DNA of 64,000 nt from Haliotis asinina. Lineage: Eukaryota > Mollusca > Gastropoda > Lepetellida > Haliotidae. Below, one piece after another: positions 1-64,000 of this stretch (position 1 is its first letter; the number at the start of each line of letters is the position of its first letter). The position numbers were made by a program, and so were the translations under genes. The stretch is taken from positions 48,584,645 through 48,648,644 of the forward strand of contig NC_090281.1 in the NCBI RefSeq assembly GCF_037392515.1, written 5' to 3'. The notes below the pieces were generated by a model that was not told the origin of the DNA, did not search any database, and worked only from the letters and a program-made list of their open reading frames with translations.

Positions 1-1
1 G

Positions 2-1405
2 ATTGATGGTGAAACAGTTCAAGTGTATCCACAGTTGTTGTTTCAGCGCCTAATTGCTGCAGCAAACTGTTCACAGGAGGTATTAGCAGATGTATTCAGA
101 TATGAAATGTGTAGCCACCCACCTACCCTCTTTGATTCTCATGCTCTAATGAGGCAATCTAAGAAATCAGTTCTTGCAGACTCCATGTGGTCACTGTTGC
201 CTTCATCTCAAATATCCCTTCCTGAAAATGTCCACTATGTGCTGGATGGTGGTTCTCTTCTACATCGAATTCCATGGTCCTGTGGTATGACATATGAAGA
301 GATTCTGGCTTTGTATGTTGACTATGTGAAGGTGAAGTACAACATGGCAGTAATTGTCTTTGATGGCTATGGAGAAGAGATGACAACAAAAGACACTGCC
401 CATCAAAGACGTACCAAGGGCGTAACATCACCAGTAGTCAAATTCTGTAAGGACATGAAACTGACAATGAAAAGAGACCATTTCTTTGCTAACCGTCAAA
501 ACAAGCAGACATTCATCTGTCTCTTACGTGAGTCACTAGCGGAAAATGGATTCATAACTCACCAAGCAAATTCGGATGCAGATCTCCTCATTGTTCAGAA
601 GGCTATAGAAGGATCAAAACAGGGACCAACAGTTCTCATCGGGGAAGACACAGATCTTCTTGTTCTCCTATGCTATCATGCTGATACAAAGTCACAGCTA
701 TTCTTCAAGTCAGATGTAAATCAAGGGAAGCAAAAGGAACAGAGGATCTGGGATATACCGAAAACAAAAGCTATCCTTGGCTCTCATATATGTGAGAACA
801 TACTGTTTGTTCATGCCCTACTTGGGTGTGACACGACATCCCGGCTATATGGACTCGGCAAAGGACTTGCCTTGAAGACCATTGATAAATGTTCTCATTT
901 TCTGTCTCAGGCGCTCATTTTTCATGATCCAGAATCTTCACATGGTGATGTAGCAAAGGCTGGAGAAGAAGCTCTGGTATGCCTGTATGGAGGAAACCCT
1001 GGGGTAAACCTTGACCAACTCAGGAACAGGAAATTCTGTGAAAAGGTGTCAACGAGTTTTTCATGTGTCCAGCCCCAGTCATTACCCCCAACTCAAAATG
1101 CAGCTCAGTTCCACAGCTACAGAGTGTTCTATCAGATTCAAGAATGGGCAGGCAGATCAACTGACATGAACCCGGCAGATTGGGGTTGGAAAATCTGCCA
1201 AGGCAGGTTAACACCTATTCAGACAAATATGCCAGCAGCTCCCCAGTCACTCCTGAAAGTGATTAGATGCAACTGCAAAACCGAGTGTACGTCCATGAGA
1301 TGTTCTTGCAGGAAACATGGTCTTGACTGTTCCACTGCATGTGGCGAATGCAGGGGTGTCAGTTGTGCCAATTCAAGTGTAACTGATCAGGAAGATGGAG
1401 ACTAA
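2..1405 (+). CDS. PIN/FEN-like nuclease-fold protein with C-terminal cysteine-rich (CxC) domain, 5' end outside window
   Basis: The reading frame is open from base 2 to a stop at 1403-1405, about 467 codons without introns, so the true start lies left of the window. The central part carries acidic motifs in the order seen in PIN/FEN-1-like folds: DGGS, VFDGYG, SDADLL, GEDTDLLVLL and LLGCDTTS. These would be the metal-binding acidic residues of a nuclease site (inference from motif order). The last 60 residues hold a dense cysteine cluster (CNCK, CSCRKHGLDC, CGECRG) resembling tesmin/TSO1-type CXC zinc-binding domains. I believe similar intronless proteins occur in many copies in molluscs and cnidarians, so this may be a mobile-element or retroposed family rather than a single host gene. 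Substrate and role are unknown. Confidence 0.7.
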   Translation: MDGETVQVYPQLLFQRLIAAANCSQEVLADVFRYEMCSHPPTLFDSHALMRQSKKSVLADSMWSLLPSSQISLPENVHYVLDGGSLLHRIPWSCGMTYEEILALYVDYVKVKYNMAVIVFDGYGEEMTTKDTAHQRRTKGVTSPVVKFCKDMKLTMKRDHFFANRQNKQTFICLLRESLAENGFITHQANSDADLLIVQKAIEGSKQGPTVLIGEDTDLLVLLCYHADTKSQLFFKSDVNQGKQKEQRIWDIPKTKAILGSHICENILFVHALLGCDTTSRLYGLGKGLALKTIDKCSHFLSQALIFHDPESSHGDVAKAGEEALVCLYGGNPGVNLDQLRNRKFCEKVSTSFSCVQPQSLPPTQNAAQFHSYRVFYQIQEWAGRSTDMNPADWGWKICQGRLTPIQTNMPAAPQSLLKVIRCNCKTECTSMRCSCRKHGLDCSTACGECRGVSCANSSVTDQEDGD

Positions 1406-2087
1406 CATATTTTTAAGTTGGCTGAAAGCTCCAAATCCAAGATTGTGTGATGAGTCTTCAATGAGATGGTGACAGATTCAGTTTAAACAGTGGAATTATT
1501 TACTACTGTTTTCAAATAGCCTAGCATCTTTTGAACTGACTGATTCATGTAAACAACAGCAACAGCAACAACGTGAAATTATTGAACTTGTCCAACTATG
1601 GCATGTCTCTGATTATCTGATCTGATTAATCACATGGAAACACGTTTATTTCGTAGGTTTTAGCAGGTAATCTCATTAAATAAGGTTAATAGATAACAAT
1701 TGTTACACAAATCACATACTGATTTCTAACACCTTTCAAAGGAATATTTGCAATGGTCTTTTTCATAAGTTTTGTCTGTGAATAATGCTAATTAATTAAA
1801 AATCAATTAAAACTTAATTAATGATGGTGTAGTTAAGTTTATGATGTTTGTTAAGTAATAACTGTCAGTGCCTTGTCATAAGCTTTAAAATGAGGTGTTA
1901 TAACCTATATTGCATTCAAAATAACAATTTTCATATTTTTAAAAAATGTTGGTTAATTACTTAATTAATTAAGTCAAATTACAATATTTTCCCCCCAATG
2001 GATTTACTAAGACTTTTAGTATGATGTTTACTGATGTTGTCTGAGTACAAAACATTTGGATATATTTCTGTTGCAATTTGTTTAGAG
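1406..2087. other. AT-rich non-coding stretch
   Basis: This is very AT-rich DNA with repeated TTAATTAA-type motifs around 1790-1830 and 1950-1975. I see no reading frame, RNA gene or clear element end. It probably contains the 3' flank of the preceding reading frame and the unrecognised left end of the Tc1 relic that follows. Confidence 0.5.
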
Positions 2088-3040
2088 TCAAACACTCATT
2101 CTCCTGGCCTAATACCGTGACCCTGTGCTTCAGCCCCGTTTCCGCCAAGCCCGACGTCATTTCGCACAGCAGTATGCGCAACAAGAACCGCTTTTCTTCC
2201 GTAGGCGTCCTTTTACCGACGAGTCACGTAACTGTGTGTCATTTGACGATGGAAGAAAGCGTGTTTACAGACGCCGTGGGGAACATCATGCAGGCCCACC
2301 TGTCAAACAGAAATCGATTTTGTGATGGGAGTGCAATGGTTTGGGGAGTCATCAACGCATGTTTCAGAAGTGATCTGCTTGTCATCCAAGTAGATCTGAC
2401 TACACAGCGTTATGTGGATGAAGTCCTGTGCCGTCACCAACGTCCATTCAACATTCCAACTTAAGTTACCCGTGAGGGTCCCGGGGTAGAGTAGGCCTTC
2501 AGCAACCCATGCTTGCCATAAAAGGCGATTATGCTTGTCGTAAGAGGCGACTAACGGGATCGGGTGGTCAGGCTTGCTGACTTAGCTGGCACATGTCATC
2601 GGTTCCCAGTTGCGCAGATCAATGCTCATGTCGTTGATCACTGGATTGTCTGGTCCAGACTCGATTATTTACAGACCGCCGCCATATAGCTGTAATACTG
2701 CTGAGTGCAGCGTAAAACTAAACTCACTCACTCACTCCAACTTGAGAGACACCGCCTGTCCTCATGCCGCTAGGGTAACACAGGCATTCATTCAGCAAAC
2801 TGGACTTAATGTATTCAACCGATCTCAAGTGGGGAGAACTGGGGAGATGTCTTTATCGACCTCAGCCACCGCCAGCCAACGTCACAGTTCTCACACTGGC
2901 CTAGCAGCAAGAATGGATGAACATTCCCAAGGCCTTCATTACTCGCCTCAGTGACTCATTGCCCTATCGTATCAATGCCTTCGTCAGGGCGAACGGTGGG
3001 CACACAGGACAGTGGCACAGTGTTTGAAGGAATTACATTG
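2088..3040 (+). pseudogene. Decayed Tc1-type transposase, split by a SINE
   Basis: Two frames give typical Tc1 transposase pieces. FTDESR followed by DDGRKRVYRRRGE (about 2205-2290) corresponds to the first catalytic Asp region. GSAMVWGVI, a TTQRYVDEVL stretch (to about 2460), HAARVTQAFIQQ (about 2765-2800) and a tail ending in GGHTG (about 2990-3005) match the order of the rest. The reading frame changes between pieces and the second half is degraded, so the copy is dead. A SINE at 2463-2735 interrupts it. It belongs to a different Tc1 branch from the intact copy at 11949-12929. Its terminal inverted repeats were not identified with certainty. Confidence 0.75.
2463..2735 (+). mobile_element. 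SINE-like element with (ACTC)n tail, inserted in the Tc1 relic
   Basis: The body has the recurring order seen throughout the window: a head around AACCCATGCTTG and AAGAGGCGACTAACGG, a core with ACATGTCATCGGTTCCC and GATCACTGGATTGTCTGG, then a 3' end with CCGCCATATAGC and a TCACTCACTC tail. The 8-bp target duplication TCCAACTT lies on both sides (2455-2462 and 2736-2743), which fixes both ends. It carries no coding capacity. Insertion depended on another element's reverse transcriptase (known for SINEs). Confidence 0.8.
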
Positions 3041-3164
3041 TTTGACCATGTCTGTATAACTCGCATTTGCTGATATCAAACTTTTTCAAAACCATAATCA
3101 TTGCTTATTACCCATGCCATAAACTGACAATGATTTTTGCATGTAAACCATTCGGGGTTTTTTC

Positions 3165-3493
3165 GTCACTTCATTCCACATCAAAATCTGTTATGCGTTC
3201 TCAGTGCTGTTCAGCATAATTATGACCTATATGTTCCGATTCAGCGTCCACTGTTCCGCTTGAGCACTTGAGATTAAGAGTGTGGGTGAAGTAATCTGTG
3301 TGCCACGTGCACAGTTTCCATTCAAATGTTGAAGTCTTGTCACTAGTGGGACAATACAACAGACGACATTACTCTGCCACAAACAGTTCCAAACATTCTA
3401 GAAGCACAATAAATGACTTCTGAAAGATTCAGACATCCAATGATGTATACTGACCCACAACGAAAGCTGATTTTGATGTGGAGTAAAGGTGAC
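3165..3493. mobile_element. Candidate short inverted-repeat element (MITE-like)
   Basis: A 24-25 bp inverted repeat bounds this 329-bp stretch: GTCACTTCATTCCACA and following bases at 3165-3188, and its near-complement at 3470-3493, which ends AAAGGTGAC. There is no coding potential inside. It could instead be the right end of the Tc1 relic just upstream. The superfamily is not recognised and no target duplication was found. Confidence 0.4.
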
Positions 3494-3565
3494 AGAAAGC
3501 GTGAGGTTACAATACGAATATTTTATGACGTACAGACTGACTGACTACTACACACCCACCACCTG

Positions 3566-3579
3566 CACGCACGCACGCA

Positions 3580-3622
<43 letters not shown>

Positions 3623-3642
3623 CATCATCATCATCATCATCA

Positions 3643-3674
<32 letters not shown>
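3566..3674. repeat. Compound microsatellite (GCAC)n-(CT)n-(ATC)n-(CA)n
   Basis: Four simple repeats follow one another: about 4 units of ACGC, about 19 of CT, about 7 of ATC and about 14 of CA. Any open frame through it is a by-product of the repeat. Confidence 0.95.
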
Positions 3675-3676
<2 letters not shown>

Positions 3677-4844
3677 CAAAAAAAGTACCAAGGGTCGTAC
3701 CATATGGTTTAGGTACACTGCATTAAACGTAAGGCAAGTTACCATGGTCAGTCACTCTGTATGTCATTAAATATTTGTATTAAACCATGTCCGTTTTCTC
3801 CTTGTTTAATGGAAGATCAACATGTGGCCGTAAGCGGACGAATCTGGTGCTCCAACTACTAACACCAAAATAGCGACTTAGACTTCAGCGAGTTTGGATT
3901 CAATTGTTCTACAATCCAAAAGTGCTCACATATATAAGCGATTTTACCCGGAAGACTTCGTCTTCGGTGCGTCTCGTTTCACGACTTGAAGTGACTTATG
4001 AGTACATTTTTGTTGATCTTACTGACAAATCAAACGAAGATAGTATACAACGTGATGCTGTCAAAATTTCAATCATTTTTTATTTTTTTTAAAGAATTGT
4101 CGTAACGTGTTCAGGTGCAACTCCAATAATGGTTTACGGCATACAACTTCCGGTTAAAGCAGACGACGAAAACAAGACCCATTTCAGAGGGTTGAGATTG
4201 AATAGCCATTTAGAGAGTCAACTAGCCAATAAACGTGAGTCCCTTATCTAATCTGAAAAACTGTTGAAATGTTTGCTTCTGAATATGTTCCTTCGGAATT
4301 AATTAGGTTTTACAAGTGGATGTTCAAATTCAACAACACCGTCTTTTCAATTTAGAATTTTAGTTCCAAGTCTTGGCTTCAACCTTGGTGAATTATCTCA
4401 TACCTGCTCCAGTTACATAAAATAATGGACATTTGCTTGTTACTTCGGATGGCTGAACAATAGACCCGAATGCCTCATGAACGCTGAATTTTTTTTTATT
4501 TTAGATGTGTCCTAGAGTACAATCTTCTGTCTAATAGGCAGATCTATATTTGCAAACAAAGCAACTCTTACGTTAGGGCATGAAACTCAAAAAGAAATTC
4601 AGAAAAAACACATAGATGCAAAACTTGCCAGTCCTGATAAAAACTTACCTGCCCACAAAAAATACTATATTACTTAGTGGTTTTTTTTACAATTTTTAAT
4701 TTAATTATTCTAAGTGCTTATTTCAGATTCCGTCATTTATTTTTATTAGCGAACTGATAATGATGTATTATCATGAAATATAGCAAATATCCTCATAAAT
4801 ACATGTCTTATAATTTTTAATTTATAAATTTTAACCCGACTGTA
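3675..4844. other. Non-coding stretch, nothing recognised
   Basis: AT-rich sequence with no convincing reading frame. A splice-donor-like CGTGAGTCC near 4230 has no coding exon beside it. I see no repeat with definable ends. Confidence 0.5.
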
Positions 4845-5215
4845 CAGGGGTTCAAAAATCCCATCACCCGATGTCTGGGACAAGTCAGTCTTCGTTTCGG
4901 GCTATCAAATAATGGTATCTTACTTGTCAGTGGACTACTAGATAATTTCCACTTATGGTTTCAAACTGCAAATAAACTTTAATTTCATTTCATATCTGCT
5001 CATAATGTAACGTGATAGTATTACATTTCACAATAGTAGTAATTTAGAGTTATCGTTCTTTAAAATTTATCACTCTTTGATAAATAGTCCAGAAGACATT
5101 AACATCAAACACTGTCAAAAAATCTTGGCAAGTGGAAAATTAGTCAGGACAAGTTACTTTCTTGAAGTCACTTGCCCTGTGGCAAGTTGCTTTGCAAAAA
5201 CATTTTGAACCCCTG
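4845..5215. mobile_element. hAT-like non-autonomous element (MITE)
   Basis: The 371-bp stretch begins CAGGGGTTCAAAA (4845) and ends TTTTGAACCCCTG (5215), a terminal inverted repeat of about 13 bp in the CAGGG form common among hAT elements. The interior has no transposase. The flanking 8-mers do not match clearly, so either a target duplication has decayed or the ends are approximate. Confidence 0.55.
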
Positions 5216-5852
5216 CTGTCAGGCAAGTGAATTTGAGAATCTGGCAGTCCCTGTTGAAAATAAGCCCTCCCAGGGTTCTGGCAGTCAGGTTTTTCAATGC
5301 TTGATACTGGAACTATCTTCAGCTATGGCAATCCCAAATCTAGGATTATTTGTCAACTCAAGAAGTGTGTTCCGTGGTTTCCCAAGTGTGTTACAAATGC
5401 AACTGTGTCATTAGGTTTTTCACATATTAAAGTGACATGTAATAGTCCATAAATACTGTAGAGCACACTACTGTTAAACCAGCTGCCAAGCACACAATCA
5501 GCAGGATCCATCCACCTGGAATATAACTGCAAGTTGAGGCTACTATTTAGGAGAAATGATACACCAAATCACACCAAAGAAATATATTTAGGTGTACCCG
5601 TACAGGGTTTTACCCTTCTGTTTAACACACACAGCAGAATGACAAAAGCAATATTTAAACAAAATATAACGACTCGAGAGTAAAAATTACAATATATCCT
5701 AAATTGGGTTTGAACACTTTTGAATCCAAGAAGGCTCTATTGAGACTCAGTAATGTTAATATAGAATTATGGTTATTATTTTATGCTACCACTTGCCTGG
5801 ACTAAGTAGTATAGAAGTATACTGTTTTCTGTTGTTGGTAGAATTAGAAGTC
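5216..5852. other. Upstream region of the BRME1-like gene
   Basis: No repeat or reading frame was recognised. A possible 3' splice site (TTGGTAG at 5835-5841) lies 11 bp before the proposed ATG at 5853, so an upstream non-coding exon may exist. No TATA box was placed with confidence. Confidence 0.4.
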
Positions 5853-8800
5853 ATGAACAACAGGGCAAGAGGAAGGGGAAAGAAAAGGAAATGTCCCTCA
5901 AATGGTAAGTACCTTATACACATTCATGTTATGGCCCTGTTTGTTATAAAGAAAAGAACAAGATAAACTGAAAAATATGCCACTAGGTTGAAAGTGAAAG
6001 AAATATTGAATAGATATTATATTTTAGAATCCAACACTTCTGATTTCTTTTCTTTTTTTGTGTGTTTCTTTTTTTTTTTTGCTTTTTCTTTTTTTTCTGT
6101 GTGTTTAAGTTGTACCTTTGTATCTTTTCAAGGAACGTTTTCTTGTAGGAAGGAACATATTCTTTGTACATAAGTTGTTAGGTCATGTGTTATGAAAAGG
6201 CCATATCAGCACAATACTAGGCTGTATTATCGCAAGGCTAGACCAAATCATCAAAAGTTTGCACTCAGTGTTATTACATGGCTACACCGTATCATCACAA
6301 GGCTTAACCATATCATTTCAAACCAATATCATATAATCACAATACAAGACCATACTATCTAAAGGCTACACAGCAGCATCTCAATGCTACAAAATATTAT
6401 TTCCAGGCTACACCATATCATCACATGGCTACACTATTTCATCATCTCAGTACACCATATCATCACAGTGGTGCTCCATATCATCACAAGGTTACATCAT
6501 ATCATCACAAGACTGCACCATATCATCTCAAGGATATGGAATGTTTCTTTACATGTTCCATGTCACAAGTAATTGTGTGTGCAATACTGTGGAGTTATCA
6601 GGTCTCTAGCTTACATCGGTTATGTGATATGGAACAGTTAGAGTTACCTTGTATAATATCAATACTGCAGTCACATAACTAAACATCAGTTTTATCTGGA
6701 CTCACCATGACATTTGCTATTTTTACTTGTAGCATCTGTGATTGCTCGCAAAGAAAGATTGTGTGAGAGAAAGTACATGGTGATCCAATGAGCTCTCCAA
6801 GTGTTAGTTGTCTTTTTAGTGTAGGATATAACACTCCTGTTCAGGCATTGAAACATTTAGGTATGGTTGAGTGCAAAGTGTGTTTTCTTAGATTTCATGT
6901 TCCACATCACCAAGTCCAGGGATTATGAAAGGCAGGGGACATGGACCATTTTGCACTTGAGAATCCAAAATGGCCCATTCTAAATTCAGAAAATGACCAA
7001 TAATCCTGAAAATGACCCATTGTCAAAGTTCTCTTTCCCAACCCCTGCAACTCTTGTGAGATTTGTTGGACAAGTGTATGGGATAATAACATTTTACAAA
7101 GTATGAAAGACATATTACAGTTACAGAAATCCAGCTGACCCAAACTGCTCCTTTCAATGGTCTTTCCAGGATACTTAAGGATCCTGTAAAGAAATAAAAT
7201 TGTTAAAGTTTAATAATAGAAAATAAGAGAGATATTTTATCATTCTTGTCAACTGTTCCCTAAAATGAACAATATTGTGATGTTCTGGTATGAGTCCTAT
7301 GAGTGAGTATGTGAGTGAGTGAGTTAACATTATTACAGCAATATCACAATGGGGAACACCACATATGGGCTTCACAAATTGTACCCATATGAGGAAGCCT
7401 CTCAAGTCCTATGAAACTCTTACCACTGATTGTGTTTTGTGTACAAGTACCCTGATGTCGTAGATTGATCTCTGTGCTGTATATTATTTTGAGAGATGTT
7501 GATATTCAGTATGATGAAGTTATTTGGAAGAATTTGTCATTCTGTAATAATCCAGGAATTCCTGGATCGGAACTTATTCCGAGGTGAACATCCTTGATGA
7601 CTCATGATACTTGGCATCCGTTAATGAGGCCATTTTAATGCTGTTTTTTCTTTGTTTGTTCGGTAACACCGCAGTCAGCAATTATTCCAGCTTCATCTTG
7701 CAGCTGGAGTATGTGTTAATGACAGTCAGCACAACTTATATTACATTCTTCAAATTTAATGCCCAGTTATGTTTTTTCTCTTTTATCTGCAGGGCAGGAA
7801 AGTAAGTACTCACAGGTGGAGGTTGTAACCAACAATGAAGAATTCAAGTAAGTACTAGCCATTGATCTGTAGAGCAAGCAACACAAACAGGGCTTTTTAA
7901 CCCATGTGCCATCAATCCTTTCACAAACATATCAACCATTTCAAATGATATATCTCTTTGAAAAGAAATACAATAGCCTTATCGTTTATGGAATACATGT
8001 ACATAGTGAAATACAAATTTTGTACATGTTGTTTGTTACAATACAATCTTAAAGGCTGCTCAGTTACAGTGAACTACAAAGCTTATATAAAAGGATTACA
8101 TACTGTCCTTATCGGAATCTGTGGCACGGAATGGTGGGCAGCAAGACTTGTAAGCTCCCAAAAGAGTTGAGATTGATAATGTGATGTGCCATTGAGACTG
8201 ACATCCAATGATCAAGGGGGAAAAATACCGGTGCCTTGAGCATGTACTAGTTGCCAAGATATACACATTATTTAAATATTCTATAATCCTTCATTGAACA
8301 AAACTTTGATAAACCTTGATAATCCAAAATAAACCACACCCTTGACTTCATGCTAATATTGTATTTCAGGCAGACTGATTCTCAGAGCAAGGTTGTGCCT
8401 TCATTTAAGAAGCAGAAAAAAGTAGCTATTCTTGCTGGTGAAAGAATATGTGAACAGTAAGTCCAATGTTTTATGCTGTTGTGAAATCATGGCTGTACCA
8501 TGAAGGGACACATATAACCTTACTTGAGTCATGATTAAAATGTTGCACGTATTTTCAATGAAAGTTAACAAGAGGCTGTTGCTACATACAGTCTATCATG
8601 TTGTAATAAATAAATAATGAGTTTCTGTATAAATTATTTGGAATAATAATTTATAAAAAAAGTCTTCATGAATTATTACACCATGATAGTACATTCAAAT
8701 TTCATACTCGTTTAACAGTATTGTCTGATTATAAATTTTAAATGCACTCAAGGTGCTGTCAGTCTGGATTATAATATGCATAAAAATTGCACAGTTTGCA

Positions 8801-11800
8801 GTATTAGCCACATCTCTGAAGCCTATTTAGTACTGTATGAGCAGTGTGTTAGAGGAGGGAAGCAGCTGTCATGAAACAGTTGAAACAAATACTGTAAATA
8901 GGAAAAAAAGAACATTCCAACGGAATGGCAAAAAACAAATCAATGAAACTGAATGTGTGCATTTTAATGTAAACGGAATAGTGAAATCATGGTGCTATAA
9001 AATAACAATAACATGTGTTTTACTGGAGATAAATGCAATTGTATCCCTTAAAGAAGAACCATTTAATATATAAGGCACCTGGCACTAGTGGCTGTATTCT
9101 TTCCTAGTTTGTTCTGTTTGATTAGGTCAAACATGTTTAAGTGTAATATTATCTGGTCGAGAAAGCCCCATCTTTGTAGATGGGATTGTATCATGCCCAA
9201 TAGGGGTGTTCCGATTAATTTAAATAATCAAAGATTGGTCACAGTGGCCAAACGACCAATCAGTCGATTATGTTTTCGCATAATTGAACACTATTTTGGA
9301 ACCACTGTAGTAGAGTTTGAAATACTTGACGATGGAGCTTGAAAACATGCTTAATTCTTAGAAACTCACAACACTTGCTGAAAAGTCAAGACTGAATATG
9401 TCTTGAAAACTCGGACAGTTCATGTTCATGATATATTTGTCCCTTTACAGTAGTAAGATGTATCACTTTACATTGGATGTGAGGATTGTTGATGCAGTTT
9501 GCAGTTTCTAAATAACAAAAAAAAATCCCAACACAGAACCAAATGTTCTTTAATATGAGATTTCAGCCAGTTCCCAGCACTAATGCCCAGAGCTATTTTC
9601 AAGGGGAATGGACCATGAAATGTCCCACAGCTGTTATGGGAGGATGTTCTTAATTTTTTTTCCAAATAGTTTCACAGAAATCATTTTATTTTTGAATTTG
9701 TTATTATTTACATGCTTGTTATTCATCACTCCATCACTGATACTTTTAATCACAAGGCATGAGTTTGTGCAAGATATGAATTCTTATGGAAAGTATTACT
9801 AGAATCTGTCTTGAAAGGGTCATGATACACTTCACATAAGTTCGATTTCTATACAGGGCTGGATTGACATTATAATGATATAACCTAGCTGCAGAAGATA
9901 ACACCAGCTTAGAACTTGGTTCATACATTCATTAAATTGTCAAAACATAGATTTATGAAACAATGGAAACAAATAAAATCTCAGATTGTGAAGTGTGCAA
10001 ATTTGATGTTGTGATGCTAATGAAAGCATGACAAATTTCACACAACAAGGATGAAACAAATCGCTTATTACAGTCCTAATATTTATAGCTCACAATGTTA
10101 GGGAAATTATGTCTTGGGATAACAATGTCAGTTAAAACTAATTTATAAACAAGGTTCATAGTAATAAGAGATAAATATAAGTTGGAACAGCTTTGTTAGC
10201 TGTATACATAAGTAGAGAGCACTGCCTCAAAACTTTGGGAGTTGACAGTAAAGTGTTATGATGAAGCAGTCTTGTGTTTGCATGGAACTGCAGTCCCTTC
10301 TTAAATTCTCTGCCTGACCTTATCATTACTGTATTATTTTCAGTTGATTTTAGTGTTATTTAAACATGGTTGCCTGATCTTACTGGAATGTATAGAGTTG
10401 GCCTATGGACTGGTGTTATAGAATGAAGTTACAGAGTGAAACTGACTACACACAATGTCATTACTTTGATCAGTATTATTTAATCAGTCATAGTTTAATG
10501 TTGTAGGACAGAATGCAAAGTTGGAGAATCAAATTACAATAGACAAGAAGAAATTGAAGGATGTGATGCTCCAGACAAACCTCTTCTTCACACTGAACAT
10601 ACTGAGGAAACTGAAACTGAAACAGAAGCAGAAGTGTCACATGGACCACAGGAAACAAAACCAAGAGCCAGAGAACTCAGTACTGAAGCTCCTGTAAGCC
10701 TTAAGGGAGAACTGCCAGAACAAGAGGATCATCACCCAACCTGCAGCCTTTCTCCTAACACCATGCAGATTGAAACAGGTAATGAACCTGTTGGAGGCAC
10801 CACAGATTCTCCTCAGATGGTGGAGTCCTCCCCACAAACTGCAGAGGTAACTGCTGACAGAAGTGACTTCCTGATGCCAACTGGGGAAACATGTGAGCGT
10901 GTGAGTGATGAAGTACCAGTCCAAGCATTATCTGATGAAGCAGATAATCTGTCCTGCATTCCTTTTGAAAATGAACTGAAAAGCTTAAAGCAGATCATTC
11001 AAATATCTAAATCATCTGAAACTGATGATGGAAATGTTAAGTCAATGATGACATCAGAAAAGGTGGAAGATATGCAAAAACGTGTAGAGAAGGAGATGGA
11101 AGATACACAAGCACATGTAGGGATAGAGAAGGCTGATCAGGAACCTACAGACCAAGGTTATACATCTGAAGCAGTAATTTCGTCAGTACAAGTACAAGAT
11201 ACAAACCAGACAGTAACCATGTCCATAAATATTAATGATAGTGAAGAGAACAGAAGAAGTAGAAAGCATTTATCCCTGAATGCAGATGAAGTCATCTCTG
11301 ATGATTCTGTGCATGCGTCAGACAGGGCTGGAGAAACAAATGAAACATCTGATCCTTCATCAACTGACAACAGCAAAACAAAAGAGAAAGAAATGTATGA
11401 CAGTACATCGGTAGGTCAGCTTACAGACGCTGAGAAGAATTCAGCAAGGCAGCTGCAGTGCCTGTCAGTGGTATCACGAGAAGAGGGAGAGGTTATTGGA
11501 AATGATATCATTCCACTTGAGACAACTTCTGGAGGTGCTCAGAAGAGTACAACAGCTAAGAAGAACTCAGAAGCTAGCATGCTTGCAGGTATTTGAGTCT
11601 GATGTACACAAATTTAATAACAATGTTTCTTCTCCCTATGTGAGGATTTACTGAATATAATGTTTGGTCACTAGTACATCATGCAAACTCCAACAATTAC
11701 ATGACATTTTTGATAAACCATGTTCCCACTACTTCATGAGGATGTTTGAAATTATAGTGATGAGTTGGTATGCACCAATGAATAACTTACATACCATGTA

Positions 11801-14800
11801 AGATGAATAATTCCTTTTGAATGTACAGTATGGTTCAAAATTATTGAGAATAGCTAAAGCATTTCATATTATTAAACGAGAACAAATCAGATAAAATTGA
11901 ATGTATTGTGAAAGTGAACTGACCTTTTCATGTTGTGTAGGTAACAATTTAATATTTTATCAAGTCTCCTTGAGCTTCACGGCACAGTCTAAGACGGGTA
12001 GGCATACTTCCTATCAGAGAGGTTAGTGTCTCGTGAGTTATGCTGTCCCAGTATCGAACCACTTCTCTCTTCATGTCTTCAATTTTTGTCAACCCCTTTT
12101 GATTCACACATTCCTTCATCATCCCCCAAATGTTCTCAATGGGATTTAAGTCAGGACTATATGCAGGAAATGGTAATGCAGTCACATTTTTCTCCTGAAA
12201 CCACTGCTTGGCATGTTTTGCGGTGTGTTTAGGATCATTATCTTGCTGCAAAATCCAGTCATTTCCATAAAACACATGTGCACTTGGAAGGAGAAAATTA
12301 TCTAATATGTTAGTGTAGCGTTGACTTGTCAGATTTCCCTCAAACACACACAGCAGGGTCGTTCCTAATAAGGATATCCCTCCCCATACATGAAACTTGG
12401 GGCTGTATTTAGGTCGTCGATACAACGGTGCTGACGCAGACTTTGTCCATATTTTCACATTATTGAGATATACCCATATTGAGCTTTCATCAGTAAAAAT
12501 CACATTTGCCCAGTCAAAGTTTTCATGTGCCAAACACCACTCAACACGCCTGTCTTTATGTTCTTGTTTCATGAGAGGAGAAGGAATTCCAGTCTTTTTC
12601 TCCCATCCAAGATCAATCAAATTTCTTCTAACTGTAGATTTTGATACAACTGTTGATGCCCTTTCTATCATTTCATACCTGATGTTGGAGATGCTTGCCC
12701 TTTGCTTTTTAGACGCTAAAATTCCCAGTCGGACGCGATCTGAGAAGTCTGATTTTCTGGGTCTCCCTGCTCCTTTCTGGTGCCCAAAATTCTTTCCCTC
12801 TTTAAAATTCTTCCTAATCCTATACACAGTAGAAAGAGGAGTTCCTGTTCTCTCTGCCAATGTATTTACATCATCAATTCCTTGATTGCACAACTCAAAA
12901 ATCAACCTTCTTTTATCTTCAGCAGACATTGTTGACAGTGCTGAGGAAAATGACGTCTGCTACAAATTCAGGGGAGGTAACTCTAATTGTACTATACTCA
13001 GTAGGCCAAGATGAGTTACCTCCCTTATACCATTACTTAGTTTTAAGTATCAGTGAATCAGTTGAGGTGTTAGGATAGCTCAAAGTAAGAAGAAAAATTC
13101 TCAGTAATTATGAACCAGACTATATATGTATTTGACATTACATCATTACAATTTGCAGCAAACAGAATGCAGTAACTTTGTTTTGAATCATGCTTTTGTT
13201 TGTCCAGCAGTGAATGGGTACCAGATAGGAAAAGTTGGTAGTTTGGCTGCTATCTTTCCCCTAAAGTATCTGAACTAGTCAGTATAATAATGAAGCACTT
13301 TCCACATGCTTCACTTTTGTTTCTCTGTAATCTTCCAGGAACCTGATATAGTGCTTATTTTGCTGTGATATTCATTGAGTTCAGGATTAACTGGGAGGTT
13401 AAAGCCCTCATTTATCATGGTGAAAGCTGTATTCTATTCAATACAATGTGAAGCCAATTGATTTGGCTGAATTATTGTGAAAAACGGCACCAAATCATAC
13501 GCACTCACTCTTGTAATTTGATGATGTCCAGTGCCAGGAAGTGATGTGGACGGTGAGGTTGACTTCACAGACTCCCAGCTGTGTGAGGCAGTCAATATGG
13601 AGGAATCAGCAAAGTAAGAGAAACCCTGGAACACTTTGTAAATAAAATTATTTGTAGGATATTCTGATACTGAATTTTAATTTTAACATATGTCAGATGG
13701 AAGGACAGAGTTGTTTACTAATATCTGTGAAAAGACATTTAAACAGATTCCTTTAGTGTGAGAAGCTACATCTGCCTCACAGTGCACATATATTAATGCT
13801 TACCATAGCATGATACATATACCAGTACTTAAGTCTTAGGTATTTTACATTTCATAAATATTGCTCTTTGTTAAATACATTTTAACAGATGTAAAACATA
13901 AATAGATATGATGTTATACATATTGTCTGTTTTATTGTCATTGTTATTATTGATTGCATCCATGAATGTTTTATGCTACAACTGATGTGTCACAAATTTG
14001 ATAACTGTTTTCATCAATTTACTTAGTAACTGTGCGTTCATATTGATAAAGTCATCAGAGTTACCTCCCTTCTCACATGGTATGCATAATCTTGGCTCAA
14101 GCAAATTCAAATTGATAGTTTGGAATCAAGTTTGATCAAGTCTCAGTAATATATATTAGCTTGGAACCAGTATTGATACTGAAGGGTTAGAACAAAACTT
14201 TACAAGCCATGGTAAAGAACATATTCAGGAATGAATATATTTGCTGTTGCTATAGAATGGGGTGACCCTTACCGCAAATGAAAAACCAGACAAAGGGGAG
14301 TCCTTAAACCTGTCTTTTTTTAACTGACATGAGTCTGGTTCACATCTGTAGTGGATGCTTCAAAGGAGATTACGATATTACAATAGATGCACTTGAAATT
14401 TGTGCTTAATCAACATGAGCCAAAACTGAAGTATTATTATGTTGTTCTCTAAATATAGGTTATGATGCGTTTAGTGTATCAAATAGATTATGACATTTTT
14501 GTGGATAAACTATTAGTCTTATATTGAATATTGTGTTAGACTAGTATGTATCTCAAAGCATTTTGTTAACTATGTAGCTATAATGTATACCTTTGTTAAT
14601 ACTACATCTCTGAGATGGGTTTGTGTTCCTTTACACTGGTGTCTTTTTCTAAGCAACTGCTGATTATTGTGAAAATTAATATATTTACATTTTCACACAC
14701 CTGAATCTAAATATGTTACTCATTGTGGTAATACTTACTAAGTAAATTCTATAATAATTACTATTTCATGATAGCAAGCAAAATGAAGAATCTGCACTGC

Positions 14801-15856
14801 TAATCTCCACTCACAGATTTTTAACTACCATCATTCTTAAAAGTAACAATAAACTAGATTGATTCTACAAAGCCCAAGGCCCATGTGTCAAGTTAACAAT
14901 AGTCTAAGACTCATTTGGTCATTTATTCAAGTGGAGGTCCTTTTTTATATAATTGATTTGCAGCAGGACAGCAATTTGAGTTTATTACAAAAAATGATGG
15001 AGATCTTTTTAACTTTACAGTCAACTGCTGATGTTACAAGAAGTTCGCAAGCAACGTATGGAAGGAAGAAGGATCATCCATGACCTTATTGTAGATCTGT
15101 CACACCTCAAGTAAGGCCTGTTTTGACATGTCAAGAAAGTTGATGGACATTTAGAAGTTGGATGGTAACACAACAATGCATTCTGTTTATTTACAACTTC
15201 TATAATATTTTCAACACAATGTTTCTGGGCTTCTTCTTACCCCTTCACAATATGAATGAAGGCACAAGACTTAGTCCAGAAAAGTTGTGTTGTAGATATC
15301 CGCAATAAAAAAGTTGTAAATCTATACCATATGTTGTTGTGTCAAGAAAGTACCAAACATGTCTGTCAAACTATACAAATTGACTTGGTTTCATATTGAC
15401 TCATATTGACTCATATTGACTCAGAATGCAATGTGCAGGTGCTAGCTGTTCTCTGGCCCAGTCAGTTGCCAGCTGCTGTGCTGTCTTGCGATGAATTTCA
15501 CTCTTAATCTGACTTAGGATTCTGACTTAGGATCGAAAGTATCTGCTTTCACTCAGTCTAACACACATCTTTTCACAGCTGTTTGTTGCACCAAAGACAA
15601 CTGTTTAAACCGGCATGTATTTAATGAAATAGCATTACGACATATTCACTCATCAAAATGAATCTCTTCTAATATTATTCATGATATAAAATGTATATAA
15701 AGTATTTGTTCTTCAATAAGGGATCCTCATTTCAGCAAACTGGTGTTGCGCACAAAACGAGAGATAGAGACAGCCAGACGAAAGAGACAACAGCCTCATT
15801 CATGTGTACAGAACAGAGTCGCTTGTCAAAAATTTAACGAACACAGGAAATTTTGA
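5853..15856 (+). CDS. Seven-exon gene; candidate BRME1-like meiotic recombination factor (520 aa)
   Basis: Exons: 5853-5904, 7793-7847, 8370-8456, 10507-11588, 13538-13613, 15021-15110 and 15736-15856. All have GT/AG borders, all phases agree, and the sum is 1563 nt. The protein starts with a basic stretch (RGRGKKRK). Exon 4 (about 360 codons) is long, acidic, rich in Ser/Thr/Glu and probably disordered. The C-terminus carries FTDSQLCEAVN and then a predicted helix with DLIVDLSHLNKLVLRTKR. From memory this helix resembles the conserved C-terminus of vertebrate BRME1 (C19orf57: LIVELSNLNRLI), which works with HSF2BP and BRCA2 to load recombinases at meiotic breaks. That identity is an inference from one short motif. 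A Tc1 element sits antisense in intron 4. The start could lie further upstream if there is an earlier exon. Confidence 0.6.
6230..6540. repeat. Imperfect tandem repeat, unit about 23-26 bp, in intron 1 of the BRME1-like gene
   Basis: Variants of CTACACCATATCATCACA recur about a dozen times with substitutions and small gaps. The short open frames across it are caused by the repeat and do not look like a protein family. Confidence 0.75.
7303..7404 (-). mobile_element. 5'-truncated SINE in intron 1 of the BRME1-like gene
   Basis: On the minus strand it reads from CATATGGGTACAATTTGTGAAGCCC through TGATATTGCTG to an ACTCACTC tail. The 10-bp target duplication AGTCCTATGA lies at 7293-7302 and 7405-7414. 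It shares its 3' half with the other tRNA-headed SINEs in the window. Confidence 0.8.
11826..13122 (-). mobile_element. Tc1/mariner element, apparently complete, in intron 4 of the BRME1-like gene
   Basis: The 1297-bp element has imperfect terminal inverted repeats of about 26 bp: CAGTATGGTTCAAAA at the left, and at the right the complement, read as TAGTCTGGTTCATAA. TA dinucleotides lie at 11824-11825 and 13123-13124, the standard Tc1 target duplication. It encloses one full-length transposase on the minus strand, opposite to the host gene. The right outermost base differs from the left (T for C), which may affect mobility. Between the gene and the right end there is a GAGGTAACTC / GAGTTACCTC inverted pair (about 12973-13023). 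Confidence 0.9.
11949..12929 (-). CDS. Tc1-type transposase (DD34E), full length
   Basis: The enzyme would cut the element out of, and insert it into, TA sites in the nucleus. The 326-residue frame has no interruption. The N-terminus has a helix-turn-helix (about residues 10-45), then a GRPRKS AT-hook-like linker (about 55-60) and a second HTH. The catalytic triad is visible: Asp in FTDESS, Asp in QQDNDPKH and Glu in NPIENIW. Exactly 34 residues separate the second Asp from the Glu, the classic Tc1 spacing. Length is normal for the family (about 340 aa). It lies wholly inside its inverted repeats. Because it sits in a host intron it could be transcribed only from its own or an antisense promoter. 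Activity is not shown by sequence. Confidence 0.92.
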   Translation of the reverse strand: MSAEDKRRLIFELCNQGIDDVNTLAERTGTPLSTVYRIRKNFKEGKNFGHQKGAGRPRKSDFSDRVRLGILASKKQRASISNIRYEMIERASTVVSKSTVRRNLIDLGWEKKTGIPSPLMKQEHKDRRVEWCLAHENFDWANVIFTDESSIWVYLNNVKIWTKSASAPLYRRPKYSPKFHVWGGISLLGTTLLCVFEGNLTSQRYTNILDNFLLPSAHVFYGNDWILQQDNDPKHTAKHAKQWFQEKNVTALPFPAYSPDLNPIENIWGMMKECVNQKGLTKIEDMKREVVRYWDSITHETLTSLIGSMPTRLRLCREAQGDLIKY

Positions 15857-18290
15857 AAGTAGTGAAATTTCTGTGGGGGATGGAATACCCACATGCATTT
15901 GCTCCTTACACCCTGGGTTCAACCCCAAAAGTGCAATTTGTTCTGTCTTCTCAACTGATATTGCAAGAATAGTGCTTCTGAGACAATACTCACTGAAGAT
16001 GTGCTATCATAATATGCTATGCGAAAAACACAGGCCAGGCTGCTTGTGTGAAAGGTCTCCTCACCTGAAATATTTATGCAGATGTGTTTATCTATCATTT
16101 TGTCAAACGTTGTCATTTGAAATATAGAATTTTTCAGTTTGCAGGACTATGAATGTTTTTTTCCTGTCCTCATTCAACATGTTACTGAATTGTGTCTGCT
16201 GAAATGTATTTGTGTTTGTTATTTTCACCAGTTACCTTGGGTTTTTCTCCAACAACCTTGTAGTCAAAAACCACTAGACTTACTGGAATGAAATCTGTCA
16301 TGCATTTTAGGTTTTGTCAACACAGAAACTTCACTCATATTTTTATCCAATACAGCATGAATGTTTCCAAACTGGGAAGGAAACTGAGAAAGAAAGTCAT
16401 TTATTATTCTTGTATTGTCACATGCTGTATACACTTTGTGCTAAAACACCTACACAGACAATAAAATATCACAGATAATTTGACCAAATATGGCATACAA
16501 TAACCAGGGATAATCTACAACAATCTGTTAGAATCTCCCAGTATTAAGTATATAACTCATAGAGCTCATAACAACATAACGTCAATTTTGATGAAGAGAC
16601 TCCCACTGCTTAAAGCGCCAGATATATTCTTCTGTTTCCATGGATAAGCATTTGCAGTTGGGGCTTCGGGTACTAGATCGTCCTTAAGCAGTCTGTAGAG
16701 TATTAGGATTATTTGCGCCATTCCACAGCTTTGAAAAACAGTTTCTTTCAAAATTGGAATAATGTTTGATTGAAGAGTCAAGTGTCCACGTGTCATCCAG
16801 CAAATCCAGGAGGTTGAAGTTTCTAGCGAGTTAGTAAATGTAATATCCCCTTGGAAGTCCTCTTACAAATGAGCACGCACATAGAATACAGGGCACTCTA
16901 GTAATTAGCATAGCCGAACACAGTACGGAAGCTTTGCTTAACAACACTGGGATTTCCAACTCATGTCTCCTCTGGCGCTAGGTCTAAGGCCAAGAAAACA
17001 AATTACTTACTTTGTTGTGAAGTGTTGTTCATACAACCCCAGATGGACATATCTGGTCTTGGTGTCCACCCGCCTTGATATTGCTGAAACCAGCGTGAAA
17101 CCCAATTCGCTCACTCACTCGCTAATAGCCTGGGCCTTTGATTCATAGAATTTAGACATGCTATATATACTTTTGTGTTTGATGCATTTGTGAATTATAC
17201 TTTCGTTTCCCCAACAGACTATGCTTTAATTGTGATAATATTGATATGAGCTTCATCTCTGTGATTTATCTGATGATGTGGCACTGCTCCCGTCTAGTCA
17301 TTGATTAAATGGTCTGTCTCCATACTCTCTCTTCACCCGCACAATTGCAATTGCAGGAACACAAAGTCTCTGGTGCCTCATTCTCTTCACAAAGACAGTG
17401 GTCTGGTAGTCTGATAGCTGCGTAATTGTGTGCCATTGTTCATAGCTCATAATTTCAGTTCAGAGAGCGTTTTACAGGAAACTCTGCTCCGAAAACCTGT
17501 GCTAATGGTATAACAAAAATTAGACTGTGTGGAACACATTCGAAGGGGTTCCTAGTTTCAATCAACATGACCAAGTACTCGAACTACTTAACGCTCGTCC
17601 GCACCGGGTAGTGAAGTTCGCTAAATTGCAATTGCTTGGCACATGTCATAGTATGCCAGTTGTGTAGATCTATGATCATGTCTTTGATCACCGGAATGTC
17701 TGGTCCAGAATCGATTATTTCGATTGCAGTTGGAAAGTTGGACTATGCTCAATCGCGACCAACTCGTAGCATTCTGTGACAAATCATCTTAGAGATTGTA
17801 CAGTGAAACCATAGACGAAATACCGACGGAAAAATGGCTCTCTAGTGTAAATCTGACATTTTCTTTATCTGTCATTGATGGAATATCAAAATGTTTCGTT
17901 ATCTGATCGACCATTTCGTCTGTAGTTGTTGGAATGGTTTCGTCTGGCAGTTCGTCTGCGGAACTGTTCGAGATATGAATAGCGATATGCCTGGATATCT
18001 CTCGACTCATTACATTTATAAGGGACACAGCTCTCAGTGTCTGTCTACACGGGATAGCGCCACGGTCAAACCAGTCTCACAAAAGTATACCAGTTTAGTA
18101 GATCTGTTAAGATTTACTATTTATGGCAGTTCTGGTGACAATATACGAGTAGTAGTTTCTTTTTTTCTTCCTTATATAACGTGGAAGCGATCGATAAATA
18201 AGATATATAAGAAACCTCCTTGATCTTTACCCATTTGCAGTTGAGTTCGACGTAACAGACAATATATTGCATGTCTAACTTTGCCCAAAT
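15857..18290. other. Intergenic region with SINE fragments
   Basis: It includes the 3' flank of the BRME1-like gene, with a candidate AATAAA at 16460-16465. Two SINE pieces are visible: a tail fragment at about 17055-17130, ending CTCACTCACTC, and a core fragment at about 17632-17730 with GCACATGTCATAGT and GATCACCGGAATGTCTGG. Apart from the small minus-strand frame at 17789-18028, I recognise no gene. Confidence 0.55.
17789..18028 (-). CDS. Small uncharacterised reading frame (79 aa)
   Basis: The frame starts with ATG and has varied, protein-like composition: MSREISRHI near the start and DEMVDQITKHFDIP in the middle. It has no simple repeats, no recognised domain, signal peptide or membrane segment. 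A TATATAA on the minus strand lies about 145 bp upstream. It could be a short gene, one exon of a longer gene, or a chance frame. It sits just outside the start of the tandem array (about 18290) and is not repeated before copies 2 and 3. Confidence 0.25.
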   Translation of the reverse strand: MSLINVMSREISRHIAIHISNSSADELPDETIPTTTDEMVDQITKHFDIPSMTDKENVRFTLESHFSVGISSMVSLYNL

Positions 18291-18550
18291 TATTTGCTTA
18301 TTAGCTTACCCACGATACAGTTAGACTGTATCTTCCAAGATAACAGTCAACCCCGCTTTGTCAAAGCTATATATATCTATGAGCATATCGACGACAAACG
18401 GAGGTCGGGTCGCCTAGTTTTTAAGACTTTCGTCATTCAAAGTTGGCTCGGCTCGATCGGTTTCATTTCAGGTTTAAGTGGAATACCATATTAATACATT
18501 TCTTTTACTTATCAGTAGAACGACTACAAGTTAGGTGACATAACCAGTCG

Positions 18551-18625
18551 TACCAATGAAATCGGGACATGAACCCGGTCAACGGACAATGAATCCGTCA
18601 ACCTCTGGACCACTCAGCCGCCCCT
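18551..18625 (-). repeat. tRNA-like sequence (tRNA pseudogene or SINE head)
   Basis: On the minus strand there is an A-box-like GGCTGAGTGGTCC, an anticodon-arm-like ACGGA/TCCGT stem with a 7-base loop, and a B-box-like GGGTTCATGTCCC. The acceptor stem does not pair, so it is not a working tRNA. A shortened relative survives upstream of copy 3 (about 58500-58550); copy 2 lacks it. Confidence 0.5.
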
Positions 18626-18718
18626 TGACTAGTGAAACATTGTTATTTGACAGGGGTCAAATCACCCACTGCCCTCCAACTTACGAATACACTACAACAT
18701 TCAACCCCCATCAAACTG

Positions 18719-18724
18719 TATAAA
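18719..18724 (+). promoter_or_regulatory. Candidate TATA box, NRF-6-like copy 1
   Basis: TATAAA lies 324 bp before the ATG. The same motif sits 325 bp before the ATG in copies 2 and 3, inside well-conserved flanks. A conserved CGGCATTCAGAT about 30 bp downstream could be the initiator. The leader may contain an intron, since TTGTTTCAG precedes the ATG by 6 bp. Confidence 0.5.
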
Positions 18725-19042
18725 CATGCCTTCCTATGTTGACCTAGCGGCATTCAGATAACAGTCACACGAAGAAGGGATGTGTCACTGCTCTTGCACA
18801 ACTGGTTGTCAACTTTATTGTGGACAGCTTATCACTACGTTTTGTCCTACATGGAGTGATAATTAACATATAGCACGGATATAGCACTGATTCATACACA
18901 TATATCATTATCGCTTAGGAATAATAACTCCCACCTCGAGTGAGTGTTTCATTTGGCTGTGTCTACGCAGATATTGTTTGCTAACTGTGAGCTTGTGGCA
19001 AAAAGGGTCACACTCCATAAACAGGTTGTTGTTTCAGCCACT

Positions 19043-22000
19043 ATGTTGAAACTGCTGCTGTTAGTGACCTTTCTTTGCTGCGTAGGTACGTTATTGGGTC
19101 AAGAGGATGCGTATCTTGATATAGAACAGAACCACAGACGGTTAAACGAGAATTTTGAGTCTCGACGTGTTGTAAACATAGTCATAGATACTGTATCAAA
19201 GAAATTGTTCAGTATCGGAGAAAGTGTAGACAGGAAAAGCGAGGCGATTCAGAGAGGAGAGATCGATGGTGAGGCTGAAAGTGATGCAGTTTTCGACAAT
19301 CCCCAGGGGGATGGGAATCTCCGCCAGATGCTGGGTAGTCTTCAGGACACACGAGATGTATGTATCAACCATACCCAGCAAGTGATCACTGCCGTTATGG
19401 AAAACAAAGACTGGGCTCTAGAGAGTAAGTATATTTCATCCAGATGTGACAACTGTAGCTACAAGCAAACTCTTGCATTCAATATTGAATATGTGCATTC
19501 ATTGAGGACCACCTGCCCTAGTACTCGTTGTAAGAGTCCTGCCCAAAGGTGTTGAGCCCAAAGCATCACTTGGGGAAACTGGTACGTCACAGTGTACACA
19601 GTGGGGATCCACTCACATAGTCGCGGGTTTCACCGTACCTCACGAACTAAGTCGGAGATGGTCCCAAGCGGGTTTCGTTGACGGGAACACAGGTCATGAC
19701 TAACTATGAGGTCATGATGACCTACAACAGTGTCATGACTACACGTACAGTTTGTAACACAGACTACCCGTCTGACCTGTTTTCTGTTCGGGCCAGTGAG
19801 GGTTCTGGTTATGAATCTCTATTTGCAGTCAAACACAGCATCGATGAACACTCAAGCTATAGTAAAGAAACGGTGGGTATGGGACAGACATGCCCGTCAC
19901 GACCCTGCTTAGAATTAGTCTTCATCAACCTGTGCTTGTCGTAAGAGACGAGACGGTTCGGTCATTCTGAGTTGGTTGACGTCGTCATCTCTCCTCTCAA
20001 CTGTTCATCACAGAAATCTCTGGTTCAGATCCAGTCAAATACAGATCGCTGCCATATAGCTGGAATATTGCTGAGTGTTGCGTTACTCAACAAACAAACT
20101 GAGACAGACAGGTGAGAGACTGAAGTTGTGAACACCGGTTGAGACAGCTGCATACTTTAATACTGGCTGGTATATATCTACTTCCAGCGAATGTTTTCAG
20201 GATTCGTATATCCCATGTTCACGATGATAGACTCAAACTTGTCATAAAACTAATACTGATTTGACCACTGGCATATTTACAGTGCTGGATGCGTTCGGTA
20301 AGCCTGGCAGTGGCATTCTCAAGGGAGAACTCAAGTGGCTGGGATCATTTGATGAATGTATTGGAGTCATCACCAATAGGACTGAGGTGGACTTCGGTGC
20401 CACGTATTGCACAGCTCTCTTGCAGCCCCCCAATCAGGTAGGCGACCAAACTGTCCAATATTTGATAAATAACCAAAGAAAACCAGGTTTTGTCGTTAGA
20501 TACTAGTATTTCACCATCGTTTGAAAATTTCATGTAAAACAAGTTCAGCGAAATATTAATTCCAGATAATGACTTTGAGGTTAGTGGTCCCAAAACACAG
20601 GCGAAAAGGTTTCGTCGAAATGAAAAATACCTTTACTTTCAGTTGATAAAAGCATCGCTTATTTTGGAGCAAATATTGAACAGAAATCATGGTGGAAAAT
20701 GAGTTATGCCACAATTTCCCTCTCATTTGGCTGGCAATGTGATACCACTTTAAACTTTATGCTCCTGACGACCAAGCATTTCACCACTTACTGAGCATTC
20801 ATTTGATATTCAAAGCAGTTGGGGACGGTGTCTCCCACACTTCACGCCCAAACAACTGTTGCACTGAAGAATACGTGTACACTCCTGACATCGTCTTCGC
20901 TGTCAAGAACTCATTGTTCAAACTGATAGAGCCTTACAAGAAATGATTGTAGAGAGTTCTATAGCTCCAACTCCTCACAATCGAAGATTGTGTCAGCGTC
21001 ATGTCGTATGTTCCACCTGCTTGCTCTGTCCAGAAGGTGAAAAACGAGTTCTAGTTTAGCAGTTCAGAGAGCAGTTGATTATGATTGACGAATCCAATGT
21101 ATGTGTGAATCGTAGTCTGGATATAGCCCTATCTGAGCACTGGCACTTCTGAACCTCATCATCACAATACAGTTTTACCTCCGCAGAGTGCTTATTACAT
21201 CCTAGTGTCTCAGTGCCGACGTCGACCATTCTTGGTCAATCGCTTGATCAGATTCCAGCCAAGGAAGAAGCATCACTCTCAGCTGAGGTAGAGACGCAGG
21301 GTTGGACTTTTGAAGTGGGGCCTGGATTATTATCTGGTTAGAGCATACCCACGGGAAGATGATCAAAGATGAGGCCATATAAGAGACAATTGCCTTTTCT
21401 CTTTAGAAGAAATTTGGGAAATTTCGGAAGCTCATCCCTGCCTGTGAACAAATTTCCATAACACATCAGTAATAACGACTCGTGCATGTGTCTGTGTGAA
21501 TTCAGTTACTGACTGATGACAGGATCATCCAAGTGAGTACTACACTGGAGCTGAATAAGAGTCATTTGCTCTGCAGCGCACTTGTAAGGCAATTCTGCTG
21601 ATCCAGGCGTCGATCATTTTCAGGTGACTAGTTCTACGCCGGTTTCAAGAAAAACTGCCCTAGTCTGACCTGAATCCACTCTCACAGACGCTTTTAAAAC
21701 ATGCCTGATCCAGAAGTGTCGAGGGTACATGGTCAGGGTCGTTGTCTGGGAAAGGCCTCGTGACTTGATCACTCAGAAAATTATGAAGATGCTTGTAAAG
21801 AAAAGAACGAATTATGTCACCATGGTCCTGGATAGAAATATAATGACTATAATGAAAGTGTCCAATGTTATGTTTTATTATAGAGCACACTCTTGTGTTG
21901 CAAAACTTGAATACGGCTACGAAACCTAAAGAAAAAAATGCTGGCTACAAACAGCAATAGCGTTCCCCTTGAACACCAAATGGTCACTTCTTTAATACCT

Positions 22001-25000
22001 GATATGATCAATCTTCTTTTATTATAATACTTTTACGTGAACTCTAATTAATCTTCGACTCACAGTAACTTCCCGATTTCTGTTTTACTGCAGACTAGCC
22101 TAGTAGATCCCACCCAGCTCGCCATCACTCTCGGACTATGCATGCCAGACACCTGCACAGGCCAAGACGTCTCCGCCATTGCCACAGACCGTAAACTATC
22201 ACCTTTTCCTTCCAAACATTCCCAGGCACAATAGACCATTCCACGAAACTAACTGCCTTAGCGAAACATCAGTCGTAGCTCCCTCTATACTTTCGTTTCC
22301 TTTATTCTTCCATGTATGAACCATGAACCAAGTCCACCTCCACGGTATTGGTCAGTTCATTATGGACACTTCATATTACAGCTTGTTTCTCTACTTCGCA
22401 TTGACAGAACAATTCGCCTCACAACAGTTTAAGCAAACCTTTAATGCGCATTTTGTTGTGTACATCTATGCCGCAATCATACGAGTGGCCGCATTAGAAT
22501 TTACGTTCTCTCTTCGCAATAATTCAGCTATATATTGGCATTAACCATAAAAACACTTTAATTAAATCTCTTGTCTTTTACGTCTTCGGCTTACAGTGAG
22601 ATGGGTATGGATTTTAGGCTGTTTTAAAATAAAAAAATAACGCGGCTTGGACACCAGAACTGTATACCTAGCGTTCAGTGTGACGTGAGAACTCCTCAGT
22701 CAAACCCACTACGGCGATTACAGAAATATGTTGTATTATCCACAGGGGCTTGTATCGCTTTAAAACGGCGTTCGAAAGACATATATGTGTATAGACCCTA
22801 CCCTAGTACTATGTAAAAAGATCCTTTTGAAACGGCGTTCGAAAGACATATATGTGTATAGACCCTACCCTAGTACTATATAAAAAGATCCTTTTATATA
22901 GTACTAGGGTAGGGTCTATACACATGTATGTCTTTCGAACTCCGTTTCAAAGCGATACAAGCCCCTGTGGCATTATCACTCTTCCATTGCTTCCCGTGAA
23001 GATCCGGGTTACAATTGATCCTCAGGATCTTCAACAACCCACGCTTGTTCCAGGACTCGAGTAATAAGGTCGAGTTTAGACTGGTTAACAACGTCATCGT
23101 ATCCCAATTTGCGTAGATTAATGCCTATGTTGTTGATCACTTGATTGTTTGGTCCAAACTAGATTATTAAAGACTCCCTACAGGTAAAATATTGTTGAGT
23201 GCAGCGTTGATCAACAAGCAATCACATAAATTCAGGGTCGTTATAATGGACATAATATTGAATAACGGAAGTAGAATGGATCCTAAATAGTGACATATTC
23301 GATCCTTTATTGACTGGACCTTTTTCTACTGTTAGTGCTGATGTCTCAGAACATAGCCCTGCTGGCGAGTGTTACCTGTTATCAGAAGGACTTCCCTCTC
23401 GACACGGATGCCATAGTCGCCATGTAAGTTGGGAAACTTCGTCCAATTTCAAACACATCGACGATGTTGTACTCCGATAGGAAACCTGTGCTTGAAGATC
23501 AGAAATTTGATTTACGAAGCCGGTTAGCGGACGGAAAGTATTCTATATGATAGGCACAACCATGCAGTACTTTCGGATCTATTTAGGGTTGATTTCTGTA
23601 TCTAGGTAACAAACATATACGGGCAGTTCAGAATGGCGCCAAATGAAAACCTTGCCTTACTTAGCTTAGTATCTGAAGAATATTTTGTTGGATTTCTCCC
23701 TTGGATTCAGGTGACTGGGTCTTTTATGAAGGATTTGTGACACTTTGACGTAAACGATTTAAGTGTATTCCTTACAAAGCCAGTACAGAATATGCAACCA
23801 AAGCCTTGGTAACTAAAGTGCGAGTACCACAGTAGGATTGCTTGATGCATCCAAATAAACATGAAACGCGGCTGCGTATGCGTCGAGTGTTTGGGGGAAG
23901 TATACCATCAATTTTGTGATATAATAACTTAGAAACTTTCCATTTGAAAACATATATATTCTTTTACAAATACATTTATTTGTTCAAGGTATTAAGAAGC
24001 TTAGTCTCATTTTTTTTTCTTTTTTGGTGGTTTCTTGATAATTTCTTTGCAAGTTTACTCATACCATATATCATAACGAATAATACTCACCATGTATTAA
24101 GGAAACAGTATTCACACCATGCATTATAGATGAGGTAATCACACCATGTATTTTCTGACCAAGTCTCACGCCCTGTATCAAAAGCAACTGCACTATGCAG
24201 TATGTGAACAATATCCACATTCACATTATATGAAACATTCACATCATACGTTAAATGAGCAGTATCCATAGAATGTGAAACCAGGAAAATATTCACACTG
24301 CATTAAATGAACAATATTCATATCGGACATTTTATCAACAATATTCATGTCAGGCATTTTATGAACAATATTCATATCAGGCATTTAATGAATAATATTC
24401 ACACCATGTATCATAAGCACATTGTTCACAATACAATATATCAACAATATTCACCATGTTTTGCAAGAAACAATACTCAGTTTGTGCATAATTACACCGA
24501 TGATTCTAGGATAGGTTAAGTCTATACCAAAGGAAGTACACGTATGAATATTAATTGTGATTAACTGTATGATTTTGGTTCATTTCAGTGTCATTTGTTC
24601 AGTATTTGGTGTGCTGGTCATTCTTGGAACAGGGTATGACGTCATAGTCATTCAAATGCGCAAAGGTGATTTTTTCAAGACGAGTGATAAATCCACTGGA
24701 GCGGCAGTACCAGGCGATGGCAAAGAAGTAGCTGACTCTGAAAAGGTCCCACTGCTATCGGAATCAACTTCTGTGAGCATTGAAGACGCTCAGGCGGTAC
24801 AAGAAAATGGACAGGACTGTCTACCCGACCAGCGACAAACCACCAGTAAACCACAAGACCAAAAATCGGGTAATAATTTGGAACTTTAGTCACGAGTGTC
24901 GGTTTCCCGCTTATATGAGAAATCTTCAATGTCTTCGTTTGTACATCAGTCGCGTAGCTGGACAGTGCATTCCAGCTACGTAAGAGAGTGTGAAACAGAT

Positions 25001-28000
25001 AAGCCAGTGATTGATAGTTGAGCACCGTTCAATGTCTTCGGAGTCAGATGAAGTACAGCCAATTGTCACGGTATATGTTTTGATATCCATCGTATTTCGT
25101 GATTGTATTGGCAATAATATCAACAGCACGGCGAGAATTAATGGATGTCAACTTCTTACTTGAGGAACGCGATGTTGGGGAGTATATTCTTAATCCTTTC
25201 TCATACAAATGTGTAAGAAATACAAGGGTAGTCAGTAGCTAAAGTGATATACATTATATTTTTCTCCCGATTTTGATCCAACACGTGTTCACCCATGGAC
25301 ACGATACGCTTGAAGTATCACACACAAATTACAGGGAATATGGTGCAAAGTGATCAAAGTTGCTGATGTCAAGTGTCATACTGTTCATATTGATCACTGG
25401 ACTAACTGTCATATCCACATTCAATTATTTACTCATTGGTGTCATATACTTGGAATATTGCTGGGTGCGGCATTAAACAACAAATAACACCCATGATCAT
25501 AAATCTTTCAAACTTTCCTCCAGAACTATCTGCAGAACTTGTATGTATTCTCCTGTCATGCTTTTTTTTTATTTACAGAACCATCTCCTAGTCTGTGGTT
25601 TAAGAGGTTGTTAGCATTCTCTGTCTACAGAACCATCTCCCAGGCTGTAGTGTGAGAGGTTGTTAGCATTCTCTGTCTACAGAACCATCTCCCAGGCTGT
25701 AGTGTGAGAGGTTGTTAGCATTCTCTGTCTACAGAACCATCTCCCAGGCTGTAGTGTGAGAGGTTGTTAGCATTCTCTGTCTACAGAACCATCTCCCGGT
25801 CTGCTGTTTCAGAGGTTGTTAGTATTCATTGTGTGAAAACCATCTCCCTGCGATCTGCTAATTACACTGTTCCCGTTCTCTTTCTGCAGAACGGCCTCAT
25901 GGACTTGGTATCAAACTGTTGTTGTCATTCTCTGCCTACACAAACGGAGCAAAGCTGCTAGATACAAGACAAGTCCCTGGGAGCCTGACAGCTGTACACG
26001 GGATCCGCTTTCTCAGCATGACATGGGTTGTTCTGGGACATGCTTTCTCCAGTCTTCTTTCAATGGGGTGTAAGTGCTGAATCATTTGAAACTTGGCCAA
26101 ATGCATTTTACTTTCATTAATATTTTGACAACATGAATCGCAATGAACAGCTTTTATTCGATAATCACACTTCTCTTAGGTTCACTTTTGACACAATAAA
26201 AGTAGTATATACCTTTCCGAAAATGCATTATTGAATCGGTTGGTTGGTTTGTTTGTTATTTATTATTGTTGCTTGTTCTTTATTTTTTACTTCACAGCAA
26301 ATTATAGCCATGTGTATGTCTTACCAATATGCAAGCTGGCAATCATTTTCCTGTACATATATGTCAACTTGCATCATCATATATTCAACTCAATTTCTGA
26401 TACATAGATTTATTTCTTTATGATAACTTGCTTTCATAAAGTAGATACAGTGTGTGAAGCCCATGCCAGGTGTCCCAGCCGTGATATTAATGGAATATTG
26501 ACGAGTATTGTAACAACCAACTTACTCACCCACTTTCCATCTTTCAGCTAATCTTGCCCCCTTTCTCCAAGAGAGTATCAGCAGGTGGACCTTCCACGGA
26601 ATTCTCAATGCTCTTGTATCCGTTGATACATTCTTCACATTAAGGTAAGGAGCGACGAGGTAGTACAGTGGTTAAAGGTCCGCTAGTCGTCGATTCCCCA
26701 CATGGGTAAAATTTATGAAGCCCGCTCCTGGTGTCTGCTGCAATGATATTGCTAAAAGCTACGTAAAACCTCAGACACTCAATAACAGGCCCACCTAAGT
26801 AATTGGAGGAATTACAGCAATTTTGAAGGAATTGCATCTCAAATGTAAACAAACGCAGCCCACTCGCGAAACATATCGGTAATTTAGCGGTAATAACAGA
26901 AACACATAGGCCATATCGGAAGCAATGTCGCTAATACTTGAAACACGCTCGGCCGTTTTCGGAGATTTTTCGGCTCACTTCCGTGATTTGTCGGTCGCGA
27001 GCGGAAACTCACGCAGCAAGGAGGTTCAGATGTAAACATCCTCAAGGGGCATGACTTGTGACACTCTTCTGCAGTGACAGTCTTTTCCTGAAAAAAATAA
27101 GCTATAGATCCAACAACACCTCATACCTAAACGCATTCAACACGGGTGGTCAAAGATAGATAAGTATAAAAATCTAATAGTAGGAACCACAAACAAAACT
27201 CACCGAGACGGGTGTTTCTTCGAACGACGCCATGTTTAGCTGCGTGAGTTTCCGCTCGCGACCGACAAATCACGGAAGTGAGCCGACAAATCTCCGAAGA
27301 CGGCCGAGCGTGTTTCAAGTATTAGCGACATTGCTTCCGATATGGCCGATGTGTTTCTGTTATTACCGCTAAATTGCCGATATGGCTGCAATTGTTTCGC
27401 GAGTGGGCTGCGTTTGTTTACATTTTAGATGCAATTCCTTCAAATTTGCTGTAATTCCTTCAATTACTTAGGGGGGCCTGAATAAGGTAAAGTACAACCA
27501 ATACGATCACTATATCAGATATATCAACGACATTTAAGTGTTACCGTCTCGTGTGTATGGCGGGTGTTACCAATGGACCTCTTCACGAACACCAGGTTTT
27601 GTCACTTTTGGCATGTCGCAGTCATATTTAAATATTGTCGAGTAGGATTAAACAATAGTGAACTAGAAAACTTTCCACATGTATTTTGTGAAGGTCACTC
27701 CGAAAACATTTCGTTTGTTTTCTTGACTAGTGGGCTGCTTGTCGCCTATCTGGCCATGAAGGAGCTAAAGAAAGGCCAAGGAAAGCTAAATTGGGCCATG
27801 TTCTACTTCCACAGATTCTGGAGGTAGGTGTAACCCCAACAGTTGTACAGAATATATCTGTATAGATTCCGAAATGAAATATAGCTTCAAATATTACTTT
27901 ACCCCTTTGGTACATAAAAAGGAAAGGCGGTATGGTAGCCGAATGGTCATGCCGAAGTCCTGGGATCGACTGCCTACAAGGGTAAAATGTGTGAAGCCCA

Positions 28001-31000
28001 TTTCTAGAGTTCCTACCATGATATTGCTGGAATAATACTAAAAGCGGCGTAACACCATCCTCACTAATTCACTCGATATATCACAAAATGTGCATGAATG
28101 GAAGTTTGATACTCTGTAGAAGCCTTTGTCTTGATATATGTTTTGATATCCATCGTCTTTCCAGACTGTATTGGCAATACTCACAACTCATTCACTCGGT
28201 GAGATGAAGGCATGTGCACCTAAAGCAAATTAGTATAGTACATGTTGACTGTTTTCATTGTTCCCTACTGTTTTGCCTTTTAAGGCCAGCTGAATTGTTT
28301 TGGTTGAATAGCTGAGACTGCTTATTCGCTTTCGTATATTTCAAATAAAAGGGGAATTCAAGGAATGATTCATAGGTAAACAGAATGAAAGATCTCTGAT
28401 CACGGCCCCATTTCACGAAACTACGGCAGAGCTACGACTGTCGTACAGTAGCGACAATTTTAGCATTACGATAGCTTTGTGAAACGAGGTCAAGGTTACG
28501 TGGTCCATGTATGACATCTAACTGAATACAAGACTGTAAAATTAACGACGAAATGGTACCTTACTTTTACTTTTTGGGCTGAAGTGAAATTCATCGGTAC
28601 ATTTTCACTGCAAACAGACAATAGGGAACGCTATTTCCATTAATATTGTTCTTGGAAATGTTTTGTTAGCATAACTGATTAACTGACCTAGGGCAATTAT
28701 TTCTTTTCACAAACGACAAAATTGTACTTATTTGTTAACCTTATCATGCCTAATACATTACACGCGTATTAAATAGGTATGCCCTCGTGGTGTCATCACC
28801 CTCTCTCCGAAAGTTTATTTAAATACACTCTGCTCTGGTAGGGTGATTAACCTATGCATATATAATTAATAGTATTGTTGCTTTAGGCTGACTCCAGTTT
28901 ACATGATGATGCTGATGTTTTACACGTGCTTATTCCACTATCTCGGAGATGGACCTATCTGGCCTCAGACGGGTGTGCAGAAGCAGCAATGCAGGGACAA
29001 CTGGTGGACGAACCTTCTTTACATCAATAACCTCGTCAACAAGGACGAAATGGTACTTACCACAGCATTACGTATACACAGCCATATATTCTGAACAGCA
29101 AAAGAAACGCAATATTCGAAGAAATGAAATCTCATGAAAGTATGGGTTCATGTTTGTGTCTTCTATGTAGAAACTTGACAGAGTTGCGTTTCCTTGGATG
29201 TTCAGAATGCATAATCAAAAACCAACTCTGTGCAATGCACTATGCTCCGTTAGCAAGTTCATGAAAGCAAGCACGGCCTTCATGAAACACTCACGTTAGG
29301 CTAAATACAGACAGTTGGAACAGGCCGCGTAAACGTAACATGCTCCGCGAGCACCTAGGGAGCATGGCTGATCTTGTGCGGAATTTGTATTGTTTGTTTA
29401 TTGTATTCTTGACGGTCCTATTGGTATCCGGCAAATGAATTAGTTGTAAATTGTAACTGACACCTCTTCTAATCTCTGTGTTCGCTTAGAACACCTGGCA
29501 AACAAGGATAAGTTGAGCACCGACCCGAAATAGTATGTATATAGTGCCGCACACTGGCGCTTGCCATTGTGAGCAAAGAGACCTCGGGTTGTCCGGTATC
29601 AAGTGTAGTGTGTATTGCCGACTTGCAGCACCGACCACCTGTCAGGACCATTTGACATGACATTGGAAAAAAATAGTAGAAAGCTGAATGTTTCAGTAAA
29701 TCTTCAGAACATTATTGCCATGTGCAAAGTACAAAGTTCTGCAAATTCTACCTCGTGGCATTTTCAAGATGGCCACCAATTTCAAGATGGCCACCAAAAT
29801 CATTAAAATGATTATACACACAGATATTTTGTCAATAATTGTGTCGTGTGATATATCAAATGAAGGCTCATCTCACAAGGAATCTAAATATATTGATATC
29901 ATGCATTTTGGCTTTTTGGCCGCCAATTTCAAATATCTACGCGCGGAATCAATTTCATCTTCATGTATTGCACGTGCACTACCCTACATATGCTCTACCT
30001 TTCACAAACCAAATGAGTTTGCTCACTGCCGTTCAATGCCTTTTTCTCGTAAACGCGTTCCCAGCACTGGTCCAACTTATCCTTGTTTGCCAGTAGTGAA
30101 AGGCAAATGGCATACTTGTTTATGATAATCTCTAATCTTACAGTGTTTCGGGTGGGCCTGGTACCTGGCAAATGACATGCAGTTCTTCGTCTTGAGTCCC
30201 CTCATTCTCATCCCCCTCTTCTAGTAAGTAGATATCTCTTTTGCTACTCGGCTAATGTTTGTGTCACTGAACCAATGCGTTAGTTGATAATTTCTCTAGT
30301 ACGTATTCGGCAGTTAGTTAATAATTTCCCCGGTACATATTCTACTGTTAGTGTATTATTCCTGTGGAACGTATTTGACTGTTAGTTAATAACACCCCTG
30401 GTACGTATCCCACGGTTAGTTATTCGCATGATACGTGTTACACGTAATTCACGGTTTGTAATTTATATTCACATATTATGATACATACTTCACGTTAGGA
30501 ATACGTGCGATACTTATTACTGCTATCCATTCGTGTCATACACATTTCACGGTGTGTAATTCGATTGATACGGGTTTCTCTTGAGTGTTAGATTAATATC
30601 ATACGCATTTCACAGTTTGTAGTCCGCATAGTAAGTGTACCACGGTTTGTATGATAGTCCCATGCACGTAATAGCGTAGTTAGGTATAGGCTGCTTTGTT
30701 GTGACTTGTATTCAGGTTTTGTGTTTCGCCAGATAAGGGTTACCCATGTGTTTGAACCACGAACACATCCGTCTCCTACAACCCATGCTATGCAGGATGA
30801 ACCGCCAATAACCCATAATCGTCGTAAGGGCAAACTAACGAGGATTGTTCGTTTTAACTACTGTTTTTCCTTGATTGTCATGGAGTACTCATGCTCTCAG
30901 CCACTGGTTTTCGTTGGTTGTTATGGAGTGTTCATGCTTTGAGCCATTGGCTTTTCTGTCCACGGTTAGTTATTCGCCTTCAGCCACAAGTTTTCAATGG

Positions 31001-34000
31001 TTGTCATAGTATCCTCATGATTTCAGCTACTGTTTTTCCTTGGTTGTCATGGAATACTCATGCTTTCAGCCACTGGCTTGTTAGACCCAGACACAGTGTG
31101 GACAAAGTGGTATAGTGACGGTGACTTGAAACAACAACTCTTTCTTCCTTATTTCTAGTTCGGAGATGCTCGGTATGATTGTGATCGGCGTATTCCTTGC
31201 TGCTACTCTCACGACTGCTGGATTGATATCAAGGCTTGACAACATACCCGTTGGTGTCTTCTACCAGACGGAGGGAAAGCAGTAGGTTTTCTGTCTTTTA
31301 TATAGCTATAAACTTATCGTTTCATTGATTTATAATAGTGGATGTTCATTTTAACAGACTCGATCATATATGTTTTATGTGGCACTAGTAAAATCTGACT
31401 CTAGCACATGTAAGTATCATCGACGAAAATTAAAACAGTTTTCTATGTAGACATGTATCTTTTCCGGAGGTATGAATATATTACGTGGATGAAAGTATAA
31501 TCTAGGTAGATATCAGTATATTTTACGTGGATGAAAGATTCTTCTACGTAGATAGGAGAATATTTTACGTAGATGAAAGTATCGTCTACGTAGGTGGGAG
31601 TATATTTTACGTAGATGAAAGTATCGTCTACGTAGGTATGAGCATATTTTACGTAGATGAAAGTACCGTCTACGTAGGTATGAGCATATTTTACGTGGAT
31701 AGAAGATTCATCTACGTAGATATGAGTATATTTTACCTGGATGGAGGTATTATCTACGTATGACCATATTTTACGTGGATGAAAGTATGTTGTACGTAGA
31801 CGTAAGTATCAACGACGTATAAGATATTTTCTTCAGCCTGCTGCACGGATACGCTTCTATAGTATTCAGCTTAACGAAATTAAATATCTGCACCATCCAT
31901 TCTAAATCTAACAAAACTGTCCCTTTTTTCAGGGGTCTTGCCGATTTTAGCGACTACTACATGACTCCCTACTGTCGGATGGGTCCATACCTCATTGGCA
32001 TAGTCGCCGGATATCTCCTGTACAAAACCAACTGTAAACTCCGCCTAAATAAGGTTAGTCTAAAACTGCAGCTTAACAAGAAAAGTGAAACCAGACAGAT
32101 TACATGGATGCCAGATAGTGAGTGGGTGAAATTAGTTGTACGCCTTTAGCAACATTCCTGCAATATCACGACGGGGGACACCCTAAAATGGGCTTCACAC
32201 AATGTACCCATGTGAGGAATCGAACCCGATCTTCGGCATGACGAGCGACCATTTTGGCCACTAGGCGGCCAGAAGGTATTGTTAAATTGATGAATGTACA
32301 GATTTTCCACCCGTACCATCAGTAATGGGTATTATGCTATAGAGAGTTATGTTTGTAGAGACTTGTGAAGGTCCGGGTCAGAATATTGGCCTTCAGTAAT
32401 CCATGCATATCGTAAGTGTTGACTAACGGGATCTGACGGTCGGACTGGCTGGCTTGGTTGACACATGTCATCGGTTCCCAGTTGCGCAGATCGATGTGCG
32501 TGCTGTTCACTGGATTGTCTTATCCAGACTCCCTTATTTACAGACCGCCGCCATATTGCTGGTGTTTTGCTGAGTGAGGTGTAAAACTCACTCACTCACT
32601 CACTCACTCACTCACTCACTCACTCACTCACTCACTCACTCACTCACTCACTCACTCACTCACTCACTCACTCACTCACTCTGTTGGTACAATTCTTACT
32701 TAAGAAAGCAGTGTTGGTCGGATGGGCTGTGGCAGCTGCGTCCGCTCTCGCAGTGCTTTATGGGCCGTACGAATCAGCCAATGGGACGCCGATGCCGAGT
32801 GACGTTTCAGCATTTTACAACTCGGCTCACAGGACGGTGTGGGGAGCTGCAGTCTGCTGGGTTGTGGTGGCGTGTGCAACAGGGAACGGAGGTAGGACTG
32901 CAATATCCAAGCCTGACTCAACATGTGCAGCCCAAACTGGACATCTTCTCTTGTAGCAGAAGTTGTTCTTCTAACAACAAAGAACATGTCATCTGACAGT
33001 TACTTGATGTTTTTTTAGACTAAGTTCGAATCGTTTCCTTGGAAATCATGATAAATGCCAAGTGACAGTAAACAGCAAAAGGTACCACTTCAAGGTCTAC
33101 CTCATATATTACCAAGTTCTGCTGATATCAAATGGTTTTCAAATGGTTGATACCAAATGGTTTTCAAGTTGTGCTCAGGAAAGGAACAGAATCCCTCCCA
33201 TTTTAGACCAAGTCTAAATCGTTGCCATTTAAATCGGAAAAAACAAAAGTGACTAAAATCTGTAAATACCAAAAGGCACCACTTTGGGGTCTGCCACACA
33301 TATCTACCAAGTTCTGCTGAAAGATATTAAGAAGTTTTAAAGTTATGCTCCGGAAATGGAGCTCTTCCATTTTGAGACAGTCATAATCGTTCCCATGGAA
33401 ACCGGGTAAAACTTTTAGGGCGTTCCCATACTTTTTGTTTGCAGTATATGTACACAGTATGAGAGTCTTCTTGAGCCAGGAGGATACCAGTATTGATCTT
33501 CCCATTTTGGATATAAATTCCGATTAAATTAAGTGCAGGTGCCTTTCGTAGAATAACTTAGGAAGGTTGCTACATATTGACTCCAAGGAATTGTCATGTA
33601 TGTTACTCGTACAACCCGTTACAATTTCAGAGACTAATTCTATAGCAGAACCACAACAGATAATATTTACACTGATCGCTCACGTTATAAATACAAGAGT
33701 CATCCGAAGATGACATATCCCCCCGGCCGCCACATATTTGAAAGGTACATATTTGACAGGACAAATCATCTGACAGTTACTTGATGATTTTTTAGACTAA
33801 GTCTGAATCGTTTCCATGGAAATCATAAATGTCATATATCTGTAAACAGCAAAAGGCACCACTTCAAGATCTGTCTCATATATCTGCCAAGATCTGTTGA
33901 ACGATATGAAATGGCTTTCAAGTTGTGCTAGAACTGTTTCAGTGGAAACCGGGAAAAATGCCAAAACTTTGTAAATAGCAGAAGGCACCCTTTTGTCATC

Positions 34001-36009
34001 TGCCTCAAATATCTGCCAAGTTTTGCTGAAAGATATTAAATCGCTCCATTTTGAGATTAAGTCAGAATCGTTTCCATGGAAACTGAAAAATGATAACTCA
34101 CAAAAATCTGTAAATAGCAAAAGGCACCACCATGGGTTCTGATTGATATATCTACCAGGTTTTGCAGAAAAATATTGAACGGATTTTGAGTTCTGCTCCG
34201 GAAACGAAGCCCACCCCAACATTAGACGAACACCAAAACGTTTCATGGAAAAACCAAATAATAATAATAATGTCAAAAATCTGTAAACAGCAAAAGGTAC
34301 AACAATAGGTTCAGATTATTATATCTTTCAATTTTGGTCGAAAAATATTGAACGGATTTTGAGTTATGCCCCGGAAACAAAACGGACGGACAGACAGAGA
34401 GACGAGACGTCGACTATATCCCCCCTCATTACGTGCCTGGGGGATAAAAGGGAACAAAACGCAACACCATTAGGCCTTATTGTCTAGTATGCCTGATTTT
34501 GTTTCAACGTCCTTGCCCAAGCTTCCTACCACACCGCAGCCACATTAACCATTTATGTTGACACAGCAGACCTTCAAAAGGTGTTGATAGAAGATGGCTT
34601 GATCAAAAGGTTATGTAAAACTAGAACTACAAAAATGATTAAACGTAAAGCCAAATCTTGACAAATTTGGAAACAAAAGTAGATTCTCAGAGCATCATTT
34701 GGTCAGTATTAATAAGGATAGAAACACCTTTACTTTTAAATCTCCAGAACTGGTCTTATGAAAGTGATAAAATAATCATTGACCATGTTTCAGGTTTTGT
34801 GAACACGTTAATGTCATGGACTGGTTTTGTCACTCTGAGCCGCCTGACGTATTGCGCCTATCTCATTCACCCGATGGTGATCATCTACCAATACATGACA
34901 CACAGGAGCCCCTTCTTCGTATCCGACGTCAACATTGTAAGTTATGGGACCCGGAAGAAGGTCACGGCATTTCATGGAACCTTATGTTGACGTGTTTAAT
35001 TGTACACGTGCATGAAAGCGAATAGGTATTACGACACTGAGTAACTGTGTAGTGATATGTTAATATTCAGTATCGCTTGGGTAACAGTGCCTTTCACGGA
35101 CAAGGTGATTGCATTGTTACAGTAAAGAAATTGTGCTGCGATCGTTTTTGTTTGGTTTGGTTGTTGTTTATTGCTACCTTCAGCAATACTGTAGCTGTAT
35201 GTCGGTGGTCTGTAAATGAAATAAAATGATTTTCCAGCAGGACAATGACCCGAAACATCGTTCAAAGCATTCTCAAGCCTGGTTTTGGGCCCAAAATATG
35301 ACATTATTTGATTTTTCAACCTATAGCCCTGACCTAAATCCAGGAGGGGATTTATGAAGGAAAGTGTCAATAAGAAAAATCTGACAAATATTGCTGAAAT
35401 GAAAGAAGAGGTGGCCCGATATTGGGACAGCGTGGACCACGACTTTCTTACTTCCTTGATCAATAGATTGCGCCGCCGCATTGAATCGTGCATAATTGCC
35501 CATAGTGACTTGACAAAATACTAACTGTTCGCCTGTATTTGATCTGGAGTTCAGTTCTGCTAATATTCACATTTAAAACGTGAGTAATGAGTGAAAAATG
35601 AGTAAAAGATTACAATCTTTAAATTCTCAATAATTTTTGTTTATACTATATGACTGAAAATAAAGCAAGACACATGCCTTCCTGAAGAAGGCAAGCTAAC
35701 GGTAGAACCCGCCATTCTAGCAATTTGCATAATGTATTAGGAATAAAAGATAACATTTCCACAACGTCACTTCTTAGTTTTGAAATAGACTGGCGCTTAA
35801 CTTTTTATTCTCGGCCTATCTAACTGTTTGCTGTGTGTCGTGTCAAGAAATAGTTGCGTACAAAACCGTACGTATTTTCATTTCAGGTGTGCAACTTTCT
35901 CGGATTTCTCGTGATCACCTACGGCCTATCCTTTGTTGTGTCCCTTGTGTTCGAAGCACCGATGATGGGCTTGGAGAAAGCAGTGTTTAAGCGTGAACGA
36001 CGCAACTGA
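19043..36009 (+). CDS. nrf-6: NRF-6-like membrane O-acyltransferase, tandem copy 1 (771 aa)
   Basis: Exons: 19043-19424, 20283-20437, 22094-22190, 23336-23423, 24589-24869, 25890-26069, 26548-26644, 27731-27823, 28887-29052, 30144-30223, 31159-31281, 31933-32053, 32705-32891, 34794-34936, 35887-36009. All phases agree (2316 nt). Signal peptide at 1-19. The lumenal/extracellular NRF domain (about 60-230) has WAL..LDAFGKP, Cys107, 153, 195, 200 and 226, and sequon N109HT. Next come one membrane helix (about 241-262) and an acidic loop. The acyltransferase-3 domain (about 345-760) has many membrane helices, the R-X10-H motif (R374, H385) and SRLTYCAYLIHP. The family moves acyl groups across or at membranes; C. 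elegans nrf-6 affects yolk/lipid and drug uptake. The substrate here is unknown. The in-frame extension before the ATG is not conserved in the other copies. Confidence 0.93.
19900..20095 (+). mobile_element. SINE remnant, intron 1 of copy 1
   Basis: Head ATCAACCTGTGCTTGTCGTAAGAG and 3' end CCATATAGCTGGAATATTGCTGAG match the family seen at 2463-2735; the (ACTC)n tail is lost. The same remnant is at about 40325-40515 in copy 2 and about 61400-61565 in copy 3, so it predates the duplications. Confidence 0.7.
22741..22969. mobile_element. Hairpin element with 8-bp target duplication (hAT-type MITE), intron 3 of copy 1
   Basis: The two halves are inverted copies: it starts CACAGGGGCTTGTATCG and ends with the complement, and the inverted match continues inward for about 70 bp. 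The left arm is partly duplicated (a block of about 68 bp with GTTCGAAAGACAT occurs twice). The flanks GTATTATC (22733-22740) and GCATTATC (22970-22977) form an 8-bp duplication with one mismatch. Copy 2 has the single uninterrupted site GCATTATC at 42697-42704. It has no coding capacity. Confidence 0.8.
22995..23215 (+). mobile_element. SINE remnant, intron 3 of copy 1
   Basis: The order AAGATCCGGGTT, CAACCCACGCTTG, GTTGATCACTTGATTGTTTGG and ATTGTTGAGTGCAGCGTTG follows the non-tRNA-headed SINE family of this window. The tail has decayed to CAACAAGC. The copy 2 counterpart is at about 42735-42955. Confidence 0.7.
24050..24480. repeat. Degenerate tandem repeat, intron 4 of copy 1 (unit about 26 bp)
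   Basis: Variants of TTATGAACAATATTCATATCAGGCA recur across about 430 bp, with more decayed units toward the left. The matching array in copy 2 is at about 43730-44110. Confidence 0.7.
25385..25490 (+). mobile_element. SINE 3' fragment, intron 5 of copy 1
   Basis: GATCACTGGACTAACTGTC and TTGGAATATTGCTGGGTGCGGC, followed by an ACAACAA end, match the 3' half of the SINE family. The copy 2 counterpart is at about 45025-45128. Confidence 0.6.
25579..25889 (+). repeat. 52-bp minisatellite before exon 6, copy 1 (about 5 units)
   Basis: Units start AACCATCTCCCAGG at 25579, 25631, 25683, 25735 and 25787. A degenerate sixth begins near 25838 and the true exon 6 (AACGG) begins at 25890, still in register. 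Each unit ends with TTCTCTGTCTACAG, closely matching the real acceptor TTCTCTTTCTGCAG. The first unit is preceded by a T-rich tract and TTTACAG. Confidence 0.92.
26455..26533 (+). mobile_element. SINE 3' fragment abutting exon 7 of copy 1
   Basis: GTGTGAAGCCCATGCCAGGTG, CCGTGATATTAATGGAATATTG and a TTACTCACCCA tail identify the tRNA-headed SINE family. The tail ends about 15 bp before the exon 7 acceptor at 26548. The same arrangement exists in copy 2 (47599-47680). Confidence 0.65.
26645..26786 (+). mobile_element. tRNA-headed SINE, intron 7 of copy 1, interrupted at its tail
   Basis: An A-box-like GGTAGTACAGTGGTTAAAGG and a B-box-like TCGATTCCCC are followed by ATGTGTGAAGCCC-type sequence and TGATATTGCTAAAAG. 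It starts directly at the exon 7 donor. The tail is cut by the foldback element at 26787. Copy 2 has the uninterrupted form at about 47793-47935. Confidence 0.75.
26787..27479. mobile_element. Foldback element with about 230-bp inverted arms, intron 7 of copy 1 only
   Basis: It begins AGGCCCACCTAAGTAATTG and ends with the near-complement (27479). The arms are 26787-27017 and about 27239-27479, around a 221-bp spacer. The arms are GC-richer than the surroundings and contain repeated TCCGATATGGCC-type motifs; the right arm has a small extra block. No transposase is present. Copy 2 has the empty site CAATAACACTGAATAAGG at about 47926. No clear target duplication is seen, so the superfamily is open. 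Confidence 0.85.
27913..28072 (+). mobile_element. tRNA-headed SINE, intron 8 of copy 1
   Basis: GGTATGGTAGCCGAATGGTCATG and GGGATCGACTGCC give A- and B-box-like signals. Then come AAAATGTGTGAAGCCC, ATGATATTGCTGGAAT and a decayed TCACTAATTCACTC tail. It is shared with copy 2 (48373-48532), so it is older than the duplication. Confidence 0.8.
28401..28484. repeat. Short palindromic element, intron 8 of copy 1
   Basis: GGCCCCATTTCACGAAACTA at the left and TAGCTTTGTGAAACGAGGTC at the right are inverted copies, enclosing a smaller TACGACTGTCGTA palindrome. The same hairpin is in copy 2 at about 48863-48946. This compact type of MITE recurs in molluscan introns (from memory). Confidence 0.6.
29495..30093. 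mobile_element. MITE with TA flanks, intron 9 of copy 1
   Basis: A perfect inverted repeat of about 20 bp bounds 599 bp: CTGGCAAACAAGGATAAG at 29495 and its complement ending at 30093. The copy 2 version (49953-50529) is flanked by TA on both sides, which suggests a Tc1/mariner or Harbinger-type source. A 136-codon open frame inside (29715-30125) overruns the element's right end and matches no family I know; I treat it as chance. Confidence 0.75.
31445..31810. repeat. 42-bp minisatellite, intron 11 of copy 1
   Basis: About eight units of TACGTGGATGAAAGTATCGT followed by CTACGTAGGTATGAGTATAT-type sequence. The unit length is a multiple of three, so it gives a long but meaningless open frame of YVDES-type repeats. 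Each unit contains TACGTA palindromes. The array is also in copy 2 with different internal units. Confidence 0.9.
32150..32280 (-). mobile_element. tRNA-headed SINE, minus strand, intron 12 of copy 1
   Basis: On the minus strand the head GGCCGCCTAGTGGCCAAAAT and the B-box GGGTTCGATTCC are nearly canonical. Then come CATGGGTACATTGTGTGAAGCC and TGATATTGCAGGAATG. This is the best preserved tRNA head in the window. The copy 2 counterpart is at 52555-52676. Confidence 0.85.
32368..32680 (+). mobile_element. SINE with long (ACTC)n tail next to exon 13, copy 1
   Basis: Core GACACATGTCATCGGTTCCC, then CCGCCGCCATATTGC and a tail of about 25 uninterrupted ACTC units (about 32582-32680). The tail ends only about 24 bp before exon 13 (32705). 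Copy 2 keeps just a six-unit tail (about 52727-52750), the SINE body having been lost there. Confidence 0.85.
33000..34450. repeat. Degenerate tandem array, unit about 130-180 bp, intron 13 of copy 1
   Basis: Blocks with GTTTCCATGGAAAC, TCTGTAAATAGCAAAAGGCACC and TCTGCCAAGTTTTGCTGAAAG recur about six to seven times. A longer segment beginning CATCTGACAGTTACTTGATG occurs at about 32987 and again at about 33768. The stretch ends in GACTATATCCCC and GTGCCTGGGGGATAA. Copy 2 retains only the edges (about 53090-53190 and 53525-53660). Confidence 0.7.
35235..35650 (+). pseudogene. Tc1 transposase 3' fragment, intron 14 of copy 1
   Basis: The fragment opens at the second catalytic Asp region (QDNDPKHRSKH). 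It continues through TYSPDLNP to SDLTKY and a stop at 35524, followed by a right inverted repeat (AATTCTCAATAATTTTTG...). The catalytic Glu motif is destroyed and a stop follows it (NPGGDL). It is a relative of the intact element at 11826-13122, with similar C-terminal sequence. The copy 2 counterpart is at 54433-54847. Confidence 0.85.
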
Positions 36010-36279
36010 ACTGAAGACATCATTCGTGAACAGTTACTAGGAGTTCATTTATGCATGTACATTTGAGTTATTGGTGAATTGTAATTGCCACATTGTCTTT
36101 CAAAATGTCACCTTATGCTTAAGGTTTTTCGAAACTGTTTTACACAGTATCACAAAATTTAATGCTTTACTGTGAATGAACATTGTGAGAATCATTTTCT
36201 TCAAACATTTTGCTATTCATGTTAATGCTTATTGTGATGAACAAAGCCAATCTGTAATGTTTGTGAGAGTTTATTGAAA

Positions 36280-36490
36280 GGAGGATGTTCAGGGTCAGTA
36301 AGGGCGGCACCTAACGTTTGAATGCTTTGCATGATTAGCAAGTTGTTCTGGGTCGGTAAGAGCGGTACTTGACGTCTTAATGAACAGGAGGGTGTTCTGG
36401 ATCAGTAAGACCAGTGCTTAACGTTTTAACGAACAGCGGGTTGTTCTGGGTCGGTAAGCGCGGTACTAAACGTTTAAATGAAAAGGAGGA
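36280..36490. repeat. Tandem repeat of about 49-65 bp in the 3' region of copy 1
   Basis: About four imperfect units of GGGTTGTTCTGGGTCGGTAAG followed by GCGGTACTTAACGTTTTAACGAACA. It lies 270 bp beyond the stop codon, probably in the 3' UTR. Copy 2 carries a more regular 49-bp version. Confidence 0.85.
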
Positions 36491-37265
36491 TGTTCCTTGT
36501 CCCGGAGACAGATTCACGTTACTCATGTGGTTGAACAGGTGGCTAAGCGATACCGTGAACCATCTTGTGCCGAACGTATGAATATCTCGAAGACAAAGCT
36601 TGGTTGCATATTCCATTTTAGTTCTGGTATGTCGAAAGTGGGACATCACGATGCAGTTCTACAATGCGTTTTGACTGTATTTACCAACTGATTCTATCAA
36701 AGACGTAATCCGTCGTTGTACTTTCTCACAGCATGTTCGTTATACGGCATGACCGGCAATGTCATCTACAATTAAGTTGTTCACTGTTCACGAGTGCTCA
36801 GTGAACATTGCATTTATCTTACCGAACACATCAGTGATAATTTTGAACTGCTTGAAACACGGTACCGATTCTTCACGATCGCTAGAATTTACAGACAAGA
36901 AAAACTGATTTAGTGTTGTTTCCCTTCCACCGATTTGCATTCGCAACACATCGGTAATTCCTGTACATCATACGAGATTCAATGATACTCGTGATACTAC
37001 CACGAAATACCAACAGGGTGCGGCATTCCCAGCGGGATACATTGAAAAGTTACTCGCTTGTAAGCGAGGTACATTGTAAATAATAGAAGAGCGTTCAGCC
37101 AATCAAAAAAGCGACATTAGTGTGTGAGGTAAGATGAATGTGGAAGTTGCCTCATCTTAACGACGAATGTTGATATTCCAGATACTTGCTTTATTGTTCA
37201 AAATATTATGTTCTTGATGAAATCGGCATCAACATTGATATGTTTTGTATATAGTGAATGTTCTT

Positions 37266-37271
37266 AATAAA
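37266..37271 (+). promoter_or_regulatory. Candidate polyadenylation signal, copy 1
   Basis: AATAAA follows GAATGTTCTT, about 1.26 kb past the stop. The same motif and context are in copy 2 at 56538-56543. Earlier weaker signals are possible. Confidence 0.4.
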
Positions 37272-39142
37272 ATATATATTTCAAAAATATGGAGTTACTC
37301 ATGAACGGTTTTCTAAATAGTGTTTCAACAGACAACGGTAACTTATGATATTCAACTTTAATCTTTCATTGTTACGTTACCATTTAAGTAAGACACTGTC
37401 AATTAAGTCAATAAACAGTGTCCTTTCCAATACGTGTTACGTCACTGCACATACAGTCAAACCACTTCGACCTCGTAGCCCTGATATACTGCATACTAGC
37501 GTGTGTGCCTTCTTATATAAGTTGACTCGTGGAGATCCGGGTGTACACTGGTCTTCAGTAACCCAAGTTTGTCGTAAGAGGCGAATAACTGGCACGGGTG
37601 GTCAGACTCACTGACTTTGTTAACCCGTAGAACTTGAAGTCAAGGTGCCAGCAAGTTGCTTGTTGAATGCATGGTAAATATAAGAATTACTATATAAGTA
37701 AGAATACATATACTTAACTGCCCTGCACATATCCATGACAACGGTGCCAGTCGCTACATAAAAAATAAGTTTCACAAGATGACTTAGTGTGGCAAGACAA
37801 TAGTCGCAATACATTTTACTACAGAACAATCGTTTAAAACTATGAGAAATACATTTGCATATTAATAGGGAATTTTTAGCTTATTTGCGATTCTGGTAAT
37901 GGCATCGACAAGCGTTTTGTATTCAGTATCAATAACCTCTGCAAGCACCAGAAAAATGTTCAAGCATAGTCGAATTACGTCAGTTGCTATGCACAGATAG
38001 AGAATTCTAAGGCTGTCTTAACAGTTTGACGATAGCGAATCCTCATAATTTTCCCTTACCAACAGCACATTTAAATCTGAGAATATTATTCGAAGCAGGA
38101 TAAAACGCTCATAGTTTCATAATACATCGCTATTATTGATTTGCATTACATGGGGATTAGCTCAGTAGTTATAACAGTGAAACAATTGCAACGTGCAGTA
38201 CGTGATGAGTGTTAACTTTGATCAACGCTACTTGGTTCTCGGTGTTATGCTGATATGGTGGTATCCTGGCTCGATGGTATGGTGGTATCCTGGTTCAATG
38301 GTATACTTTTATTTTTATATCCCTTTACGGTGGTATCCTAGTATGCTGGTATCCTAATATGGTGATATGCTGTTACGGTGATATGCTTCTGTGTTGGTAT
38401 CCTATTATATAATGGTATGACGATATCTAGGGAAGGTGGTCTGTATTACAAGTATTCACACATTAGAACGAAGCGGCACTTCGTCAAACGTTTATTTGAT
38501 TAGTTGTCACATACAGTGGACGGTGTATGCACACCAGCTTTTACGTCTATACTCCCATCAACGAATAAGATATCTGTGAATTTACCGGAGATCAGTTCCT
38601 GTTCGCCTGAATGCAAAATATCTCAAAACGAGTTATTACTTCCAGCACGAATGGCCTGCAAGGTTCAAACAAGCTAGCTGACTTCTTCATTTTCGATAGT
38701 TGCATAAGGTCTTTCAATTTTGCATAAAGAAGACATCTGTTTGAGGAGAATCATTTGTTATAAGACGCATTGTCAACAATAAGGAAATCGAAAAGTAGTA
38801 AGCACTCTTTGTATGGAGATACGTTTTCGGCAGTTTTACTTCATAGCCACCTTCCTGTACGATAACGCAGAATGTCTTTTTTAACCGAAAATCATTCGCT
38901 CATTAGCCTACACACGATACAGTTAGATTATATTCCAAGATATTAGTCATCCCTCCCTTCGTCACTATCGTGTATATCTAACCGAGTACAGCTAAGTGCA
39001 TATCGGCGACGGAGGGAGGCAGGGTCGCCCAGATTTTAAGGCACTCGTCATTCGAAAAACGTAGTGATTTGGCAGGGGTCAAACCCCGGAAACCACACCG
39101 TTCTCCAACTTTCTACTGCACCATTCTACCCCCCTCAAAGTG
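37272..39142. other. Spacer between copy 1 and copy 2
   Basis: No gene recognised. A SINE head fragment lies at about 37530-37620 (GTCGTAAGAGGCGAATAACTGG). A degenerate repeat of GGTGGTATCCTGG/GGTATGCTG units is at about 38255-38420. A tRNA-5'-half-like GGGGATTAGCTCAGTAG is at 38153. The whole spacer recurs between copy 2 and copy 3 (56544-58636). Confidence 0.6.
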
Positions 39143-39148
39143 TATAAA
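39143..39148 (+). promoter_or_regulatory. Candidate TATA box, NRF-6-like copy 2
   Basis: TATAAA lies 325 bp before the ATG at 39468, in the same context as copies 1 and 3. Confidence 0.5.
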
Positions 39149-39467
39149 CATGCATTCCTATGTTGACCTAGCGGCATTCAGATGACAGTCACACGAAGAA
39201 GGGATGTGTCACTGCTCTTGCACAACTGGTTATCAATTTTGTTGTGGACAGCTTATCACTACGTTTGTCCTACATGGAGAGATAAATAACATATAGCACG
39301 GGCATAGCACTGATTCGTACACATATATCATCATCGCTTAGGCATAATAACTCCCACCTCGAGTGAATGTTTCATTTGGCTGTGTCTACGCAGATATTGT
39401 TTGCTGACTGTGAGCTTGTGGCAAAAGGGACACACTCCATAAACAGGTTGTTGTTGTTTCAGCCACT

Positions 39468-42400
39468 ATGTTGAAATTGCTGCTGTTAGTGACCTTTCTT
39501 TGCTGCGTAGGTACGTTATTGGGTCAAGAGGATGCGTATCTTGACATAGAACAGAACCACAGACGGTTAAACGAGAATTTTGAGTCTCGACGTGTTGTAA
39601 ACATAGTCATAGATACTGTATCAAAGAAATTGTTTAGTATCGGAGAAAGTGTAGACAGGAAAAGCGAGGCGATTCAGAGAGGAGAGATCGATGGCGAGGC
39701 TGAAAGTGATGCAGTTTTCGACAATCCCCAGGGGGATGGAAATCTCCGCCAGATGCTAGGGAGTCTTCAGGACACACGAGATGTATGTATCAACCATACC
39801 CAGCAAGTGATCACTGCCGTTATGGAAAACAAAAACTGGGCTCTACAGAGTAAGTATATTTCATCCAGATGTGACAACTGTAGCTACAAGCAAACTCTTG
39901 CATTCGATATTGAATATGTGCATTTCACTGAGTAACACCTGCCTTAGAAATCGTTGAAGGAGTCATGTCCAGTGGTGCTGAGCCCAAAGTATCACTTGGG
40001 GAAACTGGTACGTCACACTGTACACAATGGGGAGCCACCCACATAGTCACGGGTTTCACCGTTCCTCATGAACTAAGTCGGAGATGATAACAAGTGGGTT
40101 TCGTTGACGGAAACACAGGTCATGACTTAACTATGAGGTCATGATGACCTACAACAGTGTCATGACTACACGTACAGTTTGTAACACAGTCTACCCGTCT
40201 GACCTATTTTCTGTTCGGGCCATAGAGGGTTCTGGTTAAGAATCTCTATTTGCTGTCAAACACAGCATCGATGAACACTCAAGCTATAGTAAAGAAACGG
40301 TGGGTATGGGACAGACATGCCCGTCACGATCCTGCTTAGAATTGGTCTTCATCAACCTGTGCTTGTCGTAAGAGGCGAGAGGGGTCGGTCATTCTGACTT
40401 GGTTGACGTCGTCACATCCCAGCTGTTTATCACTGAATTCTCTGGTTCAGATCCAGCCAAATACAGATAGCGGCCATATAGCTGGAATATTGCTGAGTGT
40501 TGCGTTACTCAACAAGCAAACTGAAACATGTGAGAGACTGAAGTTATGAACACTGGTTGAGACAACTGCATACTATAATATTGGCTGGTATATATCTACT
40601 TCCAGCTAATGTTTTTAGGATTCGTATAGTCCATGTTCACGATAATAGACTCAAACGTGTCATAAAACTAATACTGATATTTGACCACTGGCATATTTAC
40701 AGTGCTGGATGCGTTCGGTAAGCCTGGCAGTGGCATTCTGAAGGGAGAACTCAAATGGCTGGGATCATTTGATGAATGTATTGGAGTCATCACCAATAGG
40801 ACTGAGGTGGACTTCGGTGCCACGTATTGCACAGCTCTCATGCAGCCCCCCAATCAGGTAGGCGACCAAACTGTTCAATATTTGATAAATAACCAAAGAA
40901 AACCAGGTTTTGTCGTTAAATATTTCACCATCGTTTGAAAATTTCATGTAAAACAAGTTCAGCAAAATATTAATTCCAGATAATGACTTTGAGGCAGGTT
41001 GTCTCAATGCACAGTGACTTAATCTGTGTTCCCCACACTTCACGCGCAAACAACGTTGCAGTGAAGAATACGCGTACACGCCTGATGAATCGTAGTCTGG
41101 ATATAGCACTATCTGAGCACTGGCACAGCTGAACCTCATCATCACAATACAGTTTTACCTCCTCAGAGTGCTTATTACATTCTAGTGTCTCAGTGCCTAC
41201 GCCAACCATTCTTGGTCATTCGCCTGATCAGGTTCCAGCCATCACTCTCAGCTGAGGTAAAGATGCAGAGTTGGACTTTTGTAGTGGCGCCCGGATTATT
41301 GTCTGGTTAGAGAATACTCACGGGAAGATGATCAAAGATGAGGCCATGTAAGAGATATCGCCGTTTCTCTTTAGAAGAAATTAGGGAAAATTCGGAAGCT
41401 CATCCCTGCCTCTGAACAAATGTGCACAGCACTGACATGCTACCAAATAATCAGCCTCTCCAGTACATGCTATCAGAACAGACAGAATCAAATTCCATAG
41501 CACATCAGTGATAACGACTCGGTACATGTGTCTGTGTGCATTCAATTACTGACTCATGACTGGATCATCCAAGTGAGTACTACACTGGAGCTGAATAAGA
41601 GTCATTTGCTCTGCAGCGCACTTGTAAGGCAATTCAGCTGATCCACTTGTCGATCATTTTCAGGTATCTGTGGTTCTACACCGGTTTCAAGAATAACTGT
41701 TTGTAAAGAAAAGAACGAAATATGTCACCATGGTCCTGGATAGAAGACTATAATGACTGTGTCCAATATTATTTTTGATTATAGAGCACTCACTTGTGTT
41801 GCAAAATTTTAGTACGACTACGAAACCTAAAGAAAAAACTCTGGCTACAAACAACGATAGCGTTTTCCCCTTTGAAAACTAAATGGTTACTTCTTCAATA
41901 TCTGATATGATCAGCCTTCTTTTATCATCAGATTTTTACGTGAACTCTAATTAATCTTCGACTCACAGTAACTTCCCGATTTCTGTTTTACTGCAGACTA
42001 GCCTAGTAGACCCCACCCAACTCGCCATCACTCTCGGACTATGCATGCCAGACACCTGCACAGGCCAAGACGTCTCCGCCATTGCCACAGACCGTAAAAT
42101 ATCACCTTTTCCTTCCAAACATTCCAAGGCACAATAAACCATGCCACAAAACTGCCTTAGCGAAGCATCAGCCGTTGCTCCTTCTATAAGTTCGTGTCCT
42201 TCATTCTTCCATGCATGAATCATCAACCAAGTCCACCTCAACGGCATTGGTCAGTTCAGTAGCCATTATGGACATGTGGACAATACATATTACAGCTTGT
42301 TTCTCTAGTTCGCATTGACAGAACAATTCGCCATACTACAGTTCAAGCAAACCTTTGATGCATATTTTGTCGTGTACATCTATGCCCCAATCATACGAGT

Positions 42401-45400
42401 GGCCGAATTAAAATTAAATTTATGGTCTCTTCGCAGTAATTCAGCTATATATTGGTACTAACCACAAAATCAAATTAAATCATTAAATCAAATCGCCCGT
42501 TTGCTACGAATTAGGTCTAGCGTTACAAGGTGGGTTTTGGATATTTACGCTGGTTTAAAATCCAGCAATATCGTGGCTAGGACACCAGAAATGTATTTCT
42601 GGTGCAAACTAGCGTTTGGTGTGACTTGAGAACTCTTCATTCATTCTGTGTCCTGGTCCCGGATCAAGTCCATTACGGCGATTACAGAAATATGTTGCAT
42701 TATCACTCTTCCATTGCTTCCCGTGAAGATCCGGGTTAGAATTGATCCTCAGGATCTTCAGCAACCCACGCTTGTCCTTGGACTCGAGTAATAAGGTCGA
42801 GTTTAGACTGGTTAACAACGTCATCGTATCCCAATTTGCGTAGATTAATGCCTATGTTGTTGATCACTTGATTGTTTGGTCCAAACTAGATTATTAAAGA
42901 CTCCCTACAGGTAAAATATTGTTGAGTGCAGCGTTGATCAACAAGCAATCACATAAATTCAGGGTCGTTATAATGCACATAATATTGAATAACGGAAGTA
43001 GAATGGATCCTAAATAGTGACATATTCGATCCTTTATTGACTGGACCTTTTTCTACTGTTAGTGCTGATGTCTCAGAACATAGCCCTGCTGGCGAGTGTT
43101 ACCTGTTATCAGAAGGACTTCCCTCTAGACGCGGATGCTATAGTCGCCATGTAAGTGAGACTTCGTCCAATTTCATAAAAATCAACGATGTTGTACTCCG
43201 ATAGGAAACCTGTGCTTGAAGATCAGAAATTTGATTTACGAAGCCGGTTAGCGGACGGCAAGTAGTCTATGTGCTAGGCACAACCATGCAATACTTTCGG
43301 ATCTATTTAGGGTTGATTTCTGTATCTAGGTAACAAACATATACGGTCAGTTCAGAATGGCGCATTACTTAGCTTACTATCTGAAGAATATTTTGTTGGA
43401 TTTCCCCCTTGGATTCAGGTGACTGGGTCTTTTATGAAGGATTTGTGACACTTTGACGTAGACGATTTACGTGTATTCCTTACAAAGCCAGTACAGAAGA
43501 TACAACCAAAGCCATCGTAACTAAAGTGCGAGTACCACAGTAGGATTGCTTAATGCATCCAAATAAACCAGAAACGCGGCTGCGTATGCTCCGAGTGTTT
43601 GGGTGAAGTATACCATCAAGTTTTTGATGTAATAACTTAGAAAGTTACCATTTGAAAACATATATATTCTTTACGTTTATTTGTTCAAGGTATTAAGAAG
43701 AAAAAATTCTTAGCAACCTTATTCATACCATGTATCATGACGAACAATGGTCACCATGCATTATAGAAACAGTATTTACACCATGCATTATACAAGAGAT
43801 AATCACACCATGCATTTTCTGACCAAGTTTCACGCCCTGTATCAAAGGCAACTGCACTATGCAGTATGTGAACAATATTCACATCATACATTATATGAAC
43901 CATTCACATCATTACGTCATGTGAATAGTATTCATACAATGTGAAACAAGGAAAATATTCACACTGCATTAAATGAACAATATTTATATCACGCATTTTA
44001 TGAACAATATTCATATCAGGCATTTAATGAATAATATTCACACCATGTATCATAAGGACATTGTTCACAATACAATATATAAACAATATTCCCCATGCTT
44101 TGCAGGAAACAATACTCATTTTGTGCATAATTGCACAGATGATTCTAGGATAGGATAAGTCTACACAAAAGGAAATACATGTATGAATATGAGTTGTGAT
44201 TAACTGTATGATTTTGGTTCATTTCAGTGTCATTTGTTCAGTATTTGGTGTGCTGGTCATTCTTGGAACAGGGTATGACGTCATAGTCATTCAAATGCGC
44301 AAAGGTGATTTTTTCAAGACGAGTGATAAATCCACTGGAGCGGCAGTACCAGGCGATGGCAAAGAAGTAGCTGACTCTGAAAAGGTCCCACTGCTATCAG
44401 AATCAACTTCTGTGAGCATTGAAGATGCTCAGGCGGTACAAGAAAATGGACAGGACCGTCTGCCCGACCAACGACAAACCACCAGTAAACCACAAGACCA
44501 AAAATCGGGTAATAATTTGGAACTTTTGTCACGAGTGTCGATTTCCCGCTTATATGAGAAATCTGCAATGTCTTCGTTTGTACATCAGTCGCGTAACTGG
44601 ACAGTTCATTTCAACTACGTAAGAGAGTGTGAAAAAGATAAGTCAGTGATTGATAGTTGAGCACCGTTCAATGTCTTCGGAGTCAGATGAAGTACAGCCA
44701 TTTGTCGCGATATATGTTTTGATATCCATCGTATTTCGTGATTGTATTGGCAATAATATCAACAGCACGGCGAGAATTAATGGATGTCAACTTCTTACTT
44801 GAGGAACGCGATGTTGGGGAGTATATTCTTAATCCTTTCTCAGACAAATGTGCAAGAAATACAAGGGTAGTCAGTAGCTAAAGTGATATATATTATATTT
44901 TTCTCCCAATTTTGATCCAACACGTGTTCACCCATGGACACGATACGCTTGAAGTATCACACACAAATTACAGGGAATATGGTGCAAAGTGATCAAAGTT
45001 GCTGATGTCAAGTGTCATACTGTTCATATTGATCACTGGACTAACTGTCATATCCACATTCAATTATTTACTCATTGGTGTCATATACTTGGAATATTGC
45101 TGAGTGCGGCATTAAACAACAAATAACACCCATGGTTATAAATCTTTCAAACTTTCCTCCAGAACTATCTGCAGAACTTGTATGTATTCTCCTGTCATGC
45201 TTTTTTTTTATTTACAGAACCATCTCCTAGTCTGTGGTTTAAGAGGTTGTTAGCATTCTCTGTCTACAGAACCATCTCCCAGGCTGTAGTGTGAGAGGTT
45301 GTTAGCATTCTCTGTCCATCGAACCATCTCCCAGGCTGTAGTTTGAGAGGTTGTTAGCATTCTCTGTCTACAGAACCTTCTCCCAGGCTGTAGTTTGAGA

Positions 45401-48400
45401 GGTTGTTAGCATTCTCTGTCTACAGAACCATCTCCCAGGCTGTAGTGTGAGAGGTTGTTAGCATTCTCTGTCTACAGAACCTTCTCCCAGGCTGTAGTGT
45501 GAGAGGTTGTTAGCATTCTCTGTCTACAGATCCATCTCCCAGGCTGTAGTTTGAGAGGTTGTTAGCATTCTCTGTCTACAGAACCTTCTCCCAGGCTGTA
45601 GTTTGAGAGGTTGTTAGCATTCTCTGTCTACAGAACCATCTCCCAGGCTGTAGTGTGAGAGGTTGTTAGCATTCTCTGTCTACAGAACCTTCTCCCAGGC
45701 TGTAGTGTGAGAGGTTGTTAGCATTCTCTGTCTACAGATCCATCTCCCAGGCTGTAGTTTGAGAGGTTGTTAGCATTCTCTGTCTACAGAACCTTCTCCC
45801 AGACTGTAGTGTGAGAGGTTGTTAGCATTCTCTGTCTACAGAACCATCTCCCAGGCTGTAGTTTGAGAGGTTGTTAGCATTCTCTGTCTACAGAACCTTC
45901 TCCCAGGCTGTAGTGTGAGAGGTTGTTAGCATTCTCTGTCTACAGAACCATCTCCCAGGCTGTAGTGTGAGAGGTTGTTAGCATTCTCTGTCTACAGAAC
46001 CATCTCCCAGGCTGTAGTTTGAGAGGTTGTTAGCATTTCTGTCTACAGAACCTTCTCCCAGGCTGTAGTTTGAGAGGTTGTTAGCATTCTCTGTCTACAG
46101 AACCTTCTCCCAGGCTGTAGTTTGAGAGGTCGTTAGCATTCTCTGTCCATCGAACCATCTCCCAGGCTGTAGTTTGAGAGGTTGTTAGCATTCTCTGTCT
46201 ACAGAACCTTCTCCCAGGCTGTAGTTTGAGAGGTTGTTAGCATTCTCTGTCTACAGAACCTTCTCCCAGGCTGTAGTGTGAGAGGTTGTTAGCATTCTCT
46301 GTCTACAGAACCATCTCCCAGGCTGTAGTGTGAGAGGTTGTTAGCATTCTCTGTCTACAGAACCATCTCCCAGGCTGTAGTTTGAGAGGTTGCTAGCATT
46401 CTCTGTCTACAGAACCTTCTCCCAGGCTGTAGTTTGAGAGGTTGTTTCCATTCTCTGTCTACAGAACCTTCTCCCAGGCTGTAGTGTGAGAGGTTGTTAG
46501 CATTCTCTGTCTACAGAACCTTCTCCCAGGCTGTAGTTTGAGAGGTTGTTAGCATTCTCTGTCTACAGAACCATCTCCCAGGCTGTAGTGTGAGAGGTTG
46601 TTAGCATTCTCTGTCTACAGAACCATCTCCCAGGCTGTAGTTTGAGAGGTTGTTAGCATTCTCTGTCTACAGAACCTTCTCCCAGGCTGTAGTGTGAGAG
46701 GTTGTTAGCATTCTCTGTCTACAGAACCTTCTCCCAGGCTGTAGTGTGAGAGGTTGTTAGCATTCTCTGTCTACAGAACCATCTCCCAGGCTGTAGTGTG
46801 AGAGGTTGTTAGCATTCTCTGTCTACAGAACCATCTCCCAGGCTGTAGTGTGAGAGGTTGTTAGCATTCTCTGTCTACAGAACCTTCTCCCAGGCTGTAG
46901 TGTGAGAGGTCGTTAGCATTCTCTGTCTACAGAACCATCTCCCGGTCTGCTGTTTAAGAGGTTGTTAGTATGCTTTGTGTAAAAAAACATCTCCCTGCGA
47001 TCTGTTAATTACAGTGTTCCTGTTCTCTTTCTGCAGAACGGCCTCATGGACTTGGTATCAAACTGTTGTTGTCATTCTCTGCCTACACAAACGGAGCAAA
47101 GCTTCTAAATACAAGACAAGTCCCTGGGAGCCTGACAGCTGTACACGGGATCCGCTTTCTCAGCATGACATGGGTGGTTCTGGGACATGCCTTCTCCAGT
47201 CTTCCTTCCATGGGGTGTAAGTGCTGAATCATTTGAAACTCGGCCAAATGCATTTTACTTTCATTAATATTTTGACAACATGAATCGCAATGAACAGCTA
47301 CTATTCATAAACACACTTCTCTTAGGTTCGTTTTTGACACAATAAAAGTAGTATATACCTTTCCGAAAATGCATTATTGAATCGGTTGGTTTGTTTGTTT
47401 GTTATTTATTATTGTTGTTTGTTCTTTATTTTTTACTTCACAGCAAATTATAACCATGTGTAGGTCTTACAAATATGCAAGTTGCCAATCATTTTCCTGT
47501 ACATATATGTCAACTTGCATCCTCATATATTCAACTCAATTTCTGATACATAGATTTATTTCCTTATGATAACTTGCTTTCATAAAATAGATACAGTGTG
47601 TGAAGCCCATGCCAGGTGTCCCAGCCGTGATATTAATGGAATATTGACGAGTATTGTAACACCCAACTTACTCACCCACTTTGCATCTTTCAGCTAATCT
47701 TGCCCCCTTTCTCCAAGAGAGTATCAGCAGGTGGACCTTCCACGGAATCCTCAATGCTTTTGTATCCGTGGATACATTCTTCACATTAAGGTAAGGAGCG
47801 ACGAGGTAGTACAGTGGTTAAAGGTCCGCTAGTCCTCGATTCCCCACATGGGTAAAATGTGTGAAGCCCGCTCCTGGTATCTGCTGCAATGATATTGCTA
47901 AAAGCTACGTAAAACCTCAGACACTCAATAACACTGAATAAGGTAAAAGTCCAACCCATACGATCACTATATCAGATTTATGAACGACATTTAGGTGTTA
48001 CCGTCTCATGTGTGTATGGCGGGTGTTACCAATGGACCTCATCACGAACACCAGGTTTTCTCACTTTTGGCATGCCGCGGTCATATTTAAATATTGTCGA
48101 GTAGGATTAAACAATAGTGAACCAGAAAACTTTTCACAAGTATTTTGTGAAGGTCCGACCGAAAACAGTTTCGTTTGTTTTCTTGACTAGTGGGCTGCTT
48201 GTCGCCTATCTGGCCATGAAGGAGCTAAAGAAAGGCCGAGGAAAGCTAAATTGGGCCATGTTCTACTTCCACAGATTCTGGAGGTAGGTGTAACCCCAAC
48301 AGTTGTACAGAATATATCTGTATAGATTCCGAAATGAAATATAGCTTCAAATATGACTTTACCCCTTTGGTACATAAAAAGGAAAGGCGGTATGGTAGCC

Positions 48401-51400
48401 GAATGGTCATGCCGAAGTCCTGGGATCGACTGCCTACAAGGGTAAAATGTGTGAAGCCCATTTCTAGAGTTCCTACCATGATATTGCTGGAATAATACTA
48501 AAAGCGGCGTAACACCATCCTCACTAATTCACTCGATATATCACAAAATGTGCATGAATGGAAGTTTGATACTCTGTGAAAGCCTTTGTCTTGATATATG
48601 TTTTGATATCCATCGTCTTTCCAGACTGTATTGGCAATACTCACAACTCATTCACTCGGTGAGATGAAGGCATGTGCACCTAAAGCAAATTAGTATAGTA
48701 CATGTTGACTGTTTTCATTGTTCCCTACTGTTTTGCCTTTTAAGGCCAGCTGAATTGTTTTGGTTGAATAGCTGAGACTGCTTATTCGCTTTCGTATATT
48801 TCAAGTAAAAAGGGAATTCAAGGAATGATTCATATGTAAATAGAATGAAAGATCTCTGATCAGGGCCCCATTTCACAAACCTACGGCAGAGCTACGACTG
48901 TCGTACAGTACCGACAATTTTAGCATTGCGATAGCTTTGTGAAACGAGGCCAACGTAACGTGGTCCATGTATGACATCTAACTGAATACAAGACTGTAAA
49001 ATTAACGACGAAATGGTACCTTACTTACTTACTTTTTCGGGCTGAAGTGAAATTCATCGGTACATTTTCACTGCAAACAGACAATAGGGAACGCTATTTC
49101 CATTGTTCTTGGAAATGTTTTGTTAGCATAACTGATTAACTGACCTAGGGCAATTATTTCTTTTTACCAACAACAAAATTGTACTTATTTGTTAGTCTTC
49201 ATCATGCCTAATACATTACACGCGTATTAAATAGGTATGCCCTCGTGGTGTCATCACCCTCTCTCCGATAGTTTATTTAAATACACTCTGCTCTGGTAGG
49301 GTGATTAACCTATGCATATATAATTAATAGTATTGTTGCTTTAGGCTGACTCCAGTTTACATGATGATGCTGATGTTTTACACGTGCTTATTCCACTATC
49401 TCGGAGATGGACCTATCTGGCCTCAGACGGGTGTGCAGAAGCATCAATGCAGGGACAACTGGTGGACGAACCTTCTTTACATCAATAACCTCGTCAACAA
49501 GGACGAAATGGTACTTACCACAGCATTACTTATACACAGCCATATATTCTGTACAGCAAAAGAAACGCAATCTTCGAAAAAATGAAATCTCATGAAAGTA
49601 TGGGTTCATGTTTGTGTCTTCTATTTAGAAACTTGACAGAGTTGCGTTTCCTTGGATGTTCAGAATGCATAATCAAAAACCAACTCTGTGTAATGCACTA
49701 TGCTCCGTTAGCAAGTTCATGAAAGCAAGCACGGCCTTCATGAAACACTCACGTTAGGCTAAATACAGACAGTTGGAACAGGCCGCGTAAACGTAACATG
49801 CTCCGCGAGCACCTAGGGAGCATGGCTGATCTGGTCCGGAATTTGTATTGTTTGTTTATTGTATTCTTGACGGTCCTATTGGTATCCGGCAAATGAATTA
49901 GTTGTAAATTGTAACTGACACCTCTTCTAATCTCTGTGTTCGCTTAGAACTACTGGCAAACAAGGATAAGTTGTTGCCGCACACTGGCGCTTGCCATTGT
50001 GAGCAAAGAGACCTCGGGTTGTCCGGTATCAAGTGTAGTGTGTATTACCGACTTGCAGCACCGACCACCTGTCAGGAGCATTAGACATGGCATTGGAAAA
50101 AAATAATAGAAAGCTGAATTTTTCAGGAAAGCTTCAGAACATTATTGCCATGTGCAAAGTACAAAGTTCTGCAAATTCTACCTTGTGGCATTTTCAAGAT
50201 GGCCGCCAATTTCAAGATGGCCACCAAAGTCATTAAAATGATTATACACACAGATATTTTGTCAATAATTGTGTCATGTGATATATCAAATGAAGGCTCA
50301 TCTCACAAGGAATCTAAATATATTGATATCATGCATTTTGGCTTTTTCAAAATGGCCACAAATTTCAGATATCTACGCGCGGAATCAATTTCATCTTCAT
50401 GTATTGCACGTGCACTACCCTACATATGCTCTACCTTTCACAAACCGAATGAGTTTGCTCACTGCCGTTCAATGCCTTTTTCTCGTAAACGCGTTCCCAG
50501 CACTGGTCCAACTTGTCCTTGTTTGCCAGTAGTGAAAGGCAAATGGCATACTTGTTTATGATAATCTCTAATCTTACAGTGTTTCGGGTGGGCCTGGTAC
50601 CTGGCAAATGACATGCAGTTCTTCGTCTTGAGTCCCCTCATTCTCATCCCCCTCTTCTAGTAAGTAGATATCTCTTTTGCTACTCGGCTAATGTTTGTGT
50701 CACTGAACCAACGCGTTAGTTGATAATGTCTCTAGTACGTATTCGGCAGTTAGTTAATAATTCCCCTGGTACATATTCCACTGTTAGTGTATTATTCCTG
50801 TGGAACGTATTTGACTGTTAGTTAATAACACCACTGGTACGTATCCCACGGTTAGTTATTCGCATGATACGTGTTACACGTAATTCACGGTTTGTAATTT
50901 ATATTCACATATTATGATACATACTTCACGTTAGGAATACGTGCGATACTTATTACTGCTATCCATTCGTGTCATACACAGTTCAGGGTGTGTAATTCGA
51001 TTGATACGGGTACCACGGTTTGTATGATAGTCCCATGCACGTAATAGCGTAGTTAGGTATAGGCTGCTTTGTTGTGACTTGTATTCAGGTTTTGTGTTTC
51101 GCCAGATAAGGGTTATCCATGTGTTTGAACCACGAACACATCCGTCTCCTACAACCCATGCTATGCAGGATGAACCGCCAATAACCCACAATCGTCGTAA
51201 GCGCAAACTAACGAGGATTGTTCGTTTTAGCTACTGTTTTTCCTTGATTGTCATGGAGTACTCATGCTTTCAGCCACTGGTTTTCGTTGGTTGTTATGGA
51301 GTGTTCATGCTTTGAGCCATTGGTTTTTGTGTCCACGGTTAGTTATACGCCTTCAGCCACAAGTTTTCATTGGTTGTCATAGTATCCTCATGATTTCAGC

Positions 51401-54400
51401 TACTGTTTTCCTTGGTTGTCATGGAATACTCATGCTTTCAGCCACTGGCTTGTTAGACCCAGACACAGCGTGGACAAAGTGGCATACTGACGGTGACTTG
51501 AAACAACAACTCTTTCTTCCTTATTTCCAGTTCGGAGATGCTCGGTATGATTGTGATCGGCGTATTCCTTGCTGCTACTCTCACGACTGCTGGATTGATA
51601 TCAAGGCTTGACAACCTACCCGTTGGTGTCTTCTACCAGACGGAGGGAAAGCAGTAGGTTTTCTGTCTTTTATATAGGTATAAAGTTATCGTTTCATTGA
51701 TTTATCATAGTGGATGTTCATTTTAACAGACTCGATCATATATGTTTTATGTGGCACTAGTAAAATCTGACTCTAGCACATGTAAGTATCATCGACGAAA
51801 ATTAAAACAGTTTTCTACGTAGACATATATCTTTTCCGGAGGTATGAATATATTACGTGGATGAAAGTATAGTCTAGGTAGATATCAGTATATTTTACGT
51901 GGATGAAAGATTCTTCTACGTAGATAGGAGTATATTTTACGTGGATGAAAGCATTGTCTACGTAGGCATGAGTACATTATACGTGGATGAAAGTATCGTC
52001 TACGTAGATAGGAGTATATTTTACGTGGATGAAAGTATCGTCTACGTAGATGTGAGTATATTTTACGTAGATGAAAGTACCGTCTACGTAGGTATGAGCA
52101 TATTTTACGTGGATAGAAGATTCATCTACGTAGATATGAGTATATTTTACCTGGATGGTGGTATTATCTACGTATGACCATATTTTACGTGGATGGAAGT
52201 ATGTTGTACGTAGACGTCAGAATCAACGACGTATAAGATATTTTCTTCAGACGGATACGCTTCTATAGTATTCAGCTTAACGAAATTAAATATCTGTACC
52301 ATCCATTCTAAATCTAACAAAACTGTCCCTTTTTTCAGGGGTCTTGCCAATTTTAACGACTACTACATGACTCCTTACTGTCGGATGGGTCCATACCTCA
52401 TTGGCATAGTCGCCGGATATCTCCTGTACAAAACCAACTGTAAACTCCGCCTAAATAAGGTTAGTCTAAAACTGCAGCTTATCAAGAAAAGGGAAACCAG
52501 ACAGATTACATGGATGCCAGACAGGGAGTGGGTAAAATTAGTTGTACGCCTGTAGCAACATTCCTGCAATATCACGACGGGGGACACCCTAAAATGGGCT
52601 TCACACAATGTACCCATGTGAGGAATCGAACCCGATCTTCGGCATGACGAGCGACCATTTTGGCCACTAGGCGGCCAGAAGGTATTGTTAAATTGATGAA
52701 TGTACAGATTTTTTGGGCGGTGTAATACTCACTCACTCACTCACTCACTCTGTACAATTCTTACTGCAGAAAGCAGTGTTGGTCGGATGGGCTGTGGCAG
52801 CTGCGTCCGCTCTCGCAGTGCTTTATGGGCCGTACGAATCAGCCAATGGGACGCCGATGCCGAGTGACGTTTCAGCATTTTACAACTCGGCTCACAGGAC
52901 GGTGTGGGGAGCTGCAGTCTGCTGGGTTGTGGTGGCGTGTGTAACAGGGAACGGAGGTACGACTACAATATCCAAGCCTGACTCAACATGTGCAGCCCAA
53001 ACTGGACATCTTCTCTTGTAGCAGAAGTTATTCTTCTAACAACAAGGCATCTGATAATGACATATCCCCCGACCCCAACCTATTTCAAAGAACATGTCAT
53101 CTGACAGTTACTTGATGTTTTTTTAGACTATGTTCGAATCGCTTCCTTGGAAATCATGATAAATGCCAAGTGACAGTAAACAGCAAAAGCACAGGAACCC
53201 GATTATAATACTGTAGGTTAAACATAGACCATAGATATACACTCACGTCATATATATTAATAGAGTAAAGGGGCAGCAGCTGCCATATTGGATTGTCGTG
53301 CCGGCATAGACTCGCTCCGATTTCAGGCTGAAATGTACGCTAAGAATTCGGTGACATTCGAAACTATGCACACGTACCTCTCAATTATACATGTCCCCGC
53401 ACATCCTGCCCGATTTCCACGACATAACACCCATTTTATTAACTCTAATACGTCCTCAAACTCGAAAATCAAACAAAACACCTCTGGGGTGAACGTTTTC
53501 CCGGCACGACAATCCAGTAGCTTCAGATTATTATATCTTTCAATTTTGGTCGAAAAATATTTAACGGTATTTGAGTTATGCCCCGGAAACAAAACGAACG
53601 GACAGACAGAGAGACGAGGCGTCGACTATATCCCCCCGCATTACATGCCTGGGGGATAAAAAGGAACAAAACGCAACACCATTAGGCCTTATTGTCTAGT
53701 ATGCCTGATTTTGTTTCAACGTCCTTGCCCAAGCTTCCTACCACACCGCAGCCACATTAACCCTTTATGTTGACACAGCAGACCTTCAAAAGGTGTTGAT
53801 AGAAGATAGCTTGATCAAAAGGTTATGTAGAACTACAAAAATGATTAAACGTAAAGCCAAATCTTGACAAATTTGGAAACAAAAGTAGATTCTCAGAGCA
53901 TCATTTGGTCAGCATTAATAAGGATAGAAACACCTTTACTTTTAAATCTCCAGAACTGGTCTCCTGAAAGTGATAATAATAATGTTTCAGGTTTTGTGAA
54001 CACGTTAATGTCATGTACTGGTTTTGTGACTCTAAGCCGTCTGACGTATTGCGCCTATCTCATTCACCCGATGGTGATCATCTACCAATACATGACACAC
54101 AGGAGCCCCTTCTTCATATCCGACGTCAACATTGTAAGTTATGGGACCCGGAAGAAGGTCACGGCACTTCATGGAACCTTATGTTGACATGTTTAATTGT
54201 GTACCTGCATGAACGCGAATAGGTATTACGACACGGTAGTAACTGTGTAGTGATATGTTAATATTCAGTATCGCTTGGGTAACAGTGCCTTTCACGGACA
54301 AGGTGATTGCATTGTTACAGTAAAGAAATTGTGCTGCAACCGTTTTTGTTTGGTTTGGTTGTTGTTTATTGCTGCCTTCAGCAATACTGTAGCTGTATGT

Positions 54401-55204
54401 CAGTGGTCTGTAAATGAAATAAAATGATTTTCCAGCACGACAATGACCCGAAACATCGTTCAAAGCATTCTCAAGCATGGTTTCGGGCCCAAAATATGAC
54501 ATTATTTGATTCTTCAACCTATAGCCCTGACCTAAATCCAGGAGGGGATTTATGAAGGAAAGTGTCAATAAGAAAAATCTGACAAATATTGCTGAAATGA
54601 AAGAAGAGGTGGCCCGATATTGGGACAGCGTGGACCACGACTTTCTTACTCCCTTGATCAATAGATTGCGCCGCCGCATTGAATCGTGCACAGTTGCCCA
54701 TAGTGACTTGACAAAATACTAACTGTTCACCTGTATTTGATCTGGAGTTAAGTTCTGCTAAGATTCACATTTAAAACGTGAGTAATGAGTGAAAAAGTAA
54801 AAGATTACAATCTTTAAATTCTCAATAATTTCTGTTTATACTATATGACTGAAAATAAAGCAAGACACATGCCTTCCCGAAGAAGGCAAGCTAACGGTAG
54901 AACCCGCCATTCTTGCAACTTGCATAATATATAAGGAATAAAAGTTAACATTTCCACAACGTCACTTCTTAGTTTTGAAATAGACTGGCGCTCAACTTTT
55001 TATTCTCGGCCTATCTAACTGTTTGCTGTGTGTCGTGTCAAGAAATAGTCGTGTACAAAACCGTACGTATTTTCGTTTCAGGTGTGCAACTTTCTCGGAT
55101 TTCTCGTGATCACCTACGGCCTATCCTTTGTTGTGTCCCTTGTGTTCGAAGCACCGATGATGGGCTTGGAGAAAGCAGTGTTTAGGCGTGAACGACGCAA
55201 CTGA
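39468..55204 (+). CDS. nrf-6: NRF-6-like membrane O-acyltransferase, tandem copy 2 (771 aa)
   Basis: Exons: 39468-39849, 40703-40857, 41997-42093, 43063-43150, 44228-44508, 47037-47216, 47694-47790, 48191-48283, 49345-49510, 50580-50659, 51531-51653, 52339-52459, 52770-52956, 53991-54133, 55082-55204. Exon lengths are identical to copy 1 in all 15 cases, and the frame is intact. By eye about 17 residues differ. Examples: C to R in the acidic loop (QDCLPDQ to QDRLPDQ), L to P just after the R-X10-H motif (SSLLSMG to SSLPSMG), and W to C in exon 14 (MSWTGF to MSCTGF). R374, H385, all NRF cysteines and the SRLTYCAYLIHP motif are kept, so it should encode a working enzyme. Intron 5 is 1.5 kb longer than in copy 1 because of the minisatellite. 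Confidence 0.93.
42735..42955 (+). mobile_element. SINE remnant, intron 3 of copy 2
   Basis: Counterpart of 22995-23215, with the same decayed tail. Here the sequence to its left is uninterrupted (GCATTATC at 42697-42704). Confidence 0.7.
43730..44110. repeat. Degenerate tandem repeat, intron 4 of copy 2
   Basis: Same ATGAACAATATTCA-type units as in copy 1, with different unit losses. Confidence 0.7.
45218..47036 (+). repeat. 52-bp minisatellite before exon 6, copy 2 (about 34 units)
   Basis: Units begin AACC at 45218 and continue to 46933 in a 52-bp register. A degenerate unit near 46986 follows and exon 6 begins at 47037. Two sites vary between units: ACCATCTCC or ACCTTCTCC, and AGTGTGAG or AGTTTGAG. 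The variants recur in blocks, and a rare TGTCCATCG variant occurs twice, 831 bp apart, which points to block duplication. Nearly all units carry TCTCTGTCTACAG. Confidence 0.95.
47793..47935 (+). mobile_element. tRNA-headed SINE, intron 7 of copy 2 (uninterrupted)
   Basis: Same SINE as 26645-26786, starting at the exon 7 donor. Its tail reads through CAATAACACTGAATAAGG without the foldback element present in copy 1. Confidence 0.75.
48373..48532 (+). mobile_element. tRNA-headed SINE, intron 8 of copy 2
   Basis: Near-identical to 27913-28072. A short palindromic element like that at 28401-28484 follows at about 48863-48946. Confidence 0.8.
49953..50529. mobile_element. MITE with TA flanks, intron 9 of copy 2
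   Basis: Counterpart of 29495-30093 with a small internal deletion near 49974. TA dinucleotides flank both ends. Confidence 0.75.
51825..52215. repeat. 42-bp minisatellite, intron 11 of copy 2
   Basis: About nine units, with one more than copy 1 and different GTGGATG/GTAGATG variants. See 31445-31810 for the unit. Confidence 0.9.
52555..52676 (-). mobile_element. tRNA-headed SINE, minus strand, intron 12 of copy 2
   Basis: Counterpart of 32150-32280 with the same B-box and head. Confidence 0.85.
53290..53515. mobile_element. MITE-like element with 15-bp perfect inverted repeats, intron 13 of copy 2 only
   Basis: GGATTGTCGTGCCGG (53290-53304) and its exact complement (53501-53515) bound 226 bp. 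It sits where copy 1 has the degenerate repeat array of intron 13, so a deletion plus insertion separate the two copies. No coding frame or clear target duplication. Confidence 0.6.
54433..54847 (+). pseudogene. Tc1 transposase 3' fragment, intron 14 of copy 2
   Basis: Counterpart of 35235-35650 with the same left breakpoint and the same loss of the catalytic Glu motif, so the fragment was already broken before duplication. Confidence 0.85.
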
Positions 55205-55479
55205 ACTGAAGACATCATTCGTGAACAGTTACTAGGAGTTCATTTATGCATGTACATTTGAGTTACTGGTGAATTGTAATTGCCACATTGTCTTTCAAAA
55301 TGTCACCTTATGCTTAAGGTTTTTCGAAACTGTTTTACACAGTATCACAAAATTTAATGCTTTACTGTGAATGAACATTGTGAGAATCATTTTCTTCAAA
55401 CATTTTGCTGTTCATGTTAATGCTTATTGTGATGAACAAAGCGAATCTGTAATGTTTGTGAGAGTTTATTGAAAGGAGG

Positions 55480-55805
55480 ATGTTCAGGGTCAGTAAGGGC
55501 GGCACCTAACGTTTGAATGCTTTGAATGATTAGCAGGTTGTTCTGGGTCAGTAAGAGCGGTACTTAACGTTTTAACGAACAGCGGGTTGTTCTGGGTCGG
55601 TAAGAGCAGTACTTAACGTTTTAACGAACAGCGGGTTGTTCTGGGTCAGTAAGAGCAGTACTTAACGTTTTAACGAACAGTGGGTTGTTCTGGGTCGGTA
55701 AGAGCAGTACTTAACGTTTTAACGAACAGCGGGTTGTTCTGGGTCAGTAAGAGCAGTACTTAACGTTTTAACGAACAGCGGGTTGTTCTGGGTCGGTAAG
55801 AGCGG
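55480..55805. repeat. 49-bp minisatellite in the 3' region of copy 2
   Basis: About six units; TACTTAACG starts recur every 49 bp (55561, 55610, 55659 and on). Units are almost identical, alternating GGGTCGG and GGGTCAG, which suggests recent expansion relative to copy 1. Confidence 0.9.
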
Positions 55806-56537
55806 TACTCATTTGGTTGAACAGGTGGCTAAGCAATACCGTGAACCATCTTGTGCCGAACCTATGAATATCTCGAAGACAAAGCTTGGTTCCGTATTCC
55901 ATTTTAGTTATGGTATGTCGAAAGTGCAGTTCTACAATGCGTTTTGACTGTATTTACTAATTGATTCTATCAAATACATAATACGTCGTTGTACTTTCTC
56001 ACAGCATGTTCGTTATACGGCATGACCGGCAATGTCATCTACAATTAAGTTGTTCACTGTTCACGAGTCATCAGTGAACATTGCATTTATCTTACCGAAC
56101 ACATCAGTGATAATTGTGAACTGCTTGAAACACGGTACCGATTCTTCACGATCGCTAGAATTTACAGACAAGAAAAACTGATTTAGTGTTGTCTCCCTTC
56201 CACCGATTTGCATTCGCAACACATCGGTAATTCCTGTACATCATGCGAGATTCAATGATACTCGTGATACTACCACGAAGTACTAACAGGGTGCGGCATT
56301 CCCAGCGGGATACATTGAAAAGTTACTCGCTTGTAAGCGAGGTACATTGATAATAATAGAAAAGCGTTCAGCCAATCATAAAGCGACATTAATATGTGAG
56401 GTAAGACGAATGTGGAAGTTGCCTCATCTTAACGACGAATGTTGATATTCCAGATACTTGCTTTGTTGTTCAAAATATTATGTTCTTGATGAAATTGGCA
56501 TCAACATTGATATGTTTTGTATATAGTGAATGTTCTT

Positions 56538-56543
56538 AATAAA
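56538..56543 (+). promoter_or_regulatory. Candidate polyadenylation signal, copy 2
   Basis: AATAAA about 1.33 kb past the stop, in the same context as 37266-37271. Confidence 0.4.
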
Positions 56544-58636
56544 ATATATATTTTACAAATATGGAGTGACTCATAAACGGTTTTCTAAATAGTGTTTCAA
56601 CAGACAAAGGGTACTATTCAACTTTAATCATTCACTGTTACGTTTCAGCTCCTATCAAGTACCGTTACCAACCAAACTTGAATGTAAGAATGAAAGAAGT
56701 TGAAACCATCTAAGTAAAACACAGTCAATTATGTCTTAAAAGGAACAGTGGCCTTTCCAGTACGTGTTACGTGTAACACACTATCGTATCCGATCTTGTG
56801 AATCAGAACATCACTGTACATACAGTCAAACCACTTCGGCCTCGTAGCCCTGATATTCTGCATAATAGTGTATGTGCCTTCTTATATAAGTGGATTCGTG
56901 GAGATCCGGGTCTACACTGGTCTTCAGTAACCCAACTTTGTCGGAAGAGGCGGATAACTAGACTTGGTTAACCCGTAGAACTTGAAGTCAAGGTGCCAAC
57001 AAGCTGCTTGTTGAATGCATGGTAAATGTAAGAATTATTATAGGAATACATATACTTAACTGCCCTGTACATATCCATGACAACGCTGCCAGTCGCTACA
57101 TAAAAATAAGTTTCACAAAATGACTTAGTGTGGCAAGACAATAGTCGCAATAAATTTTACCACAGAATAATCATTTAAAACTATGAGAAGTACATTTGCA
57201 TATTAATAAGCAATTGGAGCTGATTTGTGATTCTGGTAATGGCATCGACAAGCGTTTTGTATTCAATATCAATAACTTCTGCAAGCACCAGTAAAAATGT
57301 TCAAGCATAGTCGAATTACGTCAGTTCCTATGCACAGATAGAGAATTCTAACGCTGTCTTTATAGTTTGACGATAGCGCTAGCGAATCCTCATAATTTCC
57401 CTTTACCAACAGCGCATTTAAGTCTGAGAATTTTATTCGACGCAGGATAAAACGCTCATAGTTTCATAATACATCGCTATTATTGATTTGCATTACAGGG
57501 GGATTAGCTCAGTAGTTATAACAGTGAAACAATTGCAACGTGCAGTACGTGATGAGTGTTAACTTTCATCAACCCTACTTGGTTCTCGGTGTTATGCTGA
57601 TATGGTGGTATCCTGGCTCGATGGTACGGTGGTATCCTGGTTCGATGGTATACTTTTATTTTTATATCCCGTTACGGTAGTATCCTAGTATGCTGGTATC
57701 CTAATATGGTGATACGCTGTTACGGTGATATGCTTGTGTGTTGGTATCCTATTATATGATGGTATGACGATATCTAGGGAAGGTGGTCTGTATTACAAGT
57801 ATTCACACATTAGAACGAAGCGGCACTTCGTCAGACGTTTATTTGATTAGTTGCCATATACAGTGGACGGTGTATGCACACCAGCTTTTACGTCTATACT
57901 CCCATCAACGAATAAGATATCTGTGAATTTACCGGAGATCAGTTCCTGTTCGCCTGAATGCAGAATATCTCAAAACGAGTTGTTACTTCCTGCACGAATG
58001 GCCGGTAAGGTTCAAACAAGCTAGCTGACTTCTTCATTTTCGATAGTTGCATAAGGTCTTTCAATTTTGCATAAAGAAGACATCTGTTTGGGGAGAATCA
58101 TTTGTTAAAAGATGTATTGTCAACAATAAGGAAATCGAAAAGTAGTAAGCACTCTTTGTATGGAGATACGTTTTCGGCAGTTTTACTTCATAGCCACCTT
58201 CCTGTACGATAACGCAGAATGTCTTTTTTAACCCAAAATCATTCGCTCATTAGCCTACACATGATACAGTTAGATTATATTCCAAGATATTAGTCATCCC
58301 TCCCTTCGTCACTATCGTGTATATCTAACCGAGTACAGGTAAGTGCATATCGGCGACTGAGGGAGGCAGGGTCGCCCAGATTTTAAGGCTCTCGTCATTC
58401 AAAGTTGGTCGATCGGCTTCATTTCAGGTTTCCGTGGAAAAAAACATATTAATGCATTCTTTTACTTATCAGTAGAACGACTGTAAGTTAGGTGACATAA
58501 CCAGTCGCACCAATTAAATCGGGAAATGAACCCGGTCAACAGACAACGAAAAACGTAGTGATTTGGCAGGGGTCAAACCCCGGAAACCACACCGTTCTCC
58601 AACTTTCTACTGCACCATTCTACCCCCCTCAAAGTA
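56544..58636. other. Spacer between copy 2 and copy 3
   Basis: Homologous throughout to 37272-39142, with a SINE head fragment at about 56905-56970 and GGTGGTATCC-type repeats at about 57600-57770. It contains an extra segment near 58395-58550 that copy 2's own upstream region lacks. No gene seen. Confidence 0.6.
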
Positions 58637-58642
58637 TATAAA
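58637..58642 (+). promoter_or_regulatory. Candidate TATA box, NRF-6-like copy 3
   Basis: TATAAA (within TATATAAA) lies 325 bp before the ATG at 58962. Confidence 0.5.
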
Positions 58643-58961
58643 CATGCCTTCCTATGTTGACCTAGCGGCATTCAGATGACAGTCAGACGAAGAAGGGATG
58701 TGTCACTGCTCTTGCACAACTGGTTATCAATTTTATTGTGGACAGCTTATCACTACGTTTGTCCTACATGGAGAGATAAATAACATATAGCACGGGCACA
58801 GCACTGATTCGTACACATATATCATCATCGCTTAGGCATATTAACTCCCACCTCGAGTGAATGTTTCATTTGGCTGTGTCTACGCAGATATTGTTTGCTG
58901 ACTGTGAACTTGTGGCAAAAGGGACACACTCCATAAACAGGTTGTTGTTGTTTCAGCCACT

Positions 58962-61900
58962 ATGTTGAAACTGCTGCTGTTAGTGACCTTTCTTTGCTGC
59001 GTAGGTACGTTATTGGGTCAAGAGGATGCGTATCTTGACATAGAACAGAACCACAGACGGTTAAAGGAGAATTTTGAGTCTCGACGTGTTGTAAACATAG
59101 TCATAGATACTGTATCAAAGAAATTGTTTAGTATCGGAGAAAGTGTAGACAGGAAAAGCGAGGCGATTCAGAGAGGAGAGATCGATGGCGAGGCTGAAAG
59201 TGATGCAGTTTTCGACAATCCCCAGGGGGATGGAAATCTCCGCCAGATGCTAGGGAGTCTTCAGGACACACGAGATGTATGTATCAACCATACCCAGCAA
59301 GTGATCACTGCCGTTATGGAAAACAAAGACTGGGCTCTACAGAGTAAGTATATTTCATCCAGATGTGACAACTGTAGCTACAAGCAAACTCTTGCATTCA
59401 ATATTGAATATGTGCATTTCATTGAGGAACACCTGCCTAAGAAATCGTTGTAAGAGTCCTGCCCAAAGGTGTTGAGCCCAAAGCATCACTTGGGGAAACT
59501 GGTACGTCACAGTGTACACAGTGGGGATCCACTCACATAGTCGCGGGTACCTCACGAACTAAGTCGGAGATGGTCCCAAGCGGGTTTCGTTGACGGGAAC
59601 ACAGGGCATGACCTGAACTAAGAGGTCATGATGACCTACCGCAATATCATCACTTCACGTACAGTTCGCAACACATTCTACCCATCTGACCTGTTTTCCT
59701 ATTGGTTAGGAATGTCTCTTTATTACTCACTCACTATCACTGTTTACTACTTTTACAATGTTATTGTCCGAACTACTTGCACTCGGTGACCTGGCCAAAG
59801 TAACGTGATCAAAACAACATATCGGCTGTCATTCACAATTAACACATTTTTTGCATGGCTACATCTGCGTACATAATTTTATATAATGAAGTAAGGTCTG
59901 TGAGTTACAAAAGAAACGTTTTCGAGTGACAATATGAAAAACAAAACAAGATATCGAGCAGACAATGCAGTATCGATCAACCAAACTGGCTCACGAAATT
60001 ACAGTAAATGATTACGTGAAAGTTGATGGTCAGTTTACAGGAAGTGTCCAGTCCATTATTCAGTTTCTAGGTACCTTCAATATGTACAACATCAAACTTG
60101 ACGATGGCAAAATAGAACATGCTGCAAGATACCGAATACAGGTAATTCCTGAAACTGCACACAATGACTTGCTTGACTTCGATGTCGACGAACTTTTCAA
60201 TGATGATTTTTTTTTCATTTTGTCCCCACAACGAAAGAATACCCTACGCCTCTCTACAGTGATTACATTGAAGTAGCTGACTTTTTACCCCCAAAAATCA
60301 AAATGAGAATACTTCGAGGAAAACGCTCTATGAACTGAAAATTGTTTAGATTCACGGTCGAACAAGGCGATTTTCGCCAAGTTCATGAAATATCCCCAGA
60401 TGAACTGCGTAGACTAGTGTGTACATTTATCACGTGAAAAGGAGGCTGGCTTTGGTTATGAACCATCAAGCCTGAGGAGCATAATCAGCAGCGTTCATCG
60501 ACACCTTAAGGCTAAATTCTAGGGTAAAAGTATATTTTCTGATCCTAAGTTTCCCACAGTAAGGGATGTACTTCAAACAAAACAAAAACAATAAGGGTTG
60601 AGTAACGTACCTAAACGTGCACAATCCATTAATCAGAATTATACTGACACATTATGGAAATCCATTGAAATCGGCCCACATATCCAGAATCCATACTGAA
60701 CACTCTTTGGTAGCTGAACACAACACGTTTTCGTTTGCGAAGCGTAATTCCTCTACATGTTTCAAATGTGGCGCACAGTGCAAATTTAAACACCGTTGCC
60801 AAATGCAGTCTCTTGATCCGATCTTTGCAGGGCCGATAAAGAATTCAGAAATTCACGTGAATTTTCGTTCAGCTTAAATCCTGTATCTGTGTGTTTGAAT
60901 ACTTTGAACTCTCTCGTGCGATGTAACTATGCTTTTATGAGGCGATCAGTTGTACATCCATGTGACTTTGAAAGTTTGAAACACATCGCATTCAAAAATA
61001 ATCCGGTATAGAGTAAAAGTTTGGTATTTACATATTTACACCCTCCTTTTACTTTGAATCTAATTTTTCAGTTGTTTTATTTTTCACGCATTTATTTACT
61101 TTGACGGAAGTGAAATGACAGCGGCAGTCATAATCTATCAAGGCGCGTGACGCAGTTGTGCGAGCGTGATACTCTTAGTTCAGAAGTACTTTGCTCCATG
61201 TTGTTTTTTTCTGATATCGGGTGAGTAATAAATAAAATACTAAACTCGTGAATGGTATCGCTCGTTAGATACCAAACCATTCACGAGTTTCATAAGTATG
61301 GTATAACGTGGCAAATCGTTTAGTATTATCTATATTTGCAGTCAAACACAGCATCGATGAGAATTCAAGCGGTAAGTCTGAGACAGACATGCCCCTGACG
61401 ATCCCTGATCTTCATCAACCTGTGCGAGACGGGTCAGTCATTCTGACTTGGTTGACGTCGTCATATCCCACGCTGTTCATCACTGAATTCTCTGGTTCAG
61501 ATCCAGTCAAATACAGATAGAATCCATATAGCTGGAATAATGCTGAGTGTTGTGTTACTCAACAAGCAAACTGAGACAACAGGTGGGAGACTGAAGTTAT
61601 GAACACTGGTTGAGACAGCTGTATACTTTAATACTGGCTGGTATATATCTACTTCCAGCTAATGTTTTTTAGGATTCGTATAAGCCATGCCCACGATGAT
61701 AGACTCAAACTTGTCATAAAATCAATACTGATATTTGACCACTGGCATATTTACAGTGCTGGATGCGTTCGGTAAGCCTGGCAGTGGCATTCTCAAGGGA
61801 GAACTCAAGTGGCTGGGATCATTTGATGAATGTATTGGAGTCATCACCAATAGGACTGAGGTGGACTTCGGTGCCACGTATTGCAGAGCTCTCTTGCAGC

Positions 61901-63695
61901 CCCCCAATCAGGTAGACGACCAAACTGTTCAATATTTGATACACAACCGAAGGAAACCAGGTTTTGTCGTCAAATATTACACCATTTCGTGTAAAACAAG
62001 TTCAGTAAAACATTAATTCCAAATAATGACTTTGAGGTTAGTGGTCCCAAAACACAGGCGAAAAGGTTTCGTCGAAATGAAAATTACCTTTAGTTTCAGT
62101 TGATAAAAGCGTCGCTTGTTTTGGAGCAAATATTGAACAGAAATCATGGTGGAAAATGAGTTATGCCACAAATTCCCTCTCATATGACAGGCAATGTGAT
62201 ACCACTTTAAACTTTATGCTCTTGACGAGCTAAGCATTTCACCACTTACTGAGCATCCATTTGATATTCAAAGCAGCTGGGGACGGACTGTCAGAGACTT
62301 AATCTGTTTACCACTCTTCAGGCCCTTGAACTCTGACAAAACATATGTTCTGTTTTAAAATGAAATATCTACACTGTTGCACTGAAGAATACGTGTACAC
62401 GCCTGACATCGTCTTCACTATCAAGAACTCATTGTTCAAACTGATAGAGCCTGACAAGAAATGATTGTAGAGAGTTCTATAGCTCCAACTCCTCACGATC
62501 GAAGACTGTGTCAGCGTCATGTTATATGTTCCACCTGCTTGCTCTGTCCAGAAGGTGAAAAACGAGTTCTAGTTTAGCAGTTCAGAGAGCAGTTGATTAT
62601 GATTGACGAATCCAATGCATGTGCGAATAGTAGTCTGGATATAGCCCTATCTGAGCACAAGTACAGCTGAACCTCATCTTCACAATACAGTTTTACCTCC
62701 GCAGAGTGCTTATTACATCCTAGTGTCTCAGTGCCGACGCCGACCATTCTTGGTCAATCGCTTGATCAGATTCCAGCCAAGGAAGAAGCATCACTCTCAG
62801 CTGAGGTGAAGACGCAGAGTTGGACGTTTGTAGTGGCGCCTGGATTATTATCTGGTTAGAGCATACCCACGGGAAGATGATCAAAGATGAGGCCATATAA
62901 GAGACAATCGCCGTTTCTCTTTAGAAGAAATTAGGGAACTTTCGGAAGCTCATCCCTGCCTCTGAACAAATGTGCACAGCACTGTCATGCTACTAAATAC
63001 TGAGCCTCTCTAGTACATGCTACCAGAAGAGACAGAATCTAATTCCATAACACATCAGTCATTACGACTCGGTACATGTGCCTGTGTACATTCAGTTACT
63101 GACTGATGACTGGATCGTCCAAGTGAGTACTACACTGGAGCTGAATAAGAGTCTTTTCCTCTGCGGAGCTCTTGTAAGGCAATTCAGCTGATCCACTTGT
63201 TCTACACCGGTTTCAAGAAGAATTGCCCTAGTCGGACCTGAATCCCATCTCCCATGCCTGATCCAGAGGTGTCGAGGGTACACGGTCAGGGTAGTTGTCT
63301 GGGAAAGACCTCGTAACTTGATCACTCAGAAAATTATGAAGATGCTTGTACAGAAAACAAAGAAATATGTCACTACTGTCCTTGGAAGACTATAATGAAG
63401 TGTCTGAAATTATGTTTGATTATAGAGCACTCACCTTAAGAAAAAATGCTGGCTACAAACAACAATAGCGTTTTCCCAAACGGTCTCATCTTTAATATCT
63501 GATATGATCAATCCTCTTTTATTGTAAGAATTTTACATGAATACCCCAGTTATTAATCTACAGCTCACAGTAACTTCCCGATTTCTGTTTTACTGCAGAC
63601 TAGCCTAGTAGACCCCACCCAACTCGCCATCACTCTCGGACTATGCATGCCAGACACCTGCACAGGCCAAGACGTCTCCGCCATTGCCACAGACC
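58962..63695 (+). CDS. nrf-6: NRF-6-like membrane O-acyltransferase, tandem copy 3 (5' part only, exons 1-3)
   Basis: Exons 58962-59343, 61757-61911 and 63599-63695 have the same lengths and phases as copies 1 and 2; the gene runs off the right edge. Visible are the signal peptide and most of the cysteine-bearing NRF domain. Differences from copy 2 by eye: N to K (RRLKENF), D for N before WALQ, T to R in exon 2 (YCRALLQ), and L as in copy 1. Intron 1 is 2.4 kb because of a 1.6-kb insertion, versus about 0.86 kb in the other copies. Whether the rest is intact cannot be seen. Confidence 0.88.
59731..61325 (+). mobile_element. Insertion with decayed Crypton-like recombinase, intron 1 of copy 3
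   Basis: Alignment by eye with copies 1 and 2 breaks after about 59730 and resumes at about 61325, before CAGTCAAACACAGCATCG; ends are approximate. Around 60360-60600 there are pieces of the tyrosine-recombinase-associated region found in Cryptons and in their ZMYM/QRICH1-type host relatives: VHEISPDELRRLV, GYEPSSLRSIISSVHRHLK, DPKFPTVRDVLQTKQK. Several stops and frame changes interrupt it. No R...HxxR...Y catalytic domain is visible. A 15-bp hairpin (61242-61290) lies close to the right end. Confidence 0.65.
59965..60276 (+). CDS. Uncharacterised 103-aa frame inside the copy 3 insertion
   Basis: ATG-started frame with varied composition. The part VDGQFTGSVQSIIQFLG...YNIKLDDGKIEHAARYRIQVI looks like a small beta-barrel (Tudor/SH3-like: a VKVDG strand, a YNIKLDDG strand, a basic end); this is inference. 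It lies just upstream of, and in the same direction as, the Crypton-like remnant and may be the N-terminal part of that element's protein or an accessory frame. The C-terminal third, after a run of Phe, may already be out of frame. Confidence 0.35.
   Translation: MQYRSTKLAHEITVNDYVKVDGQFTGSVQSIIQFLGTFNMYNIKLDDGKIEHAARYRIQVIPETAHNDLLDFDVDELFNDDFFFILSPQRKNTLRLSTVITLK
61400..61565 (+). mobile_element. SINE remnant, intron 1 of copy 3
   Basis: Counterpart of 19900-20095, immediately right of the Crypton-like insertion, with a deletion in its head. Confidence 0.65.
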
Positions 63696-64000
63696 GTAAA
63701 ATATCACCTTTTCCTTCCAAACATTCCAAGGCACAATAAACCATGCCACAAAACTGCCTTAGCGAAGCATCAGCCGTTGCTCTTTCTATAAGTTCGTGTC
63801 CTTCATTCTTCCATGCATGAATCATCAACCAAGTCCACCTCCACGGCATTGGTCAGTTCAGTAGCCATTATGGACATGTGGACAATACATATTACAGCTT
63901 GTTTCTCTACTTCGCATTCACAGAACAATTCGCCATACTACAGTTCAAGCAAACCTTTGATGCATATTTTGTCGTGTACATCTATGCCCCAATCTAAAAA

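Follow-up and report, generated by a model that had tools for sequence, protein, structure and literature searches.

A 52-bp minisatellite with acceptor-like unit ends, probably of the mirage type, beside exon 6 in both copies of an NRF-domain gene of Haliotis asinina

The 64,000-nucleotide stretch of DNA analysed here (the window) carries a tandemly duplicated NRF-domain gene which, in both copies, hosts an array of repeats in the intron before exon 6; all features described lie on the plus strand. A third copy of the gene is expected to have its intron 5 just past position 64000. A Pfam scan of the open frames placed an N-terminal NRF domain (PF20146, E 6.1e-11) at 20231-20506 in copy 1, and no Pfam match to an acyltransferase 3 domain was obtained at E 1 with 10 proteins from single, unspliced open frames. 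In the predicted exon models, exon 5 occupies 24589-24869 in copy 1, with its donor after 24869, and 44228-44508 in copy 2, with a start set by its homologue in copy 1 and a phase 1 donor (G/GTAATA) after 44508. Predicted exon 6 is 180 nt long in both copies (25890-26069 in copy 1 and 47037-47216, phase 1, in copy 2). It reads HGIRFLSMTWVVLGHAF, so that the R-X10-H ascribed to this exon in the first-pass annotation does hold as sequence; we take it to be an active-site motif. Both gene copies look constrained in their coding sequence, with an uncorrected pN/pS of 0.18 between them (15 nonsynonymous and 25 synonymous differences over 13 exon cores), a sample tilted to conserved stretches since the cores were hand-picked from open frames common to both copies.

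The copy 2 array was found in intron 5 at 45218-47036, where the first-pass annotation had placed it, and comprises 35 units, of which 34 are 52 bp and one (unit 16) is 51 bp long (TRF: period 52, 34.3 copies, 95% matches). Its paralogous counterpart in copy 1, at 25579-25889, has six units, five of 52 bp and one (unit 5) of 51 bp, and the introns beside the array are 97% identical between the two paralogues. The units abut exon 6 at 47037 and 25890 in steps of 51-52 bp, confirming that the exon border is in register with the array. In copy 2, unit 1 (45218-45269) is preceded by a T-rich, acceptor-like left edge (45200-45217, ending ATTTACAG) that is possibly the fossil of an acceptor once used by exon 6. 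The interior units 2-33 (45270-46932), with an in-frame TAG in every unit, are homogenised, the 31 full-length ones differing on average at 1.91 of 52 positions. They are followed by a diverged right edge made up of units 34 and 35 (46933-47036), the latter bearing a branch-point candidate and the predicted real acceptor. The edge units are far from the interior units in sequence and are common to both copies, with 52/52 identity for unit 1 and 95 of 103 aligned positions for the last two units.

The first 52 bp of exon 6 (47037-47088) align in register as a member of this same repeat family, a membership that the first-pass annotation had overlooked. Unit 1 is the nearest to the exon among all units (34/52), and the array consensus matches the exon start at 30/52; for each, 0 of 20,000 dinucleotide shuffles did as well, nor did any of the 61,396 other 52-mers in the window. 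The unit 1 match exists in register 0 only, with at most 17 identities at rotations from -6 to +6. T and C abound in the unit end, in exon positions 28-52 and in the acceptor alike, and the likeness of the three might in principle reflect chance convergence of pyrimidine-rich sequence; however, shuffles that keep the composition never attained the observed identity (0/20000) and the exact register alone matches, which makes such convergence exceedingly improbable.

The first-pass annotation had read the array as an amplified acceptor, whose decoys could slow or shift exon 6 splicing; taken further, copy 2 would be affected more strongly, with unit number tuning the output. In favour of this reading, the whole-length consensus is as near to the terminal acceptor unit (30-31/52) as to the exon (30/52); the terminal intronic units match the consensus at 31/52 and 30/52 (0/20000 shuffles), and over its first 27 bases the consensus is nearer to the terminal unit (14/27) than to the exon (10/27, a value reached by 2312/20000 shuffles). 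The 25 bases that close the unit, on the other hand, fit exon positions 28-52 at 20/25 (0/20000 shuffles) and the terminal intronic unit, which holds the predicted real acceptor, at 16-17/25, so that the label of amplified acceptor is not well supported. Since the interior consensus reaches just those 10 of 27 identities over its first 27 bases, whole-length exon homology rests on unit 1, which has 14/27 there (50/20000 shuffles). An acceptor origin is judged less likely because the unit end is nearer to the exon and unit 1 matches the coding exon in register across its full length. Judged by its sequence, the predicted working acceptor is itself a diverged array unit, and the first 52 bp of exon 6 are the likely source of the array. 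Unit 1 itself has no stop when read in the frame of the exon (PSPSLWFKRLLAFSVY), but coding constraint on it is not supported, given that random decay leaves 53% open frames. Its BLOSUM score is 26 against a null mean of 21.6 (fraction 0.35; the other frames give 23 and 23), its differences from the exon fall 6, 5 and 7 over the three codon positions, and the sequence gives no sign of constraint beyond plain decay.

We have also scored the unit ends as acceptors, using splice matrices not trained on the source organism. In copy 1, four unit ends and the left edge give five upstream acceptor-like AGs, in line with the 5 or so proposed, whereas 31 unit ends and the left edge give 32 in copy 2, slightly fewer than the 34 or so proposed. 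The statement that every unit imitates the 3′ splice site is correct for most units but not for 3 of 35 in copy 2 (units 2 and 18 end CCATCG, and unit 34 ends TAAAA) and one of six in copy 1 (unit 5), which are without AG. Thirty of the copy 2 decoys score 10.54, one scores 8.65 and the left edge 9.90. Since just 7 of the 3,535 plus-strand AGs outside the arrays in the window reach 10.54 with the same matrix (13 reach the score of the left edge), the acceptor resemblance is beyond chance. The five other predicted acceptors of copy 1 score 5.2-11.6, a range that includes most unit ends, and the units therefore do not behave as non-sites in the splice-site scoring that the first-pass annotation had called for. 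Recursive splice sites were ruled out, the copy 2 array containing no CAGGT (an AG followed by a GT donor), and mini-introns inside the units were likewise rejected, the donor-like GAG/GTTGTT scoring 0.8, as high as which 31% of the GTs in the window score.

In both copies the predicted true acceptor tops the ranking, being first among 61 and 233 AGs, respectively. Branch points of the decoys score 1.41-2.60, against 3.71-5.86 at all five of the other predicted native acceptors, which argues against a slowing or shifting of exon 6 splicing by an amplified acceptor, even though copy 2 has 32 upstream acceptor-like AGs within the range of the five other acceptors where copy 1 has 5. The same proposal is favoured by the weaker branch-point candidate of the true site in copy 2 (3.27 versus 4.23 in copy 1), by the 13 of 32 copy 2 decoys whose scores differ from that of the true site by no more than 3 bits (copy 1 has 0 of 5 such decoys), and by the early stop, within 26 codons, that use of any decoy would bring. 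In human ABCA7, an intronic repeat whose units each contain a donor is accompanied by changed splicing (PMC5954066); the amphioxus mirages, in contrast, are reported to leave splicing undisturbed (PMC3087553, PMC3902484). A severe effect on splicing is further argued against because the coding sequence is constrained. We regard the amplified acceptor with its splicing effects as unlikely. In copy 1 as in copy 2, normal splicing at the terminal site probably prevails, while use of the upstream sites most likely yields no more than a low level of transcripts with stops. It is more doubtful still that the array works as a poison-acceptor rheostat, in which exon-derived units would add early-stop decoys and unit number would set the productive output of each paralogue, the pyrimidine-rich coding stretch having given rise to the decoys as well as to the acceptor in use.

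Taken together, we consider it likely that the array is a mirage-type minisatellite derived from the start of exon 6, with the terminal acceptor used in both copies. The first 52 bp of exon 6 would have been duplicated in tandem before the gene duplication, making the array the older of the two; the upstream exon copies would then have lost their coding function and become intron, and unequal exchange or slippage would have altered the unit number to 6 in copy 1 and 35 in copy 2. The acceptor look would derive mainly from the pyrimidine-rich LLLSFSAYT codons together with a C-to-G difference creating CAG, and the present acceptor would be the last, most diverged unit, whose pyrimidine tract is better and which bears a branch-point candidate. 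The direction from exon to array is favoured because exon 5 ends in phase 1, whereas phase 2 would be required if exon 6 began one unit further downstream. Homology alone carries no direction, and the minisatellite could have been intronic first, with exon 6 extended upstream by absorbing its last unit; a 52-bp extension would, however, shift the frame (52 mod 3 = 1) and need a compensating change in exon 5, and we hold this reverse course to be rather unlikely. The FSxYTN stretch may be shared by animal NRF-6 proteins at large, which would likewise speak against the reverse course; the searches for exon 6 relatives described below confirmed none.

The array is probably a further case of a type of repeat that is known, though seldom described. 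Amphioxus mirages occur in the globins BflGb6 and BflGb9, in Adh3 and in TnC, with similar repeats in PGBD5 (PMC3087553, PMC3902484). As in these, a minisatellite-like tandem duplication at an intron-exon boundary has probably left intronic exon copies: the exon part beside the boundary recurs in register in unit 1, splice signals lie on AG-bearing units, edge units are spared homogenisation, and unit number is unstable, here between paralogues. Amphioxus units comprise an intron end plus exon, whereas unit 1 here aligns wholly to exon positions 1-52, although the terminal unit is also related to the consensus. The two BflGb6 haplotypes carry 6 and 3 mirage units (PMC3087553, PMC3902484), unlike the 35 in this NRF-domain gene, and the predicted genuine acceptor is here an array member. 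In duplicated human genes, internal tandem repeats that sit at exon-intron borders are likewise variable and differ between recent paralogues; they may be new introns, and their alternative forms are supported by transcripts, whereas our array is known from genomic sequence (PMC2812944). The ABCA7 intron 18 VNTR similarly has a splice-site sequence in each unit and lies next to an exon, but its units carry donors (PMC5954066), whereas those here are acceptor-like at their ends and match the exon. In Drosophila, introns have been gained or have slid through tandem duplication of coding DNA (PMC2891723, PMC2809761), and there, as is proposed here, a duplicated coding segment turned intronic, with stops in the new intron; here an existing intron would have been lengthened at its 3′ end. 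In abalone, intron 3 of a TSSK1-like gene holds a minisatellite with a 27-bp unit that is also variable in unit number, the part of that account used here making no mention of exon or splice-site copying (PMC6905558). In the literature searched, no array of this kind turned up for a mollusc or for an NRF-6 gene. An interferon-induced transcript with a minisatellite made of splice donors was reportedly described in Nucleic Acids Res in 1995; the units of that repeat, too, are said to be donors, unlike the acceptor-like, exon-matching ones here.

In addition, we have checked other minisatellites of the window for exon copies, covering both flanks of 10 arrays (the 27-, 34- and 43-bp arrays of copy 2 were left out). 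Six of the 20 flanks gave a match above the best of 30 shuffles. Two of these are the right flanks of the 52-bp arrays, where for each gene copy the exon start gives the best match (31 and 32, against a maximum of 28 in 30 shuffles each). The two 49-bp arrays have left-flank matches that begin 61-68 bp ahead of the array and are probably its own worn tail, and the copy 1 42-bp and 27-bp arrays have left-flank matches at 31400 and at 24102, the latter above shuffles by one base; none of these four falls on an exon predicted here. Searches for relatives of the exon 6 peptide pattern gave 33 viral and 395 prokaryotic stretches, none of which was confirmed by tblastn. The 27-base unit core had no exact match in viral contigs, a PDB search for exon 6 relatives gave no match at E 10, and an Rfam scan of the window gave nothing at the gathering score.

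If splicing is undisturbed, this would be an ordinary mirage. With their 6 and 35 units, the paralogues make a clean pair: former exon sequence seems to have become intronic, and one of the units now appears to be the working acceptor. Two questions find a natural test in this pair, namely how the splicing machinery passes over dozens of good-looking acceptors, and whether minisatellites derived from exons may shift exon borders.

The minisatellite lies in intron 5 of one of three tandem copies of an NRF-domain gene (at 18944, 39414 and 58908, about 20 kb apart), the last of which is cut by the end of the window; in copy 1 the NRF domain is encoded at 20231–20506 (PF20146, E 6.1e-11). Membership of the NRF family and the presence of introns indicate an animal source. 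The exon model, drawn from open frames, splice scores and comparison between the copies, places exon 6 (180 nt, phase 1) directly after exon 5, with a putative exon 5 donor G|GTAATA and a predicted translation of RPHGLGIKLLLSFSAYTNGAKLL...HGIRFLSMTWVVLGHAF. Across 13 exon cores, hand-picked among frames common to both copies and thus biased toward conserved stretches, there are 25 synonymous and 15 nonsynonymous differences between copies 1 and 2 (uncorrected ratio 0.18, Fisher p 7e-8), and the coding sequence of both appears to be under constraint.

On the plus strand, the array runs from 45218 to 47036 in copy 2 (35 units of 52 bp, except for unit 16 of 51 bp) and from 25579 to 25889 in copy 1 (6 units, unit 5 being 51 bp). 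Exon 6 begins in register with it, at 47037 and 25890, respectively, so that the place and register proposed in the first-pass annotation are borne out. That annotation also gave every unit an acceptor-like end, with about 34 decoys (acceptor-like AGs upstream of the inferred true exon 6 acceptor) in copy 2 and about 5 in copy 1. Most units do end in this way, but the AG is missing from 3 of 35 in copy 2 (units 2, 18 and 34) and from 1 of 6 in copy 1 (unit 5); counting the left edge, there are 5 potential upstream acceptor AGs in copy 1, as claimed, but 32 in copy 2. All interior units (2–33 of copy 2; 2–4 of copy 1) carry an in-frame TAG.

Over its first 52 bp, exon 6 aligns with the array units without gaps. 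The closest is unit 1, at the left edge (34/52), and the array consensus matches at 30/52; each value was reached by 0/20000 dinucleotide shuffles, and 0/61396 other 52-mers of the window matched equally well. If unit 1 is rotated by 1–6 bases, the match falls to ⩽17, and when all rotations were compared with the flanks of ten arrays, the best right-hand match was the exon start for both 52-bp arrays. The homology is strongest at exon positions 28–52 (20/25), while over the first 27 positions it is supported for unit 1 (14/27, reached by 50/20000 shuffles) but not for the consensus (10/27, 2312/20000). The putative real acceptor sits in the terminal intronic unit. This unit matches the consensus at 31/52 in copy 1 and 30/52 in copy 2 (0/20000 shuffles), and the exon at 25 (17/20000) and 23 (99/20000) positions, respectively. 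Since the consensus matches this unit and the exon alike, the exon 6 start, the array and the real acceptor form a single family on sequence comparison. In this alignment, the part of the unit that looks like a splice site falls on pyrimidine-rich coding sequence, where the exon has CAC and the units have CAG.

Other minisatellites, of 27, 34, 43, 42 and 49 bp, occupy corresponding places in both copies (copy 1/copy 2, 24300/43966, 30279/50715, 30860/51225, 31476/51848 and 36344/55532), mostly with slightly different unit numbers; among those tested, no exon copying was found. A perfect ACTC repeat of 24 copies (32586–32681) stands just before a putative copy 1 exon; TRF listed none at the matching copy 2 place, where no more than a short remnant can be read. 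A minus-strand open frame of 336 aa (11949–12959), lying upstream of the gene cluster, encodes a DDE_3 transposase domain (E 5.8e-17).

Homology by itself gives no direction, as the consensus is equally near the acceptor unit and the exon. Copying from the exon into the array is nevertheless favoured, because unit 1 is the unit nearest the exon, and because exon 5 ends in phase 1, whereas phase 2 would be required if exon 6 began one unit further on. Unit 1 is open in the exon frame, although plain decay often yields the same. The left edge consists of a T-rich ATTTACAG followed by AACC, identical in copies 1 and 2; its acceptor score is 9.90, a value reached by 13 of the 3535 AGs outside the arrays, and this edge could be the original exon 6 acceptor.

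The array is probably older than the gene duplication, since unit 1 is identical between the copies and the last two units agree at 95 of 103 positions (92%); the adjoining intron is 97% identical (690/709). The copy 2 interior is homogenised, with a mean of 1.91 differences per 52 and 11 distinct sequences in 31 full-length units (of 32). Units 4–7 recur there as units 8–11, weakly suggesting a block duplication, as an equal run appeared in 85 of 2000 shuffled orders.

The splice scores come from general acceptor and branch-point matrices rather than ones trained on this organism. The true acceptor scores 12.63, 30 of the 32 copy 2 decoys 10.54, and five other putative copy 1 acceptors 5.2–11.6; the units therefore do resemble acceptors, as first proposed, rather than scoring as non-sites. 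Branch-point scores are 1.41–2.60 for all decoys (32/32 in copy 2, 5/5 in copy 1), 4.23 (copy 1) and 3.27 (copy 2) for the true site, and 3.71–5.86 at the five other putative native sites. By summed score, the true site comes first among the AGs of intron 5 in both copies (61 AGs in copy 1, 233 in copy 2), with 13/32 and 0/5 decoys within 3 bits of it in copies 2 and 1, respectively. Splicing to any decoy would lead to a stop codon within 26 codons (at codon index 6, 16 or 25). Because the coding sequence of both copies appears constrained, most transcripts are expected to be spliced to the terminal site; a modest leak is possible in copy 2. In copy 2 an extra TACAG (47010–47014, score 4.9) precedes the true acceptor by 22 nt; its copy 1 counterpart is TACAC. 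Read on the minus strand (45218–46984), the unit gives TGCTAAC and then CTCTCACACTACAG, with an acceptor score of 7.9; this splice look, the branch-point likeness of TGCTAAC being judged by eye, is probably due to chance.

Related arrangements have been described elsewhere. Variable minisatellites occur at exon–intron borders of duplicated human genes (PMC2812944), and an intronic repeat whose units each contain a donor goes with altered splicing (PMC5954066). An abalone gene has intronic minisatellites of variable unit number (PMC6905558), for which the available part of the source does not mention an exon origin. The 52-bp array has at least four of the six features listed for mirages, the minisatellite-like tandem duplications at intron–exon boundaries known from amphioxus genes (PMC3087553), of which further examples are given in PMC3902484. 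Two traits are unusual compared with known mirages: its unit number, and the membership of the inferred working acceptor in the array itself. The array probably belongs to this known kind, as an additional case.
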